64,000 bases of DNA from Bacteroidia bacterium (GTDB taxonomy: Bacteria > Bacteroidota > Bacteroidia > SpSt-205), in contig JANXCX010000005.1 in NCBI GenBank assembly GCA_025059535.1, forward strand, positions 1-64,000, read 5' to 3'. Shown piece by piece: positions 1-64,000 of this stretch. A program made the position numbers and the translations under genes. Positions within the stretch are counted from its first letter, which is position 1. Each line of letters starts with the position of its first letter. The notes beneath the pieces are model-generated. The model worked only from the letters and a program-made list of their open reading frames with translations. It was not told the origin of the DNA and searched no databases.

Positions 1-89
1 ATAAGACTCTACGACGCAGGGGCCTGCGACGATGCAGGCACGACGGCCCGCTGCACCTGAAAACCATTCCCGCCAGTTAGCTGGCACCG

Positions 90-866
90 TCATTCGCCGC
101 GAAATACGGGCTTGCGCTTCTCCACAAAGGCCTGAACGCCCTCTTTGTAATCCTGGGTCCGACCGGCGATTTCTTGATAGTAGAGCTCGTACTGAAGCGC
201 CTCTTCGTAACTGCGCTCACTGGCGCGCAGAAGAAGTTTTTTGATAAGGGCCAACGCCCGAGGTGCTTTCGCCGCCAGTTTGAGCGCAAGCGCATGCGTA
301 GCTTCAGCCAATTTAGCCTCTTCTACCACTTCATTGATAAGGCCCCATGCAAGCGCCTGCTCGGCATTCAGAGGCTCGCCTAAGGCGGCCAAGGCAAACG
401 CTCGCTTAAGACCTACCGTACGCACTAAGTGAAATGAGGTAGCCGTATCTAACGAAAGACCTACATTCACGAAAGCCAATACGAAAGTAGCTGCTTTTGA
501 GGCTATCACATAATCGCAGGCGAGGGCTAAGCCTACCCCGGCACCCGCAGCCACGCCGTTAACGCTCGCTATTACGGGCTTCTCTAGTTCATGGAGGCCC
601 CGTACCATGGGATTATAGCGTCGTGCGACAGAATCGCCCAGCGACCGTTCCACGCCAACCACTTCCTTAAGGTCTTGACCTGAGCAGAACGCCTTACCCG
701 CCCCCGTTATCACTAGAACGCGCACAGCCTTATCCTTGCCGACCCTCCGAAGCGCATCCAGAAACTCCATGCTCATTTTCTCGTTGAAGGCGTTATAGCG
801 GTCGGGGCGGTGGAGAGTAAGATAGGCTACCGCCTCCCGTACCTCATATAAAAGGGTTTCATACAT
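90..866 (-). CDS. Enoyl-CoA hydratase/isomerase, PaaG-like
   Basis: A 258-residue crotonase-fold protein. It has the oxyanion-hole segments FCSGQD (about residues 60-65) and VNGVAAGAG (102-110). The catalytic glutamate pair of true hydratases is absent. Instead an Asp sits at about residue 140 (GLSLD), as in the PaaG ring-1,2-epoxyphenylacetyl-CoA isomerase and related Delta3,Delta2-enoyl-CoA isomerases. I infer a cytoplasmic acyl-CoA isomerase in fatty acid or aromatic degradation; the substrate is not readable from sequence. The ATG at 866 lies 4 nt after a perfect TAACTTTG box (871-878), so this start is strongly supported and the mRNA is probably leaderless. No paa operon surrounds it. 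Confidence 0.85.
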   Translation of the reverse strand: MYETLLYEVREAVAYLTLHRPDRYNAFNEKMSMEFLDALRRVGKDKAVRVLVITGAGKAFCSGQDLKEVVGVERSLGDSVARRYNPMVRGLHELEKPVIASVNGVAAGAGVGLALACDYVIASKAATFVLAFVNVGLSLDTATSFHLVRTVGLKRAFALAALGEPLNAEQALAWGLINEVVEEAKLAEATHALALKLAAKAPRALALIKKLLLRASERSYEEALQYELYYQEIAGRTQDYKEGVQAFVEKRKPVFRGE

Positions 867-870
867 GCCG

Positions 871-878
871 CAAAGTTA
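871..878 (-). promoter_or_regulatory. -7 box TAACTTTG, 4 nt before the isomerase start
   Basis: On the minus strand TAACTTTG matches the Bacteroidota -7 consensus TAnnTTTG exactly. Four bases (CGGC) separate it from the ATG at 866. No clear -33 TTG is visible. The geometry predicts transcription starting at or next to the A of ATG. Confidence 0.7.
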
Positions 879-885
879 GGAGCTC

Positions 886-2718
886 TCAGACGATAGCTTT
901 CTGCCCATGGAATGCCCTATACCGCTCATACCCTTCTTCCCCCATGTATTTACGCATAAGTTCGGGGTCCACTTCCAGAAGGTCTGTGAGCATAAGTATA
1001 TCCAAGGCATCATTGAAGGAGCGGTCTACATTAAAGGCCAAAATGCGCGCGCCCATGCGCAGGTAGTGCCGAATCAGCACGGGTAACCGAATGGGACTGC
1101 CTTCTAATTCCTGTATCAGGTCTTCCACATCGCGGAGGCTCTGCACCGCTACCGTATAGTAATAGCGGCGATGGTCGGAAGAAATCACATAGGGGTTACG
1201 CGGCCGAACTTCCGCTACTAGTGCCTCGGCCTTGTAACGGTCTTCCAAGAAGGCCACCAAAAAGGCCTTAGACAGGTCGGAAAAATGCTTACTAAGGCTC
1301 ACGGGCCCTATAAGGAAGCGGTAACGCGGGTTTTGGAGGATATACTGGCCAATGCCCCGCCATAACAGATAGAGCGGGGCGTAGGCGCGCTGATATTTCT
1401 CCGTGACAAAAGCGCGACCCAATTCTAGGGCCGGATGGATTTCCCGAAAAAGCGTGCGCCGAAGGTGAAAGAGGGAGTAAAGGTAAAGGCCACGCAAACC
1501 ACGGGTCTGAAGAATTTCGTCGCAACGACCGATCCGATAGGCGCCTATGATTTCCTTTTCGCTGGTGTGGTAGAGCACAAGGTGGTCATACCACGTGTCG
1601 TAGGCGTCGGTGTCTAAGGCTTTACCCGTACCCTCTCCTGCGGCACGGAAAGTGGTTTCCCGCAGCCGTCCCAGTTCGTAGAGGAGCTGAGGCTGCTGAC
1701 TGCCGCGAAAGTAATATACGGCCCATTCTCCTTGTTCTATGAGCTTTTGGGAAGGCGGCAGGCTACTTAGCAGTTGGTCCACAACTTCACGCCTCAGCGG
1801 AGGTCTAATAGGTTGAAGGGGATGGGTAGGCAAGAAGCGCTGGCGCCAGCGATAGAGCCGCAGGCGACGCCAGCGGCTTTCTACGGCTTCGCCTAATAGG
1901 TAGGTTTTTGCTCGCAGATAGCTGGTAATGCGATCTGGCGATCCCAGGGCGCGCAAGCGCTCAAACGGATGAAGGCGCCCCATCCGATAATGTACCTTGC
2001 GCGCAGAGGGCGAGACAAATTCGCGGATAAGGAGCCCCGTCCTAAGACGCGCATGGATAAGGCCAGCTAAATGAAAGAGCAGGCTATTTGTGCCGTGAAA
2101 GTAGAGCGGTAGGACAGCGGCTTGGCTTTGCCAGATGAGGCGTCCTACGAGGGGGTGCCATTCGGGTTCGCGCACTCGTCCCGTGCGCCAGTTCCAACTG
2201 GCCACCTCTCCTGAGGGGAAAATCCCCAAAAGATTGCCGGCTTTGAGGTAGGCTAAGGCTTGACGCAGAGGCTGGCGATTGAACTGCTGCGCTCCTTCCC
2301 CCCCAAAAGGATCTACCAGCAAAAGCATTTCCCGCACCTCCTCCACCCGCTCCAAGAAAAAGTTCGCAATAATCCGAAAATCTGGCCGGATTTCGCTGAG
2401 AAAACGCACGAGAAAAATGGCTTCTATGCCGCCAAAGGGATGATTGCATACCACTACCAGAGGACCTTGATAGGCCCGCAGGGCTTCCAGTTCAGCTTCA
2501 GATGGCAAAACGTATTGAACGCCTATAAGCTCTAGCACCCGGTCGGCAAACTCCGCCGGGGATTTGCCCGATGTCTCGCAGAGCTCGTAGAAGCGATTGA
2601 GCTGCTCTATACCCAAAGCCTTTTCCATCCATGGGCCCAATAGACGATAAATGACCTGCTGCCAAGGCGTAGCCAGCAGTTTATCCAGCTCCACTAGCGG
2701 GCGGCGATAGCGGCTCAC
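886..2718 (-). CDS. olsF: OlsF-like bifunctional acyltransferase (PlsC-type plus GNAT)
   Basis: About 610 residues. The N-terminal half is a PlsC/LPLAT-type acyltransferase with NHPFGG near residues 92-97, the H-x5-acid form seen in OlsF/hemolysin-like enzymes, here with Glu as the acid. The C-terminal half (about 330-540) resembles the OlsB ornithine N-acyltransferase GNAT fold. This domain order is that of OlsF, which makes ornithine or other aminolipids at the membrane in Flavobacterium and Serratia. The reading frame can be extended to a TTG at 2784, but a TACCTTTG box at 2723-2730 lies inside that extension, 4 nt before a GTG at 2718, so I place the start there. It diverges from the T9SS cargo gene. 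The substrate (ornithine, glycine, lysine) is not determinable. Confidence 0.75.
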   Translation of the reverse strand: MSRYRRPLVELDKLLATPWQQVIYRLLGPWMEKALGIEQLNRFYELCETSGKSPAEFADRVLELIGVQYVLPSEAELEALRAYQGPLVVVCNHPFGGIEAIFLVRFLSEIRPDFRIIANFFLERVEEVREMLLLVDPFGGEGAQQFNRQPLRQALAYLKAGNLLGIFPSGEVASWNWRTGRVREPEWHPLVGRLIWQSQAAVLPLYFHGTNSLLFHLAGLIHARLRTGLLIREFVSPSARKVHYRMGRLHPFERLRALGSPDRITSYLRAKTYLLGEAVESRWRRLRLYRWRQRFLPTHPLQPIRPPLRREVVDQLLSSLPPSQKLIEQGEWAVYYFRGSQQPQLLYELGRLRETTFRAAGEGTGKALDTDAYDTWYDHLVLYHTSEKEIIGAYRIGRCDEILQTRGLRGLYLYSLFHLRRTLFREIHPALELGRAFVTEKYQRAYAPLYLLWRGIGQYILQNPRYRFLIGPVSLSKHFSDLSKAFLVAFLEDRYKAEALVAEVRPRNPYVISSDHRRYYYTVAVQSLRDVEDLIQELEGSPIRLPVLIRHYLRMGARILAFNVDRSFNDALDILMLTDLLEVDPELMRKYMGEEGYERYRAFHGQKAIV

Positions 2719-2722
2719 TAAC

Positions 2723-2730
2723 CAAAGGTA
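2723..2730 (-). promoter_or_regulatory. -7 box TACCTTTG, 4 nt before the OlsF-like GTG start
   Basis: A perfect TAnnTTTG box on the minus strand with spacer GTTA and then GTG at 2718. It decides the start of the acyltransferase: the upstream in-frame TTG (2784) lies on the other side of this promoter and inside the divergent gene. Confidence 0.65.
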
Positions 2731-2734
2731 GGAA

Positions 2735-2764
2735 TTTGGATTTTTGGAAAAAGCCGTATATTTG
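2735..2764 (+). promoter_or_regulatory. Bacteroidota promoter, -33 TTTG and -7 TATATTTG
   Basis: TTTG at 2735-2738, an 18-nt spacer, then TATATTTG at 2757-2764, ending 7 nt before the ATG at 2772. This is the fullest two-part promoter in the window. It lies within a TTG-started 5' extension of the reading frame (from 2736), which argues against that extension. Confidence 0.7.
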
Positions 2765-2771
2765 GGGTGGT

Positions 2772-3716
2772 ATGCGCTACGCAAGCATTACTTTATTTTT
2801 GATGGCCCTTTTGGGGGCTCAGGCCTATGGCCAAAATCAATGTACGCGCTGTACGCCTGATAGAAGCCAGATTGCTCTGCCGCGCGGGTTCAATCCAGAC
2901 ACCTTGCGGCTTCCCCCAGGCGTGGATACTACCCTCGTAGTACATTTCACCTTCCCAGACTCCGTGAGAAGAGGACAGTTCGTTTTGTATCCCAACTACG
3001 CCATTTGGGTAGATAGCATGCGCCTTGACTCCAACCGCGTTAGGGACCGCAACGGTAACAACTTTGCCTATGACAGCAGTAATCCAGAGGCTGGCCCTAT
3101 CCACTTTGACCAAGACCATCGCACTAAGCCCTACGAGCCTAACAATCCGAATACAGCCCGATTTGTGGTATATCGTAATCCTTCGCCCCAGGAATGGGGT
3201 AGTGGAGGGAGCGCCGGTAATACACCGCCCTATGGCTGCGCGCGCCTGTGTATCAGGACCGTCAATCAAGAAGGCTCTGATACCCTGCGTGTCCGCGTGC
3301 GTTTCTTCATACCTCAGGGAGCCCTCGGAACGGATGGGAACAATAAGGACACTACTAGTGTCTATACTCCTGATGTTCTTGGCAATCGCACCTATGGGGA
3401 TACTGTATTTCGGTACGTAGTAAAAATAACCCGCAATCTTCAGACCCATGCGGGCTATGTAGGAAGCTATTCCGTACAGCTGCGCCTATCCCCTAATCCG
3501 GCCTGGGGTGAAACGGAGCTCAGATTTATCCTTATGTCTCCTACGCGTGTGAGCCTGCGTGCCTTCACCATAGACGGCCGAGAGGTCTATCTCCATGAGA
3601 GCCTATACGCCGCAGGCGAACACCGCCACTCGCTTCGCCTACCTAAGGGGATTTATACTATCCTCTTAGAGACGGAATATGGCCGTGTAGCTGAACGGCT
3701 AGTGATGCTAGAGTAG
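2772..3716 (+). CDS. Secreted protein with T9SS type A C-terminal sorting domain
   Basis: About 314 residues with an N-terminal signal peptide (MRYASITLFLMALLGAQAYG, cleavage likely after AYG). The middle is Asp/Asn/Pro-rich with no family I recognise; it carries a short Cys-x2-Cys pair near the mature N-terminus. The last roughly 75 residues form a type A T9SS sorting domain: LSPNPAWGETELRF, then a DGREV-type strand and a GIYTILLE strand. By family knowledge it crosses the outer membrane by T9SS and is anchored or released after domain removal. The ATG at 2772 is chosen because the promoter occupies the longer open frame upstream. A strong terminator follows directly. Confidence 0.8.
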   Translation: MRYASITLFLMALLGAQAYGQNQCTRCTPDRSQIALPRGFNPDTLRLPPGVDTTLVVHFTFPDSVRRGQFVLYPNYAIWVDSMRLDSNRVRDRNGNNFAYDSSNPEAGPIHFDQDHRTKPYEPNNPNTARFVVYRNPSPQEWGSGGSAGNTPPYGCARLCIRTVNQEGSDTLRVRVRFFIPQGALGTDGNNKDTTSVYTPDVLGNRTYGDTVFRYVVKITRNLQTHAGYVGSYSVQLRLSPNPAWGETELRFILMSPTRVSLRAFTIDGREVYLHESLYAAGEHRHSLRLPKGIYTILLETEYGRVAERLVMLE

Positions 3717-3739
3717 AGCCAATAACCGCAGCTTTCCCA

Positions 3740-3774
3740 GAGGCGATGCGCCGCGCGCATCGCCTCTTTTTTTT
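3740..3774 (+). terminator. Intrinsic terminator fused to the tRNA promoter
   Basis: An 11-bp perfect stem (GAGGCGATGCG with CGCATCGCCTC, 3740-3750 and 3756-3766) has a 5-nt loop and is followed by eight T (3767-3774). The last T is also the first base of the TACCTTTG box serving tRNA-Tyr. Confidence 0.92.
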
Positions 3775-3781
3775 ACCTTTG
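3774..3781 (+). promoter_or_regulatory. -7 box TACCTTTG for tRNA-Tyr/tRNA-Gly/ubiA
   Basis: A perfect TAnnTTTG box directly after the terminator T-tract. The mature tRNA-Tyr 5' end (3790) is 8 nt downstream, leaving a leader of a few bases for RNase P. It probably drives tRNA-Tyr, tRNA-Gly and ubiA together, since no other promoter is visible before ubiA. Confidence 0.75.
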
Positions 3782-3789
3782 TTCCACTC

Positions 3790-3873
3790 GGGGAGTTGCC
3801 GGAGCGGTCAAACGGGCCTGACTGTAAATCAGGTGGCGCCATGCCTACGGAGGTTCGAATCCTCCACTCCCCA
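3790..3873 (+). tRNA. tRNA-Tyr (anticodon GTA)
   Basis: 84 nt with a 7-bp acceptor stem (GGGGAGT/ACTCCCC), anticodon GTA in the loop CTGTAAA, a long class II variable arm as expected for bacterial tRNA-Tyr, and a GGTTCGAATCC T-arm. Discriminator A, no encoded CCA. One nucleotide separates it from tRNA-Gly. Confidence 0.97.
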
Positions 3874-3874
3874 C

Positions 3875-3947
3875 GCGGGAGTAGCTCAGCCGGTAGAGCA
3901 TCAGCCTTCCAAGCTGAGGGCCGCGGGTTCGAATCCCGTCTCCCGCT
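3875..3947 (+). tRNA. tRNA-Gly (anticodon TCC)
   Basis: 73 nt with acceptor stem GCGGGAG/CTCCCGC, D-arm TAGCTCAGCCGGTAGAGCA, anticodon TCC and T-arm GGGTTCGAATCCC. CCA is not encoded; the next bases are C then ATC. That ATC at 3949 is in frame with ubiA, so RNase Z cleavage after T3947 would free a ubiA mRNA with only one base before the candidate start. Confidence 0.97.
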
Positions 3948-3948
3948 C

Positions 3949-4833
3949 ATCTTCCCTTTCCTTCAGCGTTTCGGGAAACGACTAAAGCTATATAGCCGAC
4001 TAGTAGTTTTAGAGCATGCCGTATTCGCCCTTCCCTTTGCGTTGTGGGGGTTTGCGGTAGGCGTCAAGGAGATAGGCGGTACAGCTATTCTGCCTAAGCT
4101 AGGTTGGGTTTTGATAGCCCTTATAAGCGCACGTACGGCGGCCTTAGCGTTCAATAGATATGCGGATCATTCCTTAGACGCACAGAATCCGCGTACGGCG
4201 CAACGGGAGATTCCACGCGGCCTAGTTCGGCCCAGAGAAGCCCTATCCCTTACCCTGGCATCTGCGGCAATTTTTATGATTAGCGCCTGGCGGCTTAATC
4301 CCCTCTGTGGCGCTCTGGCCCCCTTAGCGCTTTTTATCCTCTTAGGCTATTCCTATACCAAGCGTTTCACGCACCTCTCCCACTATATTCTGGGCCTAGC
4401 TTTAGGGCTAGCTCCCGTAGGAGCTTATTTGGCCGTAACTGGCCGCTTTTCCGTATTTATCCTGAACATAGGAATGGCTGTGGTCTTTTGGGTAGCGGGC
4501 TTTGATATTCTGTATGCGCTCCAAGATGTGGAGTTTGATCGAGCAGTAGGTCTGCACAGCATTCCAGCGCGCTTCGGTGAGGCTCTCGCTCGCCGTATAA
4601 GCCTTATTAGTCACGGGATCAGCATAATCCTCTTAGCTTGGGGGGGATTCTCTCTCTACGGCAGCCATCCCTTATACTGGATAGGATGGGGGCTCTTCAG
4701 CGGATTTGTATTTTACCAGCACAAGGTAAGTTGCGACAAAAGTCGCATCACTCGAGCCTTTTTCACGCATAATGGACTGGCCTCAATAGGATTAGGGACT
4801 CTAGCAATTGTGGCTTTGTGGGTGCCTGCCTAA
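3949..4833 (+). CDS. mqnP: UbiA-family polyprenyltransferase, probable MqnP
   Basis: About 294 residues and membrane-embedded. It carries the first UbiA prenyl-diphosphate motif (NRYADHSLD, followed by NPRT) and the second (DVEFDRAVG), with several hydrophobic helices. In Bacteroidota this family member usually serves menaquinone synthesis by the futalosine route, prenylating an aromatic acid; I infer that role. The frame has no ATG, GTG or TTG between tRNA-Gly and the conserved region LYSRLVVLEHAVFALPF. The nearest in-frame ATG upstream (3841) lies inside tRNA-Tyr. I therefore propose ATC at 3949, which gives a normal-length protein starting close to where homologues start. Function is well supported; the start is unusual and unproven. 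Confidence 0.72.
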   Translation: MFPFLQRFGKRLKLYSRLVVLEHAVFALPFALWGFAVGVKEIGGTAILPKLGWVLIALISARTAALAFNRYADHSLDAQNPRTAQREIPRGLVRPREALSLTLASAAIFMISAWRLNPLCGALAPLALFILLGYSYTKRFTHLSHYILGLALGLAPVGAYLAVTGRFSVFILNIGMAVVFWVAGFDILYALQDVEFDRAVGLHSIPARFGEALARRISLISHGISIILLAWGGFSLYGSHPLYWIGWGLFSGFVFYQHKVSCDKSRITRAFFTHNGLASIGLGTLAIVALWVPA

Positions 4834-4848
4834 AGGCGCTCCGCCTCT

Positions 4849-7800
4849 CTACTCCACTACTAATAGGTGGGTGCGCCAAAGTGGAGCCGACTCCTCTGTG
4901 ATGGTAAGGAGATATAACCCAGCAGGCAGCGATAGGGCTATGTCGCCTTCTCTACCCTCAAAGGGGTAAGTAGCCACTACCTTCCCAGTGAGATCATAAA
5001 AGGCCAAAGAATACGTACCCGTACGGGGCGCTATTAGGTGTAGGGTGGCATGGGCTGGATTAGGGAAAATGGCAAACTCACCGCCCGCAGAGAGAAGCGC
5101 ACTAGGACGCAGGACTACCTCCACGTAAAGCGTATCCCGCTCCTCGCAAGCGCCATTCCTTGAGCGCAATATCAGCGTGTGCCTGCCCTCCTGCGTGAAA
5201 GTGTGGGTAAAGGTGGCTTGATTGCCTGTAGCGGAAGGGGTAGTAGCCCCAGGGTTGTAAACTTCCCAGTCGTAGGCATTTCCTACCGTGGTGCTGGCGG
5301 CCTCAAAGGTAGCTTGTACGGTTGGCGGCGTGCCAGTAAGAGTATAAGTGTCGCCGCTAGTATAGGTCCTATCCCCCACGGCGATAGAGGCGTCTGGCTG
5401 AGGGGAAACGGTAACGCTTAGGGTATCCGCCGTGGTATCGTTACGACAGACAGGGGGTTGGGGATTCTCCCGAATAGCTTGGACTATCACGGTGTAGTTA
5501 CCTACGGCTAAGTTTAGCGTATAGATAGGACCGGTGGCACCGCTAACAGGCTGATTATTTACCAGCCAACGGTAAGTAGTAGCACCCTCCGCGCTACCAT
5601 CTAAGGGGAGCGTCCCTGCACTGACGCATACCAGCCGATCGGCACCTAAATCGGGCCGCCTTGTAAAGGGCGGTGTAGGATAGCCTGTCAGGCTGAGGCG
5701 GAATCGTCCCTGCGAAGCGGCATTGAAACCCTCCACTATAATCAGCAGTTCATCACCCTCTCGCAAGGGGATGGTATCACGCGTGGGGGCTTGTGGGTTC
5801 TCGGGCATCGGCTTTATGCGCTGAGAGCCAAGCCGGCCAATAGCTAAGATGTGAGCCGTGAAGTGAGGGTCACTAAACCCTGCTGCACTACAGGTACTAC
5901 CTTGATCTTCGTCAGACGTAGTGTCAGGTAGCGTGAGATTAATAAGGCTAAGGCGCGTGCCGAAGGTAGTGCCCTCATCGCAGGTATTTAGGCGTAGGGA
6001 GTCTAAACAGACAGGTAGGGTGAGGCGAAAGAAGAGGTCACGCGCGCCCGTGCCGCGCGGGTTAGTAGCCACACCCGTTGCGCCCGACTCCCCGTATTCA
6101 TTGGAGATAGCCGGCCCGCTTGTGCTATCCTGCACGCTGGCTTCCCAATAGCCCGTAGCGGAATTGTAACTGAGCGCAAGGGGGATAGCGGTAGAAGGCC
6201 GATTGCCCGGTCTATCGGTAAGGTTGAGGCTAAGGGCCACATTAGAGGTATCTGGCGGCTCATTAGGACAGCCACTCGGCATACGCGCTACCAGCGCTAT
6301 CCGTATAGTTCCGGTATAGATAGGTGGCGTAAGAGGCGGAAGGACAAAAGTAGTGGGAAAGCCGCTTACCACTCCTCCACCCTGCCACGTAGTTCCGTTA
6401 TCCAGCGAGTAGAGTATCTCTACTTCCCCCTGCAGGGGTGGCTGATTAGTACCGGAGGTGTCTAAGGTTATTACGGTCCCCCACAGATAGGCTGTGCCCA
6501 CCTGTGGCGGCGTAGGGGTGATGACGCTAGGGGCAAAGGGCGCTGGAGGGCAAGGGGGACGTGTACCTGCCAGTTCATCTGCTCCTATATCCGGCGCCGT
6601 ACCCGGGTCACTACCTACCCCGCCTATAGGACGAGCCTGCCCATCAAAGTCAAGGGTACCATTATACGCCGCATCACCCGCGTTGATGACCGGCGTCGGC
6701 GTCGTGCTCACTAAATGAAGGTCCGTAGGAGACACAAAAGGCACATCGTCGGGCAGGAAAAACCCATTGGCTTCCCGCCCTGACGCCGAAGCACGCCATG
6801 CCGAGAGCGTAGCATAGTTGGTATTACCAACCCGGGCTACATAGTTAGGAATACCTTGCGCCGCTATGCGATAGGCATTGTGGTTTATTTGAGCCCCACT
6901 GAGAGAGGTACTAAAGAAAAGTAGGCCATACGCCGTACGCGTGCCATTTTGGGCCACACGTAGGGAGTTTTGAAGGATATTACCCGAAATCACTAAACCA
7001 CCTGCGATTCGGTGCCCTATAGTTATCGCCGCAGAGCTGCCTTCGGATTGGGCAGAGATAACAGAATTATTACCGTATAGATGAATAGAATTGTGATAAA
7101 TAGCCAGCTTTGCATCTGTTAGATCGTTAGCCGCATTTACAAAGATACCGCTCACATACTCGGCGCCCGTTGTAGAGGTGCGCGCATCGCCCACAATATC
7201 GGCAATCATATTGCTGAAAATCCTATTCTGAGAAGAGGCCTGCAGCGTGGCAGGAAGGATTACGCAGATGCCATACTGACCTCGTCCATCCGTACCCGTA
7301 TAGCGCAGACCGTATATCCAGTTGCGCGCTATAGTAAAGTTCTCGCAGGTATCCAGCCGCACCCCCGCCAATTGATTAGCGGCGGTTATACTGCCACTTG
7401 TCGCTCCCGTGATTTGATTGCCTATTATTTGAATGCCCCTGCCCCAAAATAGGTGGATGCCTCCTATGTTGAAGGTTGCAGCCCAGGAGTCGGTGGCCGC
7501 CCGGCCTATTTGATTTCCTTCTACTTCTATGCTATTGAGTAGGGCGCTGGACGAACCCCGCAGCATAATCGGCCGGCTAACGCTATCTATCCTATTGGAG
7601 CTAATGCGCAGCCCTCGAACGGTACTCCCAGGGGTCAGCGGGGCCGATACGAGATTACCTGTCGCTGGATCCGAACCAAGGTATATACCGCTGAAGGTTT
7701 GCGCGCGATTGAAGCCCAGCAGTATAAACCCATCTATAGTGAATTCTTCTAAGTTAAGAGGCGCATCTTGTGTAGAAACAATCCCGATAAGGCCTGTAGT

Positions 7801-8286
7801 GGTGCCAGAATTAGAAGCGTTTTGGGTGCTTTTTAGGGCAAAAACGCCAGTACCGCTCAGAGAGAAATTGCGCAGCTGACCGTGATTGAGCGGATTAGAT
7901 AAATTACTCTGGGTAGTGCCTCCAAAGCGGAATATGAAACGGCCACCAGATGTTGTAGCTGGGGCCTTACGAAGGGTATCTTGGCGCTGAAGCATTACCG
8001 ACACCCGGCAGTTTATGCAGTTATACCCCACTAGCGTGATAGTGGAAGGTTCGTTCGCCGGATTCCAGGCGCTGGCTGGCGTAAGCCTAATTACTACGTC
8101 ACCTTGCGCCCCCCGCTGATTGAGCGAGTCAAATGCCTCTTGAATAGTAGCAAACCGTCTATTGGCGAAATCACTTACCCCCGTAATTTGATAAACTCCT
8201 TGTAGCGGAGTACTCTGGGCCCAAGCCACCCCCAGGGCTAAAAGTAAGCCCAATAAGCCATCTCCATAGCCACTTTTTCCCTGCAT
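4849..8286 (-). CDS. Large secreted beta-helix protein with T9SS sorting domain
   Basis: 1145 residues. A signal peptide (MQGKSGYGDGLLGLLLALGVAWAQ) leads into a long region with right-handed parallel beta-helix character (roughly residues 100-480, with repeated IxxNxI and GIxL patterns). Then come Pro/Thr-rich segments, an Ig/PKD-like region (about 900-1050) and a type A sorting domain (FAIFPNPAHATLHL to GLYLLTITEES). Expected fate is T9SS export to the cell surface, where beta-helix proteins commonly bind or cleave polysaccharide; no catalytic residues were identified. It lies just downstream of pyrF on the same strand but has its own promoter-like box (TATCTTCG, 8294-8301). Confidence 0.8.
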   Translation of the reverse strand: MQGKSGYGDGLLGLLLALGVAWAQSTPLQGVYQITGVSDFANRRFATIQEAFDSLNQRGAQGDVVIRLTPASAWNPANEPSTITLVGYNCINCRVSVMLQRQDTLRKAPATTSGGRFIFRFGGTTQSNLSNPLNHGQLRNFSLSGTGVFALKSTQNASNSGTTTGLIGIVSTQDAPLNLEEFTIDGFILLGFNRAQTFSGIYLGSDPATGNLVSAPLTPGSTVRGLRISSNRIDSVSRPIMLRGSSSALLNSIEVEGNQIGRAATDSWAATFNIGGIHLFWGRGIQIIGNQITGATSGSITAANQLAGVRLDTCENFTIARNWIYGLRYTGTDGRGQYGICVILPATLQASSQNRIFSNMIADIVGDARTSTTGAEYVSGIFVNAANDLTDAKLAIYHNSIHLYGNNSVISAQSEGSSAAITIGHRIAGGLVISGNILQNSLRVAQNGTRTAYGLLFFSTSLSGAQINHNAYRIAAQGIPNYVARVGNTNYATLSAWRASASGREANGFFLPDDVPFVSPTDLHLVSTTPTPVINAGDAAYNGTLDFDGQARPIGGVGSDPGTAPDIGADELAGTRPPCPPAPFAPSVITPTPPQVGTAYLWGTVITLDTSGTNQPPLQGEVEILYSLDNGTTWQGGGVVSGFPTTFVLPPLTPPIYTGTIRIALVARMPSGCPNEPPDTSNVALSLNLTDRPGNRPSTAIPLALSYNSATGYWEASVQDSTSGPAISNEYGESGATGVATNPRGTGARDLFFRLTLPVCLDSLRLNTCDEGTTFGTRLSLINLTLPDTTSDEDQGSTCSAAGFSDPHFTAHILAIGRLGSQRIKPMPENPQAPTRDTIPLREGDELLIIVEGFNAASQGRFRLSLTGYPTPPFTRRPDLGADRLVCVSAGTLPLDGSAEGATTYRWLVNNQPVSGATGPIYTLNLAVGNYTVIVQAIRENPQPPVCRNDTTADTLSVTVSPQPDASIAVGDRTYTSGDTYTLTGTPPTVQATFEAASTTVGNAYDWEVYNPGATTPSATGNQATFTHTFTQEGRHTLILRSRNGACEERDTLYVEVVLRPSALLSAGGEFAIFPNPAHATLHLIAPRTGTYSLAFYDLTGKVVATYPFEGREGDIALSLPAGLYLLTITEESAPLWRTHLLVVE

Positions 8287-8293
8287 ACTGCTG

Positions 8294-8301
8294 CGAAGAT
8301 A
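8294..8301 (-). promoter_or_regulatory. -7-like box TATCTTCG before the beta-helix gene
   Basis: One mismatch to TAnnTTTG on the minus strand, ending 7 nt before the ATG at 8286. The same TTCG variant occurs before lolA. Confidence 0.4.
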
Positions 8302-8317
8302 CTATCCACCAGTTATC

Positions 8318-9064
8318 TCAAGGTAAATTAGGAGGAATGTAACCGGCGGTTTGGGACGCCCAGAAGGCGGCGGTTTGGGGGTTTTGGAGTATGGCCCGGG
8401 CCACAACGACGAGGGCGGGAAAGAGCGGAAGGTTGGGGTCTAAAGCAGCGCTCTGGGCGCCAGCTCCAGGCACAAGAAGCCAATCGGTAGGTCGCAGACG
8501 ACGCAAGCGGGGTAGCTCTGAGCCGTACGACAGCCCCCACACCCAACCGATGACGGCTTCATGGGCGGTAGGCTTCTCCTTTACGATGGCTTCCCATATA
8601 CTAGCCTGCCAGGAGGGGGCTTCGGTGGTGCGCAGTAGCACAAACACCCATTTGTCCTTTCGGGTCCAAAATGGCCGCAGCGCTTCCCAGCCGAAGTAAG
8701 GACTAAGCGTCAGCGCCTCAAAGGCCAGAGTTTCCCAGAAAGCCTGAGCGTAGGCGTGATTGGTGTGGGTGATATCCGCCCGTTTGGCATCGGCGATTAC
8801 GAGCACCTCGGAGGGCAAAGCCTGACGCACCCGCGCCAACAAGTGCCAGCCGTCTGCACCCCACCGCTCGTAAAAGGCTACATTTAATTTGTAGGCTATG
8901 GCATAGGGGGCGGTTTCCGCTACTACCCAGCGGAGATAGGCTTCTATAGCTGCCAATCCGCCAGCCCATACCCACGCAGGCAAGACCGCCTCGGAAGGAT
9001 CTAGGCCTACACAGAGGAGCGACGCCTTGCGCCGCGCGGCCTCATAGAGCTGACGCTCTGTCAC
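8318..9064 (-). CDS. pyrF: Orotidine-5'-phosphate decarboxylase, type 2
   Basis: 248 residues. It decarboxylates OMP to UMP, the last step of de novo pyrimidine synthesis, in the cytoplasm. GLDPS lies at 20-24 and the catalytic segment DAKRADI at 92-98, which is the Lys-Asp array of the family. Length and the LLRTTEAPSWQ region fit the longer type 2 enzymes of Bacteroidota and actinobacteria. The GTG start at 9064 overlaps the lolA stop in a GTGA junction, so it is probably translated by coupling to lolA. The partner pyrE lies 45 kb away in this window. Confidence 0.93.
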   Translation of the reverse strand: MTERQLYEAARRKASLLCVGLDPSEAVLPAWVWAGGLAAIEAYLRWVVAETAPYAIAYKLNVAFYERWGADGWHLLARVRQALPSEVLVIADAKRADITHTNHAYAQAFWETLAFEALTLSPYFGWEALRPFWTRKDKWVFVLLRTTEAPSWQASIWEAIVKEKPTAHEAVIGWVWGLSYGSELPRLRRLRPTDWLLVPGAGAQSAALDPNLPLFPALVVVARAILQNPQTAAFWASQTAGYIPPNLP

Positions 9065-9681
9065 CGCAAATCAATAATCTGTACCCCCGGATAAGCCGCT
9101 GGATTGAATACAAAGGCCGTATCGGGAATAGCCTGCGTGCCATAGCGGCGCAGTTCATACGTCTCTACCTGCCCATCCCTATACCAAAATCGGACTCGAT
9201 AAGGCAGCTCGCTCTGGGCTTCAATCCATACCTCCACCCGGAAATAGTCCACTTCGCTTATAGGAAATAACGAAACCTTGTGCAAGGTGCGTCCAGCTTG
9301 GGCTTCAGTTTTATCCCAACGCACCTTCATATCCCGCTCATAAAGCCGGAAAACCCGTTCTAGGCTAAAACTCTCTTTAGGGTTGTAGGCCGAGACATTT
9401 ACCTCGCGCTCTTTCCTGAGAAACTGCCAGATGGTGGTGCCATCGCAAAAAATCGCCCTATCGCCTATATCCACGGCAAACTTATTGTGCCGGGGCTTAT
9501 AGCGAAAAGTGCCCTGGTAATGAATTTTTCTGTGCGTGGTATCGGCCCTATCCTCCAGCGTATAAGCGAAGTCAACGGTGATATAAGAAAGGGACTTCAA
9601 CTTTTTATGTGATCTTTGAATAAGCTGGTCGGCTCGAGGATCTACCTGAGCCCAAAGCAAGAACAGCGCAAGACGCCACAC
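9061..9681 (-). CDS. lolA: LolA-like outer membrane lipoprotein carrier
   Basis: 206 residues. A short hydrophobic N-terminus (WRLALFLLWAQ) is followed by a LolA/LolB-type half-barrel sequence: VDFAYTLEDRA, YQGTFRYKPRHNKFAVD, FCDGTTIWQF, and a C-terminal YELRRYGTQAIPDTAFVFNP block. By family it shuttles lipoproteins across the periplasm; the many lipoproteins nearby (SprE, 20023, 40269) are plausible clients. The GTG start at 9681 lies 4 nt after a TACCTTCG box. It overlaps pyrF by 4 nt and diverges from sprE. Confidence 0.82.
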   Translation of the reverse strand: MWRLALFLLWAQVDPRADQLIQRSHKKLKSLSYITVDFAYTLEDRADTTHRKIHYQGTFRYKPRHNKFAVDIGDRAIFCDGTTIWQFLRKEREVNVSAYNPKESFSLERVFRLYERDMKVRWDKTEAQAGRTLHKVSLFPISEVDYFRVEVWIEAQSELPYRVRFWYRDGQVETYELRRYGTQAIPDTAFVFNPAAYPGVQIIDLR

Positions 9682-9685
9682 GCAG

Positions 9686-9693
9686 CGAAGGTA
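9686..9693 (-). promoter_or_regulatory. -7-like box TACCTTCG, 4 nt before lolA GTG
   Basis: One mismatch to TAnnTTTG on the minus strand, with spacer CTGC and then GTG at 9681. The shared 4-nt spacing with perfect boxes elsewhere is the main support. Confidence 0.5.
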
Positions 9694-9702
9694 TAAAAGT
9701 CT

Positions 9703-9710
9703 TATCTTTG
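9703..9710 (+). promoter_or_regulatory. -7 box TATCTTTG for sprE
   Basis: A perfect TAnnTTTG match 22 nt before the ATG at 9733, so this transcript should have a short leader, unlike the lolA transcript leaving from the same 51-bp divergent region. Confidence 0.65.
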
Positions 9711-9732
9711 GAGAGCTGGCCGTTTTTCTCCC

Positions 9733-12345
9733 ATGTATCGAGCCATAGGTGCGCTGGTAGTAGGGATTGGGTTACTGGGATGTAGCGCAGAAAAAAATAC
9801 GTTTTTAGCGCGTTCTTGGCACACTTTCGTATCCTACTTCAACGGCTATTATCACGCGGAGCAGCGCTTTCGATGGAGCCAACGGGAAATAGAGCTACAA
9901 ACCCCCGACCCTACCGAGGGCTTTATTCGGATCTATCCCATTCCTGACCCGAATTACGCCCGCAGCCAATACAGCCGCTTAGAAGAAGCCGCTAAAAAAT
10001 GCGAGGTAATTATTTTCCGGCATAAAAATGGTAATTACATAGACGATAGCCGCACGCTTATTGGCCAGACGTGGGTTTTGCGAAGTAATCTGCCGAATGC
10101 GGACATGAACTTCATCTACGTGCTAAATGCATTTCCCAATACGCCGCTGCGTGCGCGGGTGTATTGGTGGCAGGCCTATGCGGCGCTTCAGGAGGACAAT
10201 CCTTACCGAGCCGAGATGCGCCTCACGGAGGCCTTAGGGCTTCCAGACCGCCTCAAGCGCCGCTATAAGCCGCACCTGGATGCCCTCATGGCCCAGACGC
10301 TTGTCGCAAAAGGCCAGCCCGAATTAGCCCTGCCTTTCCTCCAGCGTAGCGCCAATCGGCTAGATACCCGCCTCCGCCGGGCTCGGGCTTACTATCTAAT
10401 GGGTCAGCTCTATCTCCAGCAGAAAAATTTTGCCCAAGCCGAGCAGGCTTTCCGCAAGGTTTATCGCCTCAACGCTACTAATGGGCTTACCTTTCTGGCC
10501 CAACTTCAGCTTAGCCTGCTGGTGGGTGCTAAAAACCCTCGCCTAATTCGGCGTTTAGAACGGATGGCCCGTAGCGCCCGCTACGAAGACTATCGCGACC
10601 AGATCTACTACCGCATAGGCCAGCTTCAGGCGGAGAAAGGGCAATACGAGGCAGCCCTTCAGGCCTACAAAAAAGCTGGCCAAAGCGGCCAATCCCCCGC
10701 TCGAGCCTTAGCCCATTACGAGGCAGGCCTGCTCTACTTTGAAAAGTTTCATGATTTAGCTGCGGCTCAGAAGCACTTTGATACCGCCGCTACCCTAATC
10801 CCTGAAAAGCATAGCCGGGCCACTGAAATAAAGATGCTTCAAACCCGCTTTAAGGAATATGCTCGTTTGCGCGCACAGGTACATCGCTCAGACAGCCTTC
10901 TTACTTTGGCGGCTTTAGGTCCAGAAGCCCAAGAGCGCGCCATTGAGAGCTATATCCAAGCAGAGGTAGCCCGCCGAGCCTTAGAAAAAAGCCAGCGCGC
11001 AAGCGAGCAGACAGCCGCCTCTAGCGCTAATCCGCTCCTCACCTCTAGCTCCGCCAGCGGAAGGGGCGGTGGCTTTTACTTTGATAATCCTATTCAGGTT
11101 TCCAACGGTCGTCAGGAATTTATTCGGTTATGGGGTGAGCGGCCCGATGAGGACCACTGGCGCCGGTGGCATAAAGGCCCCTCCGCCCAACCTTCCTCCA
11201 CACCGCAAAGCTCCGCCCCTAAAGCCGAAGCTACCGAAGGCAAGGTAGAGTGGCCCGAAAGCCCAGCGGATCTCACTCCTTTGCGGGTAGAACAGCTTAA
11301 GAAGCAGCTCTTGGCTACTTTGCCGCGCACGGCGGCTCAGAAGCGGGCAGTAGAGGACACGCTCATAGAAGCTACCTTAGCTTTAGCCCAGCTTTACCAA
11401 GAGGCTTTGCAACGCCCCGACTCAGCCCAGGCCCTCTACGAATGGCTTATTCGGCGCCTACCCCACCGACCCGAAGCCCAAGCGCCCGCCCTTTACGCCC
11501 TGTCTATCCTGCTCTCAGGTAAGCCTGCAGCTGAAACTTACAAGCGTGAGCTCCTCGCCCGCTTTCCTGACTCCGAATATGCCCGCTTACTCACTGGCAA
11601 GGGCCGGTTAGAGGCTAGAGAAACCCCTGTAACAGCCATTCACCAAACGCTTTTGACCGACTACAATGGGGGTGACTATGCCGCAGTGGTAGGTTTTGCC
11701 GAAGCTACGCAAAGTCGATGGCAGGGTACCGAAGCCGAGCCCTTCATTCTCTACCTGATTGCCGCCGCGTATGTGCATCTGCAAGAGCTGGAGAAAGCCG
11801 CTTCCATCCTTCGTCAGCTTATCCAGAAACACCCTAAGGCGGAGTGCACTCCCTTAGCGCAAAAGCTGCTCACTCGTATAGAACGCGGCCAGACCCAACT
11901 CATAGCGGAGTCTAACCCCGCTCCTCCGCCAACGCCCTCTCCGCCTACCTCCGCCAATCTCAGTGGCTTTGTGGCTCAGCTGCGCCCAGACGAGGCCCTT
12001 CTCGTTGTCCTCCTGGTACCTAAGGAGCGCATAACAGCCGAAAACCTAAGACAAGAGCTTAGCCGAGCCCACGAGCGCTACTTCAGTGGCCAGCGCCTCA
12101 GTCTCGTAGTTTTCCTTTACAATGACACGCACCATCTAGCCTATATAGCGCAATTCTCTGATTACCGCACCGCCGAAAATTACATCCAGACCATCGCGCG
12201 TGAGCCCTGGTACGCCAGCTTAGGCCTACAGGCGTTTCGGGACTTCTTTCCTATCTCTCAGAGTAACTTTCGGGTAGCTTTTACGCAAAAGCGCATGCAG
12301 GACTATGCGGCGTTTTATACCCAGTACCGCAGCCAATTTCGCTAA
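9733..12345 (+). CDS. sprE: T9SS/gliding lipoprotein SprE (PorW)
   Basis: 870 residues. A lipoprotein signal peptide has lipobox LLGC with Cys17, followed by the family's conserved opening (KNTFLARSWHTFVSYFNGYYHAEQRF). TPR-type helical repeats fill roughly residues 100-370 and 500-720. A low-complexity Ser/Ala/Pro linker is near 420-520. A C-terminal domain (about 740-870) has LVVLLVPKE and a final FRVAFTQKRMQDYAAFYTQY. SprE/PorW is an outer-membrane-associated periplasmic lipoprotein required for type IX secretion; length matches homologues. It would service the T9SS cargo proteins in this window. Its TAA stop is the first three bases of the coaD -7 box. Confidence 0.9.
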   Translation: MYRAIGALVVGIGLLGCSAEKNTFLARSWHTFVSYFNGYYHAEQRFRWSQREIELQTPDPTEGFIRIYPIPDPNYARSQYSRLEEAAKKCEVIIFRHKNGNYIDDSRTLIGQTWVLRSNLPNADMNFIYVLNAFPNTPLRARVYWWQAYAALQEDNPYRAEMRLTEALGLPDRLKRRYKPHLDALMAQTLVAKGQPELALPFLQRSANRLDTRLRRARAYYLMGQLYLQQKNFAQAEQAFRKVYRLNATNGLTFLAQLQLSLLVGAKNPRLIRRLERMARSARYEDYRDQIYYRIGQLQAEKGQYEAALQAYKKAGQSGQSPARALAHYEAGLLYFEKFHDLAAAQKHFDTAATLIPEKHSRATEIKMLQTRFKEYARLRAQVHRSDSLLTLAALGPEAQERAIESYIQAEVARRALEKSQRASEQTAASSANPLLTSSSASGRGGGFYFDNPIQVSNGRQEFIRLWGERPDEDHWRRWHKGPSAQPSSTPQSSAPKAEATEGKVEWPESPADLTPLRVEQLKKQLLATLPRTAAQKRAVEDTLIEATLALAQLYQEALQRPDSAQALYEWLIRRLPHRPEAQAPALYALSILLSGKPAAETYKRELLARFPDSEYARLLTGKGRLEARETPVTAIHQTLLTDYNGGDYAAVVGFAEATQSRWQGTEAEPFILYLIAAAYVHLQELEKAASILRQLIQKHPKAECTPLAQKLLTRIERGQTQLIAESNPAPPPTPSPPTSANLSGFVAQLRPDEALLVVLLVPKERITAENLRQELSRAHERYFSGQRLSLVVFLYNDTHHLAYIAQFSDYRTAENYIQTIAREPWYASLGLQAFRDFFPISQSNFRVAFTQKRMQDYAAFYTQYRSQFR

Positions 12346-12350
12346 CTTTG
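12343..12350 (+). promoter_or_regulatory. -7 box TAACTTTG overlapping the sprE stop codon
   Basis: The TAA of the sprE stop is also the TAA of a perfect TAACTTTG box. The coaD GTG (12358) lies 7 nt downstream, so the leader can be only a couple of bases. Confidence 0.6.
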
Positions 12351-12357
12351 GCCCTCG

Positions 12358-12870
12358 GTGAAGCGCGCCCTTTTTCCTGGCAGCTTTGATCCTATCACAA
12401 ATGGGCACATAGAGATTATCCGGCGCGGCCTAGCGCTATTTGACGAGATAGTAGTGGGCATAGGACTCAATACGACCAAGCAGCCCATGTTCAGCCCGGA
12501 CCAGCGCCAAAAATGGATAGAAGAGGCTTTTCGCCACGAAGCACGCGTGAAGGTATGCACTTATACGGGTTTGACGGTGCGCTTTGCTCGCCAGATAGGA
12601 GCCAAATTCATCCTGCGCGGCCTACGCTCCGCTCCCGACTACGAATACGAACGTAACATAGACCTTCTCAACAAGTCCTTGGACTCGGACATAGAAACCT
12701 TCTACCTACTCAGCAGCCCTGAAACCTCGTTTGTCTCTTCCACGCTCGTGCGCGAGGTTATTCGGTTTCACGGGCATTTAGAAGGGCTTCTGCCGCCTCA
12801 TATTATACGAGATATCTATGCGACTTACCCTGGTGGTGCCCCTGTAAGTGGAAAGTCCCCACATGCCTAA
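12358..12870 (+). CDS. coaD: Phosphopantetheine adenylyltransferase
   Basis: 170 residues. It transfers AMP from ATP to 4'-phosphopantetheine, giving dephospho-CoA (coenzyme A synthesis, cytoplasm). Visible motifs are FDPITNGH (residues 10-17, the TxGH nucleotidyltransferase signature), RGLRSAPDYEYE (from about 88) and SSTLVRE (127-133). The start is GTG 12358; no ATG alternative exists. The stop overlaps the start of the following glycosyltransferase by 8 nt, so the two are probably co-transcribed although functionally unrelated. Confidence 0.96.
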   Translation: MKRALFPGSFDPITNGHIEIIRRGLALFDEIVVGIGLNTTKQPMFSPDQRQKWIEEAFRHEARVKVCTYTGLTVRFARQIGAKFILRGLRSAPDYEYERNIDLLNKSLDSDIETFYLLSSPETSFVSSTLVREVIRFHGHLEGLLPPHIIRDIYATYPGGAPVSGKSPHA

Positions 12871-13615
12871 ACTCTCTATTATCACCGTTACCTATCAGGC
12901 GGAAGCCGTTTTACCGCTTACCTTGCGCAGCGTAGCTAACCAAACCTGGCGCGATTGGGAGCATATTCTGGTGGATGGGGCCTCTACCGATAATACACCC
13001 CCTCTTATACAGGCATACGCTCAGCAAGTGCCTAATGTACGCTGGATTAGTGAGCCCGATAAGGGCATCTATGACGCCATGAACAAAGGACTCAGCATGG
13101 CGCAGGGCGAGTATGTGGTTTTCCTAAATGCGGGCGATATTTTTTGGCGGCCCAATACTTTAGAGGACGTTTTTGCCCAGGCCCCGCCCGAGGCGGACCT
13201 AATCTATGGCGATCACTATTACATCAACGCCCAGGGTGAGAGACTTCCACGCCGGCGTCATCGCCCCTACCCGAGAGGCGGTCTGCAACTGAGTCACCTA
13301 CATACGGGCATGGTGGTATGCCATCAGGCCATCTTTGTACGCCGCGCACTGGCCCCACCCTACAATAGCGCCTTTCACTTCGCTGGAGATTTAGACTGGC
13401 TCATAAGGATTTTACAGAAACCCTGTCAAACCTACGATACCCAAAAAGTACTTGTGGGCTACCTTGTCAAAGGCAAGTCGGATAGATACATTCTTCAGCA
13501 CATTTGGCTACGCACAGGCATCCTCCTGCGGTATTTCGGTATAGGGGCTGTCCTAAAAAGCTACTGGGCCATGCTGGCTAACCTGTGGCATGGTGGCTAC
13601 CCCGCTGTAGAATGA
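12863..13615 (+). CDS. Family 2 glycosyltransferase
   Basis: 250 residues with a GT-A fold at the N-terminus: LSIITVTYQAE, the nucleotide-sugar binding segment VDGASTDNT, and NKGLSMAQGEYVVFLNAGD as the DxD-like region. It matches the colanic-acid/WcaA-like branch that transfers one sugar to a lipid-linked acceptor on the cytoplasmic side. It is followed by a flippase and a GT4, so it probably acts in surface polysaccharide or LPS building. I chose the ATG at 12863 (MPKLS) over a GTG 15 nt upstream because homologues begin with this strand. It ends in an ATGA overlap with the flippase. Confidence 0.85.
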   Translation: MPKLSIITVTYQAEAVLPLTLRSVANQTWRDWEHILVDGASTDNTPPLIQAYAQQVPNVRWISEPDKGIYDAMNKGLSMAQGEYVVFLNAGDIFWRPNTLEDVFAQAPPEADLIYGDHYYINAQGERLPRRRHRPYPRGGLQLSHLHTGMVVCHQAIFVRRALAPPYNSAFHFAGDLDWLIRILQKPCQTYDTQKVLVGYLVKGKSDRYILQHIWLRTGILLRYFGIGAVLKSYWAMLANLWHGGYPAVE

Positions 13616-15030
13616 AGGGCTTCTCCCGCGATGTATGGGTAGTAGTGCTTCTCAACATCCTTGCCAAACCCCTCTGGCTAATAGCCGATAACCTAGCACA
13701 GGATAAAATTGGTCATGCAGAGTACGGCCTCATAAAAGCGCTTTTAGGCTTTGGCCAGTGGGCTACCTCCCTATCGGATTGGGGGATGTACCTTATGGTA
13801 GCCCGGCGAATCGCTCAAGCCCCCCAGCAGTATGCCGAGATAAGCAGCGTCACCTTCTCCCTTCGTACCCTTCTTTCTTTTGCGGGCATCCTTCTATTTC
13901 TTTGGATTGGCTGGCTTATAGGGTACAGGCATCTTGCGCTCCTGTGGCTAGGGCTACTTCTTATTTACCAAACTAGCATCAGCTACCTTCAGTTTTTTCG
14001 GGCCTTTCTTCAGGGTTTTCAGCGCTTTAGGGCGGATGCGTTTTTCTCTGCGGCAGAGAAGGCACTGGCTATCGTTTTTTTGGCTTTAGGGTGGCCGTAT
14101 CTCTCCGGCCACCTTTACGTGGGACTACTAACGCTAAGTGGGGTGATTGTAGCGATCGTCTCAGCTGGCTGGGTATGGCGACTTTATGGGCGTCCCACGT
14201 GGTGTCTTAACCCCAGTCTAATGTGGGGCATGCTGCAAGAAATCACCCCCTTTGCCTTAATGACCCATGTTACCGCCCTTAATGAACGGATCAATCAGGT
14301 GCTTTTAGAGCGCTGGGAGAGCCCCTACGCAAACGGGCTGTATTGGGGCGCTTATCGCTGGTTTTCCGCCGCCATGATGTACCTATGGCTTGTCCTACCT
14401 CTTTTCTTTGCGCGCTTTGCTCGGCTAGGGCGCACTTATAGCCCAGAATTGCGCCAGACCTTCCAGTGGGGTCAAATGGTAAGTGCTCTCCCTATCATAG
14501 GGATTACGGGGATTTTCCTCTGTGCCCCCGAACTTTTTATGCTTCTACTGCGTCAGAGCACTCCCACCGAACAGAAACTTATGAGTCAGGTACTTCAGAT
14601 ATTAGCGCTTTCTTTACTTCTTCAAGGCTTTTTCGCCATCTATAGCACCTACCTCACCGCAAACGGGTATGAGAGGGCGATTCTATGGATTATGGTGGCT
14701 TCTACGCTGGCAAATGTGGCAAGCTGTGCCTACCTTCTGCCCGGGGGACAGGCTTTAGGCGCCGCATGGGCTCTGGCTCTAAGCTACGTGGTGCAGTGTG
14801 GGGGGTATCTTTGGGTCTTTAGCCGCAAAGCCCCGCTGCGTCCTCCTATAGGCCTTCTTCTGCGATTGAGCGGCGTAACTATAGGCTATCTCAGTACGCT
14901 CGCAATAGGGCGCTATATACTGGGGCTATCCTTCTGGGGTGTCTTAGGATTAGCTTTAGTAGCCCTTCCCTTCTGGACATGGCTAAATGGTCTTCTGCGT
15001 TTCCTTCGCTATGCGAGTAGCGTTAGATAG
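13612..15030 (+). CDS. Polysaccharide flippase, Wzx/MATE-like
   Basis: 472 residues with about 12-14 hydrophobic segments spread over the whole length and an N-terminal KGFSRDVWVVVLLNILAKPLWLI helix. The pattern is that of the MOP superfamily exporters (Wzx) that flip undecaprenol-linked oligosaccharides across the inner membrane. The start is ATG 13612 in an ATGA overlap with the GT2 stop; a longer in-frame start (13585) lies inside that gene. Its place between two glycosyltransferases supports a glycan-export role; the exact glycan is unknown. Confidence 0.82.
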   Translation: MKGFSRDVWVVVLLNILAKPLWLIADNLAQDKIGHAEYGLIKALLGFGQWATSLSDWGMYLMVARRIAQAPQQYAEISSVTFSLRTLLSFAGILLFLWIGWLIGYRHLALLWLGLLLIYQTSISYLQFFRAFLQGFQRFRADAFFSAAEKALAIVFLALGWPYLSGHLYVGLLTLSGVIVAIVSAGWVWRLYGRPTWCLNPSLMWGMLQEITPFALMTHVTALNERINQVLLERWESPYANGLYWGAYRWFSAAMMYLWLVLPLFFARFARLGRTYSPELRQTFQWGQMVSALPIIGITGIFLCAPELFMLLLRQSTPTEQKLMSQVLQILALSLLLQGFFAIYSTYLTANGYERAILWIMVASTLANVASCAYLLPGGQALGAAWALALSYVVQCGGYLWVFSRKAPLRPPIGLLLRLSGVTIGYLSTLAIGRYILGLSFWGVLGLALVALPFWTWLNGLLRFLRYASSVR

Positions 15031-16138
15031 CCGGTTCTTGCGTCCTCCTTTAGAGGGGTTTGGCCGCTTTACACGTGAAATCGGTCAGCGGCTCGTGCGC
15101 CAGCATCCCGACGCAGCGTGGGATTTTCTTTTTGACAGGCCACCAATAGCTGAATATACCTTTGGCCAGAATCAGAGAAACTTCGTACTGTTTCCTCCTA
15201 CGCGTCATTGGCTTCTCTATGAGCTGTGGTGGCGATGGGCGGTACCCGCCTACTTAGCCCGCCACCAGCCAGATGTACTTCTGGCTACCTACGGGCAAGC
15301 CTCGGTCCAAGCCGCCCATCGCGTCCGACTTATAGCTTTTATCCATGATGTGGCTTTTGCCCGCTACCCCGACCATCTACCCAAAGGCTGGCAGCGCTAT
15401 TACCTACGTACCACCCAGACCGTAGTTCGGCATGCCGCCACCCTCCTGGCCAATAGCCAATCTGTAGCTTACGACCTAGTGGAGCTATTCAACGCACCTA
15501 AGGAACGGATTCGCGTGGTGTATAATGGGTGTGACACGAGTTTCTTTCGGCCTATTTCGGAAGCTGAGCAGCAGGCCACACGCCAGCGCTACACCCAAGG
15601 CCTACCCTACTTGCTTTATGTAGGGAGTTTTCATCCGCGCAAAAACCTTCTCCACCTTTTTCAGGCCTATGATATCTTACGGAATTGGTACAAAGAGCCC
15701 CTGCGTTTGCTGGTCGTAGGTCGTACCCTCTTTGGGGCCAAAGCTTTCAAGAGGGCCTACCAGCGCATGCGCTATAGGGCCGAAGTAATCTTTCATCCAC
15801 CCTTAGGCGATGAAGAGCTCCGAAAGGTTTATGGTGCCGCCGAGGTACTAGTATATCCCTCCTGGTATGAAGGTTTTGGCTATCCTGTAGTAGAAGCTAT
15901 GGCCTGCGGCACCTTAGTAGTTACAAGTAATACAAGTTCTCTGCCCGAGGTAGGGGGGGCTGCGGCGTTTTATGCCGATCCAGCTAGCCCAGAGGCCATA
16001 GCTGCCCAACTTTATCAGGCCCTCACGCTTGCCCCCGCCGAGCGTGAAAAGCGCCGGCTCCAAGGACGGGCGCATGCCCAGAATTTCTCCTGGGAAGCCT
16101 GTGTGAGCCGCATCTGGCAGGCTCTGATAGAAGCCTAA
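15011..16138 (+). CDS. Family 4 glycosyltransferase
   Basis: 375 residues, GT-B fold. An N-terminal Rossmann domain starts MRVALDSRF. The C-terminal donor domain shows VGSFHPRKNLLHLF and PSWYEGFGYPVVEAMACGT, the E-x7-E signature of retaining GT4 enzymes, followed by TSNTSSLPEVGG. It resembles mannosyltransferases of O-antigen and capsule clusters. The start ATG 15011 overlaps the flippase by 20 nt. It ends 14 nt before the next gene, which has its own promoter box. Confidence 0.88.
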   Translation: MRVALDSRFLRPPLEGFGRFTREIGQRLVRQHPDAAWDFLFDRPPIAEYTFGQNQRNFVLFPPTRHWLLYELWWRWAVPAYLARHQPDVLLATYGQASVQAAHRVRLIAFIHDVAFARYPDHLPKGWQRYYLRTTQTVVRHAATLLANSQSVAYDLVELFNAPKERIRVVYNGCDTSFFRPISEAEQQATRQRYTQGLPYLLYVGSFHPRKNLLHLFQAYDILRNWYKEPLRLLVVGRTLFGAKAFKRAYQRMRYRAEVIFHPPLGDEELRKVYGAAEVLVYPSWYEGFGYPVVEAMACGTLVVTSNTSSLPEVGGAAAFYADPASPEAIAAQLYQALTLAPAEREKRRLQGRAHAQNFSWEACVSRIWQALIEA

Positions 16139-16139
16139 T

Positions 16140-16147
16140 TATATTTG
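16140..16147 (+). promoter_or_regulatory. -7 box TATATTTG, 4 nt before the next start
   Basis: A perfect TAnnTTTG box beginning 1 nt after the GT4 stop codon; spacer ACCG, then ATG at 16152. Confidence 0.68.
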
Positions 16148-16151
16148 ACCG

Positions 16152-17345
16152 ATGGCCTGGGAAGACCTTTATCTACGCTATAGCACGGCTCTACGCAACC
16201 TGCCGCGCCCTCTTGCCTTCGTGGATCTAGAGGCCTTAGAGGAAAATGCCCAGCGCGTCCTAACCTATGCAGGCAAGCTACCCGTACGTCTGGCCACTAA
16301 GTCTATCCGCTGTGCGGCTATCCTACGCCACATTTTGGAAATAAGCCCGCGCTTTCAGGGTCTCTTCTGCATGAGCGCTCGGGAGGCGCTTTACTTAGCT
16401 AAAGAGGGTTTCGATGATTTTCTAATAGGCTATCCCTTTTATCAGCCTGCTGAGCAAGCGGCTTATCTAGCGCTCTTGGAATCGGGAAAGCGGGCTATTG
16501 CCCTTATAGACAGCTTAGCGCAGGCGGAAGCCCTAAACTATACTCTCAGGGGCACGCCCTTTTCGGCCCTGGTGTGCTTAGAGGTGGATATGGCTTCGGA
16601 CTGGGGGTGGCTTTACTTCGGCGTGCGGCGCTCACCGCTTCATACGGTGGAAGCGGTACTCCATATGGCCCACCAGCTGCGGCACCTAGGGAAGTTAGAA
16701 CTAGTCGGTCTAGTAGCCTATGAGGCCCAAATCGCAGGTGTAGGCGATAAAAACGTCGGCTGGCAGGGACCGATTCTACGCTTCCTCAAGCGGCGCTCCT
16801 GGCAGGAAGTCCAAGCCCGCCGAGCCGAAGTCGTACAGGCTCTTCGTACCGCAGGCTTCGCCCTTTCAATAGTAAATGGGGGTGGGACGGGCAGTCTGCC
16901 CGAGACAGCCACCGACCCCACCGTAACCGAACTTACCGCCGGCTCAGCTTTTTTTGCCCCAGCCCTTTTTGACCATTATCAGCGGGTAGCTTTTGTGCCA
17001 GCGGCGGGATTTAGCCTAGAGATTGTGCGCCAGCCTACACCTACCATATTCACCTGTCATGGGGGGGGTTATATTGCTTCGGGGGCGATAGGGCTGCAAA
17101 AGCAGCCCCGCCCGTGGCTACCGCCCCACGCTAAGTTCCTACCCCATGAAGGCGCTGGAGAAATTCAAACTCCCATTCAGATTGTTCCCACACCGACCTT
17201 CCTAAAAGTAGGCGAGCCGCTCTACTTCCGCCATGCCAAAGCAGGCGAGCTTACCCAACGCTTTCCTACCCTGCACGCCCTCCGAGGGGAAAAGGTCGTG
17301 GCCCATTTCCCCACCTATGCGGCCCTGCCTGAGGTATGGGTATGA
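16152..17345 (+). CDS. D-threonine aldolase / D-serine dehydratase-like PLP enzyme
   Basis: 397 residues. The N-terminal alanine-racemase-type fold III barrel carries the PLP lysine in RLATKS (K50). The C-terminal beta-domain matches the DSD1/D-threonine aldolase arrangement (FTCHGGGYIASGAIG). Family members cleave or dehydrate D-hydroxy amino acids with PLP and often a divalent metal; the substrate here is not known. It starts 4 nt after a TATATTTG box and shares an ATGA overlap with the LptF/G gene, so it heads a unit with envelope genes. That could hint at D-amino-acid turnover in the envelope, but this is inference. Confidence 0.78.
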   Translation: MAWEDLYLRYSTALRNLPRPLAFVDLEALEENAQRVLTYAGKLPVRLATKSIRCAAILRHILEISPRFQGLFCMSAREALYLAKEGFDDFLIGYPFYQPAEQAAYLALLESGKRAIALIDSLAQAEALNYTLRGTPFSALVCLEVDMASDWGWLYFGVRRSPLHTVEAVLHMAHQLRHLGKLELVGLVAYEAQIAGVGDKNVGWQGPILRFLKRRSWQEVQARRAEVVQALRTAGFALSIVNGGGTGSLPETATDPTVTELTAGSAFFAPALFDHYQRVAFVPAAGFSLEIVRQPTPTIFTCHGGGYIASGAIGLQKQPRPWLPPHAKFLPHEGAGEIQTPIQIVPTPTFLKVGEPLYFRHAKAGELTQRFPTLHALRGEKVVAHFPTYAALPEVWV

Positions 17346-18688
17346 AGCGGCTAGACACTTACCTCCTCCAGCTCTTCGTAGGCCCCTTTCTAGCCAGCTT
17401 CGCCACTACCTTAGTGATTCTAGTCCTCCAGTTTCTCTCACGCTATCAAGAGGATATTTTGGGCAAAGGCTTTCCCACCAGCGCGCTGATGGAACTTTTT
17501 CTCTACGCCTCCGTTTCGCTTACGCTTCTAGCTCTGCCGATGGGGCTTCTCATGGCCGGCCTAATGACTATGGGCGGGCTGGGCGAACGGCTGGAGCTTA
17601 CAGCGCTTCAAAGCGCCGGCATACCTTTTTTCCGGGCTTTTTTACCGCTGCTGATTTGGGGTTTAGGTAGCTTAACCTTGGCGGGGTGGTTGGGCTGGAT
17701 CCTCGTCCCAAAGGCTAACCTCCGCCTTTATACCCTCCTTTCGGACATGGAGCGGGCCCGACCCGCCTTAGCCCTAAAGCCTGGGCTCTTCAACCGCTGG
17801 ATTGAGGGCTATGCGCTTCGTATCGGTCGCCTGCGGAATGAACGCCTCATGGAAGAAGTACTTATTTACGAGTATGCCCCCGATGGGAGCATTGCTCGTA
17901 CTCTCCTAGCGGACTCAGGCGAAGTGAGTGTAGAGAAAGAATGGCTTTTTCTCCGCCTAAGGCTTTACAACGGCTGCCAATACGAAACGCCGACGCAAAC
18001 TTCCCCCACTTGGGTGCAGAGCTGCTTTGATACCTTAGAGCTTCGTTTAGACATCTCAGGCCTTGGACTTCGCCGTTCAGATGGTAGTATCCTAGCCAGC
18101 CACCAGTATATGCTGGATGGCTTCAAGCTAAGGGAAGCGGTGGACAGCCTTGCGCATCTCGTCCAAAGCGTTATAGCGGAAGGAACCCAAGACATAGGGC
18201 TCAAGCTCTTCCCTAAGACTGCCCCAGCAGGTACAGCTCCCTCTTTTCCTCTGCCTAGCCGCGAGCTTAGAGAGAACCTTATTCGCCATGATAAATCCCT
18301 CCTAGAACTCTATCGGGACAGGCACAAAAATCTCGCCGAAACCCTTCGGCGATATGAGCTAGAATGGTACTATAAATTCGCCTATCCTTTGGCTACCGTG
18401 GTCTTCCTAATTTTAGGCGCTAGCTTAGGCGGCGTAATCCGCAAAGGGGGGTTAGGCATGCCCTTAGTAGTATCTACGGCCTTCTTTATTCTATTTTACG
18501 TGCTCAATGCCCAGGGCAAAAAGCTGGCCCGAGAGGGGGTGCTCTCGCCTAGCGTAGGGGCTTTCCTGCCTCTCATTGTGATAGGGCCGATAGCTTTATA
18601 CTTACTTTTACTCGTTACCACAGAGGCCCGATGGCTTTATAGAGACTTCTGGCAAAAAAGGCTCCAGAAATGGATCGGTATCTCGTAA
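17342..18688 (+). CDS. LptF/LptG family LPS export permease
   Basis: 448 residues with the YjgP/YjgQ layout: about three N-terminal membrane helices (LFVGPFLASFATTLVILVLQF and following), a central periplasmic beta-rich domain (about 110-330) and three C-terminal helices (FAYPLATVVFLILGASLGGVI and following). With LptB it extracts lipopolysaccharide from the inner membrane. Only one such permease is seen in the window; its partner must be elsewhere. The start ATG 17342 (MKRLDTYLL) sits in an ATGA overlap. The 3' end overlaps the GT9 start by 19 nt. Confidence 0.88.
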   Translation: MKRLDTYLLQLFVGPFLASFATTLVILVLQFLSRYQEDILGKGFPTSALMELFLYASVSLTLLALPMGLLMAGLMTMGGLGERLELTALQSAGIPFFRAFLPLLIWGLGSLTLAGWLGWILVPKANLRLYTLLSDMERARPALALKPGLFNRWIEGYALRIGRLRNERLMEEVLIYEYAPDGSIARTLLADSGEVSVEKEWLFLRLRLYNGCQYETPTQTSPTWVQSCFDTLELRLDISGLGLRRSDGSILASHQYMLDGFKLREAVDSLAHLVQSVIAEGTQDIGLKLFPKTAPAGTAPSFPLPSRELRENLIRHDKSLLELYRDRHKNLAETLRRYELEWYYKFAYPLATVVFLILGASLGGVIRKGGLGMPLVVSTAFFILFYVLNAQGKKLAREGVLSPSVGAFLPLIVIGPIALYLLLLVTTEARWLYRDFWQKRLQKWIGIS

Positions 18689-19701
18689 TTCAGCCAGCTT
18701 TTTTGGGCGATGCGCTCCTAACGCTTCCGCTTCTAGGGAAGCTACGGGCGGCTTTTCCTTTGGCGGAGATTCACTGGCTAGTACGAAAAGGCATAGGTGA
18801 GCTTGTATTAGGACATCCTTGGGAGATTATTCCCCATGAATGGGATAAGAGCTGGCGCGGGTGGTGGGACTTGTGGCGGCGGCTCGCTCAAAGGCCCTGG
18901 CGCACCATAATTGTTGTACAGCGCTTCTTTCGAATGGGGCTACTTGGTCGGCTCCTCCCCGCAGAGAAGTATATAACCTATACTAAAAATCCCCTGAGTT
19001 TCCTCTATACCCATGCTTTGCCCCATAGATTTGGAGATGGGACGCACGAAATAGAACGGGTTTTAGCCTTGGGGGAGCCGCTGGGACTTTCGGTGGAGCT
19101 AACGCCCCGTCCTTGGCTTTTTCCGCCCGAATCAGCCCGTCAAACTACCGAAGCTTGGCGTAGGCGAAAGCCTTATCTTATTTTGGCCCCTACTTCGCGT
19201 TGGGCTACCAAAGAAGCGCCTTGGACATTCTGGAGGACTTTTCTCCAGCGTATAGGGCGGGAATTCAGAATATATGTTACGGGGACGGCAGCGGAACGCA
19301 AGCGACTAATAGGTTTTGAAGCCTTTCACCCGCAGGTAGAGGTACTGGCGGGTAGGCTTTCCCTGCTTGAATTGGCCGCTTTAGTGGCTGAGGCGGAGGC
19401 AGTTTATACGGTAGACAGTGCCGTCATGCATTTGGCTACAGCCCTAAATCGCCCTACAGCGGCGGTATTTTGTTCTACCACGCCAGCTTTTGGGTTTGGT
19501 CCCCGCGCCGAGCGGTATTTTATTCTTGAGCCGTCGGTCCCTTTAGCGTGTCGTCCTTGCGGCCGCCACGGTAAGTCCCGCTGCCCTCAGAAGCATTTCC
19601 TCTGCGGCACCTCTCTCAACGCAGCTCTTCTACCAGTACCTCATACGCTTGCCGCCCTATCACTTCCAACGCATACCGCTTCTTACCCTCTAGAAAAATG
19701 A
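18670..19701 (+). CDS. Family 9 glycosyltransferase (heptosyltransferase-like)
   Basis: 343 residues. The N-terminus LVIQPAFLGDALLTLPLLGKLR is the GT9 signature. The C-terminal domain has LILAPTSRWATKEAP and the donor-site run VDSAVMHLATALNRPTAAVF (D-S-x-x-x-H-x-A). It resembles ADP-heptose:LPS heptosyltransferases; the sugar cannot be fixed from sequence. It is coupled to the LptF/G gene, consistent with an LPS-core role. Its last 86 bp overlap the 3' end of the convergent lipoprotein gene. Confidence 0.86.
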   Translation: MDRYLVIQPAFLGDALLTLPLLGKLRAAFPLAEIHWLVRKGIGELVLGHPWEIIPHEWDKSWRGWWDLWRRLAQRPWRTIIVVQRFFRMGLLGRLLPAEKYITYTKNPLSFLYTHALPHRFGDGTHEIERVLALGEPLGLSVELTPRPWLFPPESARQTTEAWRRRKPYLILAPTSRWATKEAPWTFWRTFLQRIGREFRIYVTGTAAERKRLIGFEAFHPQVEVLAGRLSLLELAALVAEAEAVYTVDSAVMHLATALNRPTAAVFCSTTPAFGFGPRAERYFILEPSVPLACRPCGRHGKSRCPQKHFLCGTSLNAALLPVPHTLAALSLPTHTASYPLEK

Positions 19702-20023
19702 CATCTTCATCGGGCGCCATCACATTAGCTACAATTCTGGAGGAAGACTCGGGCTGGTCCGCATCCCGCAGAATTATTACGAACTCGCCGGGTTCTTTAT
19801 TTTTCCAGTGCAGGCGTCCTTCTTTACCTGTAATTCGGAAGACCGTTTCGTGGGGGCGACGGCTGACGATTCTGGCCACGGGGCGCCATTTTTCGCGTAT
19901 CCGCACTCCTTCACGACTAATAGTACTAGGGAGGGGGGTAGGCTCATCAGTGGTTGCACCAGCGTCACCTGCGCCATCACACCCTATTTGAAGTAAGAGT
20001 AGGAACGGGCCGAGCCATCTCAT
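19616..20023 (-). CDS. Small lipoprotein of unknown function
   Basis: 135 residues. A lipoprotein signal peptide ends LLLLQIGC (Cys15), followed by a short Asp/Ala/Thr linker and a roughly 90-residue beta-rich domain rich in Arg, Glu and Val. I do not recognise the domain. The start at ATG 20023 follows from the lipobox position and from a TACCTTTG box 4 nt upstream; a longer in-frame start (20089) lies beyond that box. The 3' end overlaps the GT9 gene tail to tail by 86 bp. Confidence 0.68.
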   Translation of the reverse strand: MRWLGPFLLLLQIGCDGAGDAGATTDEPTPLPSTISREGVRIREKWRPVARIVSRRPHETVFRITGKEGRLHWKNKEPGEFVIILRDADQPESSSRIVANVMAPDEDVIFLEGKKRYALEVIGRQAYEVLVEELR

Positions 20024-20027
20024 AAGA

Positions 20028-20035
20028 CAAAGGTA
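20028..20035 (-). promoter_or_regulatory. -7 box TACCTTTG, 4 nt before the small lipoprotein
   Basis: A perfect TAnnTTTG match on the minus strand; spacer TCTT, then ATG 20023. Confidence 0.68.
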
Positions 20036-20123
20036 GAAGAGAAGCTCGCATAAAAGATACACAGATAGTGAAGCGGCAGGAGCTACCACTTGTGGAAAAA
20101 GAAGCTTACCGAACTTTAAGTAG

Positions 20124-20798
20124 ATGGAACTCTACATTTTACCCATGCCATTGGCACCTGACTCTATCTACTGGCTTTATCCCCAGTGGGAGGCGGTAGT
20201 ACAGCGTCTGGAACATTTTTTTGTGGAGCGTGCGGTGCGGGTGCGGGGATTTTTGGAACGCTGGGGCAAATCTCCGACCGCCTGCCTCTACGAGTACGAT
20301 CCCCAGTTACAGGACTGGCGATGGGAAGCGTACGAGGCTGTTTTTGGGCAGCGCCACCCAGCCGCTCTTCTCAGTGAAGCGGGGCTACCTGGTGTAGCAG
20401 ATCCCGGGCATATGGTAGTACGACGCGCCCATGCCGAGGGCTACCAAGTGATCCCCTTAGCGGGGCCGAGCAGTATTACCCTTGCGCTGGCGGCTTCGGG
20501 GCTAAGGGGACAATCCTTCGCTTTCCGGGGGTACCCACCCTTGCCCCCAAAAGAGCGACGCCGCTTTCTCCAAGAGGTTTTCCAAAGCGCCCACCATACC
20601 ACGCAAATTCTTATGGAGACTCCTGGTCGCACCAACCGGCTTTTTAGGGAGATTCTTCAGCTTGGCCCGCCGGACCTTCTCCTCTGCGTAGCGCACCACC
20701 TTACAGCCGACACCGCTTTCATACAAACTCGCCCCATAGCCCTATGGTCTGCTACCCCTTTGCCCAAAGGGCCCACCCTTTTCCTTTTGGGGAAGTAA
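20124..20798 (+). CDS. RsmI-like tetrapyrrole-methylase-fold methyltransferase
   Basis: 224 residues. LLSEAGLPGVADPGHMVVRRAH and IPLAGPSSITLALAASGL match the SAM-binding and core motifs of RsmI, which 2'-O-methylates C1402 of 16S rRNA. The protein lacks the N-terminal GTLYVVATPIGN opening and the C-terminal helical extension of typical RsmI (about 280 residues). Similar short Bacteroidota proteins are known as a SAM-dependent methyltransferase subfamily, so the rRNA target is not certain. Upstream, GAACTTTA (20111-20118) is a poor -7 candidate. Confidence 0.8.
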   Translation: MELYILPMPLAPDSIYWLYPQWEAVVQRLEHFFVERAVRVRGFLERWGKSPTACLYEYDPQLQDWRWEAYEAVFGQRHPAALLSEAGLPGVADPGHMVVRRAHAEGYQVIPLAGPSSITLALAASGLRGQSFAFRGYPPLPPKERRRFLQEVFQSAHHTTQILMETPGRTNRLFREILQLGPPDLLLCVAHHLTADTAFIQTRPIALWSATPLPKGPTLFLLGK

Positions 20799-20807
20799 AA
20801 ATCTTCT

Positions 20808-20815
20808 TACCTTTG
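20808..20815 (+). promoter_or_regulatory. -7 box TACCTTTG with -33 TTTG
   Basis: A perfect -7 box, spacer TCCC, then ATG at 20820. A TTTG at 20786-20789 stands 18 nt upstream, the same spacing as in the promoter at 2735. Confidence 0.7.
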
Positions 20816-20819
20816 TCCC

Positions 20820-21179
20820 ATGCGCCTACTTTTGGGAATTGGACTAGCCCTTCTGATGGGCCCGGGTGTAGGACGCGCCCACGATGAGAAGGCCTCCAAA
20901 ATGGTATTGAAAGTGGCCAAAGAGCAGGTGGCAGCCGCTGAAAAGGCCCTTTCTGGCTTACGAGGTATCAAAGCCATAAAGTATGATGAGGAGCAGAATC
21001 TATTGACAATCTACTACCACAAGCCTACTCTGGGTTGCTGTAGCCGTATTCATGCAGCGCTCAAAGAAGCGGGGGTAGAGTACGCCCTCGTCTCTAACCA
21101 AGAATATCCCGCCTGTAAGTCTGAAAAGGAGCATTCTTCTTCCGAGGGTACTTCGCCTCACTGTAGGAAACGCAGCTAG
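20820..21179 (+). CDS. Secreted metal-binding-like (HMA-type) small protein
   Basis: 119 residues. A signal peptide (MRLLLGIGLALLMGPGVGRAH) is followed by a beta-alpha-beta pattern like a heavy-metal-associated domain: ALSGLRGIKAIKYDEEQNLLTIYY, then HAALKEAGVEYALV. It lacks the usual N-terminal CxxC and instead has an adjacent Cys-Cys pair (LGCC) plus a Cys/His-rich tail (YPAC, SPHC). I infer periplasmic copper or other thiophilic metal binding. The start is fixed by a promoter box 4 nt upstream. It is followed by ribosomal genes with a separate box. Confidence 0.62.
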   Translation: MRLLLGIGLALLMGPGVGRAHDEKASKMVLKVAKEQVAAAEKALSGLRGIKAIKYDEEQNLLTIYYHKPTLGCCSRIHAALKEAGVEYALVSNQEYPACKSEKEHSSSEGTSPHCRKRS

Positions 21180-21212
21180 AGCCACCTGGGGTAAGATACG
21201 CGCGCCTTCTCT

Positions 21213-21220
21213 TAATTGTG
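21213..21220 (+). promoter_or_regulatory. -7-like box TAATTGTG before rpmG
   Basis: One mismatch to TAnnTTTG; spacer CCGT, then ATG 21225, which repeats the 4-nt geometry. Confidence 0.42.
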
Positions 21221-21224
21221 CCGT

Positions 21225-21410
21225 ATGGCTAAAAAGAAAGGCAATCGCATTCAGGTAGTTCTAGAATGTACCGAGCACAAGGCTAGTGGCCTTCCCGGTA
21301 CCTCTCGCTACTATACCTGGAAAAATCGTAAGAACACGCCTAATCGTTTGGAACTTTACAAGTACAACCCTATTCTGCGGCGACATACCCTGCACAGAGA
21401 AGTCAAGTGA
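21225..21410 (+). CDS. rpmG: Ribosomal protein bL33
   Basis: 61 residues, basic: [19 protein letters not shown], then [19 protein letters not shown] and RLELYKYNP, the full bL33 pattern. It has a single Cys, so it is the zinc-free form. It sits in the 50S subunit near the E site. The start at 21225 rather than 21216 follows the family N-terminus. The usual Bacteroidota order is rpmB-rpmG-DUF4295; rpmB is missing here, replaced upstream by the metal-binding-like gene. Confidence 0.97.
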
Positions 21411-21430
21411 AACTATAAAGTCTTACACCC

Positions 21431-21592
21431 ATGGCAAAGAAGACAGTGGCTACTTTTCGCTCGGGCGACAAAAAAGCTGGCTTGACCCGAGTGATTTATC
21501 CTGTCCAAGATAGTCAAGGGCGGCTTCGCTTCCATAAAAAGCTCATTTCCAGCGACCAGCTTCAAGCCTTTTTGAAGCAGCGCTCTAAGTAG
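21431..21592 (+). CDS. DUF4295 small basic protein
   Basis: 53 residues beginning MAKKTVATFRSGDKKAG and ending LISSDQLQAFLKQRSK. This matches DUF4295, a short basic Bacteroidota protein almost always encoded directly after rpmG and suspected, from context, to be ribosome-associated. It lies 20 nt after rpmG and 3 nt before the next gene. The frame is intact from ATG to TAG. Confidence 0.9.
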   Translation: MAKKTVATFRSGDKKAGLTRVIYPVQDSQGRLRFHKKLISSDQLQAFLKQRSK

Positions 21593-21595
21593 GGC

Positions 21596-22435
21596 ATGCG
21601 CCTGTATGCCGTTGAAACGGGCCGCTTCGCCTTAGATGGCGGGGCGATGTTTGGGGTAGTGCCCCGCGTAATATGGGAGAAGCTAATCCCCCCCGATGCT
21701 CGCCACCGCATCCCCATGGCTATGCGGGCCCTCCTTATTGAGGCAGGGAATCGCCTCCTCCTTGTAGATGTAGGCGTGGGGCACAAATACACCCCTAAGT
21801 TTGCTGATTTGTACGCTATAGACCACTCCACCTATACGCTGGAGGGGGAGCTCCGAAAGCTAGGCTTTACGCCTGCCGATGTAACCGATGTAATTCTTAC
21901 CCACCTGCATTTTGATCATGCGGGGGGAAGTACTCAGCGTCAAAATGGGCAAATAGTTCCAACCTTTCCTAATGCCCGCTACTACCTTCAGCGCAGCCAC
22001 TGGGAATGGGCCCATAACCCTAACCCGCGCGAAAGAGCGAGCTTCTTCCCCGAAAACTATGACCCGCTAGCCGAATCGGGACAACTCGTACTACTGGAAG
22101 GGGAGATCGAACTCCTACCAAATATCTACGTGCGCGTGGTGCATGGGCATACCGAAGGCCAGCAACTCGTAGAGGTGCACTACAAGGACTATATCCTTCT
22201 GTATGGGGCTGATCTTTTCCCTACCAGCGCTCACCTGCCTCTCCCTTACGTAATGGCCTACGACGTACGCCCTCTGGTTACGTTTGAAGAAAGGCAGCGT
22301 ATCCTCCCTTGGCTAGTACGAGAAAGGGTACTGGTATTTTACGAACACGATCCCTTCATAGAGTGTAGCACGGTAGCAGAGAAAGAGCCAGGACGCTACG
22401 AACGCGGCGAAACAATTCGGTTAAGTGAGCTATAG
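21596..22435 (+). CDS. MBL-fold metallo-hydrolase (lactonase-like)
   Basis: 279 residues. The zinc motif THLHFDHAGG (102-111, HxHxDH) is followed by a His in RSHWEWA, GHTEGQ and the bridging Asp in YGADLFPTS. Sequence and length place it near the AHL-lactonase/SoxH-type branch of the metallo-beta-lactamase superfamily; the natural substrate is unknown. It starts 3 nt after the DUF4295 stop and abuts the thioesterase gene with no gap, so the stretch from rpmG to the thioesterase is probably one unit. Confidence 0.85.
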   Translation: MRLYAVETGRFALDGGAMFGVVPRVIWEKLIPPDARHRIPMAMRALLIEAGNRLLLVDVGVGHKYTPKFADLYAIDHSTYTLEGELRKLGFTPADVTDVILTHLHFDHAGGSTQRQNGQIVPTFPNARYYLQRSHWEWAHNPNPRERASFFPENYDPLAESGQLVLLEGEIELLPNIYVRVVHGHTEGQQLVEVHYKDYILLYGADLFPTSAHLPLPYVMAYDVRPLVTFEERQRILPWLVRERVLVFYEHDPFIECSTVAEKEPGRYERGETIRLSEL

Positions 22436-22867
22436 ATGTGGCAGGTAGAGATATCGCCCGCAGCTTTGAATGAGTTTGGACGGGGCACTCTATTAGAAGC
22501 CTTAGGAATCGTATTTACAGAGGTAGGGGAAAATTATCTGAAGGCTCGGATGCCCGTGGATCATCGCACGCGCCAATATATGGGCCTCTTACATGGGGGG
22601 GCCACCGTAGCCTTAGCCGAGAGTGTCGCTAGCACCGCCTCTAACCTAATCGTTAATCCCCAAACCCACTACTGCGTGGGGTTAGAAATTAACGCCAACC
22701 ATTTACGTGCTGTACGGCAGGGCTACGTGGAGGCGGAGGCTCGTCCTATCCATATAGGCCGCTCCACCCATGTATGGGATATTCGGGTATATGAGGTAGA
22801 ATCGCGTGAGCTGATAGCGATTGTGCGCCATACAGTGATCGTGCTTCAGCGAGGCGAAAAATTTTAA
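22436..22867 (+). CDS. PaaI-type hotdog thioesterase
   Basis: 143 residues with the single hotdog-domain pattern: RQYMGLLHGGATVALAESVAS (the HGG loop and catalytic Glu at about 53-63) and LEINANHLRAVRQGYVEAEA. Close relatives hydrolyse aryl-CoA esters, for example MenI in menaquinone synthesis, or hydroxyphenylacetyl-CoA. The ATG immediately follows the MBL gene's TAG. A hairpin directly after the stop ends the unit. Confidence 0.87.
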   Translation: MWQVEISPAALNEFGRGTLLEALGIVFTEVGENYLKARMPVDHRTRQYMGLLHGGATVALAESVASTASNLIVNPQTHYCVGLEINANHLRAVRQGYVEAEARPIHIGRSTHVWDIRVYEVESRELIAIVRHTVIVLQRGEKF

Positions 22868-22914
22868 GGGTGCTGGGAAAAAAGGAGGGTAAGCTAAGCT
22901 TCTCCCCAGCACCC
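22868..22914. terminator. Bidirectional hairpin between convergent genes
   Basis: GGGTGCTGGG (22868-22877) pairs with CCCAGCACCC (22905-22914), with further GGAG/CTCC pairing inside. It starts at the base after the thioesterase stop and sits 25 nt before the end of the convergent T9SS gene. There is no T-tract, so efficiency is uncertain. Confidence 0.6.
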
Positions 22915-22939
22915 TATGATTTATACCACCCCAGACCCC

Positions 22940-25120
22940 TCAATACTTAAGAATTCGTATTACCGCTGTCCCACCTTCAGCAACTGCCTGAAGTACATAA
23001 ACCCCTGCTGGCAAGTCGCCCAAGAAGCCCCTCCAACCTTCCCGAAAACGTTGCTCCCATACCTTTTGGCCTAAAAGTGTGTAGAGTATAAGATTTATCT
23101 CACCTAATTCTGGAGGCGCCGAAACTTCCACATACCCCGAGGTTGGGTTAGGGAAAACTTTTAGAGCGTGCAGACCTAAGGCTAAGCTTTGCGTAAGACC
23201 ACACTCACCCGGACTCTGAGTACCACAGGGTGTCTTGAGTACTCCAAAGAAGTCGGCGTTACTGCGAGGTAAGAGCTTGATAAAGTTCCACTGATAGGTA
23301 AGAAGGCCTTGCAGGCTATCCATTTCTGTAGTATCCCCCACTACACACAGGCGCAAGGAGGGATTTATCAGGCCATCCGTGGTAGCCCAGCTGCTATCAT
23401 TTACATAAGAGACGCAGAGTGAGGAGAAAATATTATTCGTTTGCCGGCCGGCGAGTACCCGGATACCTTTGAGCGGTTCGGCAGGGTCCATCCCTACCCG
23501 ATAATCGCCCGCATGAGGGAATTGCGTACTTACTCTAGGCTGTACTACAAAGAGCGGTTGGGCAGGATTGGTGTGACGAAAGCGGACTAACATGCTTTCG
23601 TAGGGCTCTGTGGCGGCATGCTGGGTATCGCCATAGACGAGGTTTAGAGAGAGAAGTATAGGCTCAATACGGCTGCGAGCAGGTCCTATGCGGGTGAGCT
23701 GAGCATTACGGAGAGTAGTCAGACCAAAGTACTCATCCACTTCAGCAGTCACTACCACGACGCTATCGCCAATCGCCAAAGCAGGCGCCTGCCCTTGGGG
23801 CCGTACCCATATGCCAGCCCACTCCGTGGCCCCAGGCTGCTGAATATAAATGTAACCTAAATCATTTTCTGTAGCCGTTACCACGCCGGGGACATTTTCC
23901 ACCGTAAGTCGGTTATAGCCAGAGCTAAGGTAATCGCGCCGCCCCGTAGGATTGTAGGCATAGAGAACGGAGGGAATCACATACTGTATATCAGTTATCC
24001 GACAGCCAGCGGCATTCACGCGGTAGCTCTGTGGCTCAAACCGCGGGAAACGCACGCGATCGCCACTTTGATCGCGTACCTCTACATAGTAATGTACATA
24101 TGTGCCTTCACTCTGGGCTGGTATAGAGGCTTCGTAGGTGGAGGAGGCCCCAACCTGCGTCATCGGTACGGCGGTATAAGTAGTACTAGCGCCAGTAGCG
24201 TAGTAAAGGGTGACGCCAGCTATAGGATCAGCCTCCTGACCCGCCACAGCATCTACCTGCACGCGTACAGGGGTACCAGGTGGCGGGCAAACTGGTTGGC
24301 GCATGAGGCTATTGACCCGGGGCACGGGATTCCCCACATACATAAGGGAATCATGCCATGGGCAAATTTCATACATAGGCGTACCACTGGAAGGGCGATA
24401 ATGTAAAACTATTCCAATAACAGAGTCCAAACGCGTGCCTACAGGAAAATTAGCTCCATTTAGGCCCTTAAACTCACCAAAAATCAGCCCTTGGTTTCCA
24501 TTTTGATCCCGTACGGTGAGGCGCCAGGGATTTGCGGCGACATTTACTATGGTAAGGTCGCGTACCTTAACCAGCGAACCCTGCCACTGATCCCCTACAG
24601 CCATATTATGGCTTCCGTCTGGATTATTTAGATCAGTCAGGGTAATCTCTACGGGGCGGCTAATCGGTATGCCTACTCCTAAGACTTGGGGAGGGGTATT
24701 TATATCCACGAGGAGTTGGATTTCTCCTTGAAAGTAGCTCACGGTACCCACTAGCTCAACGTACTGCCCTGGCTGAAGAGCCGTAAAACCGGGGGGCTGG
24801 TCCGTAGTATTCTGGCGACGGATCTGAAGACCTGTACGCGGACCGCTGAGGGTAGTATTATTAGCTTGATCATACGCTAAAAGCCAAATGCTGCATCGGT
24901 AACTATTGGGATCGGGACTTGTATTGAAGTGGCGGTGCCACTCACAACGGGTAAGGACTACCCCGCGCACGCGTACTCGCTCGCCGTGCAATACTGATGT
25001 ATCATTGCCAGCGGCTAAGTCGCGTGGGGTTTGTATCTCCTCAATCGTTACTAAGCGCGGCGGCTGGCCCCAAGCCAAGCCACCCATTAGGACGGTTAGG
25101 TATGCCAGAGACTTACGCAT
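22940..25120 (-). CDS. Secreted OB-fold-like protein with T9SS sorting domain
   Basis: 726 residues. A signal peptide (MRKSLAYLTVLMGGLAWGQ) is followed by two regions resembling extracellular nucleic-acid-binding OB folds (about 45-200 and 375-560: VRVRGVVLT, GQYVELVGTVSYF, GDSVVVVTAEVDEYFGLTTL). An Ig-like insert lies near 275-370. A type A sorting domain ends the protein (LKVFPNPTSGYVEV to GVYVLQAVAEGG). It is exported by T9SS. Such OB repeats often accompany surface nucleases, but no nuclease residues are seen. It lies 3 nt behind the upstream secreted-protein gene, so the two form an operon. Confidence 0.78.
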   Translation of the reverse strand: MRKSLAYLTVLMGGLAWGQPPRLVTIEEIQTPRDLAAGNDTSVLHGERVRVRGVVLTRCEWHRHFNTSPDPNSYRCSIWLLAYDQANNTTLSGPRTGLQIRRQNTTDQPPGFTALQPGQYVELVGTVSYFQGEIQLLVDINTPPQVLGVGIPISRPVEITLTDLNNPDGSHNMAVGDQWQGSLVKVRDLTIVNVAANPWRLTVRDQNGNQGLIFGEFKGLNGANFPVGTRLDSVIGIVLHYRPSSGTPMYEICPWHDSLMYVGNPVPRVNSLMRQPVCPPPGTPVRVQVDAVAGQEADPIAGVTLYYATGASTTYTAVPMTQVGASSTYEASIPAQSEGTYVHYYVEVRDQSGDRVRFPRFEPQSYRVNAAGCRITDIQYVIPSVLYAYNPTGRRDYLSSGYNRLTVENVPGVVTATENDLGYIYIQQPGATEWAGIWVRPQGQAPALAIGDSVVVVTAEVDEYFGLTTLRNAQLTRIGPARSRIEPILLSLNLVYGDTQHAATEPYESMLVRFRHTNPAQPLFVVQPRVSTQFPHAGDYRVGMDPAEPLKGIRVLAGRQTNNIFSSLCVSYVNDSSWATTDGLINPSLRLCVVGDTTEMDSLQGLLTYQWNFIKLLPRSNADFFGVLKTPCGTQSPGECGLTQSLALGLHALKVFPNPTSGYVEVSAPPELGEINLILYTLLGQKVWEQRFREGWRGFLGDLPAGVYVLQAVAEGGTAVIRILKY

Positions 25121-25123
25121 AGG

Positions 25124-27202
25124 CTAGCGAATAATAACAAACTTTCCTGTACGCACCTCGCCCGTCTCCAGATCTTTTACGGCAAATACATAAAGGCCGC
25201 GCGCTATGATCTGCCCGGAGCGGGAGAGGAGATTCCAGCCATGTTCGCCGCCACTGGTAACGAGCTTGGAAGGATCGCTGTAGGTTTCATACCACCGGCT
25301 ATCTTTGGCCAGCGCAGCGAAATCCTCTGCGTGATGCTCAAACCGATAAACTAAGTCACCCGCCACTGTATAGACTGAAACCTCACAATGAGGCGGCAGA
25401 TTAGCAAATAGGATGCGCTTATCTTCTTGGGCCTGGGAGCCGCCCTCCCAGGCGGCTTTCTCGTAGTAGGGGTTGGGGTATACGTAGGGGTCGCCGAAGG
25501 CGAAGCCACGATTAGGCGGGGTTCCAGCGAAGACGCGCCGAAGTGTAGCTTCTAAGCTGCTCTCCAATGGCTCTAAGCCCCGGGCTGGATCGCCCTCATC
25601 AAAGGCGGTAAGAGCTATAGCCTGCTGCCATCCATTCGCCACCCCACGAATCTCGTACATGTAGGTATAGGGAGTAGGGTCGTTAGGGAAGTATTTAGGC
25701 TGAGCCAGCCGAATAGCCTCAAATCCGTTATCATAGCCGATGCCATTACCCGGCCGGTCAAATTGCGCTATGAGCTTGAGCTCACGCAGCACATCTACTA
25801 CTTCCTTCAGCTCAAAGCCCAGACTGGTCTTATAGAGGCGGTAGCCTTCAAAGTCTTTCCGGCGGGAAATGGGGTCAACGCTTTCCTCGGCGGAGGCATC
25901 CCAGTAGAGGCGAATAACATTCGGCTCTATCTCGTAGCGGAAGCGGGGAATGCGCGGGGGGCTCGGTAGAAGGAATCGCGTAAGCCGTCCATTCCCATCC
26001 AGATCCTCGCCAGGGTCCAAAATGCCGTTGAAATTGGCGTCCTCGCCGTTATAGGCGGCTTGGACCCAGCGGGCATTTTGGATAAGCTCGGCTTTTTGCT
26101 GGGGGGTATCAGCCGAATTCGGGTTTCCATCGGGTGTTTTACGGGCAAAGACGAAGGCAAAGGCTACCTGTACGCTGTCCCCAGGCCGTACATTTACATA
26201 AGGGCCCACCGAAAGAAGGACTGACCGATTACCAGGGATTCGGAGGGCGGGCACAACTATAGTGGCCCAATCTGGCCGATCACGCAGCGACTGGGTCATT
26301 TTCAGCCACCGCTCTGCGTCGTTCTGAGGGCTACGAAACTGCCCAGCAAAATCCCTAAACGTCCAGCTTTGAAAGTTCACCCGAAAGCCCGCAGGCGGGG
26401 TAGGCTGGCGCATCGGATGAAGAAACTCGCCCTTGTACTCACTGCCCAAAAACTTGAGCCCCAAGTAAGTATCCGTAAAGCCCGGATCGCCGGCGGCATC
26501 AAATTCGTAGGCCAGATACAGCGTGTCCAAATAGCCATTTCCGCCCTTATTGAAAAATTGCGTGCCGCCTGAACCCGCTGGCGTAATGCTTGTGTTGCGA
26601 ATTACCATATCCACCCAGTACCCCACATACAAGGTATCCCATGGATCTTGGCTCACATTCCTAATTGTAAAGGCATAAACGAGAAAAAAATTGGCAAAAC
26701 TGTAGTTCCAATTATAGGCCTCAAAGTGAATGTCAGCGCCAGCGGGGCCATTTTCCAAATTCTGGATGGGTATTTGCGTACCTGGTACGATAGTGTAACG
26801 ATCGGTAAAGTCCGCTAAGAAGTCCTGATGGGAGATAGCTGAGGGATCATAGGTAGGCTGGTCGGGTAGGGTGCTGCGTTCTCTAAGCTGCGTCCCAGGT
26901 TCGGCCGAAAATTCAAAGCCCGCCTTGCCCGTAGTATAACCCGCCGGATCATCCACGGCCCCTGTGGAGACAATAATTGTATTTCCTTTTTTGACGCCTA
27001 ACCACAACCCGCCCTCAAATACATGCTCAATACTGGCGCCTTTGGGGAATTCGGCGGATTTGAAGCCTTGCACTAAGTAGCTGCCTTTGAAAGCGTTCCC
27101 AATCATGCCCAGATTATTCAGCGTAACCCGAAAATTGCCCTGGTTCGCCTGGCGCTCTATAAAGCTGACCTGTAGCCAGAGAAAACCCAATAACCAGAGC
27201 AC
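25124..27202 (-). CDS. Large secreted surface protein, FlgD/T9SS-like C-terminus
   Basis: About 692 residues with a short signal peptide (MLWLLGFLWLQ). The central part (FRVTLNNLGMIGN, VFEGGLWLGVKKG, FANFFLVYAFTIRNVS, DFEGYRLYKT) is typical of large Bacteroidota surface proteins; it contains an EF-hand-like acidic DANFNGILDPGEDLDGNG run that could bind calcium. The C-terminus (GLYVFAVKDLETGEVRTGKFVIIR) is the FlgD/T9SS-like beta domain. The TTG at 27208 cannot be the start because it is part of the TATCTTTG box; GTG 27202 lies 3 nt beyond that box. Confidence 0.75.
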   Translation of the reverse strand: MLWLLGFLWLQVSFIERQANQGNFRVTLNNLGMIGNAFKGSYLVQGFKSAEFPKGASIEHVFEGGLWLGVKKGNTIIVSTGAVDDPAGYTTGKAGFEFSAEPGTQLRERSTLPDQPTYDPSAISHQDFLADFTDRYTIVPGTQIPIQNLENGPAGADIHFEAYNWNYSFANFFLVYAFTIRNVSQDPWDTLYVGYWVDMVIRNTSITPAGSGGTQFFNKGGNGYLDTLYLAYEFDAAGDPGFTDTYLGLKFLGSEYKGEFLHPMRQPTPPAGFRVNFQSWTFRDFAGQFRSPQNDAERWLKMTQSLRDRPDWATIVVPALRIPGNRSVLLSVGPYVNVRPGDSVQVAFAFVFARKTPDGNPNSADTPQQKAELIQNARWVQAAYNGEDANFNGILDPGEDLDGNGRLTRFLLPSPPRIPRFRYEIEPNVIRLYWDASAEESVDPISRRKDFEGYRLYKTSLGFELKEVVDVLRELKLIAQFDRPGNGIGYDNGFEAIRLAQPKYFPNDPTPYTYMYEIRGVANGWQQAIALTAFDEGDPARGLEPLESSLEATLRRVFAGTPPNRGFAFGDPYVYPNPYYEKAAWEGGSQAQEDKRILFANLPPHCEVSVYTVAGDLVYRFEHHAEDFAALAKDSRWYETYSDPSKLVTSGGEHGWNLLSRSGQIIARGLYVFAVKDLETGEVRTGKFVIIR

Positions 27203-27205
27203 GAG

Positions 27206-27213
27206 CAAAGATA
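27206..27213 (-). promoter_or_regulatory. -7 box TATCTTTG, 3 nt before GTG 27202
   Basis: A perfect TAnnTTTG match on the minus strand; spacer CTC, then GTG. It drives the two-gene secreted-protein operon. Confidence 0.65.
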
Positions 27214-27365
27214 GAATGGCTTCGTGAAGCGCAGGTAAAGCCTGCCTAAGTATGGGATTGCCGAAAGGTGGCCGGCGGTGAGGGAAGGGCTAGCTACCGA
27301 CTTTGAGCGCTCCCAAGCGAAAGGACGCGGGACTGGAAGCGAGGCAGGGCTTGAGGAAATTTGCG

Positions 27366-27373
27366 TATATTTG
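27366..27373 (+). promoter_or_regulatory. -7 box TATATTTG for tRNA-Arg
   Basis: A perfect box with 9 nt to the mature tRNA 5' end. Together with the tRNA-Tyr promoter (8 nt) it limits how far +1 can lie from the box. Confidence 0.72.
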
Positions 27374-27382
27374 CGGTGGCAA

Positions 27383-27457
27383 GCACCCGTAGCTCAATTG
27401 GATTAGAGCACCAGACTACGGATCTGGCGGTTGGGGGTTCGAGTCCTCCCGGGTGCG
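27383..27457 (+). tRNA. tRNA-Arg (anticodon ACG)
   Basis: 75 nt with acceptor stem GCACCCG/CGGGTGC, anticodon ACG in CTACGGA, and T-arm GGGGGTTCGAGTCCTCC. Discriminator G, no encoded CCA. A34 should be deaminated to inosine by TadA to read CGU, CGC and CGA. Confidence 0.97.
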
Positions 27458-27499
27458 CATCGCCCAATCCTTAGGGGAAGTGGGGGTAGGAAAAGGCGT

Positions 27500-27720
27500 C
27501 CTATAGCTGCCCAATTCAAGCTAAATCTCAATGGGCTAAGTAGGTGCTTCGCTAGTATCCTTTCAATTTTTCTCCACTTTCGCTTAGGCCCTCGCCCTTT
27601 TGCCTAAGCCCTGCGCGCAAATTCTCTCGCTTGCGCGCTGAGGTAGGGGAGAGCTTTATCACCCTTTAGAGCCATATCCTCAGCCTCGTCGAGTTTAGCC
27701 TCGCCCCCTTCAGGCTGAGG
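27500..27720. other. Four consecutive hairpins between tRNA-Arg and prmC
   Basis: No gene occupies 27458-27709. It holds inverted repeats in series: an imperfect one at about 27500-27544 (CCTA and GCCCA pairing), GCTTAGGC/GCCTAAGC (27582-27609, 12-nt loop), GCGCGCAA/TTGCGCGC (27613-27638, 10-nt loop) and CCTCAGCCT/AGGCTGAGG (27678-27720, right arm in the prmC 3' end). None is followed by a T-tract. It could be a tandem terminator zone for the convergent units or a structured RNA. Confidence 0.5.
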
Positions 27721-28666
27721 GCAGAGAAGTAAGCTTATTAGGCTTATTTTCTATGGCTTCTCCCAAGCTATTGGGCGGAGAACTTTGGATTAGGGCTTGT
27801 TTTTCATTTCGTTGGAACCATAGCCATCGTGGCCGCCCGCTAAAGTCGCAGTGAAGCTCGGTCAGGAGGCCTGAGGCTTCAAAGAGGGCCTTTACCTCTT
27901 GCGCTAGGGGTGGAAAAAGCTCTACTACACCGGCGCCCGTTGAGGTTAGATGGGTAGCGGCAAATTCGGCGATGCCCTTATAAAGGGTAGTATCATGGCA
28001 AAAAAGGGCTTCAGGCGGCTCATAGGCTCGCACGGCTAGATCGGTCGCTTCCCAATAGGTCCAAGGAATGTAAGGGGGATTAGCCAAAATGAGGTCCCAC
28101 CTTAAGGGCCAGCTAGAGGGAAGGGGGGATTGACCAAATGTCAAGCAAGCTAGGTGGAGGTTGAGGCCGAGACGCCGGGCGTTGGCCCGAGCGGTTTGGC
28201 ACGCAAAGGGGCTTCTATCCACCGCATACACTTGAGCAGCGGGGAAAGCTCGGGCAAAAAGTAAGGCTAAGGCTCCCGAACCCGTGCCTATATCTAATAT
28301 AGTCTGCGGTGGGGCGGGGGCTAAGCGTTTTACTGTCCATAAAGCCCACTCTTCCGTCTCGGGCCGTGGAATAAAAACGCCAGGCCGAAGGCAGAGCCTC
28401 AGACCGGCAAATTCTACCTGCCCTAAAATATAGGCCAGAGGCTCGCGGTTTTGGAGCCGCTGGAGAGCCCGCTGCCAGGAAGCATAAAGAGAAAGGGGAA
28501 AGGGGGCCTTCCCCCCTGAGGTTAGCCAGCGCTGCTCCCAGTCGGGAAGGAAATGCCGGAGGAGCCGCCGCACCAAAGCCTGCGCTTCCGCTAGGGGGTA
28601 GATAGGCGTAAGCCAGGCTAAGGCCTGCTGACGCAGCTCAGCCAGACTCAGCGGCTGGCTACCCAT
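27710..28666 (-). CDS. prmC: Release factor glutamine methyltransferase
   Basis: 318 residues. It methylates the Gln of the GGQ motif in RF1/RF2. It shows an N-terminal helical domain, the RPETEEW motif (101-107), SAM-binding DIGTGSGAL (125-133) and the catalytic NPPY (196-199). A tail of about 25 residues after the fold is unusual and low-complexity. The start at 28666 overlaps the EnvC-like gene by 19 nt; it is the last gene of the DUF4175-to-prmC operon. Confidence 0.93.
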   Translation of the reverse strand: MGSQPLSLAELRQQALAWLTPIYPLAEAQALVRRLLRHFLPDWEQRWLTSGGKAPFPLSLYASWQRALQRLQNREPLAYILGQVEFAGLRLCLRPGVFIPRPETEEWALWTVKRLAPAPPQTILDIGTGSGALALLFARAFPAAQVYAVDRSPFACQTARANARRLGLNLHLACLTFGQSPLPSSWPLRWDLILANPPYIPWTYWEATDLAVRAYEPPEALFCHDTTLYKGIAEFAATHLTSTGAGVVELFPPLAQEVKALFEASGLLTELHCDFSGRPRWLWFQRNEKQALIQSSPPNSLGEAIENKPNKLTSLPSA

Positions 28667-29832
28667 TCCAAGGGATTGAGGGGTGTTTTACCTCGGTAAA
28701 TCAGAAAGTAAAGCTGAGGGGGCTCGCCACTGGCCCCGCCCAACCGACCTATCGGCGTGAGAATAGAGACCATTTGACCCGGCTGAACAAAGGTCTCGCG
28801 TAGCCGCGCATAAACGGTCCGATAGGAACCATGTTGAATGATGACGACTTTTCCCTGCCCTGGGAGGGTAGTTACGGCGGTTACTTTGCCGGCAAAAACG
28901 GCGCGCACCTCAGCCTGGGGCGGCGCCGCTAAATAAACGCCCTGATTGGTAATAAAGCCGCCACTTTCATCCTCCACCGTCCCGAAAGGGCTAGTAACTA
29001 CTAGCCTATCGGCCGCAATCGGCCAGGGTAGATTGCCTTTATTCTGCTCGAAGGCCCCACCTAAGCGCTGCTCTACGGCGGTGAGCGCCGCTCGGCGTTC
29101 TTGCTCCATTTCAGCCCGAATAAGCTCATCTATCCGTCGCTGTATCTCTAAGAGCTCTCGGCGGGCGCTCTGAATGCGCTGACGGTAGGTCGACTCCTGC
29201 CGGCGCAATTCCTGATAGAGCGCCCTTTTCTCGGATTGGCTGCGCTGAAGGGCTGTGGCCTGCTCGGCATAAAGTAGGAGGAGCCGATTTTTTTCTTCTC
29301 GGCTGCGGCGCAGGGATTCGGTGCGGTTGAGCAGGAAGCGGCGCGTGCGTTCTATCAGCCTCAGCTGCTCAAGGCGGAAGGCCGAGACAGCCTTGAAGTA
29401 GAAGGCCCGCTCATAGGCCTGTCGAAAGGACTCAGCACTCACAATCCATACCCATGGGCTAATCTGCCGCTGGGTTTTATCCAGAAGGTAAAGGGTCCAG
29501 GCGTAACTGCGATAAAGGCGCTTTAGGTCCTTTTCCAAGGCCTGGCTAAGGGTGCTGAGTTGATGGATGTCCTGTTCCAAAAGGCTGAGTTCGTACCGAA
29601 GGCTAAGCAGGAGCTTTTCGCGAAGGGCTATTTGGCGCCGTAAGAGCAGGAGTTCGGTGAGGGAGCGTTGGCGGGCCTGACGCGTCTGCTGTAGTAACTG
29701 CTGACTTTGCTGTAGTTCAACCTCTATTTGCTGGCGCCGCCGTTCCAGCTTCTTGCGCTCGGCGGAAAAGTCTTGGTAGCGGTACTGGGCCCATAAGGCC
29801 ATCCAGCCAAGCAGAGCCCCCGCTACCTTCAT
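28648..29832 (-). CDS. EnvC-like murein hydrolase activator (degenerate M23)
   Basis: 394 residues with an N-terminal hydrophobic signal ([15 protein letters not shown]), long coiled coils (about 20-250, rich in Arg, Gln and Leu) and a C-terminal LytM/M23 fold (about 280-390). The zinc ligands are lost: the usual HxGxD is NQGVYL and the usual HxH is LYFLIY. It should therefore bind but not cut peptidoglycan, as EnvC does when it activates amidases at the septum. The start ATG 29832 forms an ATGA overlap with mnmG. Confidence 0.82.
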
Positions 29833-31706
29833 CGCCCTAAGTAGGTCAGAAGGCCAGCGATATCCGCAGGGCTTACGCCAGGGATTTGACGTGCTTGGCG
29901 GAGAGTAGTGGGACGATATTTGGTAAGCTTTTCTCGGGCCTCAAAGGAAAGGAAGGTAAGCCGCATGTAATCCAGATCAGCCGGCAAAGGCACTTCCTCT
30001 AAACGCTGAAGCTTTTGAGCCTGCTGCTGCTCTTTTTGTATATAGCCGGCATACTTGAGCTCTATTTCAGCGGTAAGGGCTGCCGTGGGGTCTATCGCCT
30101 CAAGGGCCTGGCAGAGCTCAGGGGAAAGCTCTTTAAGCTTCTCTAAAGACACACGGGGCCGCAAAAGGAGCGCGCTAAGAGAGGTTTTTTGCGTTACAGG
30201 CGACTCCCCTTGACGCTCAAGCCAACCATTCAGGACCTCTGGCGTTAGGCGGATAGAGGAGAGGAGATGAATAAGATGGTCTATTTGGGCCTGCCGCTGA
30301 CGCATGCGCGCGTAGCGGCGCTCTGAGGCTAGCCCTATGGCATAGCTTTTGGGAGTAAGGCGCAAGTCTGCATTATCCTGCCTCAGTATCAGGCGAAATT
30401 CGGCTCTAGAGGTAAACATCCGATAAGGTTCATCCACCCCTTTCGTGATAAGATCGTCTATAAGTACGCCTATATAGGCCTCATCACGGCTTAATGTGAA
30501 GGGAGGCAAACCTTTAACTTTGGCCGCTGCATTGATGCCAGCGATGAGGCCCTGGGCTGCGGCCTCCTCATAGCCCGTAGTACCATTGATCTGACCCGCA
30601 AAGAAGAGATTCTCTATCCGATGGGTTTCTAGGGTAGGCTTGAGCTGGTAGGGCGGAAAGTAGTCATATTCAATGGCATAGCCGGGCCGAAACATCCGCG
30701 CATTTTCCAGTCCTGGGATGTGGCGCAGCGCCTCAGCCTGAATGTGTTCAGGTAAAGAGGAGGAGAAGCCATTTAGGTAGACCTCTATGGTATGGCGGCC
30801 TTCGGGTTCTAAAAAGAGCTGGTGACGCTCTTTCTCGGCAAAGCGCACGATTTTATCCTCTATGGAAGGGCAGTAGCGCGGTCCGCGCCCTTGGATCCGG
30901 CCTGTAAAGAGGGGGGACTCGCTAAAGCCGCGGCTGAGAATCTCATGCACTTTGGGATTCGTGTAGGTAATCCAGCAGGGCAGCTGGTCGCGCAGAGGCG
31001 GGGTATCTTCAAAGGAAAAGCGCCCAGGGGGTTCATCCCCCGGCTGCATTTCTAGACGGCTGTAGTCAATCGTGCGTCCATCTAAGCGTGGGGGAGTGCC
31101 CGTTTTCAAGCGGCCGGTTTCAAAGCCGAGCTCTTGAAGCTGCTCGGTAAGGCCATACGCCGCGGCCTCCCCTATACGCCCCCCTGCCTGCTGATTGAGG
31201 CCAATATGAATGATGCCACGCAAGAAAGTACCTGTGGTGAGGACAACAGCCTGAGCGGTAAATAGCTTTTGGCTGCGGGTATATACCCCCTCTACGCGCT
31301 TTTTATCGGTACTTAAGTGGAGGCCCACTACGGCATCCTGCCAGAAGAAGAGATTGGGAATCTGTTCTAAATGCCAGCGCCAGCGTGCGGCAAAGAGGGC
31401 GCGGTCATTCTGGGCGCGGGGGCTCCAAAGGGCCGGTCCCTTGGAGCGATTGAGCATGCGGAATTGGATCATGGTCTCATCCGTAACGATGCCCGATAGG
31501 CCACCCAAAGCATCTATCTCACGCACGAGCTGCCCTTTGGCGATGCCACCCATAGCGGGATTGCAGGACATTTGACCGATTTTGGTCATGTCTAGGGTGA
31601 TTAGCAGAGTCCTACAGCCGAGGTGGGCGGCGGCCGCGGCGGCTTCATTGCCCGCATGGCCTGCACCTACGACTATAACGTCAAAGTCTGGCGCGCCATG
31701 TTTCAT
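29829..31706 (-). CDS. mnmG: tRNA uridine-34 modification enzyme MnmG
   Basis: 625 residues. With MnmE it installs the carboxymethylaminomethyl group at wobble U34, using FAD. FAD-binding GAGHAG is at residues 14-19; also visible are the conserved [32 protein letters not shown] and the C-terminal domain ending [12 protein letters not shown]. The start ATG 31706 (MKHGAPDFD) makes an ATGA overlap with ybeY; the longer frame from 31727 only adds residues inside ybeY. It is translationally coupled on both sides. Confidence 0.96.
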
Positions 31707-32155
31707 GTGAAACGCCACCGATCCCAAAATTTCAAGCAGCGGTTTTCAGCCCGGCGCATACGGCGCCGCTCATCAGGCGTAGAGTCCGTCCAGCCCGCCA
31801 GGTGCAGAAGGCCATGGGCCAATACCCTTCGCAGCTCCTGAGCAAAATCTACCTGATACCGCTGGGCCTGGCGACGCACCTGGGCCGGCGCAATATATAG
31901 CTCCGCCTCCCTCCCATAGTCAAAGGTGAGGATATCGGTTGGCGTAGCCACTCCCAAAAACTCCCCATGTAAGGTGGCTATCTCCTCAGATGAAACAAAT
32001 ACGTAGTCCATGCGCTGCAGCGGCGCTCTTTCGGCATAGCGCTGCCACAGCAGCCTTAGCCAAGCGCGGTGCCGGTTTGCGGCCCGAAGCCGCCAGGGCT
32101 GAACGCTGGGCGCATACCAAAAGCGAATCACTGGCGAAAACGGAGCCGCACGCAT
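31703..32155 (-). CDS. ybeY: Endoribonuclease YbeY
   Basis: 150 residues. It is a zinc-dependent RNase for 16S rRNA 3' maturation and ribosome quality control. The motif [11 protein letters not shown] supplies H114 and H118; the third ligand position is Asp (D124) in place of His, as is common in Bacteroidota. [10 protein letters not shown] precedes it as usual. The start overlaps the RsbW-like gene by 28 nt. Confidence 0.92.
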
Positions 32156-32556
32156 CGTCCACCCTCCAAAAATTCCACGCTATCCGCCAAATTACGCATC
32201 AGGAATATGCCGCGTCCGCCCTCCCGCAGAAGGTTCGCCTCCTCAGTAGGATCAGGTAATACCGTATAATCAAAGCCTTCCCCTTCATCCTCTACCTCTA
32301 CAATCAGCTCCTCCTCCGAAAAAGCAGAGAATCTCACCCGAACCTTCTTTGTGGGGTCGTGCCGATTGCCGTGTTGAATCGCATTCGTTACCGCTTCTAT
32401 TACCGCCACGATAAAGAGCGGTATGCGCTCCTCCCTAAGCCTGATCTGCTGCGCCACGCGCTGGAGTACCTCCTCTATGTAGAAAATCTGGTCAATATCA
32501 CTGGGAATGCTCTCCTCGGAGAAATAAGGGCAAAAAGTTGTAGAAATCTGGCTCAT
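32128..32556 (-). CDS. RsbW-like anti-sigma/serine kinase ATPase domain
   Basis: 142 residues, a stand-alone GHKL ATPase of the HATPase_c_2 type. The N-box EAVTNAIQHGN is at 54-64, the G1 box DEGEGFD at 90-96 and the G2 box GGRGIFLM at 113-120. Such proteins phosphorylate or sequester partners in partner-switching pathways. A PAS/SpoIIE phosphatase (54461-56092) is a plausible opponent, but no STAS antagonist is visible here. The start ATG 32556 is in an ATGA overlap with the DUF4175 gene. Confidence 0.85.
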   Translation of the reverse strand: MSQISTTFCPYFSEESIPSDIDQIFYIEEVLQRVAQQIRLREERIPLFIVAVIEAVTNAIQHGNRHDPTKKVRVRFSAFSEEELIVEVEDEGEGFDYTVLPDPTEEANLLREGGRGIFLMRNLADSVEFLEGGRCVRLRFRQ

Positions 32557-35500
32557 CGCTGGCGAAAATAATATTCTATGAGGTTCTGATAGGGTGGCCG
32601 ATACAGCCAGAAGGCCGGCTTAGGTGCAGCAGGCAAAGGCTCTAAGTTGGGACGAGGGTAGAGGCCTGTAGTACGCTGGAAAAACTGCTGAGCCGTGCGC
32701 GACTCCCGCACGGGTTCAAGCTCGCGCTCCTGTTGCGAGCGCTCATACTCCAATAGGCGGGTGAGAATAGCCTGCTGGCGCATGAGCCTTTCTCGCGTGA
32801 TAGCCCCTATAAGAAGGTCTTTTTCGGCGCGTTGCATCTCTTCAATCAGACTTTGCAGCGCACCGATATCACCAGGGGATTGCTTTAGCATCTCTTGAAG
32901 GCGCAGACGGATAAGTTCCTGCTGGGCTGAGAGACGGGCGCGCTCTTCAGGTGAGAGACCGCCAGGGCTTTCCGAAGCAGGATTAGGCGTAAGGGCGCGC
33001 TCCAATGCCTCATTGAGCTGCTGCTGCAGCTGATGAAGCGCGCCAGGCGAAGCATTAGCCCGACGGCTGGGCTGCGCGCCAGGCCGTTCCCCCTGCGTGC
33101 GTGACTGAGCCATACACGCGCCTCCTTTGCATTTTCGGCGCACCCGGAAAGACTGCTGACCCGCTGAAGCCCCCTGCATCCGCTGGGCCTGCTCCTCCTC
33201 CAGCTGGGCTAAAAGCTCCGTGAGAAAATTGGCCAGCCTATTTAGCCCTTGCAGGATGTACTGCTGCCGCCGCAGAAGTGGTTCCACCTGCGCAAACGAG
33301 AGCCCCTGAAAATAGCGGTCCATATCCCGAAGAAGGTCTAAAATGGCTTCTTCCACCACGGGCGAACGCCCAGCTAAGGCAAAAAGACTATCGCGCACCT
33401 GCTTATAGTCCTTAGAGAGGCCTTCTTGCTCGGCTATTAGGGTGTTTGCGAGGGGCACAAAGGGGGCGCTTTCTTGCGTCTTCTTTCGGGCATTTTCCTG
33501 ACGGAAGGAGAGCGTCAGAGTGGCTTTGAGGAGATAGCGGAGGGCCTCGTAATCCTCGGCCTCTTCGGCGGTTAGGGCACCTTGAAGGCCCTCATCCATA
33601 GCATTTAGGGCCCTTTCCAGAGCCTCGGTAGCGCGCTGCTGGGCTGGCTGCGCCCCGCTTTCCTGCCGTTGCATCCGCTCTAAAGCCTCCCGCATGGACT
33701 GCTTCGCCTCCTGCAAATGCTTCAAAGCGCCTTGAAGACTATCGCGCAGCTTAGCCGACATCGCTTGCTTCCCCCAGGATTCCAGCTCTCTCTGGATACC
33801 CTGCGTTTCGTCGGCTATTCGCTCCTGTAGCTTACGGCTAGAAGGCCTCCACTGGAGGGAGTCGTGCAGCTGGCTCAGCTGGCGCTCCTGCTCCGTAAGC
33901 TCCGAAAGGAGCGTCATCAACTGCTCCAGCGCGCGCGCCTGCTGGTACTCAGGGAGAAGATCCGAGAAGCGCTGAAGCTTCTCCTCCCACTGCCGATAAG
34001 CCCGTTCCAGCTCCCGCTTAAGCTCCTCCACTTTGGCCGAATCCGACGAAGCCGCCTGCACCTGCGAAAGAAGCTGCTCGGGCTTCTGCGGCTCAATAGA
34101 CTCTAAAAGCTTCTGAAGCCTCTCTATCTGCCGCAAAAGCTCAGGCGTATAGAGCTGCTGGTCTTGGGCTAAGCGATGCAGCGACCGCAGCTCACTGCGC
34201 AGCGATCGAAACCGCTCCGAAAGCTCCACAGCGTGCCGGCCGCTTCGGAGAAGGCTTTTCTGCTCTAGAAGTCCTTTCAGCTCATGCCGCAGACGCTCCA
34301 ATTCCTGAAAGAGTGAGTCCTGAAGCTGGGCAAATACCTCCTGCTTCGTAGCTTCACTAGCAGGCTCCAAGGTGTAAATGACACTACGGCTTGCTTTAGG
34401 CCCAGTAACCTGGTCGTTATCCCAGGCCTCTACATAGTACTCCACTTTATCCCCGCTCTGAACCCCCATTGTCGCCCAACTTAGGTGAAAGCTAGGCTCT
34501 TGTATGGCTGCCCCCCCGATTGGTAAAGGATAAGACCGAAAAGTCTCTTCCGTTCGTCCTGGTGTAGGGCTTTCTGCAATACGATACCATAGAACCGCCC
34601 GGCTAAATCCGAAGTCATCCATGAGCCGCAGCTTAAGGCCTTGCTCCCAGGTTTGAGGATTAAACCACTCCGAGAAAAGCTGGACCGAGGGGAAGTGATC
34701 GGGTAGGGCTTCCACCTGGATATTCAGAGAGTCGTGGAAGAAGGCATCCCGCAGGTGGAGCTGATAGGAGGTTGTCTGGACACAGGTCCACTGATACACC
34801 CAGCCGTTAGGAGTTTTTTGAAGAGGCTGTGTCCGACCCCCAGCTTCCAACCATAATTGATAGGGTCGGCTACTTTCTACCAGTACTTTCATTTGTATCT
34901 GAGTGCCGCGCAAAAGGCGCAGGGTGGATTGGTACAGCGTATCCGTCCCAAGGCCTGTATAGGACGGATAGCGGCATATAAAAGCCAACGCACGCAGGAG
35001 GGGCGGCTGCTGAACCGCCACAAGATATTCCCCTACAATCTGCCCCTCAGCCTCAAGCCGTAGCGAAAAGCTGCGTCGTAAAACAGGAAGGGTAAGGGTA
35101 TATTGAGTTAGGCTCTTGCGTTCAAGCGGAAGCAGATGAGAACCTTCATAGGCGTGAAGCGCCGCTGGCAAAGTACGTCCTTTTAGGCGAAAGGTAAGCT
35201 GAAGCGTTTCACCGGCCCGATAGAAGGGCTTGAGACCTTCTACCTGTATTTCATAGGGCAGCGGCGGCGTAAAAGGCGTGCTTGGATGAAGGAAACGGTG
35301 GGTGCCCTGTCGAAAAACCTGAGGACTAGCCCACCATAAAAGAAGGCCCACACCTATAAGGCCCAGCAGCAGGTAAGCCGTGCGACGAAGCTGCGGATAG
35401 GGCAGAGTAACCTCCCAACGCAGAAGACTAAGCTGACGCATGCGCTCTTCTATCGCTAGTAGCACGGCAGCCTGAAGAGCTCTATCCGCTTCCTGGCTCA

Positions 35501-35837
35501 GCTGAAGCGCATTTAGAAGCTTGTCCCGCACCTCAGGGAGGCGCCGCCCTATCCAGCGAGCCGCTTCCTCATCGGATAGATACCCGCGCAGCCGCAGCCC
35601 ATACTGTAAAATCGGATACCCTACCCATTTCCCCAGAATGAAGGCCGCTACGGCTAGCCAGACCCCCCACAGCCCCTGCCGCACGGGTACGCTCCACCAG
35701 AAAACCCCCTCCAAAAGCGAAAACACCAGAAAAAGCGCGCCCGTACCGAGCCCTGTAAGAAGAAAGCCCCGCAGAATCTGCAGACGGTAATACGCCGCCC
35801 GAAATGCCGTCAGCCGCTCTCTCAAAAGGTCTTGCAT
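32553..35837 (-). CDS. DUF4175 family membrane protein
   Basis: About 1094 residues. Hydrophobic segments lie near the N-terminus (GFLLTGLGTGALFLVFSLLEG, LWGVWLAVAAFIL) and at about 155-175. A beta-rich region follows (about 190-500), then very long Gln/Leu/Arg-rich coiled coils (about 510-1050). DUF4175 is a Bacteroidota/Proteobacteria family of unknown function. Frame extension to 35873 is rejected because a TATCTTTG box (35853-35860) lies within it; ATG 35837 (MQDLLRERL) is used. It heads a six-gene operon with RNA-maturation and cell-envelope functions. Confidence 0.82.
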   Translation of the reverse strand: MQDLLRERLTAFRAAYYRLQILRGFLLTGLGTGALFLVFSLLEGVFWWSVPVRQGLWGVWLAVAAFILGKWVGYPILQYGLRLRGYLSDEEAARWIGRRLPEVRDKLLNALQLSQEADRALQAAVLLAIEERMRQLSLLRWEVTLPYPQLRRTAYLLLGLIGVGLLLWWASPQVFRQGTHRFLHPSTPFTPPLPYEIQVEGLKPFYRAGETLQLTFRLKGRTLPAALHAYEGSHLLPLERKSLTQYTLTLPVLRRSFSLRLEAEGQIVGEYLVAVQQPPLLRALAFICRYPSYTGLGTDTLYQSTLRLLRGTQIQMKVLVESSRPYQLWLEAGGRTQPLQKTPNGWVYQWTCVQTTSYQLHLRDAFFHDSLNIQVEALPDHFPSVQLFSEWFNPQTWEQGLKLRLMDDFGFSRAVLWYRIAESPTPGRTEETFRSYPLPIGGAAIQEPSFHLSWATMGVQSGDKVEYYVEAWDNDQVTGPKASRSVIYTLEPASEATKQEVFAQLQDSLFQELERLRHELKGLLEQKSLLRSGRHAVELSERFRSLRSELRSLHRLAQDQQLYTPELLRQIERLQKLLESIEPQKPEQLLSQVQAASSDSAKVEELKRELERAYRQWEEKLQRFSDLLPEYQQARALEQLMTLLSELTEQERQLSQLHDSLQWRPSSRKLQERIADETQGIQRELESWGKQAMSAKLRDSLQGALKHLQEAKQSMREALERMQRQESGAQPAQQRATEALERALNAMDEGLQGALTAEEAEDYEALRYLLKATLTLSFRQENARKKTQESAPFVPLANTLIAEQEGLSKDYKQVRDSLFALAGRSPVVEEAILDLLRDMDRYFQGLSFAQVEPLLRRQQYILQGLNRLANFLTELLAQLEEEQAQRMQGASAGQQSFRVRRKCKGGACMAQSRTQGERPGAQPSRRANASPGALHQLQQQLNEALERALTPNPASESPGGLSPEERARLSAQQELIRLRLQEMLKQSPGDIGALQSLIEEMQRAEKDLLIGAITRERLMRQQAILTRLLEYERSQQERELEPVRESRTAQQFFQRTTGLYPRPNLEPLPAAPKPAFWLYRPPYQNLIEYYFRQR

Positions 35838-35852
35838 GGTGCGCCCAAATAG

Positions 35853-35860
35853 CAAAGATA
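35853..35860 (-). promoter_or_regulatory. -7 box TATCTTTG for the DUF4175-prmC operon
   Basis: A perfect box with 15 nt to ATG 35837, so the leader is about 10 nt. It faces away from the crotonase promoter 40 bp to the right. Confidence 0.66.
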
Positions 35861-35899
35861 CGCATTCCTCCAAAACCTCCCCTCACACCCCGAACTGGC

Positions 35900-35907
35900 T
35901 ATCTTTG
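35900..35907 (+). promoter_or_regulatory. -7 box TATCTTTG, 4 nt before the crotonase ATG
   Basis: A perfect TAnnTTTG; spacer CGGC, the same four bases as before the other crotonase-fold gene at 866. Confidence 0.7.
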
Positions 35908-35911
35908 CGGC

Positions 35912-36685
35912 ATGGGATTTCTAATTATTGAGAAAGGAATTCGACCCGGCGTAGCTTTGATTCGCCTGAATAGACCGGAAAGCCTAAATGCCCTCAATCG
36001 GGCTCTGGTGGCAGAGCTAACAGACACGCTGCTTGAGATGGAGCGTGAGGAAGCCATTCGCGCCATAGTCATCACTGGAAACGAAAGGGCGTTTGCGGCC
36101 GGTGCAGACATAAAGGAAATGGCCGAAGATTCAGCCGTAGATATGCTCCTGCTGGACCAGTTCCAGCGTTGGGACCAAATCAAGCGCCTTAAGAAGCCCC
36201 TTATCGCTGCCGTAAGCGGCTATGCGCTGGGTGGCGGCTGTGAGCTAGCGATGCTCTGCGACATTATTATTGCTAGTGAAACGGCGCAATTTGGCCAGCC
36301 TGAAATCAAGATAGGTGTTATTCCGGGCGCAGGCGGTACGCAGCGCCTAACTCGCGCCATTGGTAAAGCGCGTGCCATGGAATATATTCTTACTGGGAAG
36401 TTCTTCTCCGCCCAGCAGGCTGAGGCCTGGGGCCTAGTTACACGGGTAGTGCCAGTGGAGCTCTACCTTGAGGAGGCGCTGCGCTTAGCGGAAGAGATTG
36501 CCAGCATGCCTCCTATAGCCGTTCAGCTAGCCAAGCAGGCTGTCAATAAGGCCTATGAGCTTTCGCTGGAAGAAGGGCTGCATTTTGAGCGGCGCAACTT
36601 TTATCTCCTCTTTGCTACAGCCGATCAGAAGGAAGGCATGCGCGCCTTTATGGAGAAGCGTCCGCCGAAGTGGCAAGGGAGGTAG
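35912..36685 (+). CDS. Enoyl-CoA hydratase (crotonase)
   Basis: 257 residues. It hydrates trans-2-enoyl-CoA in beta-oxidation. Both catalytic glutamates are present: E111 in GGGCELAMLCD and E131 in FGQPEI, followed by PGAGGTQRL. The oxyanion segment AFAAGADIKEM is at about 60-70. It differs from the isomerase-like gene at 90-866, which lacks these Glu. ATG 35912 is chosen over an upstream frame extension (35804) because of the promoter box 4 nt before it. It directly abuts the aminotransferase gene. Confidence 0.92.
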   Translation: MGFLIIEKGIRPGVALIRLNRPESLNALNRALVAELTDTLLEMEREEAIRAIVITGNERAFAAGADIKEMAEDSAVDMLLLDQFQRWDQIKRLKKPLIAAVSGYALGGGCELAMLCDIIIASETAQFGQPEIKIGVIPGAGGTQRLTRAIGKARAMEYILTGKFFSAQQAEAWGLVTRVVPVELYLEEALRLAEEIASMPPIAVQLAKQAVNKAYELSLEEGLHFERRNFYLLFATADQKEGMRAFMEKRPPKWQGR

Positions 36686-37753
36686 ATGGGCGGTACGGGT
36701 GCCCTGCGCTATTCCTTCCAGCCGGGCCCAGGCCAGCTTTACCCCGACGTCCCTTCACTTATTCAGCAGGCGATAGAGAGCGGGGCTCTGGTGCGTTACC
36801 ACCGCGAGCCTTTTTGGCAAGCCCTCTACCTTAGGGCTCAGGAAGCCGTGAAGGCCTTTCTAGGCGTACCAGCAGACTGGCTGGTTGCCTTCCTTAGCTC
36901 AGCTACGCAAATCTGGCAGATATTGGCTGATGCCACCGCCGAAGAGACCTGCCTCCACCTGCTCCAAGGCGACTTTGGAAAGCGCTGGTATGCCCGTCAA
37001 AAAGCCTTGTCCAGCTTTGCCTACGCCTACGAGGTGCGCCCAGAGGAGCCATGGGAGGCGCATTTAGCCAAGCTTCAAGCGCGCTACAGCTCCGTCCATA
37101 CGCTATGCGCTATACAGGTAGAGACCTCCGTAGGCGGCTACCTCCCTGACCTAGCAAGCCTACGGATAGCTTTTCCTGAAACCCTTATTCTTGTAGATGC
37201 CTGCAGCAGTTTAGGCGGCCTACAACTCCCATGGGCAAAAGTGGATGGGGTTTTCGCTTCAGTTCAAAAGTGCCTAGGTCTCCCTGCTGGCCTGAGTATT
37301 CTACTCCTAAGCCCGAGGGCTATTGAGCGGTTTGCGGTTCTTAGCCCCCTACGCTATGATGCCCTGCCGCTCCTTATAGAAAAAGCCCAACAAGCCCAGC
37401 CGCTCCACACCCCTAATCTGCTGGGAATTTATCTCCTAGCTCACAGCTTACCGCAGCGGCCGCCCATAGAAAAAATAGAGGCCTCTCTGTGTCAGCGGGC
37501 TGCCTATCTCTACAAGGCCATGCGCAGCAAAGGCTATGAGCCGCTGCTACCCGAGGCCTACTGTGCGCCTACCGTATTAGCTTTTCAGGCTCCCTCAGAA
37601 CAAGACCTTGCCCGCCTGCGCATCCAGTTAGAAGCTGAGGGGTTCTACTTAGGATGGGGCTATGGGGAAAAGCGAGCCTCTACTTTCCGCCTTGCCAATT
37701 TCCCCGCCCTTCCCGACGAGGCCTACGACCAGCTACTAGCCCTTCTGCCGTGA
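36686..37753 (+). CDS. Class V aminotransferase (SerC/AgxT-like)
   Basis: 355 residues, fold-type I PLP enzyme. FQPGPGQLYPDV at the N-terminus, Asp171 (LVDACSSLGG) for the PLP pyridine and Lys195 (SVQKCLGLPAG) for the Schiff base. It fits phosphoserine or alanine-glyoxylate transaminase relatives; I cannot decide which. A GGGAGG run in the last codons of the preceding gene lies just ahead of the ATG and could act as a Shine-Dalgarno element, rare in this window. The start follows the crotonase stop with no gap. Confidence 0.82.
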   Translation: MGGTGALRYSFQPGPGQLYPDVPSLIQQAIESGALVRYHREPFWQALYLRAQEAVKAFLGVPADWLVAFLSSATQIWQILADATAEETCLHLLQGDFGKRWYARQKALSSFAYAYEVRPEEPWEAHLAKLQARYSSVHTLCAIQVETSVGGYLPDLASLRIAFPETLILVDACSSLGGLQLPWAKVDGVFASVQKCLGLPAGLSILLLSPRAIERFAVLSPLRYDALPLLIEKAQQAQPLHTPNLLGIYLLAHSLPQRPPIEKIEASLCQRAAYLYKAMRSKGYEPLLPEAYCAPTVLAFQAPSEQDLARLRIQLEAEGFYLGWGYGEKRASTFRLANFPALPDEAYDQLLALLP

Positions 37754-37761
37754 AAACTTCT

Positions 37762-37769
37762 TATCTTTC
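37762..37769 (+). promoter_or_regulatory. -7-like box TATCTTTC before the TPR gene
   Basis: One mismatch (final C) to TAnnTTTG; 6 nt to ATG 37776. The same variant occurs before the ABC transporter gene. Confidence 0.45.
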
Positions 37770-37775
37770 CCCTTT

Positions 37776-38099
37776 ATGGAAAGGGAAAAGGAGTTGCGGG
37801 AGAAGGCGGCTGCCTATCCAGAGGATCCTTTTTGGCCGCATGCGTTAGGGGTCTTTCTCTTAGGCCAGGCGCGCTGGGAAGAGGCTGAGGCTGCCTTCCG
37901 AGAAGCGCTTCGGCGCGATCCTCAACACGCCGCCACCTACTATCAACTAGGCCTACTTTTAGAGCAAACCGGCCGCGAGAGCGCCGCCATCCAAACTTTT
38001 CGTGAAGGCATGCATCTAGCCGAGGAGGCCCGCGACCTTCCCCTTATACGGGACTTCCGCGCCAAACTGACCTTTTATTTAGGGCTGGATGAGACCTAA
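37776..38099 (+). CDS. Small TPR protein
   Basis: 107 residues containing about two and a half tetratricopeptide repeats (WEEAEAAFREALRRDPQHAA, TYYQLGLLLEQTGRESAAIQ). No signal peptide, so probably cytoplasmic and a protein-interaction adaptor; partners unknown. It overlaps the following membrane-protein gene by 11 nt, which suggests co-expression. Confidence 0.72.
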   Translation: MEREKELREKAAAYPEDPFWPHALGVFLLGQARWEEAEAAFREALRRDPQHAATYYQLGLLLEQTGRESAAIQTFREGMHLAEEARDLPLIRDFRAKLTFYLGLDET

Positions 38100-38769
38100 G
38101 GGGCTGCTCTTAGGGCTTCTGAGCCACCTTGTAGCTTTTGCCCAAGGAAACGCCTTCGGGACACGCTTAGGCTTTAGCCTTTATCAGTATCGCACGGCTT
38201 ATGCACAATTTTTGGCTCGCCTAGGAGGGGAACTTGGCGCCGTAGGCCGGATCCGCCTTTTCCACAGCCACAAAAACCGTCTCTACCATAGTCTTCTGGC
38301 AGGCTTTGGCTATCTTATGGGCCACTCTCGCCTTCTCCTAGACAGCAGTATTTACATTTCGCCCCTTACGGGAAGGCCCCTTACGGGCATAGCGCGCGCC
38401 CATACCTACACGCATTATTTGTACATGCAAACCCTGTGGCATCTGGCTTTTGAGGCCGAAGGTGCCTTAGCTATAGGCGGCGGCTTCCAACTTCTGCGTG
38501 CCTTAGGGCAGACGCTTATGCTAGAGTATGAAACCCCCGACGGCCAGCCCATCCAAGAATGGAATGCGGTTTCGCTAAGCGATTTACAACGCGTGCTACC
38601 CCTCTGGATCCCTAACCTTACTCTATACGCCGAGCTGCGCCTCTGGCAGGGCCGACGCAGTAGAGTAGCTTTATATACCCAAACTATTCACCAGATAAAT
38701 CGGTTTTTGTGGCCTACGGGGCTTCTTTTAGGCGCAGCATGGCTCTACACAGGTAACCCAGATCAGTAG
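38089..38769 (+). CDS. Putative outer membrane beta-barrel protein
   Basis: 226 residues with a signal peptide (MRPKGLLLGLLSHLVAFAQG), then alternating aromatic/hydrophobic stretches (LLAGFGYLMGHSRLLLDSSIY, LYMQTLWHLAFEAEGALAI, VALYTQTIHQINRF) consistent with an outer membrane barrel. No family recognised. The ATG overlaps the TPR gene. Its last 7 bp overlap the convergent proS gene. Confidence 0.6.
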   Translation: MRPKGLLLGLLSHLVAFAQGNAFGTRLGFSLYQYRTAYAQFLARLGGELGAVGRIRLFHSHKNRLYHSLLAGFGYLMGHSRLLLDSSIYISPLTGRPLTGIARAHTYTHYLYMQTLWHLAFEAEGALAIGGGFQLLRALGQTLMLEYETPDGQPIQEWNAVSLSDLQRVLPLWIPNLTLYAELRLWQGRRSRVALYTQTIHQINRFLWPTGLLLGAAWLYTGNPDQ

Positions 38770-40226
38770 GCCCGCGCAAAGAGCACACGCTGGACAGAGG
38801 GCCGCCCTGTGTAAATACAGCGTCCCGGCTCCTGGGACCCTTCCAGAGGAATACACCGTATAGTAGCGCCCGTCTCCTCCTTTATAGCGATTTCGGTTTC
38901 GGTATTACCATCCCAATGCGCCAAAATAAATCCGCCTTTTTCCTCTAAAATTGTGCGCATTTCGTCATACGAATCTACCGTGAAGGTAGAAGCCTTTATG
39001 CGCTGGTAAGCCCGCTGGAAAAGTTCGGTTTGAATAGTCTCCAGCCACTTGGGAAAAGCTTCTATAGCCGCCTCTAGGGAGAGGGTACGCTTTTCACCCG
39101 TATGCCGCCAGGCTACTTCTACGGTACCCTCAGCTACTTCACGGGGCCCTAAGACTAGCCGCAGGGGAACACCCTTCATTTCCCATTCATTGAATTTCCA
39201 GCCGGGGCGATGTTGCGGATCTGCATCTACATGGAGGCGGAAACCAGCTTTTTTGAGCGAGTCAGCTAGGCGATAAGCGGCCTCTACCACCTGCTTTTCT
39301 TCTGCCTCGTTGCGCCAAATCGGCACAATCACGCCTTGGATGGGTGCTATTCGCGGGGGAAGTATAAGGCCTTTCTCGTCCCCATGCGACAGGATAACCG
39401 CCCCAATAAGGCGCGTAGAGACGCCCCAAGACGTAGCCCAGACATACTCTAGCTCATTCTTGGCGTTCAGAAATCGCACCTCAAACGCCTTGGCGAAGTT
39501 TTGCCCTAAGAAGTGGGAGGTACCTGCTTGAAGGGCTTTGCCGTCTATTAGGAGCGTCTCCACGGTGAAGGTCTCTACAGCCCCTGCAAAGCGTTCATGA
39601 GGGGTTTTTCGGCCCTTAACTACGGGTATAGCCAGATAGTTCTGAATAAAGTCGGCATACAGGTCAAGCATGCGGCGCGCTTCGGCTAAAGCTTCTTCGG
39701 CCGTAGCATGGGCGGTATGGCCTTCTTGCCATAAAAACTCGGTAGTACGCAGAAAAAGGCGGGGGCGTTTCTCCCACCGCACTACATTGGCCCACTGGTT
39801 GATAAGCAAGGGTAGGTCCCTGTAAGACCGAATCCAATTTTTGAAGGTATTCCAGATAATTGTTTCGGAAGTCGGGCGCACTACTAAGGGCTCTTCCAAT
39901 TCAGCTTCGGGATCAGGGGCAACGGATTTGGTGACGGGATCTGTCTTTATGCGGTAGTGCGTAACTACGGCACATTCTTGGGCAAAGCCCTCCACATGCG
40001 CCGCCTCACGCGCAAGAAAGCTGAGGGGAATAAAGAGCGGAAAGTAGGCGTTGGTATGCCCGGTGGCCTTGAAGGCCTCATCTAAAGGACGCTGAATATT
40101 TTCCCACAGCGCCCAGCCATAGGGCTTAATCGTCATGCAGCCACGGATGGGGGAATGCTCGGCTAGCCCCGCCCGCTCTACAACCTCGGCATACCACTCG
40201 CTGACAGCCTGCATCGGTAATGCCAT
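38763..40226 (-). CDS. proS: Prolyl-tRNA synthetase (short, archaeal/eukaryal type)
   Basis: About 487 residues. Class II synthetase without the editing insertion of the E. coli type. Motif 1 to motif 2 region RGCMTIKPYGWALWENIQ, WANVVRWEKRPRLFLRTTEFLWQEGHTAHAT (motif 2) and the conserved C-terminal zinc-less domain ending RVLFARAY. It charges tRNA-Pro. ATG 40226 (MALPMQAVSEWYAEVV) matches family starts; the longer frame runs through the divergent lipoprotein gene. The promoter box TACATTTG lies 26 nt upstream, with an A-rich GGAAAAC just before the ATG. Confidence 0.95.
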   Translation of the reverse strand: MALPMQAVSEWYAEVVERAGLAEHSPIRGCMTIKPYGWALWENIQRPLDEAFKATGHTNAYFPLFIPLSFLAREAAHVEGFAQECAVVTHYRIKTDPVTKSVAPDPEAELEEPLVVRPTSETIIWNTFKNWIRSYRDLPLLINQWANVVRWEKRPRLFLRTTEFLWQEGHTAHATAEEALAEARRMLDLYADFIQNYLAIPVVKGRKTPHERFAGAVETFTVETLLIDGKALQAGTSHFLGQNFAKAFEVRFLNAKNELEYVWATSWGVSTRLIGAVILSHGDEKGLILPPRIAPIQGVIVPIWRNEAEEKQVVEAAYRLADSLKKAGFRLHVDADPQHRPGWKFNEWEMKGVPLRLVLGPREVAEGTVEVAWRHTGEKRTLSLEAAIEAFPKWLETIQTELFQRAYQRIKASTFTVDSYDEMRTILEEKGGFILAHWDGNTETEIAIKEETGATIRCIPLEGSQEPGRCIYTGRPSVQRVLFARAY

Positions 40227-40234
40227 GTTTTCCG

Positions 40235-40242
40235 TATTTTTG
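40235..40242 (+). promoter_or_regulatory. -7 box TATTTTTG for the aromatic-rich lipoprotein
   Basis: A perfect TAnnTTTG match 26 nt before ATG 40269. It lies within the predicted 5' leader of proS, so this promoter and the proS promoter overlap head-on. Confidence 0.55.
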
Positions 40243-40252
40243 TAATAAGGCG

Positions 40253-40260
40253 CAAATGTA
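40253..40260 (-). promoter_or_regulatory. -7 box TACATTTG for proS
   Basis: A perfect TAnnTTTG match on the minus strand, 26 nt before ATG 40226. Its expected +1 (about 40247) coincides with that of the opposing plus-strand promoter. Confidence 0.6.
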
Positions 40261-40268
40261 AGACACCT

Positions 40269-41039
40269 ATGAAAATGCGACCGAGGTATTGGGGGGCGAT
40301 TATACTCGCCTTGTCGTTCATGGGTTGCAGTGGCAGCCATTCTGCCACCGCCGTGAATGATACCTACCTTACAGCGAAAGAGCGAAAACAGTTACAGGCG
40401 GCGGCTGTGAGGGGCACGACCTCAGCGCCCAGCGGAGAGGAGGTGGATGCGCGCGAGGATAATTACGACCAAGCGCCCAGAGGACGCGCGCGCGACTGGG
40501 AAGAAGACGATTATACCTATTCCCGCCGGCTACGCCGTTATTATGCGGGCGTGTGGTGTGACCCTTGGTATGATCCCTGGTGGGGGTGGCGAAGCGGTTG
40601 GCAAGCCTGGGGCGGCCCGGTATGGACCCCCGGTTGGTATTACACCCCAGGGTGGGGCTGGACCTACTACGCGGGATATAACGCCTATTGGGGGCCCTAC
40701 GGGGGAGGATGGTGGGTACGAAACGATGCCGGATTCACGTCCCCTTCATCCCCTTCCTACAACTATCGTCCGCGCACTTATTATACTACTAGTCCCCGTA
40801 GCACTACCACCTACACTCCGCCACGCAGCTATACCTCACCTTCTGGGGGTGGAAGCTCCCCGCCGCGGCGTACCGAAGCTTACCCCTCTTCTACACCGAG
40901 GCGTGTAGAGGGGGTACGCGTAGTTTCGCCAGGCGGAGGCGGCGGGGGAGCCCCTGCGCGTCCTGCAGTTCCTCCACGCAGCGGCGCCGGCGGCCTTCGC
41001 CATTCGGGTGGCAGTGCCCCTCCTTCACGTCCTCGCTAG
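40269..41039 (+). CDS. Aromatic/glycine-rich lipoprotein
   Basis: 256 residues. A lipoprotein signal peptide has lipobox SFMGC (Cys20). Then a charged stretch, a Trp/Tyr/Gly/Pro-rich block (about 85-155, such as WYDPWWGW and WYYTPGWGW) and a Ser/Thr/Pro/Arg/Gly low-complexity tail. It should be periplasmic or surface-exposed. Function is not known; the aromatic block suggests an adhesive or structural role, which is speculation. The gene diverges from proS, and the cbs gene follows 13 nt downstream. Confidence 0.7.
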   Translation: MKMRPRYWGAIILALSFMGCSGSHSATAVNDTYLTAKERKQLQAAAVRGTTSAPSGEEVDAREDNYDQAPRGRARDWEEDDYTYSRRLRRYYAGVWCDPWYDPWWGWRSGWQAWGGPVWTPGWYYTPGWGWTYYAGYNAYWGPYGGGWWVRNDAGFTSPSSPSYNYRPRTYYTTSPRSTTTYTPPRSYTSPSGGGSSPPRRTEAYPSSTPRRVEGVRVVSPGGGGGGAPARPAVPPRSGAGGLRHSGGSAPPSRPR

Positions 41040-41052
41040 TCCATTTCACCTT

Positions 41053-42441
41053 ATGTGGTACAATAACCTTCTAGAACTCATAGGGCAAACCCCCCTCGTG
41101 CGCCTCAACTTTCTCACGCGCGGGATATCGGCTACCGTCTTAGCTAAGGTGGAATACTTCAATCCAGGCCAAAGTATAAAGGACCGAATCGCCCTCAAGA
41201 TGGTAGAGGAGGCCGAGCGAAAAGGCCTCCTCCGCCCAGGGGGTACGATTATAGAAGCGACTTCGGGGAATACGGGCATGGGGCTAGCCCTAGTAGCCGC
41301 TATTAAGGGCTATCGGTGTATATTCACTGTCCCTGATAAGCAGTCTAAAGAAAAAATAGATGCCCTTCGGGCTTTAGGGGCAGAGGTTATTGTGACGCCC
41401 ACTAATGTCCCTCCCGAGGACCCGCGCTCTTACTATAGCGTGGCCCGCCGCTTGGCTCAGGAGATCCCAGGGGCCTTTTTCCCTAACCAATACGATAACC
41501 TAGACAACCGTCAAGCCCACTACGAGACCACTGGGCCGGAAATATGGGAGCAAACCGAAGGGAAGATAACCCACTTTGTGGCGGGGATGGGCACAACGGG
41601 CACTATCTGCGGCACCGCCCAGTATCTCAAGGAACGAAAGCCCGAAGTACAAGTAATCGGCGTAGATACCTATGGCTCGCTTTTCCAGAAGCTCCACGAG
41701 ACAGGCCAGATTGATCCTAAGGAAATCTATCCCTACCTAACGGAAGGAATCGGGGAAGATATCGTACCAGGCAACTTGGACCTTTCCCTCATAGACCGCG
41801 TGATAAAGGTAACCGACCGAAATGCCGCCCTTATGGCGCGCAAGCTCGCGCGCTATGAGGGGCTTTTCGTGGGATGGTCTAGCGGAGCCGCCGTGTGGGT
41901 AGCCCTCCAAGTAGCCAAAGAACTGTCCCCGAAAGATGTGGTGGTAGTAATCCTTCCTGACCATGGCAGCCGCTATCTCAACAAGATCTACAACGATAGC
42001 TGGATGCGGGCTCAAGGCTTTTTAGAGCCCACTTCTGAGCTAACTGTAACCGACATCCTGCGCATCAAGGCCCGCAAGGGCGTGGGCTTAGCGGCTGTGG
42101 CCCCCAGCGACCCCGTCCGAAGAGCCGTAGAGCTAATGCAGCGGCATGAAATATCTCAATTGCCTATACTGGACGGGGATAGAGTCTATGGCCTACTTAC
42201 CGAATCTCGCCTCATAGAAGTGCTCATGGATGACCCTTCTGCCAAGGATCTTCCCGTAGAGCAGTTTATGGGTGAGCCACCCGTAATAGTACTCCCCTCT
42301 ACGCCTGTGGACATTGTATCTAAGATGCTCACTCGGGAGATGCCAGCGGTGCTGGTACAATTAGAAGAGGGGGGATGGGATATCGTAACGCGCGCCGATA
42401 TCCTGAATACACTCATAGAAATGGGTAGTTGGCAGCGCTGA
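41053..42441 (+). CDS. cbs: Cystathionine beta-synthase with C-terminal CBS domains
   Basis: 462 residues. The fold-type II PLP domain starts NLLELIGQTPLVRLN. The PLP lysine is K43 in NPGQSIKDR; EATSGNTGMGLALVA, AGMGTTGTICGTAQYL and GWSSGAAVWVAL are the substrate/phosphate loops. Two CBS motifs (about 345-462: DPVRRAVELMQRHEISQLPI, STPVDIVSKMLTREMPAVLV) form a regulatory Bateman module. It condenses serine and homocysteine. ahcY, which supplies homocysteine, is at 56148. ATG 41053 is chosen because homologues start at this helix. Confidence 0.93.
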   Translation: MWYNNLLELIGQTPLVRLNFLTRGISATVLAKVEYFNPGQSIKDRIALKMVEEAERKGLLRPGGTIIEATSGNTGMGLALVAAIKGYRCIFTVPDKQSKEKIDALRALGAEVIVTPTNVPPEDPRSYYSVARRLAQEIPGAFFPNQYDNLDNRQAHYETTGPEIWEQTEGKITHFVAGMGTTGTICGTAQYLKERKPEVQVIGVDTYGSLFQKLHETGQIDPKEIYPYLTEGIGEDIVPGNLDLSLIDRVIKVTDRNAALMARKLARYEGLFVGWSSGAAVWVALQVAKELSPKDVVVVILPDHGSRYLNKIYNDSWMRAQGFLEPTSELTVTDILRIKARKGVGLAAVAPSDPVRRAVELMQRHEISQLPILDGDRVYGLLTESRLIEVLMDDPSAKDLPVEQFMGEPPVIVLPSTPVDIVSKMLTREMPAVLVQLEEGGWDIVTRADILNTLIEMGSWQR

Positions 42442-43520
42442 GCCTAGCCTGTTTTTTCCTGGCCCAAGTACCCCAGATTGTTCGCTTCATTCCAGCTCGC
42501 TTCTTAGAAAGCGAAGTCCATGAGGTACATCTGTACAACCCTTACCCCCGCCCCTTAGCCATAGGGGGATGGCTGCTCGTTACGCGGGAGTATTCCGTAC
42601 GCTTTCCCCTTTCCTTAGCGATTCCGCCGAAACAGCGCTTTCGGATAGGCAAGCGAACGGGCGATTTAGTCCTTATGGGCTATCCAGATTTTCTCATTCG
42701 GTTTCCTCAGGGTAGCCAGCCTGGAGCTTACGCCGCCCTCTTAGATAATCAGGGCCGATTCCAAGGGGGGGTGTATTTAGCCCCAGCACCGCAGGTACTT
42801 TTCCTACCCGATTCGGGTTTCAACATTACGCGTGAGGGCCAGCGAATTCCCTTCTACTTACCCCCGGAATCTCAGCCCCAGTGGGAATATGTGCCATGGG
42901 AACCTGATCCGATAATCGGCGTTGTAAAAATAGAAGGGAGCTGGCGCTATACTGTGGCTAACCCTCAAAAGGAAGCCCTCTTGCATGCCCCCCTGCGTTT
43001 TTCTCTCCCGATTGCCTCGGTAGGCAGTCAGGCGATTCATATTGTATGGGAGGTAGAGGGGCGAGCGCGCTGCGAGAATTACGTGTTAGAGCGGCGAGAA
43101 GAGCGGGGGCCATGGCGCCCTTTACATCGCTTCCCTTGTCCTCAACCCCTGCCCACACGGCGGCGCATGGAATACTATGACGCCGAGGTAATTCCTAATC
43201 GACTTTACACTTATAGGCTAGCCTACGAACTTGAGCCTGGCTGGCGGTATGAGTCAGGCACCGCCGAGGTAGTTTTTGATCCCAAACGGGTGGCTTTTCG
43301 GATGGAAGCGCAGCCAGGAAGCCTAAGGCTATGGGTAGCTACTTCCCAGCCTGTAAAAATTCGGCTGCTTGATTGCGGCTTCGCCGAGCAGCTGAGAATT
43401 TACGATGGGTGGCTGAATGGAGGGGTAGAGAATGTATTTCTCTGGGATGTCCAGCGCGTGGGTGAAAGCTGCTGGGTAGTAATCTGGACGCCTCAGCGGC
43501 GCTACTGGCAGCGGCTCTGA
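42429..43520 (+). CDS. Secreted lamin-tail-like protein
   Basis: 363 residues from a TTG start at 42429 (no ATG/GTG nearby), with a signal-like hydrophobic start LSLACFFLAQ. Residues about 15-110 resemble a lamin-tail (LTD) beta domain (VHEVHLYNPYPRPLAIGGWLLV, FRIGKRTGDLVL, YAALLDNQGRFQGGV). The middle has a fibronectin-III-like segment (IHIVWEVEGRARCENYVLERR, RLYTYRLAYEL). LTD domains in Bacteroidota usually occur in secreted or surface proteins. It overlaps cbs by 13 nt and its end overlaps folD convergently by 19 bp. Confidence 0.65.
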   Translation: MAALSLACFFLAQVPQIVRFIPARFLESEVHEVHLYNPYPRPLAIGGWLLVTREYSVRFPLSLAIPPKQRFRIGKRTGDLVLMGYPDFLIRFPQGSQPGAYAALLDNQGRFQGGVYLAPAPQVLFLPDSGFNITREGQRIPFYLPPESQPQWEYVPWEPDPIIGVVKIEGSWRYTVANPQKEALLHAPLRFSLPIASVGSQAIHIVWEVEGRARCENYVLERREERGPWRPLHRFPCPQPLPTRRRMEYYDAEVIPNRLYTYRLAYELEPGWRYESGTAEVVFDPKRVAFRMEAQPGSLRLWVATSQPVKIRLLDCGFAEQLRIYDGWLNGGVENVFLWDVQRVGESCWVVIWTPQRRYWQRL

Positions 43521-44344
43521 TAGCGATGAAGGCGACAAAGATTGCTCAGAAGCGAAGCTACGGTAAGCGGCCCTACGCCGCCCGGCACTGGCGTAAGAGC
43601 CCCAGCTACCTGAGCTACGGCCGGCTGTACATCCCCGACTAGCTTCGTACCCTGCCGGTGAATGCCCACATCTATCACCACGGCCCCAGGACGGACGGCC
43701 TCAGGCGGAAACCACTGCGGCTGACCAGTAGCCACTACTACTATATCCGCCTGACGGGTGAGGGCAAAAAGATTCTGCGTGCGGCTGTGGCACAAGGTAA
43801 CCGTGGCATTTCCATAAGCCACTGGACGAGAAAGAAGCAGCGCTAAGGGGGTGCCTACCAAGCGCCCACGCCCTACTATTACTACATGCCGCCCTTCTAT
43901 AGGCACCTCGTAGTGCAAAAGAAGCTCCACTATTCCCCAAGGGGTAGCCGGAGCCCAGTTTGGGCGCCCTTGCATCAGAAGGCCCAAATTATAAGGATGC
44001 AGACCATCTACATCCTTAGAAGGCGCTATAGCCTCCAAGATCTCGTCCTCCGCAAAGTGAGAGGGAAGAGGCAGCTGCACTATGATTCCGGTGATCGCTG
44101 GATCTGCATTTAGGGTCTCAATATGCCGGAGAAGCTCAGAGGGTGTGGTAAGCTCGGGGAAGTGGTGCAAAACAGCGTGGATTCCAACTTTTCTGGCCTG
44201 CTCCATCTTGCGCTTTACGTAGATGCGGCTAGCTTCCTGCTGGCCTACCAGAATAATATCTAGCCTTAGGGCATGCTGCTGGGCGTAGGTTTCTACTTCC
44301 GCCATTAGCTTCTGCGCCACCGGCTCCCCACGCAGCCATATCAT
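43502..44344 (-). CDS. folD: Methylene-THF dehydrogenase/cyclohydrolase
   Basis: 280 residues. It interconverts methylene-, methenyl- and formyl-tetrahydrofolate with NADP. The signature region SRIYVKRKMEQARKVGI carries the catalytic Lys, GIIVQLPLPSHF is the substrate strand, DVDGLHPYNLG, and IVGRGRLVGTP plus GGVGPLTVASLL mark the nucleotide domain. The ATGA overlap with speA indicates coupled translation. Slightly short at the N-terminus relative to E. coli FolD but complete. Confidence 0.96.
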   Translation of the reverse strand: MIWLRGEPVAQKLMAEVETYAQQHALRLDIILVGQQEASRIYVKRKMEQARKVGIHAVLHHFPELTTPSELLRHIETLNADPAITGIIVQLPLPSHFAEDEILEAIAPSKDVDGLHPYNLGLLMQGRPNWAPATPWGIVELLLHYEVPIEGRHVVIVGRGRLVGTPLALLLSRPVAYGNATVTLCHSRTQNLFALTRQADIVVVATGQPQWFPPEAVRPGAVVIDVGIHRQGTKLVGDVQPAVAQVAGALTPVPGGVGPLTVASLLSNLCRLHRYQSRCQ

Positions 44345-45729
44345 AGGTAACCCAGTATTTTCAGCACCTGCTTGCTATTCTGCTCTTCGTAAAGCACCTC
44401 AAAGTGGGGCTGTCCATCACGCTCGCGGCGTATAAGGATATGCCGCGGCGTAGGGATGAGGCAGTGATGAATGCCTCCTACCCCGCTAAGGGCCTCTTGG
44501 TAAGCCCCCGTATGGAAAAAGCCGATGTACATTTCCTTGCGAGTCTTAGGTAGGAAAAGCACATTCGTATGGGCATCCGTGTGATAGAAATCCAGCTCAT
44601 CGCACGTAATCCCGCCTAAGATCACGCGCTCGTATTCCGCTGACCAATTATTTAGGGGAAGGATAATGTAGCGCTGCTTGAGGGCCCATATATCGGGTAG
44701 TACCGTCATTAGGCTACCATCTAAGATGAGCCAGCTTTCGCGGTCATTCTGACGCTTGCGTTCTAGGACTTTGAAGAGTACAGCGCCTGACTCGGCTACC
44801 GTATAGCTACCGAATTCCGAAACGATATCCGGCTCTTCTACGCCGTATTGCGTACAGGCTACCTTAAGCCGCCGCACAATCTCACTGATTACATAAGAAT
44901 AGTCAAACTCAAAATCCAGCGAGTTTCGGAAGGGCAGGCCGCCGCCAATATTGAAGTAGCGCAGCGTAGGAGCTACCTTTTTGAGCTCACAGTAGAGGCG
45001 TATCATCCGATCCAGTTCGTTCCAGTAATAAGGGGTATCGCGTATACCGGAGCTAACAAAGAAGTGGAGCATGACGAGCTCAAAGTTGGGGTTAGGCTTG
45101 ATTTTGTCTAAGTAGAAGTCTATTGCGTCCTCGGCGCGGATGCCTAGACGGCTGGTATAAACAGGGAAGTCGGGACGCTCTTCTATGGAGAGACGGATTC
45201 CCAGTTTGGCTGGCACTTCCAGCTCACTGGCATAGAAGTTAAGTTCGCGCTTAGTGTCCAGCACAGGAATGAGATTCTCAAAGCCATCATGGAGAAAATC
45301 TACGATACGCTGGGCGTAAGCAGGGGTTTTATAGCCGTTGCAGATTATCATAGTATCCTTCTTGGATATCAGCCCGCGTCGCTCTAGGGCTTCTATAATT
45401 TCCATATCAAATGCCGAAGAGGTTTCTAAGTGCACATTATGCCGAAGGACCTCCTCTAAGACGTGCCGGAAGTGTGAGCTTTTAGTGCAGTAGGCGTAGA
45501 TATACTGCCCTCGGTAATCATTTTTGAGAAAGGCCTCTTGGAAGTAGAGGCGCGCCTGCTGAATTTTCTTTCCGATTATGGGAAGGTAGGTAAGACGTAA
45601 AGGCGTGCCAAATGTCTCTACCAACTCTATTAGGTTGATACCATGAAAGTGGAGCTCATCCTCTATTACTTCAAACCCCTCTTGAGGAAAATCCACGCTC
45701 AAGTCTAAAAACTCGGCATAACTTTGCAC
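44341..45729 (-). CDS. speA: Biosynthetic arginine decarboxylase
   Basis: 462 residues, the compact fold-type III form found in Bacteroidota. PLP lysine K83 lies in YAYCTKSSHFRHV; VHLETSSAFDMEII, YFNIGGGLPF and the C-terminal GGITCDELDFYH are family motifs. It makes agmatine, the precursor of putrescine. The agmatinase-like gene diverges from it 41 bp away. The GTG start lies 4 nt after a CATATTTG box. It is coupled to folD by ATGA. Confidence 0.92.
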   Translation of the reverse strand: MQSYAEFLDLSVDFPQEGFEVIEDELHFHGINLIELVETFGTPLRLTYLPIIGKKIQQARLYFQEAFLKNDYRGQYIYAYCTKSSHFRHVLEEVLRHNVHLETSSAFDMEIIEALERRGLISKKDTMIICNGYKTPAYAQRIVDFLHDGFENLIPVLDTKRELNFYASELEVPAKLGIRLSIEERPDFPVYTSRLGIRAEDAIDFYLDKIKPNPNFELVMLHFFVSSGIRDTPYYWNELDRMIRLYCELKKVAPTLRYFNIGGGLPFRNSLDFEFDYSYVISEIVRRLKVACTQYGVEEPDIVSEFGSYTVAESGAVLFKVLERKRQNDRESWLILDGSLMTVLPDIWALKQRYIILPLNNWSAEYERVILGGITCDELDFYHTDAHTNVLFLPKTRKEMYIGFFHTGAYQEALSGVGGIHHCLIPTPRHILIRRERDGQPHFEVLYEEQNSKQVLKILGYL

Positions 45730-45733
45730 TCGG

Positions 45734-45741
45734 CAAATATG
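45734..45741 (-). promoter_or_regulatory. -7-like box CATATTTG, 4 nt before speA GTG
   Basis: One mismatch (first base) to TAnnTTTG on the minus strand; spacer CCGA, then GTG 45729. Confidence 0.5.
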
Positions 45742-45770
45742 GGACGAAAATGGAAAAGTAGAGCCTGTAT

Positions 45771-46706
45771 ATGGGCCTTCAGGTGGTAGGGATTGTGTGC
45801 GACTGGGGGGCTAAGCAGCCGGGAGGCGCCGCAGGTGTTCAAAGCTGGTATGCCTTAGCTCAGCATTACAAACATTTGGCCTGGCTAGAGGCAAAGCACC
45901 TGTGGATAGCGCCGACTTTAGCTCATCCCGTATGGTTAGGTACGGGTAGCCACCTATATGCCCATCGGCTAGAGTACTGGGTGGAGTTCGCGCGGGAGGT
46001 AGAAAAAGCTCTTGAAAGCTTAGATCTCACGGAGCGTTTGCTTTTCCTTACAGGCGACCATAGCTGGGCGGGGATAATACTACCCTTTCTAGCGGCGAGG
46101 GTAGGAGATTTAGGCGTAATATGGCTGGATGCGCACGCGGACTTTCACAATCCTGCCACTTCCCCCTCTGGTAGCCTTCACGGAATGCCGCTGGCGATGG
46201 CTACAGGGCTAAATACCTATCGCTTCCACTCTATTCCCAAAGCCACTTGGGAGATATGGGAGAGTTTGGTGCGCCAGGCTATTCCACCCGAGAACCTGCT
46301 TATGGTGGGGCTGCGCAGCTATGAGCCACCCGAATTAGATATCCTGCAAGCCTGCGGTATTAGGTACTTCACGGCGGAAGCCATAACCCGGCAAGGCGTA
46401 GAACCAGTTTGCGAAGCTATTGAGGCCTTGAGGCAGCGTACACGGCGCTTATACGTGAGCCTAGATGTAGATGTATGGGATCCCAGTTTTGCGCGCGGCA
46501 CAGGCTCACCGGCGCCTGGTGGACTCAGTATCGCCCAGCTGCGCCTCCTTCTGAAGGACCTCCTACATTGGAAGGAAACGGCATTTGTGGAGGTTACGGA
46601 AATCAATCCCCTTTTAGACCGTGAGAATCAGACGGCTCTTTATGCTTATGGCACTATACGCCCCTTTATAGACGGGGAGGGTGTGGCGGACACTTCTCTG
46701 GAGTAG
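45771..46706 (+). CDS. speB: Arginase/agmatinase family ureohydrolase
   Basis: 311 residues. Manganese-binding motifs GDHSWA (95-100), DAHADFH (120-126) and SLDVDVWDPSFARGTGSPAPGG (from about 225) are complete. The family hydrolyses arginine, agmatine or related guanidines. Pairing with the divergent speA suggests agmatine to putrescine plus urea, which is inference from context; arginase activity is equally possible on sequence. No TAnnTTTG box is seen upstream. Confidence 0.82.
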   Translation: MGLQVVGIVCDWGAKQPGGAAGVQSWYALAQHYKHLAWLEAKHLWIAPTLAHPVWLGTGSHLYAHRLEYWVEFAREVEKALESLDLTERLLFLTGDHSWAGIILPFLAARVGDLGVIWLDAHADFHNPATSPSGSLHGMPLAMATGLNTYRFHSIPKATWEIWESLVRQAIPPENLLMVGLRSYEPPELDILQACGIRYFTAEAITRQGVEPVCEAIEALRQRTRRLYVSLDVDVWDPSFARGTGSPAPGGLSIAQLRLLLKDLLHWKETAFVEVTEINPLLDRENQTALYAYGTIRPFIDGEGVADTSLE

Positions 46707-47220
46707 CGGCCTATCCGTAGGCTGGGGCCAGCTACCAGCTCGCTATGTGCTAAAGGCAGATGTAGTTAGTTTTCTATGGCGGGAGCAGCGTCTAACGGGG
46801 GAATATCGCCTTTTTGAATATGCCCCTCCCTTCGTAGCCAGTGTAGAGCGACCTAAATGGGAAGGTCTTACGGCCATTGGAAGCGTAGCTTTCTTTAGGC
46901 ATTTACCTCTTTACGGGATACTTTTACGCCCTGGCCTTCGGTATTACCCTCTTCGCCCTATGTATAGCCCTCAGGGCTTCTGGAGCGGATTTCATGTGGC
47001 AGGCGGCTTTTTCTTTCCGCGCAAGGGACTGCTTCGCGCCGCTGGTGGGCTGGGCCTTACCGTTGGCTATCAGTACATATTTCGCCAAGCCTATGGCGCT
47101 ACGGTAGAACCCTTTCTCCAAGGGGAGATTATTTTTCCCTCCTTCTCTCTCTTACCCCTACAGGTAGGCCTGCAAGTGGGTTTCGCCGGCCGGAAATGGT
47201 GGGGACAAAATCTTCCTTAG
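46681..47220 (+). CDS. Putative outer membrane beta-barrel protein
   Basis: 179 residues. A short signal-like start (WRTLLWSSGLSVGWGQ) is followed by alternating strands with aromatic ends (GSVAFFRHLPLYGILLRPGLRY, GFHVAGGFFFPRKG, GLGLTVGYQYIFRQ), as in small Bacteroidota outer membrane barrels. Function unknown. The GTG start overlaps the agmatinase gene by 26 nt. Its TAG stop abuts the TAG of the convergent phoD-like gene, giving TAGCTA. Confidence 0.55.
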   Translation: MWRTLLWSSGLSVGWGQLPARYVLKADVVSFLWREQRLTGEYRLFEYAPPFVASVERPKWEGLTAIGSVAFFRHLPLYGILLRPGLRYYPLRPMYSPQGFWSGFHVAGGFFFPRKGLLRAAGGLGLTVGYQYIFRQAYGATVEPFLQGEIIFPSFSLLPLQVGLQVGFAGRKWWGQNLP

Positions 47221-48534
47221 CTACCTTCCCCGTCGCAGCTCACGCGCATAGATGGTATGCTCCCATAACTTCTCTCCTTTACTGGTGTAGGCCGTCACAC
47301 GGAGGTGTCTATTGTTTTCCGGCCCTTCCACAGAGAGGAGGAGGAAGTTGCGCTGGGTAGTTAGTGTGCCCGGCAAGCGGAGGGGGTTCTTATCCTGGTC
47401 GGCCGCTGACCGAAAAGGAGAAGCCGTAAGGGGTGAAGCGGTGATCTCATAAACTTTCTGGCCATTTCCCAAGGTAAGAGCGGCTATTTCCGAAAAATGC
47501 CTATCGCCAGTCAGGAATATAACCCCCGATATGCCCTCCTCTTCAATACGACGCAGCAGGAGGTCTCGCTCTTCAGGATAGTTAATAAGGTTTTCGTAGC
47601 CCTGGGTGGGATTGAGAATTTGGCTGCCTGTGGCGACAAACTTGAAGGTAGCCCGGCTGCTCTTGAGCGCATCTATGAGCCACTCCAACTGTTGGGCGCC
47701 AAACATCGTACGCAGGCCCGTAGTGCGGCGATTGGGTGCCCGATAAGTGCGCCCATCCAGAAGGAAGAAATCCGCATCGCCCCACTCAAAGAAGGTACTG
47801 ATCCCTTCAGGGGCCTCGGGTACGCCATAGGAAGGGTTAGCCCAAAAGAGGGTAAAAGCCTCCCGCGTGTAACTTTTACCCCAGAAGCTCCTATCGGCAT
47901 CGTTTGGACCAAAATCATGGTCATCCCATATGGCATAGTGGGGACAGGTGGCTAAGAGAGGCTGCAGCTCGGCTAGGCTGCGGGTATGAGTATAGCGATA
48001 GAGTACGCCAGTGCGACTATTCCAGTCCGCCTCACGCAGATATACATTATCGCCTAACCACAGCATAAAATCGGGCTTTTGCGCCGCAATCGCCTTGAAG
48101 ATTTCGTAGTCTCCGCCGTAGGGCTCCCCAGGGCGGTCATAAGCCGAGTCGTTGACAAAGGCACAACTTCCTATGACAAACCTAAAGTCAGGCGGAGGTG
48201 TGCGCCACTTCCATTGCGGAAGGGTACGAACCTGGAGCTTATAAGGTAAAGAAATGGGTTTCCCATCGACGTACACTTCGCAGGCATATACCCGGCCTGG
48301 CTCTAAGGGACTAAGGACGATTTTAGCCACGCAGGCCTCGGCAGCCTGGGTTTGGACAGGTGGGGTGCGCTGCTTGCGCTTGGGTGCGGAAGTATCAGCA
48401 TATTCTATCCAGACCTTGGAGGGTTTACGCGTCTGGAGCCACACAGCCGCCTCACGATACTGGGTATACCCCAGCATAGGTCCAGAAAGTAGGAGAGACT
48501 TCTGGAGCCACAGGACTGCACTTATCCCAGGCAC
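47221..48534 (-). CDS. phoD: PhoD-like alkaline phosphatase/phosphodiesterase
   Basis: About 437 residues. An N-terminal Ig-like domain (about 20-115) is followed by a metallophosphatase domain: GSCAFVND, LWLGDNVYL, AIWDDHDFGPND, DGRTYR, FLTGDRHFSE. These match the PhoD calcium/iron phosphodiesterase family that releases phosphate from nucleotides or teichoic-type polymers in the periplasm. The N-terminus is only weakly signal-like. The frame opens at a TTG (48540), but that TTG is within the TAGCTTTG box; GTG 48534, 3 nt past the box, is the better start. Confidence 0.85.
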   Translation of the reverse strand: MPGISAVLWLQKSLLLSGPMLGYTQYREAAVWLQTRKPSKVWIEYADTSAPKRKQRTPPVQTQAAEACVAKIVLSPLEPGRVYACEVYVDGKPISLPYKLQVRTLPQWKWRTPPPDFRFVIGSCAFVNDSAYDRPGEPYGGDYEIFKAIAAQKPDFMLWLGDNVYLREADWNSRTGVLYRYTHTRSLAELQPLLATCPHYAIWDDHDFGPNDADRSFWGKSYTREAFTLFWANPSYGVPEAPEGISTFFEWGDADFFLLDGRTYRAPNRRTTGLRTMFGAQQLEWLIDALKSSRATFKFVATGSQILNPTQGYENLINYPEERDLLLRRIEEEGISGVIFLTGDRHFSEIAALTLGNGQKVYEITASPLTASPFRSAADQDKNPLRLPGTLTTQRNFLLLSVEGPENNRHLRVTAYTSKGEKLWEHTIYARELRRGR

Positions 48535-48537
48535 GTT

Positions 48538-48545
48538 CAAAGCTA
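48538..48545 (-). promoter_or_regulatory. -7 box TAGCTTTG, 3 nt before phoD GTG
   Basis: A perfect TAnnTTTG match on the minus strand inside the 28-bp gap after thiL; spacer AAC, then GTG 48534. It suggests phoD is also transcribed separately from nadA-thiL. Confidence 0.55.
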
Positions 48546-48562
48546 CACCGGAAAGGCCCGTG

Positions 48563-49585
48563 TTAGCTCGCCGGCGAATCCCTCTGGCCGCTCAAGGAGT
48601 CCCAACTAATCTCCTGGATAGGCTCCACCTGCCCTAGCGGATCTTCTAGGTATACCCCAGCCTCCTCCTGAGTATGGCCGATGAGGTAAATATCCGGCTC
48701 CCGTAGAAGAGTCTCGTAAGCCTCCTTGGGTACGGTAAAGAGAAGCTCATACTCCTCTCCGCCATAAAGAAGAAGTGCTGTGAGGGGCATTCCAAAGAGA
48801 TGGGCTACATGCTCGGTTTGAGGGTGATAGGGCAGCCGATCTAGATAAACATGCATGCCGCACCGAGAGCTGCGGGCTATCGCATGCAGACCTGCCGCTA
48901 GCCCATCCGATAAATCCACCATACTTGTAGGCTGGATACCTAGCTGCTTAAGTCGGGCCACTACGTCGCAGCGTGCCTCAGGCTTGAGCTGGCGGCCCAC
49001 CACATAAGTAAAGCCCGACACATCAGGCTGAAAAGAGGGATTCTTTAGGAAAACAGCTTTCTCGCGCTGAAGGATCTTGAGGCCGGCGTAGGCCCCTCCT
49101 AGGTCGCCCGTTACGTATATCAGCTCGCCCGGCCGTGCGCCGGAGCGGTAGGTAAGGCGGTGCTTTTCTACGCGCCCTACTACGGTCACGCTAATCCACA
49201 GATCACGCGCAGGAGAAAGGTCCCCCCCTACCACGGCTACTTGATATTTCTGCTCTACTTGCCGAAACCCCTCATAAATCTCCTCCAAACGCTCAGGGGG
49301 AAGGCGGCGAGGAATTCCCAAAGCCACCAGGAGAAAAATCGGCTCCCCATTCATAGCGCATATATCGCTAATAGCACTAGTAGCCGCCTTGTACCCTACA
49401 AAGCGCAGAGCATGATAGGTAAGATCAAAGTCCCAGTGTTCGTGGAGCACATCCACCGATAGGAGACCGTAGGTATCTTCGCCCCACTCCCACACCGCTG
49501 CATCATCCCCTATACCCTTTACTAGTAAAGGGTGAGAGCCCTGTATTCGGGCCTCTAAGCGTGCTAAAAACTCCAGTTCAGTCAA
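48563..49585 (-). CDS. thiL: Thiamine-monophosphate kinase
   Basis: 340 residues. It phosphorylates thiamine phosphate to the active diphosphate. GIGDDAAVW at the N-terminus binds Mg/ATP; KAATSAISDICAMNG, VVGGDLSPA, TGDLGGAYAGL and VDLSDGLAAGLHAIA are all present. The start is TTG 49585, two bases after the nadA stop, so it is probably co-transcribed with nadA. No TPP riboswitch is visible in the adjoining spacer. Confidence 0.93.
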   Translation of the reverse strand: MTELEFLARLEARIQGSHPLLVKGIGDDAAVWEWGEDTYGLLSVDVLHEHWDFDLTYHALRFVGYKAATSAISDICAMNGEPIFLLVALGIPRRLPPERLEEIYEGFRQVEQKYQVAVVGGDLSPARDLWISVTVVGRVEKHRLTYRSGARPGELIYVTGDLGGAYAGLKILQREKAVFLKNPSFQPDVSGFTYVVGRQLKPEARCDVVARLKQLGIQPTSMVDLSDGLAAGLHAIARSSRCGMHVYLDRLPYHPQTEHVAHLFGMPLTALLLYGGEEYELLFTVPKEAYETLLREPDIYLIGHTQEEAGVYLEDPLGQVEPIQEISWDSLSGQRDSPAS

Positions 49586-49587
49586 TC

Positions 49588-50625
49588 CTACTTGGAAATA
49601 AGGCCTAGTTGTCGGCTCATCTCTAGCATGCGTTCAATCGGTCGACGCGCCGCCTCCATCAGTTCAGGAGAAAGAGCAATCTCAGGGGCTTCATAATAGA
49701 GCGCATTGTAAATTTTCTCCAGGGTATTAAGCTTCATATGAGGGCAGGTATTGCAGCTGCAGGAGTATTCCGTAGGCGCAGGGATGAGCTCCTTATCGGG
49801 GGCAGCCTTCCGCATCTGATGGAGAATGCCCGGCTCAGTAGCCACAATAAACTGCCGCTTAGGGGACTTTATGACGTAGTTGAGGAGGCCCGTAGTTGAG
49901 CCGATAAAATCCGCCAGTTCCAAAAGAGCTGGCTCACACTCCGGATGGGCTATCAGTTCCGCCTCGGGATACTGAGCCCGCAACGCACGCACCTTCTGAT
50001 AGGAGAAGATAGTATGCACCATGCAGACCCCTTCCCACAGAACCATCTCGCGTCCAGTTTTCTTCATCACATACGCACCCAAGTTTTTATCCGGCGCAAA
50101 TATAATCCGCCAATCTGAGGGAAGGGCTTGAACTATAGGCACGGCATTAGAAGAGGTTACAATAATATCGCTCATAGCCTTAATAGCGGCGGAAGTATTT
50201 ATGTAGCTAACCACTTTGTACCCAGGGTAGCGTTGCTTGAAAGCGGCAAAAGCCTCGGGAGGGCAGCTATCCGAAAGGGAACAGCCAGCGTTTAGATCAG
50301 GGATCACCACCTTCTTATCGGGATTGAGAATCTTAGCCGTTTCCGCCATAAAATGCACGCCCGCAAATATGATCATATCTGCCTGAGTCTCAGCGGCCTT
50401 CTGAGAAAGCTGTAGGCTATCTCCTACAAAGTCAGCTATGTCCTGAATATCCGCATCCTGATAGTAGTGGGCCAGTATGATCGCATTCTTGGCTTTCTTG
50501 AGCCGCTCTATCTCCGCAAAGAGGTCTAGCGTAGGCGGAGGCTCTAAAGGCACATACCCATACTCTTTCACCAGAGAATGTATCTCTTCTGGAGAAGGCA
50601 GAGAGGCTGTGGAAATGTGGAACAT
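49588..50625 (-). CDS. nadA: Quinolinate synthase
   Basis: 345 residues. It condenses iminoaspartate with dihydroxyacetone phosphate for NAD synthesis, using a [4Fe-4S] cluster. Cluster cysteines are visible in [17 protein letters not shown] and [32 protein letters not shown] is the family's N-terminal motif. ATG 50625 (MFHISTAS) is preferred to an extension from 50643. Upstream sequence is A/T-rich without a clear TAnnTTTG box. Confidence 0.95.
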
Positions 50626-50778
50626 AATAGATAAGTGTAACAAAAAATCGCTGGCTATCTGAGGGGTGTTCGGGAGGGCGGTTGTGGAAAGCCCCTGCGC
50701 AAATCTGCTTGATAGGTGGGGGAAGGGCAGAGTGGAGCGGGTTTAGGGTAGCTTTTTTTACCCTTCTTTGTGCAGGCT

Positions 50779-51981
50779 ATGCAGCGGGTTATCCACTGCA
50801 TTCTCAACAATCTTGTTTACGAACAGCGTCTGCATAAGATAGGACTTACTTTAGGCCGTTTCTACGAGGTGGAGCTGGTGGGGGTCAGAACCTTCGGCGA
50901 GAGAGTAAGCCTTCCTGAGCGTCCTTACAAGGTGAAGCACCTGAGGGTACCTGTTAGGGGTGGCCCTCTATTCTTTTTATGGGCTAATGGGGCATTCTTA
51001 CTTTATCTGCTGCGGCATCCAAGGTGGGATGCTGTGATAGCGTGTGATTTAGATATTCTTCCTGCCTGCTGGCTAGCGGCTAAGCTGCGGGGTAAGGCTA
51101 TAGTGCTAGATAGCCGAGAGCTTTACACGGGGCTGCCTGTGCTCATGCGGCGGCCAGTGAGGCGATGGATATGGGCGCAATTAGAGAGGATATTCTATCC
51201 GCGCGTACCATACATTCTTACAGTAAGCCCGCCCATAGCGGCATACATCCAAGCGAAGTATCGTCGGTGGGCTTGGGTGATCTACAACCTGCCCTTGCGC
51301 CAGCCCAATCCTCCTCCCCGCTACCTAAGGCGGCTCCTTATCCTCTATCAGGGCATGCTTCAGCTAGAAAGGGGACTGGAAGAGCTAATAGGGGCGCTTG
51401 CCTATACGAAGCGATGGGAGTTACTGATTGTAGGTGATGGGCCTTTGCGGCAGTGGCTAGAGAGGCTAGCCCAACTTCAGGGGGTGGCCGGTCGTGTTTC
51501 ATTTGAAGGGTTAGTGCCATTCGAGCGGCTTCCCTCCTATGCGGCAGAGGCGGCGGTAGGGGTTTCGGGAGAACTTCCGCGCGCGCCTAATCATCGCTAT
51601 GCGCTGCCCAATAAGGTATTTGACTATCTTCAACTGGGACTGCCCGTACTCGTAGGTGAGGCTCCTCTTATACGGAGGTTGGTAGAGCATTATCGGTGCG
51701 GCTGGGTAGTGGAAAGATGGCTACCTCATAGAATCGCTCAAGTGCTCGTGCGTATAGCTTCCTCCCCTCAGGCTTATGAGGAGCGAGCCCGAAATGCCCA
51801 GCAAGCGGCTTCCCAGCTTTACTGGGAGCGGCAGGCTCCCTGTATAGAGTGGATAGTAAAGCGGGCCTTACAGAGGCTTTCAGCTACGCCAGAGGAGGCG
51901 GGAACTGCCTGCACTGAGCTTGCCTTTCTGGATGCGCTCTTCAGGGAAGAGGAAATGGAGAGAAAAGGCGAAAACCAGTAG
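50779..51981 (+). CDS. Family 4 glycosyltransferase
   Basis: About 400 residues. The N-terminal domain (QRVIHCILNNLVYEQRLHKIG) and C-terminal donor domain (LLILYQGMLQLERGLEELIGA, GDGPLRQWLERLA, and the Glu/Pro-rich NKVFDYLQLGLPVLVGE) match GT4 enzymes of Bacteroidota surface polysaccharide synthesis. It stands alone with no glycan genes around it. The frame opens at GTG 50770, but the G of a CTTCTTTG -7-like sequence is that base, so ATG 50779 is chosen. It converges on yraN with 3 bp between stops. Confidence 0.82.
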   Translation: MQRVIHCILNNLVYEQRLHKIGLTLGRFYEVELVGVRTFGERVSLPERPYKVKHLRVPVRGGPLFFLWANGAFLLYLLRHPRWDAVIACDLDILPACWLAAKLRGKAIVLDSRELYTGLPVLMRRPVRRWIWAQLERIFYPRVPYILTVSPPIAAYIQAKYRRWAWVIYNLPLRQPNPPPRYLRRLLILYQGMLQLERGLEELIGALAYTKRWELLIVGDGPLRQWLERLAQLQGVAGRVSFEGLVPFERLPSYAAEAAVGVSGELPRAPNHRYALPNKVFDYLQLGLPVLVGEAPLIRRLVEHYRCGWVVERWLPHRIAQVLVRIASSPQAYEERARNAQQAASQLYWERQAPCIEWIVKRALQRLSATPEEAGTACTELAFLDALFREEEMERKGENQ

Positions 51982-51984
51982 GCC

Positions 51985-52341
51985 TTAGCGAGCCACATCC
52001 TCAAAGAGCTGAACTTGGTCTGGCGCCTCCAAGCACACCGCTACTACATCTATGCGCGCGGGTAGGCGGGCATAACAGGGATTTTCGTTGATAAAGGTTT
52101 CAGCAGCGCGGCGCAGGGCTTCTATCTTCTGGGAGTCAATAGTCTGCTCGGGAAACCAGCTGGCGCAGCGCTGGGAAGAGCGTACTTCAACAAAGACTAA
52201 TTCTCCGTCTTTCCAGGCGATAAAGTCTATTTCATAGGGGGTTTTTCGCCAACGCTGGAATAGAAGTATATAGCCTCTCTGCCGAAGAAAGGCTGCGGCT
52301 AAGTCCTCCCCAGCTTTTCCTATGGACGCAGGCGTCGCAAT
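51985..52341 (-). CDS. yraN: YraN/UPF0102 endonuclease-like protein, non-canonical start
   Basis: 118 residues from a proposed ATT start. The frame reads [20 protein letters not shown], then [19 protein letters not shown] and ends QLFEDVAR. This is the UPF0102 pattern with PD-(D/E)xK-type residues (D39, E52, R54). The frame contains no ATG, GTG or TTG upstream of the conserved core, so a start-codon-based search misses it. ATT at 52341 overlaps the CbpA gene end by 22 nt and puts the initiator where homologues start, so coupled initiation at AUU is the simplest reading. Function of the family is uncertain (nuclease fold, DNA uptake or repair). Confidence 0.78.
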
Positions 52342-53147
52342 TCTTGGAAGAGTTCTTTTTCGCGCGGGGTTAAGTTTTGGGGAAGTTGGACACTTACGGT
52401 TAGGTATAGGTCGCCGGGCGGCTGGGTGGGCCAGCCCTTTCCGCGTAGCTGGAAGATGTGCCCGTTGGGAATTTCAGGAGGTATGTTGAGGCGCAGCCGC
52501 TGACCATCTATGTGGGTAAATTCCACTTGCCCCCCTAAGAGGGCCGTGTAGAGGGGTACTTCCAGTGAGGCGTAAAGGTCTTTGCCCTTGAGAGTAAACC
52601 GAGGATGAGGAAGCACCTCTAAGCGTAGAACGAGGTCTCGGCCGCCTGGCGCCCTTCCTTTGAGGCGGATCTGAGTATTAGGAGAGAGCCCTGGCCGGAT
52701 GGGGACTTCTATAACCTGATCCCCTATTTGGACTACCTTAGTACCGCCTTTATAGAGGTCTTCCAGAGAAATGCGTAGGTTGGCTTCCACGGGCCTGGGG
52801 CGGCGCTGGAGAAAGTCTTCCCCAAAGAAAATTCTAAAGAAGTCGGAGAATCCCTCTAGATCGCCCATGGAGATGTGGGGCCAGCCGCCGCTCGCTGGAG
52901 GAATATCTGCGTACTGACGCCAATTAGCCCCAAGCTGATCATACTTAGCGCGAGTTTCAGGGTTGCTTAGGACCTCGTAGGCCTCTTGGATTTCCTTGAA
53001 CCGCTCCTCAGCCTCTTTGTTACCTGGGTTGGCATCGGGATGGTACTGACGCGCTAAGCGCCTATAAGCCCGCTTAATCTCCTCCGGGCTGGCGGAGCGG
53101 TCTACACCTAAAATGGCATAGTAATCCTTGAACTTGACAGAGGCCAT
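52320..53147 (-). CDS. cbpA: CbpA-type DnaJ co-chaperone
   Basis: 275 residues. The N-terminal J domain (about 8-72) has the HPD motif at 36-38 (YHPDAN). A short Gly/Phe-poor linker is followed by two C-terminal beta domains ([29 protein letters not shown]). There is no zinc-finger repeat, so it is CbpA rather than DnaJ. It stimulates DnaK and may bind DNA. It diverges from hsp20, making a heat-shock gene pair. The promoter box TATTTTTG lies 16 nt upstream. Confidence 0.92.
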
Positions 53148-53163
53148 AAAGGCTTTTATCTGG

Positions 53164-53171
53164 CAAAAATA
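53164..53171 (-). promoter_or_regulatory. -7 box TATTTTTG for cbpA
   Basis: A perfect TAnnTTTG match on the minus strand; 16 nt to ATG 53147. Confidence 0.55.
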
Positions 53172-53248
53172 CTACCCAGGTGTCAATACACCCGAGTAAG
53201 ACTGTAGAAGCGGCAGAAGGCCTGCCATATAGGCAAATAGAAGTCTGA

Positions 53249-53264
53249 TGGCACACTTTCTGCC
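53249..53264 (+). promoter_or_regulatory. Sigma-54-like -24/-12 promoter before hsp20
   Basis: TGGCACACTTTCTGCC has GG (53250-53251) and GC (53262-53263) exactly 10 bases apart, the RpoN hallmark, with 6 of 7 bases of TGGCACG. The predicted +1 is near 53275, about 30 nt before the ATG. No TAnnTTTG box is present here. Confidence 0.55.
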
Positions 53265-53292
53265 CCTTCTCTTCCATAGAAAACAAAAAACT

Positions 53293-53300
53293 GAGGAGGT
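53293..53300 (+). promoter_or_regulatory. Strong Shine-Dalgarno GAGGAGGT before hsp20
   Basis: AGGAGG ends 5 nt before ATG 53305, a textbook ribosome binding site. Other starts in this window lack such a site, so it decides the start and marks this gene as different. Confidence 0.8.
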
Positions 53301-53304
53301 GCCT

Positions 53305-53754
53305 ATGAGTAGCCTAGTACGACTGATGGACTGGACAGAGTCGCTCCCGGAACGGGTGCGTGCTATGCAGGAGCTGGTGGAGCGTATCTTCAATGAAACC
53401 GCCAGCAATTTCACGCGTATGGAGAGCTTCGTGCCGCGGGTGGATATCGTGGAAACTGACAAGGCCTACGAAATCCACCTCGCCGTACCAGGCATGAAGA
53501 AGGAGGACTTCAAGGTGGAACTGACCGAGGGTCGGCTTACGGTATCGGGTGAGCGGAAGTTCCAAAAGGAGGAAGGGGACAAGAAAACCTTCCACCGAGT
53601 GGAGACGCAGTATGGCGCCTTCACGCGGAGCTTCATCCTGCCCGATGACGTGAAGACCGATGCGGTAACAGCAGAGTACACCGATGGCATCCTGCGCCTC
53701 CATCTGCCCAAGGATGAGAAGAAGGCGCAAGTGGCACGCATTGAAGTGAAGTAA
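53305..53754 (+). CDS. hsp20: Small heat-shock protein Hsp20
   Basis: 149 residues. The alpha-crystallin domain spans about 45-140: FVPRVDIVETDKAYEIHLAV, PGMKKEDFKVEL, GRLTVSGERKF, TEYxDGILRLHLPK-type strand AEYTDGILRLHLPKDEKK. The short C-terminal VARIEVK may give the IxI/V anchor for oligomers. It holds unfolding proteins for refolding by DnaK/CbpA. ATG 53305 is set by the Shine-Dalgarno sequence; the longer frame from 53248 runs through it. A 26-nt palindromic terminator follows. Confidence 0.95.
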   Translation: MSSLVRLMDWTESLPERVRAMQELVERIFNETASNFTRMESFVPRVDIVETDKAYEIHLAVPGMKKEDFKVELTEGRLTVSGERKFQKEEGDKKTFHRVETQYGAFTRSFILPDDVKTDAVTAEYTDGILRLHLPKDEKKAQVARIEVK

Positions 53755-53778
53755 AACGGGTGCCATTTGGGGAAATTA

Positions 53779-53810
53779 GAGGCTCACCCGTACGGGTGAG
53801 CCTCCTTTAT
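53779..53810 (+). terminator. Palindromic terminator fused to the pyrE promoter
   Basis: GAGGCTCACCCGT and its exact complement form a 26-nt palindrome (53779-53804), effectively a stem of 10 bp or more with a small loop, followed by CTTTATTTTT. The T-rich tail contains the TATTTTTG box used as the pyrE -7 element. Confidence 0.9.
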
Positions 53811-53815
53811 TTTTG
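53808..53815 (+). promoter_or_regulatory. -7 box TATTTTTG for pyrE inside the terminator tail
   Basis: A perfect TAnnTTTG match; 6 nt to ATG 53822. An in-frame TTG (53813) is part of the box and is rejected as a start. Confidence 0.6.
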
Positions 53816-53821
53816 AGAGAC

Positions 53822-54442
53822 ATGGATCTGCGAGGGTATGCCTGCTTTTTGCGTAGCTCGGGCATAGCTCAGCTGCGCACGTCGCCGCCCTGGTTTGTTT
53901 GGAGCTCAGGTCAGCAAAGCCCTATTTATTTGGACCATCGCCGGCTATTAGGGTACCCGACCTGGCGGCGCTGGGTGGTAGAAGAGCTCCACCGACTTAT
54001 CCTCCAGCAGGGTGTAGAACCCCGAGGTGTAGTCGGGGTGGCCACGGGCGGGATACCCTGGGCGGCCTGGCTTGGGGAACGTTTAGGCTTACCCGTAGGA
54101 TATGTACGGCCTCAGCCTAAACCCCATGGCTATGGCCAGCAAGTAGAAGGGCTCAGGCCCTCCGCTGCACCCGTGCTGATTGTAGAGGATGTTCTTTCCA
54201 CAGGACAGAGTCTTCATAGAGCCACTCAAGCCTTAGCGCAGAGTGGCTATGCCGTAGGGGCGGCCTTCGTGCTCTGGAGCTATGAGTTGCCACAGCTACC
54301 TTCCTTCTCCTTTCCGCTCTACAGGCTTCTTACCTTTCCCCAGGCCCTTCTTTTCTGGGAGATGGAAGGGCTTATAACCCAGCAGGATAAAGCAATGCTC
54401 CTTAGCTGGATTCGGGGGGGCCCTTCAGGGAAGCTGGGCTAA
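53822..54442 (+). CDS. pyrE: Orotate phosphoribosyltransferase
   Basis: 206 residues. It joins orotate to PRPP, giving OMP, the substrate of the PyrF encoded at 8318. The PRPP-binding motif VLIVEDVLSTGQSLHRA is complete; SGQQSPIYLDHRRLLGYP near the N-terminus and GVATGGIPWAAWLGERLG are the other family blocks. The C-terminal segment is shorter and more hydrophobic than in E. coli. It is followed 18 nt later by the PAS/SpoIIE gene. Confidence 0.93.
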   Translation: MDLRGYACFLRSSGIAQLRTSPPWFVWSSGQQSPIYLDHRRLLGYPTWRRWVVEELHRLILQQGVEPRGVVGVATGGIPWAAWLGERLGLPVGYVRPQPKPHGYGQQVEGLRPSAAPVLIVEDVLSTGQSLHRATQALAQSGYAVGAAFVLWSYELPQLPSFSFPLYRLLTFPQALLFWEMEGLITQQDKAMLLSWIRGGPSGKLG

Positions 54443-54460
54443 TTTGTTATTCTCAGGCAT

Positions 54461-56092
54461 ATGGCCAGCTTTTGGCAAAACCTGCGGGGCATTCTTGCGA
54501 CTTCTGCGCCCTCTTCAGAAGCCTATGAGTGGCTTCCTAAGCTAGCGGCTCTCTACCCCGCACCTGTTTTCCTGATTAGTAAATCCCGCGACCGCTTTCT
54601 GTGGGTCAGTCCCAGCACCCTTGCTTTGGTAGGGCAGCCCAGTGAAGCCTTACTCCAAGTCTCTCCAAAGGCTTTTTTGGAGGAGAATTTTGCCCCTTCC
54701 GAGATACTTTTGAATTGCCTCTTGACGGAAAAGGCTCAACAGGAGGTTGAGGTAACCTATCTGCCCGCAAAGCGAATACTTAGGGGATACTGGATAAATA
54801 TAGAGAAAGAGGTTTTTGCTCTGGTATTTCAGGACGTTACAGAGCTGCGGCAAGCTCAGGAAGAGCTGGTCCAATACGCGGAGGAATTGCGACAGCAGGT
54901 AGACCTTTTGACGGACCTTAGGGCTTCCTTAGAGAAATCAAACCAGGAGCTAGCGCAGCAACGGGAGCAGCTCCGCCTACTGGCGGCTGTAGCGGCTTAC
55001 ACGGATAATGCGGTCATTATTACGGATGTGCGAGGCCAAATCTTATGGGTAAATAGAGGATTTGAACGAATCTCGGGCTATACCTTACAAGAAGTAAAGG
55101 GGAAGATTCCAGGCAGGCTTTTGCAGGGGCCTGATACCGATCCCGCTACTGTACAGCGAATTCGCGAGAAGCTCCAGCGCAAAGAGCCCTTTACGGAGGA
55201 GATTCTGAACTACACTAAGGATGGGCGTCCTTACTGGCTTCGCCTCTATATCACCCCTCTCACCAATGAGATGAATGAGGTAACGCACTTTATTGCGATT
55301 GAGATGGACATAACAGAGGAGAAGAAGCGGATTGAGCAGTTGGAGGCCCGCATGCGCGACCTAGCGGATGCCCAGCGATATGCTGCGCGTATCTTTCAGC
55401 GCTTCCTGCCCCCTGTAGATAGGCTCAAGGCTTACTTTAGCGAGGTAGCTATTTGGAATGAGCCCCTTCACGAAGTAGGGGGCGATTTTTACTTTTATTC
55501 GCCTCAAGAGGGTCAAGTTATAATAGCGTTAGGGGACAGTACGGGGCATGGTGCGGCGGCGGCCCTCATCAGCGTCTATGCCCTGACCGCCCTCGCCAGC
55601 TTTACGAAGGACCGCTTTGACCGAAGTTTAGAGGAGATTTACGATGAGCTCTTAGAGGGCATTATCTTCTCCTCCGAAGGGAAGGTTCTTCAGGAAGGCT
55701 TTGAATTGGCTCTACTTCGCTACAACCTTGAAGATCAGAGTCTAGAATACTTAGGGGCGCGTCGGCCATTATGGATATTCCGTGGAAGTGAGCTGTATGA
55801 ATTAGAACCGGCGCGCACCGACATAAGTACGATGCACTCAACCCTACGTCCCCCTCTGCGTAGGCTGATCCTGCAGAAACGCGACCGCCTCTATCTTTTC
55901 TCTGACGGTATACCGGATCAGCTTGGCGTGGATAATAAAAAGTTTTCCCTCGGACGCTTGCGTAGTTTTCTCCAGCTTAACCAGTACCTACCCGTCCCTG
56001 AGCAAATCAATTTGCTCCGCCAAGCGCTAAAGCAGTGGCAAGGAAGCAACCCTCAGACCGATGACCGGCTAATTATAGCCTTAGAAGTATAG
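54461..56092 (+). CDS. PAS-PAS-SpoIIE (PP2C-type) serine phosphatase
   Basis: 543 residues. PAS 1 is at about 25-130, a coiled-coil linker at about 130-175, PAS 2 at about 175-300 and the SpoIIE/PP2C phosphatase at about 330-540, with metal sites in VGGDFYFYS and LGDSTGHGAAAALIS and SDGIPDQ at the end. PAS 2 closely resembles LOV domains (GRLLQGPDTDP, YWLRLYITPL), but the photoactive Cys position is Gly, so light sensing by flavin adduct is not expected. It likely dephosphorylates a STAS antagonist in a partner switch; the RsbW-like kinase at 32128 is a candidate counterpart. CTAATTTG at 54439 is only a weak promoter candidate. Confidence 0.87.
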   Translation: MASFWQNLRGILATSAPSSEAYEWLPKLAALYPAPVFLISKSRDRFLWVSPSTLALVGQPSEALLQVSPKAFLEENFAPSEILLNCLLTEKAQQEVEVTYLPAKRILRGYWINIEKEVFALVFQDVTELRQAQEELVQYAEELRQQVDLLTDLRASLEKSNQELAQQREQLRLLAAVAAYTDNAVIITDVRGQILWVNRGFERISGYTLQEVKGKIPGRLLQGPDTDPATVQRIREKLQRKEPFTEEILNYTKDGRPYWLRLYITPLTNEMNEVTHFIAIEMDITEEKKRIEQLEARMRDLADAQRYAARIFQRFLPPVDRLKAYFSEVAIWNEPLHEVGGDFYFYSPQEGQVIIALGDSTGHGAAAALISVYALTALASFTKDRFDRSLEEIYDELLEGIIFSSEGKVLQEGFELALLRYNLEDQSLEYLGARRPLWIFRGSELYELEPARTDISTMHSTLRPPLRRLILQKRDRLYLFSDGIPDQLGVDNKKFSLGRLRSFLQLNQYLPVPEQINLLRQALKQWQGSNPQTDDRLIIALEV

Positions 56093-56147
56093 GTCGGAAA
56101 GAGACGAGTAAGGTGCGTCCTATGAAGAATGCTCTGCGCCGATCCGC

Positions 56148-57455
56148 TTAGTAGCGATACCACTCTGGCTTGTAGGGTCCTTCAATAGGAACGCCTATGT
56201 AAGCTGCCTGTTCGGGGGTGAGGGTATCTAATTCGGCGCCTAGCTTTTCTAAGTGTAGGCGGGCTACCATCTCGTCTAGCTTCTTGGGGAGGGTATATAC
56301 TTTAGGCTCATAGAGATGGCCACGGGTCCAGAGCTCTATCTGAGCTAAAACCTGGTTGGAGAAGGAGCAGGACATCACGAAGGAGGGATGACCTTCGGCG
56401 CAGGCCAGGTTCATAAGCCGGCCCTCAGCTAAGACGATGATTTCCTTACCTTCTACGTTATAGACATCCACATAGGGCTTTATAGTGTATTTAGTGTGGC
56501 CGTAGTGCTTATTGAGCCAGGCGACATCTATTTCTAGGTCAAAATGTCCGATATTACCCACGATGGCCTTATCCTTCATGGCTAAGAAGTGGCGTCCTAC
56601 GACTACGTCTCGGTTACCTGTGGCGGTTATAATTATGTCGGCAAGAGGTACGGCGTTGTCCATTTTCATTACGCGGAAGCCATCCATTACGGCTTGCAGG
56701 GCGCAGATGGGGTCTATCTCGGTTACGATCACTTGCGCGCCGGCGCCGGCAAAGGCTTGGGCGGTACCAGCTCCCACATCCCCGTAGCCGGCTACTACTA
56801 CGGTTTTGCCTGCAATCATTATTCCTGTGGCTCGCCGGACCGCATCCACGGCAGACTCGCGGCAGCCGTAAATATTGTCAAACTTGGATTTAGTAACTGA
56901 GTCATTTACGTTGATGGCGGGGAAAGGTAATTTACCTTGGGCAGCGTATTCGTAGAGGCGGCGTACGCCCGTGGTAGTTTCTTCCGATACGCCTCGGATG
57001 TGGCGCGCGAGTTCGGGGTATTTATTGATTATCAGGGCTGTAAGATCGCCGCCATCGTCTAGTATGAGGTTCAGGGGGCGGTCAGGGCTGCCGAAAAAGA
57101 GGGTTTGCTCTATGCACCACCAGTATTCCTCTTCGGTTTCGCCTTTCCAGGCGAAGACAGGGATACCGGCTGCGGCTATAGCGGCAGCCGCGTGATCCTG
57201 GGTGGAGAAAGGGTTGCAGGAGGACCAGCGCACTTCGGCTCCCAGCTCTACCAGCGTTTCAATTAGGACGGCGGTTTCTATAGTCATGTGTAGGCAGCCT
57301 GCAATTCGGGCCCCTTTGAGGGGCTTTGTATCGCGGTAGCGCTCGCGTAGAGCCATGAGGCCAGGCATTTCCGCTTCCGCTAGGCGAATCTCGCGTCGCC
57401 CCCACTCGGCCAACGATAGGTCGGCTACTTTGAAGTCTTGTGTGGTAGTCAACAT
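56148..57455 (-). CDS. ahcY: Adenosylhomocysteinase
   Basis: 435 residues. It hydrolyses S-adenosylhomocysteine to adenosine and homocysteine with bound NAD. Conserved blocks: [43 protein letters not shown] (active-site Lys), [15 protein letters not shown] (NAD fold) and the C-terminal KPEWYRY. The homocysteine product can feed the cbs gene at 41053. ATG 57455 lies 7 nt after TACCTTTG. I see no SAH riboswitch in the 56-bp divergent region. Confidence 0.97.
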
Positions 57456-57462
57456 AGCTTAG

Positions 57463-57470
57463 CAAAGGTA
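57463..57470 (-). promoter_or_regulatory. -7 box TACCTTTG for ahcY
   Basis: A perfect TAnnTTTG match on the minus strand; 7 nt to ATG 57455. Confidence 0.65.
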
Positions 57471-57499
57471 CAAACATAATTCCATGTAAGGCCCTCCAA

Positions 57500-57507
57500 T
57501 AACTTTG
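57500..57507 (+). promoter_or_regulatory. -7 box TAACTTTG, 4 nt before holB GTG
   Basis: A perfect TAnnTTTG match; spacer CGCG, then GTG 57512. Back to back with the ahcY promoter, 29 bp apart. Confidence 0.68.
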
Positions 57508-57511
57508 CGCG

Positions 57512-58564
57512 GTGCGTTGGGACCTTGTGCCCCGCGGGGAGGTTTGGCGGAAGCGCTGGGGTGAATTGGTAAGGGGGGGGCGTTTGCCGGCAGCTTCGCT
57601 CTGGATAGGTCCAGAAGGCGTGGGAAAGACCTTAGCGGCTTGGGCGCTTGCTCGGGCGGTATTATGTGAGCACGGTGATCGGGTAGTGGCTTGTGAAGCC
57701 TGCTCAAGCTGTAAGGCTACTACCCAGTGGCTTCATCCTCATCTGCTGGTGGCAGTTCCCCTGCCAGCGGAGGTTTCCTGGGAGGAGGGTCTAGCTCAGT
57801 GGCGAGCGGCCCTGCAGGCAAATCCCTATCTGACTTTTGGGGGATGGCTGCGAGAGTTGGGTTTGCGCTCCTCAGCGCGTCTATCTATCGGGGTAGAGGT
57901 AGTGCGCCGATTGCAGGAGCGCCTAAGTTTAGCCCTTGCGGCCTCGCAGTGGCGTATAGTAATCTTTTGGCACGCAGAGACTCTCACCCGCCAGGCTTCT
58001 AACGCGCTTCTCAAGCTCGTGGAAGAACCACCCATGCGTACCTTTTTTCTTTTTCTCAGTACGCGTTTAGAGGCTCTGCCGATTACGCTGCGCTCGCGCT
58101 GCCAGGTTTGGCGGTTTAGTCCTCTCTCGCCTCAAGAGCTGGAGGCACTGGCCGGTACAGCCATAGCCCCAAGTCTGCTTCCGCTGGCCCAGGGTAGCTT
58201 CGGGCGCCTCAAGGAAATTCTGGCTGAGGGGGGGCCAGCTTTCCTTCAGCCTGTGCGGGAGTGGCTGCGGGCGCTTTGGACGGGCCACGCCGAAGCCTTA
58301 CTAGCCCCTTTAGAGAACCTAGCTAAGAGTCCTCAGCTTTCGGAGCTTCTTCTAGGGGCGGTTCTTCTTGTGCGGGCGCATCCGCATCTCTCCCCTTTTG
58401 AAAAGGCCTATAGCATGGACCTTCTCCTACAGGCGGCTGATGAAATAGAAGCGCACATCCAGCCGCCGTTAGTGCTTTGGCAGACTACCCTCGCTCTGTG
58501 GGAGGCGTGGCGGGGGGAGAAACTTCCTCTGTTGGCCTGGTTGGGGAGAGAAGTTTCTTCCTGA
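57512..58564 (+). CDS. holB: DNA polymerase III delta' subunit
   Basis: 350 residues, AAA+ clamp-loader subunit. Walker-A-like GPEGVGKT, a zinc-type cysteine group (CEHG, CEACSSC), ALLKLVEEPPMRTFFLFLST and the SRC arginine-finger motif (LRSRCQVWRF) are present. It has the C-terminal collar domain of the family. It helps load the beta clamp. The GTG start is fixed by the promoter box 4 nt upstream. The last 80 bp overlap the end of the convergent GT2 gene. Confidence 0.9.
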   Translation: MRWDLVPRGEVWRKRWGELVRGGRLPAASLWIGPEGVGKTLAAWALARAVLCEHGDRVVACEACSSCKATTQWLHPHLLVAVPLPAEVSWEEGLAQWRAALQANPYLTFGGWLRELGLRSSARLSIGVEVVRRLQERLSLALAASQWRIVIFWHAETLTRQASNALLKLVEEPPMRTFFLFLSTRLEALPITLRSRCQVWRFSPLSPQELEALAGTAIAPSLLPLAQGSFGRLKEILAEGGPAFLQPVREWLRALWTGHAEALLAPLENLAKSPQLSELLLGAVLLVRAHPHLSPFEKAYSMDLLLQAADEIEAHIQPPLVLWQTTLALWEAWRGEKLPLLAWLGREVSS

Positions 58565-59285
58565 GTTTTGTTCTATTCCAGCGCAACCATAGCACCCCCC
58601 ATATGGCTTCTTGAACGACTTGACGGGACATCTTAGAGGTGCCGGCCACCCGTTCGGTAAAGACGATAGGTACTTCTACCAGTCGGGCCCCTGCTAAAAA
58701 GGCCTTATACTTCATCTCAATCTGAAAGGCATAACCTCTGAACCGAATGGGGGCCGCTGTTAGGATTTGGCTGAGGAGTGCTCGCCTATACCCTACAAAG
58801 CCAGCGGTAGGGTCGTAAATCGGCATGCCGGTGATTAGCCGAACATACCAGCTGGCCCCATAACTAAGTAGAATGCGACCCAAAGGCCAATTTACTACGT
58901 TGATACCGCTGAGGTAGCGCGAGCCTATCGCCATATCCGCCTCCTCTAAAGCCTTAGCGAGCGCAGGAAGGTAGGCGGGCGGATGACTAAGGTCGGCATC
59001 CATCTCATATATGAATTGGGCGGAAGTATGACGCAGCACCCACCAGAAGCCCGCTTCGTAAGCCCGTCCTAGCCCTTCTTTCTGCGGCCGCTGAAGTAGC
59101 TCTACGACAAAGTCAGGGTAAGCGGCGCGGTATTCTAAGGCTAACCGGGCTGTGCCATCGGGCGAGTTATCATCCACTACAAGCACCGCAAAGCGCTGGG
59201 GCAGCTGGCGAATAGCTTCTAAGATTGGAACGATGTTTTCGGCCTCGTTATAGGTAGGTAGGACTATCCAGTGCTCAGGCGGCAT
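58485..59285 (-). CDS. Polyprenol-phosphate mannosyltransferase-like GT2
   Basis: 266 residues. The DPM1-type GT-A fold: VLPTYNEAENIVPILEAI, VVDDNSPDGTA, EMDADLSHPP (DxD-like) and IGSRYLSG, then DPTAGFVGYRR and RGYAFQIEMKYKA. It lacks a C-terminal membrane domain, so it is the short soluble form. It makes a polyprenyl-phosphate sugar donor at the membrane face. It overlaps the ABC exporter gene by 11 nt and holB convergently by 80 bp. Confidence 0.9.
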   Translation of the reverse strand: MPPEHWIVLPTYNEAENIVPILEAIRQLPQRFAVLVVDDNSPDGTARLALEYRAAYPDFVVELLQRPQKEGLGRAYEAGFWWVLRHTSAQFIYEMDADLSHPPAYLPALAKALEEADMAIGSRYLSGINVVNWPLGRILLSYGASWYVRLITGMPIYDPTAGFVGYRRALLSQILTAAPIRFRGYAFQIEMKYKAFLAGARLVEVPIVFTERVAGTSKMSRQVVQEAIWGVLWLRWNRTKLRKKLLSPTRPTEEVSPPATPPTERG

Positions 59286-60918
59286 CGGCTAGCTCTAAGG
59301 AAAGAATTTCATCGCAGTAGGCTTGGGTCTCGGGCCTATGGGCCACAAGGATTACAATAGCTTTCTGAGCTAAGTAATGCAAGCGGTGGTAGATTAGGCG
59401 CTCTATTTCGGTGTCTATGTGGGCGGTAGGCTCATCTAAGAGCCACAGCACAGGCTGGTGAAGGGCGGCGCGCCACAAGGCTATAAGTTGCCTTTCGCCG
59501 GCGGAGAGGTTATTTCCACCAGGCCCTATAAGCATGCTGAGGTTCCAGGCGCGCACGTAGTGGGCTATTCCTAGCCTTTCGGCGGCGGCCCATAGCTCGG
59601 CATCGGTATAGTCGGCGTAGAGCGTCAGATTCTCTCGCAGAGACCCTTCAAACATCACAGGCTCTTGGGGGATATAGGCGATCAGGTGGCGCAGTTTAGC
59701 CTTGTCCCATTCGGAAAGCGGCAGACCGCCCAGCTTTATCAGGCCCCCCTGGGCTTCGTAGTAGCCAAGGAGGAGATAAAAGAGCGTGCTTTTGCCGCGT
59801 CCTGTAGGCGCCGTAAGCCCATACACGCTACCCGGCTTGAGCGATAAGGAAAGGTTCTGAAAAACTACTTTACCCTCTGGGTAGGCAAAGCTAAGCCCTT
59901 CAATCTCTAGAGTATAAGGGGGCGGTAGAGCAGGTGTCTTACCTCCTTGTGGCTCCTCTCCTGCTTGATGGAGAAGCCGAAAGATGCGGTCAGCGCTTAC
60001 TAAGCCCATCTGTAGGCTATTCACTTGGTCGGCGATGATGCGGAAAGGTCGGAAGAAAAGCTGCTGATAAAGCGCAAAGGCTATCAGCGTACCCAAGGTA
60101 GTCTGCCCTTTATATACCCAGTAGGTCCCGGCTAAAAGGACAGCCGTAAGCCCTATCAGCGTAACCGTCTCCATAGCAGGGAAAAACCAGGCAAAATATC
60201 CCACTACGCGCCGATAGCTGAGGTAATAGAGCCGATTGAGGCGGTGAAAGAGCTGCTGGAGCCTCCCATCGGCCCCTAAGCTTTCCGTAGTTTCGCGACT
60301 TTGAAGAAGATCCTGAAGAAACCCATTCGTTTGGGCGATATAGTAGCGTACCCGAATAAAACTTTCCCGAATTTTCCGAGAGAAATACTGCGAAGTGAAA
60401 AGGCCAATCGGCAGAGTAAGTAGAGTGATAATGGCTAAGCGTAGGTCTAGAAGAAGCATAAGACCCACCAGAAAGAGAAGCTGGAGAAGTTCGCCCGCTA
60501 TTACGAGGAATGTTTCGGCAAGGGTACTTTGGAGGGACTGCGTATCCGTGAGGGTGCGTGTATAGAGAACACCTGAGGGGTATTTTTCCAGGACAGGTAT
60601 AGAGAGGCGCAGTACTTTGCGGAAGAGGGCGTGGCGTAGCTCAGCCACGACAGCCCAAGCAAGGCGCTGCGTAAGCAGAGCTTGGAGACGCTGAAAGCCA
60701 GCCTGAAGAAATACCACCCCCACCAGAATAAGGCCCCACATAAGAATAACAGAAAGGCTACCTTCCCTTAGAGGATGATCAATTACATAGCGGTAGAGGT
60801 ATGGGCGGAAGGGCTGGAGAAAGGCCGTGAGGAGAACTACGCCTAAAGCCGCCAAGAAAAGCGGGCGCGGCTTAGCTAAATAGCGCAGAAGCGTAAGGGC
60901 AGTCTGGAAGGACTTCAT
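59275..60918 (-). CDS. ABC exporter, fused permease and ATPase
   Basis: 547 residues. Six membrane helices in the N-terminal half (about 20-310) are followed by an ATPase: Walker A in APTGRGKST, Q-loop YIPQEPVMF, signature LSAGERQLI (altered from LSGGQ), Walker B WLLDEPTAHID and the switch His in VAHRPETQ. This is the MsbA/MDR-type half-transporter; substrate unknown, with lipid or drug export most likely. The promoter candidate TATCTTTC (60935-60942) lies 16 nt before ATG 60918. Confidence 0.9.
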   Translation of the reverse strand: MKSFQTALTLLRYLAKPRPLFLAALGVVLLTAFLQPFRPYLYRYVIDHPLREGSLSVILMWGLILVGVVFLQAGFQRLQALLTQRLAWAVVAELRHALFRKVLRLSIPVLEKYPSGVLYTRTLTDTQSLQSTLAETFLVIAGELLQLLFLVGLMLLLDLRLAIITLLTLPIGLFTSQYFSRKIRESFIRVRYYIAQTNGFLQDLLQSRETTESLGADGRLQQLFHRLNRLYYLSYRRVVGYFAWFFPAMETVTLIGLTAVLLAGTYWVYKGQTTLGTLIAFALYQQLFFRPFRIIADQVNSLQMGLVSADRIFRLLHQAGEEPQGGKTPALPPPYTLEIEGLSFAYPEGKVVFQNLSLSLKPGSVYGLTAPTGRGKSTLFYLLLGYYEAQGGLIKLGGLPLSEWDKAKLRHLIAYIPQEPVMFEGSLRENLTLYADYTDAELWAAAERLGIAHYVRAWNLSMLIGPGGNNLSAGERQLIALWRAALHQPVLWLLDEPTAHIDTEIERLIYHRLHYLAQKAIVILVAHRPETQAYCDEILSLELADAA

Positions 60919-60934
60919 GAGTAATGCAATTGGC

Positions 60935-60942
60935 GAAAGATA
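60935..60942 (-). promoter_or_regulatory. -7-like box TATCTTTC for the ABC exporter
   Basis: One mismatch (final C) to TAnnTTTG on the minus strand; 16 nt to ATG 60918. It lies just after the end of the carboxypeptidase gene. Confidence 0.42.
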
Positions 60943-60958
60943 GAGACCAAAACAATTC

Positions 60959-62458
60959 TCAAGCCGTAGCTAAGGGAAGGCCCTCATAAAGGTTTTCTAG
61001 CTTAGTGCGGATGTACTGAATGTAGTATTGGACGGAAAGCGGTTCGCCTGTGGCTTTCTGGCAGAGGGTCTGAGAGTCCCAGAGGGCGCCATGGGCGTAG
61101 ATGTTTTTCTGCAGCCACTGGAGTGGAAAGCTGGCATCGCCTTCGGCTAGGGCTTCTTCCCAGTAGGGATTTTCTCGGCTCATCGCGACGGCGAACTGAG
61201 CTGCCAGGAAGCTCCCCAACGAATACGTAGGAAAGTAGCCCAAATTGGCCATCGACCAGTGGATATCCTGAAGGACGCCTTCACGGTCGTTTGGCACGGT
61301 GAGCCCAAGGTAAGTAGCCACTTTCTCGTTCCAAGCAAGGGGTAGATCAGGCACGCTTAATTCTCCGCGCAGCAGCGCCCGCTCTAACTCAAAGCGTAGA
61401 AGAATGTGCAGGTGATACGTTACCTCATCCGACTGGATGCGAATGAGGTGCGGCTGGATTTTATTCACCCGGCGCGCAAGGGTGAGAGGGGTATAGGCGC
61501 TTAGCCAGCTCGGCTGGTAACGAGGTAGAATGCGGGCCTGCATAAACTGCCAGAAGGGCAGACTGGCCCCGATGTGATTTTCCCAGAAGCGCGATTGGGA
61601 TTCATGGACACTGAGCGAAGCGGCCATGGAGATAGGCCAACCTATGGGCTCGCGCGCAAGGCCTTGTTCGTACAGGGCATGGCCCATTTCATGAAGGCCC
61701 GCACTCAAGGCCATGGTAAAATCCTCCTCCTCTATGCGGATGGTAAGGCGTACATCGTCGGGTGAGAAGCCCGCACAGAAAGGGTGAGCCGAAAGGTCTA
61801 TACGACCTCGGCTGAGGTCATAGCCTAAATGCTCAAGGACCGTACTTACCAGTTCCTTCTGAGCTGCAGCTGGTAAGGCTAGCGGAGGTCCTTCCAGCTC
61901 ATAGCCCTGATAGGTATGCAGCATCTCTAAGAGAAAAGGCTTGAGGTCACTAAAGAGCTGCTCCAATTCGGTTATGGTTATGCCTTTTTCATAAAGGCGG
62001 AAGAGGGCTTCGTAGGGCTCGCGCTCGTAGCCTAAGGCCTCGGCTTTTGCCCGCAGAAGGTGGAGAAGCTTAGTTAGGTGGGGGGCAAAGCGGCTAAAGT
62101 CCGAAGCCTTGCGCGCTTCCACCCAAGCGGCTTTGGCTAAGGTTACTTCTTCGGTCAGCTCTTGAACGAGCGTCGGAGGAATTTTTACGATTGGCTCCAA
62201 GTCCTCCAAAAGGATGCCTACACTTTGCTGCTCCGCTGGGGTAAGTTCGGGATGCTCCTTAGCCTCTTGGAGAAGCGGGAGTAAGGTGTCGGTGATGTGT
62301 TTGTGGAGCAGGTTTGCTAAGGTGCCTAACAGGGTTGCACGGTGCGCTACCCCGCGCGGGGGCATGCATACTTCCTGATCCCACGAGAGAATTTCTATAT
62401 TGCTGGCGAGAAGCGCGCGGAAGCGTAGCGCCTCATAAAGCCGTTCTCTTAGAGCCAT
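60959..62458 (-). CDS. Carboxypeptidase Taq (M32 metallopeptidase)
   Basis: 499 residues. The zinc motif HEMGH (in SAGLHEMGHALYEQG), HESQSRFWENHIG and the N-terminal WDQEVCMPPRG are the M32 signatures. It removes C-terminal residues from peptides in the cytoplasm; many members are heat stable, but that does not show the host is a thermophile. ATG 62458 lies 4 nt after a perfect TACATTTG box. Confidence 0.95.
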   Translation of the reverse strand: MALRERLYEALRFRALLASNIEILSWDQEVCMPPRGVAHRATLLGTLANLLHKHITDTLLPLLQEAKEHPELTPAEQQSVGILLEDLEPIVKIPPTLVQELTEEVTLAKAAWVEARKASDFSRFAPHLTKLLHLLRAKAEALGYEREPYEALFRLYEKGITITELEQLFSDLKPFLLEMLHTYQGYELEGPPLALPAAAQKELVSTVLEHLGYDLSRGRIDLSAHPFCAGFSPDDVRLTIRIEEEDFTMALSAGLHEMGHALYEQGLAREPIGWPISMAASLSVHESQSRFWENHIGASLPFWQFMQARILPRYQPSWLSAYTPLTLARRVNKIQPHLIRIQSDEVTYHLHILLRFELERALLRGELSVPDLPLAWNEKVATYLGLTVPNDREGVLQDIHWSMANLGYFPTYSLGSFLAAQFAVAMSRENPYWEEALAEGDASFPLQWLQKNIYAHGALWDSQTLCQKATGEPLSVQYYIQYIRTKLENLYEGLPLATA

Positions 62459-62462
62459 AGAG

Positions 62463-62470
62463 CAAATGTA
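62463..62470 (-). promoter_or_regulatory. -7 box TACATTTG, 4 nt before the M32 ATG
   Basis: A perfect TAnnTTTG match on the minus strand; spacer CTCT, then ATG 62458. Confidence 0.68.
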
Positions 62471-62477
62471 CCGATTT

Positions 62478-63080
62478 TTAGCGCGTTTCGCCCCAGAGGG
62501 CGTGAATCTCTACAAGGAAGCGGCGCAGTTTAGCGCCCTCGTAGTTTCCTGTAACACCTGCTGGACGTCGGAGGAGATTGGTAAGGCCTATCTCATAGGC
62601 GGCACTTATACCAGTAGTGCCAAACTGCACGGGAAGCTCCAGCGTAAGCCCGAAGGGAAGGAAAGCGTACCATCGGTTAGGGGGGCGTTGAGGGTCTAGG
62701 CTAAGTCCCTGCATCTGATACCGGTAGCCGACTACGAGGCCAGTTTTTGGGTAGAAGAGGTACCAGCGCGGGCCGAAACGGAAAGCGACTTCCACGGCTT
62801 TATAGGCGGTGATTTGGCCTCGGCGAAAGTCGGTATTGACTAAGGGTAGGCGCGGTTCTGCAGGCGCGCCCTTATATACCCAGAGGATAGAGGTTTCCCA
62901 GCCGGCACCCCAGCGGTAGCTTTTAGCGTGAAGCCCTAAGGCCCCGTCCGAGAACCAGCCCCTGGGTACGGGATCGGCATGGGCCGTAGCGTAATTGAAG
63001 CGGCCTTGGAAGAGCAAGCCTACGCCGCGCTGGGCCCACAGCATACTACACCACCACACCCAATGCACGCAGCTCCGCAT
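62478..63080 (-). CDS. Putative outer membrane protein of unknown family
   Basis: 200 residues. A short signal-like start (SCVHWVWWCSMLWAQ) leads into strands with aromatic girdles (GVGLLFQGRFNYA, GAGWETSILWVYKG, VEVAFRFGPRWYLFY, GLVVGYRYQMQG, FGLTLELPVQFG), typical of a small outer membrane barrel. No function assigned. The start overlaps the dapD end by 35 nt, so it is part of the dapD operon. Confidence 0.55.
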   Translation of the reverse strand: MRSCVHWVWWCSMLWAQRGVGLLFQGRFNYATAHADPVPRGWFSDGALGLHAKSYRWGAGWETSILWVYKGAPAEPRLPLVNTDFRRGQITAYKAVEVAFRFGPRWYLFYPKTGLVVGYRYQMQGLSLDPQRPPNRWYAFLPFGLTLELPVQFGTTGISAAYEIGLTNLLRRPAGVTGNYEGAKLRRFLVEIHALWGETR

Positions 63081-63864
63081 TCAGGGCAAGCTTATCGGCG
63101 TGCCGGGCCGTACGCCATCCAATAATCAGCGCGCAAGGCACGCCATAGGTTCCACCTGGAAAGGTTTTAGAGCGCATCCCTTGGATTACGATCGCCTTAG
63201 GCGGCACATAGCCCCGATACTCCCGGGGTGGGTCAGTAGTAACATCTATTATGGGCATGCTGGCAGTTAGGACGACCCCGGCGGCCAGTACGGCTTCGGA
63301 GCCTATGCGTACGCCCTCCACCAGTACGCACCGACTCCCAATAAAAGCCCCGTCTTCTATAATGACCGGCTGAGCTTGAGGCGGTTCTAAAACCCCTCCT
63401 ATGCCTACTCCTCCGCTAATATGAACGTTTCGGCCGATTTGGGCGCAAGAGCCTACCGTAGCCCATGTATCAATCATCGTATCCTCCCCCACATATGCGC
63501 CAATATTGACATAGCCTGGCATGAGGATCACCCCAGGGGCTAAATAGCTGCCATAGCGCGCTACGCCGGGCGGTACGACGCGCACCTGAGCCAGGGAGGC
63601 GGGCGACTTAAGCGGAATCTTATCCTGAAAATACAGGTCCCCTGCGTGAAGCGGCTGAACGGCGCGCAGGCGGAAGTAAAGCAAAATGGCCTTTTTGACC
63701 CAGTCCTGCACTTCCCAGCCGCCTTCCGCTGTGGGGATAGCGCAGCGAAGGTTTCCTGCATCCAGCCCAGCTATAACTTCCTCTACGGCCTCTTGATAGG
63801 GCTTTTCCCTGAGGCAGCTAGGCTGGGCCCAGGCTTCTTCTATCCGCTTAGCTAAAATAGTCAC
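63046..63864 (-). CDS. dapD: Tetrahydrodipicolinate N-succinyltransferase
   Basis: 272 residues. The succinylase step of lysine/diaminopimelate synthesis. An N-terminal helical domain (about 1-95) leads to a left-handed beta-helix of hexapeptide repeats (VVPPGVARYGSYLAPGVILM, NIGAYVGEDTMIDTWATVGS, VHISGGVGIGGVLEP, ATVG/CVLVEG) and a C-terminal region SKTFPGGTYGVPCALIIG. The GTG start at 63864 lies 3 nt after the stop of the partial upstream gene. Confidence 0.95.
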   Translation of the reverse strand: MTILAKRIEEAWAQPSCLREKPYQEAVEEVIAGLDAGNLRCAIPTAEGGWEVQDWVKKAILLYFRLRAVQPLHAGDLYFQDKIPLKSPASLAQVRVVPPGVARYGSYLAPGVILMPGYVNIGAYVGEDTMIDTWATVGSCAQIGRNVHISGGVGIGGVLEPPQAQPVIIEDGAFIGSRCVLVEGVRIGSEAVLAAGVVLTASMPIIDVTTDPPREYRGYVPPKAIVIQGMRSKTFPGGTYGVPCALIIGWRTARHADKLALNAELRALGVVV

Positions 63865-63867
63865 CCC

Positions 63868-64000
63868 TCAACTGAAGCGTAGGGTTGAGGCCTTTTGGGG
63901 GTCTAGCTTCCCTGCCATAATCAGCCGCATTTCTCGCCGCCGCAGGGCGCCTTCATACTGGGCTTTCTCTTCCTCCGTTTCGGGCTCCACAGGCGGCACG
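63868..64000 (-). CDS. Partial gene, C-terminal 43 residues only
   Basis: An open frame enters from the right window edge and stops at 63868. The visible end is charged and helical (PETEEEKAQYEGALRRREMR, then LIMAGKLDPQKASTLRFS). I do not recognise it. It lies 3 nt upstream of dapD on the same strand, so it probably heads or precedes the dapD unit. Confidence 0.6.
   Translation of the reverse strand, partial: VPPVEPETEEEKAQYEGALRRREMRLIMAGKLDPQKASTLRFS

Follow-up and report, generated by a model that had tools for sequence, protein, structure and literature searches.

A candidate AUC start codon for ubiA at the 3´ end of tRNA-Gly and probable tRNA-punctuated leaderless mRNAs in a genus of Bacteroidia

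The punctuation of mitochondrial transcripts by tRNAs was reportedly described by Ojala, Montoya and Attardi in 1981. The prevailing view is that such punctuation is a mitochondrial speciality and that leaderless mRNAs are products of transcription start. tRNA-mRNA co-transcripts are known for Escherichia coli tufB and leuU-secG, with mRNAs that keep a leader carrying a Shine-Dalgarno site, and infC is read from an AUU start codon. In mitochondria, tRNAs abut the protein genes, and tRNA excision leaves mRNAs whose 5´ end lies at the start codon or close to it, with AUA and AUU serving as starts beside AUG (PMC5203842). Leaderless mRNAs of Propionibacterium acnes begin with ATG, GTG or TTG (PMC3848588), while mycobacterial leaderless translation accepts only ATG or GTG at +1, with ATC used as the negative control (PMC4633059). 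A GTC start, controlled by IF3, has been reported for Streptomyces sigR (PMC5472188), and cleavage between the two C residues of CCA has been reported for P. acnes and S. coelicolor (PMC3848588, PMC4681348). A survey based on promoter boxes found few leaderless genes in Bacteroidetes (1 of 37 genomes; PMC3160421), and a later study suggests that there are more (PMC5397173). Our search of the non-subscription literature for bacterial tRNA punctuation, or for start codons inside tRNA genes, returned only mitochondrial or unrelated papers.

We analyzed a junction between a tRNA and a protein gene in a stretch of 64,000 nucleotides from a Bacteroidia contig (the window), where the forward strand carries tRNA-Tyr (GUA; 3790-3873; ARAGORN; Rfam RF00005, 61.2 bits), tRNA-Gly (UCC; 3875-3947; ARAGORN; Rfam RF00005, 75.4 bits) and ubiA (3949-4833). 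An exact match to TAnnTTTG, the Bacteroidota -7 box (TACCTTTG, 3774-3781, same strand), lies 8 bp 5´ of tRNA-Tyr and is the putative promoter of the tRNA-Tyr/tRNA-Gly/ubiA unit. A motif scan detected no further TAnnTTTG from 3782 to ubiA, and no terminator-like site was seen by eye in 3948-3990. As an earlier note on this DNA had claimed, tRNA-Gly ends at the discriminator T3947, both by sequence and by ARAGORN, whose call also takes in C3948, and an in-frame ATC one base further, at 3949-3951, reads into the UbiA ORF. Depending on the cut, C3948 would be C74 of tRNA-Gly or the first base of the mRNA. The note was likewise right that no ATG, GTG or TTG lies between tRNA-Gly and the conserved region and that the nearest upstream ATG is within tRNA-Tyr: the frame is open from 3712 to the stop at 4831-4833, its in-frame upstream candidates are TTG 3796 and ATG 3841 (3841-3843), both within tRNA-Tyr, and the first canonical start 3´ of tRNA-Gly is TTG 4042 (4042-4044), which falls inside the conserved FALPFALWG of helix 1. 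A start-free stretch of about 31 codons is by itself not rare by chance. ATC 3949, the sole one-base neighbor of ATG in frame from the tRNA to AAG 3985, is the candidate start, placed at the 5´ end that processing would give the mRNA. As in tRNA punctuation, the gene stands directly at the tRNA 3´ end behind a gap apparently free of promoter and terminator; in place of the AUG or GUG start of leaderless mRNAs, ubiA has the candidate ATC. A special RNA structure at the ubiA start was also considered and rejected, as the fold z-score was unremarkable (-1.1).

The encoded protein is a UbiA-like, MqnP-like polyprenyltransferase, matching Pfam PF01040 with 175.5 bits and TIGR01475 with 278.3 bits (cut-off 180.8; positions 1-274 of 282), whereas the MqnP models score 222-261 bits, below their cut-offs. 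The coding sequence is intact, retains the UbiA motifs with 61-68% identity to relatives, and is the single match found in its 1.9 Mb genome. Counted from ATC, family homology in the profile sets in at about residue 11, and the proteins of relatives mostly begin 4-9 residues ahead of a conserved Tyr, corresponding to about 3967-3979 in the window; initiation at ATC would give UbiA about 10 N-terminal residues without homology. The flanking genes (2673-3716, forward strand; 4849-8301, reverse strand) look like genes for secreted proteins, the product of the latter giving a weak type IX sorting-tail match (26.5 bits, cut-off 27).

For the window genome (G000), we listed all tRNA genes and read the DNA downstream of each; most have a same-strand protein gene directly 3´. 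Five genomes of the genus gave 121 tRNA units, of which 91 have a long ORF on the same strand behind them; its first in-frame start lies 1, 2 or 3 nt past the discriminator in 16, 9 and 9 cases, respectively. These 34 of 91 ORFs compare with about 4 expected by chance (binomial 5e-22, a value that overstates independence given that the species are related). The start is within 5 nt in 39 of the 91 and within 12 nt in 50, and all of these counts are lower bounds, since the ORF picker overlooks the Leu(UAA) junction and short genes such as secE. Two other Bacteroidia served as controls: none of their 22 ORFs had such a tRNA-abutting start, and ordinary terminators stand behind most of their tRNAs. 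The design reaches beyond the genus, given that a start within 15 nt was found behind 11 of 20 tRNA units in G011, from another genus of the family, and 6 of 22 units in G012, from the same order.

Individual junctions are conserved at the level of single bases. That of tRNA-Val(CAC)-C-TTG with dxr is identical in 4 of 4 species, and tRNA-Thr(CGU)-C-GTG, tRNA-Met-C-NTG (N = A, G or T), tRNA-Arg(UCG)-CT-ATG (rplY, L25), tRNA-Trp-ATG (secE) and tRNA-Asp-ligA each recur in 5 of 5, as does tRNA-Phe-CNN-RTG in the 4 of 4 genomes sampled for that tRNA. NCBIfam models confirm dxr, ligA, prs, secE, bL25 and an OsmC-like protein, and the starts of dxr, prs and bL25 are real, because the models match from about residue 1. 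Exactly where ubiA has ATC, one base past the discriminator, other tRNA-linked genes have ATG, GTG or TTG. By this comparison, the ubiA junction is one case of a genus-wide design, and the predicted link between tRNA ends and leaderless messages is far wider than the single ubiA case of the earlier note; we regard a tRNA-punctuated leaderless architecture as very likely. In the window genome, 42 of 43 tRNAs have one encoded C directly behind the discriminator, as do nearly all tRNAs of the control genomes, and full CCA is rare. The idea that this C marks mRNA 5´ ends was rejected, since the controls share it and it is therefore a tRNA feature; it may mark the site of 3´ processing.

A leaderless signature was also found at promoters. 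In about 0.95 Mb of genus DNA, scanned on both strands, 103 of 429 TAnnTTTG cases have an ATG 3-7 nt behind the box, four-fold over the roughly 26 expected, with a peak at 4 nt (42 versus 5.1 expected) that is a sequence signature, not RNA data. Enrichment was weak in the class controls (26 versus about 18 expected). GTG was also enriched in the genus (16 versus 5.7 expected); no enrichment was seen there for TTG, CTG, ATT, ATC or ACG, with ATC found once against 5.6 expected. The ATG enrichment predicts that leaderless translation is common. TAnnTTTG was present within 40 bp upstream of 111 of 125 genus tRNA units (~90%), mostly at 4-10 bp, and the tRNA transcripts seem to be almost without a 5´ leader. 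Many mRNAs here probably begin at the start codon, with a 5´ end set by transcription or, behind tRNAs, by processing. The window genome has an RNase Z gene (G000:C25:218053-218934; 270.9 bits, curated cut-off 292.95). In G007, another genome of the genus, the RNase Z match is split in two pieces (G007:C6:124386-125280), likely owing to a frameshift in that assembly. Collectively, processing to mature tRNAs probably yields leaderless mRNAs in these bacteria, in parallel to the tRNA punctuation of mitochondria.

We compared the ubiA junction in ten genomes of the same genus and in G011. In most relatives, ubiA lies elsewhere in the genome and starts with ATG or GTG, and the tRNA-Tyr/tRNA-Gly/ubiA linkage is also present in G006, G007 and G011. 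A comparison of this junction among relatives, as the earlier note had proposed, cuts both ways. In G006, a second species, canonical starts are likewise missing from the stretch that joins tRNA-Gly to the conserved part of UbiA; the candidates are a CTG directly at the end of the tRNA and an ATA 12 bases further. A short frame, ATG CTG GGA TAG, lies right behind tRNA-Gly in this genome (L009, around 1493-1510), and its stop overlaps the in-frame ATA, where termination-reinitiation could occur. G007 and G011, on the other hand, have an ATG behind a spacer, 41 nt past tRNA-Gly in G007 and about 50 nt in G011. A terminator-like hairpin (AGCTCCACC...GGTGGAGCT-TTTT) stands between tRNA-Gly and the ubiA ATG of G007 (L005 1457-1500), and this layout of hairpin and T-run may be the older arrangement. 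A UbiA tree was set aside as a means of dating the loss of the start, being poorly resolved, with G006 basal and G000 unresolved. A scan of genome contigs for closer strains gave only one 52% relative, and with one assembly only, a sequence error at the ATC is possible.

The frame behind tRNA-Leu(CAA) provides another case of a missing start. The ORF is presumably TamB-like, judging by its anchor; Pfam gave no signal beyond a weak match to DUF748 (23.2 bits, cut-off 50). It leaves the tRNA in one fixed frame in 10 of 12 genomes (L253, L248, L252, L249, L251, L247, L254, L259, L258, L260), and no canonical start lies between the tRNA and the membrane helix in these ten. Seven of them have an Arg codon (CGA or CGG) directly past the tRNA and the others CAG, CTG or CTA; within the tRNA itself, the frame contains an ATG (tRNA nt 7) and a GTG (variable/T arm). 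Since a kept Arg with a varying third base better suits an internal codon, the tamB-like start codon probably lies inside tRNA-Leu(CAA). This frame has been lost in G007 and G011, which have ATG or TTG 3´ of the tRNA.

For ubiA, we propose a single transcription unit running from the promoter through tRNA-Tyr and tRNA-Gly into the gene. Maturation of the tRNA-Gly 3´ end by RNase Z cleavage after the discriminator would release an mRNA beginning C-AUC, or a cut after C74 one beginning AUC, on which ribosomes would initiate at AUC 3949 by the leaderless route that is apparently widespread in the genus. The earlier note tied tRNA maturation to a leaderless message, and this link is well supported by sequence and comparison: by the junction, the promoter box upstream only, the lack of an evident terminator, the RNase Z gene, the leaderless promoter signature and the genus-wide joining of starts to tRNA ends. 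From these we infer that processing occurs, that the processed RNA is the translated RNA and that AUC is its start. The non-canonical start that the note proposed is less settled: ATC is unenriched at leaderless promoters, mycobacteria accept only ATG and GTG, G007 and G011 have an ATG and a spacer, and the possibility of starts inside tRNAs, as for tamB, keeps ATG 3841 a live rival, so we give AUC an even chance of being the ubiA start codon. The explanation as a whole, from tRNA 3´ processing to leaderless initiation at AUC 3949, is in our estimation equally balanced between right and wrong.

Translation could instead begin at ATG 3841 within tRNA-Tyr on the unprocessed transcript, reading through tRNA-Gly and adding 36 residues, so that each transcript would serve either as tRNA or as mRNA. 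The frame is open through to ubiA, and the rival gains weight from the genus precedent of tamB, which seems to start inside a tRNA in 10 of 12 genomes, but ribosomes would have to unfold two tRNAs, and the route is closed in G006, where the same tRNA pair is present and a stop codon within tRNA-Gly interrupts the frame of ubiA; we consider it unlikely. Somewhat less probable again is that the same mRNA, once processed, is read from a different weak codon closer to where the family usually begins (AAG 3985, CTA 3982 or CTA 3988), with codon choice relaxed at the 5´ end. The usual start position in relatives and the onset of the family profile fit such a start, as does the ATA of G006, which suits the length of the relatives, but no recognized bacterial start codon is present there; CTA differs from ATG at two positions, and AAG ranks among the poorest near-cognates.

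The start might also have been lost or misread, if a recent deletion set ubiA against tRNA-Gly, with poor or no expression, or if the assembly is in error. G000 does resemble a version of the G007 and G011 linkage that lacks the spacer and the ATG, though the intact motifs, the conservation relative to other species, the lack of a second copy in the genome and the same kind of junction in G006 all speak against a loss, which we rate as improbable and a shade below the weak-codon start. Least credible, with only a very slight chance, is a shortened UbiA initiated at TTG 4042: this is the first canonical start behind tRNA-Gly, but with it the protein would lack the conserved EHAVFALPFA and the greater part of helix 1, which all relatives have.

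Returning to initiation at AUC within the wider architecture, we place a little short of even the joint reading that this free-living lineage generally relies on tRNA processing to give housekeeping genes (dxr, secE, ligA, prs, rplY) leaderless mRNAs, can initiate at non-AUG codons such as AUC at these ends and, in one conserved case, has kept the tamB start inside tRNA-Leu(CAA). If true, setting the starts of many housekeeping mRNAs by tRNA 3´ processing would couple protein synthesis to the supply of tRNAs, and the junctions would show, as experiments of nature, what start codons bacterial ribosomes tolerate when no leader precedes them. Such starts would also be misplaced or overlooked by gene callers, with ubiA and tamB as cases in point. 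The genus is a little-known one of Bacteroidia, and ubiA is an extreme case, with a first codon that is apparently AUC rather than AUG.

Among the known systems, E. coli tufB and leuU-secG likewise place a tRNA and a protein gene in one transcript parted by processing, but in this genus the start codon touches the tRNA. sigR and infC are, as ubiA would be, housekeeping or regulatory genes read from a weak codon, though they are not leaderless through tRNA processing. In Actinobacteria, transcription from many promoters likewise begins at the start codon itself, and GUG is used, but the 5´ ends there come from transcription initiation, whereas here part would come from tRNA 3´ processing. Mitochondrial tRNA punctuation has the same layout, with protein genes abutting tRNAs and the start codon at or near the expected mRNA 5´ end; it differs in that the arrangement described here is on a bacterial chromosome with separate promoters, concerns a minority of genes, would be read by a bacterial ribosome and depends on predicted processing.
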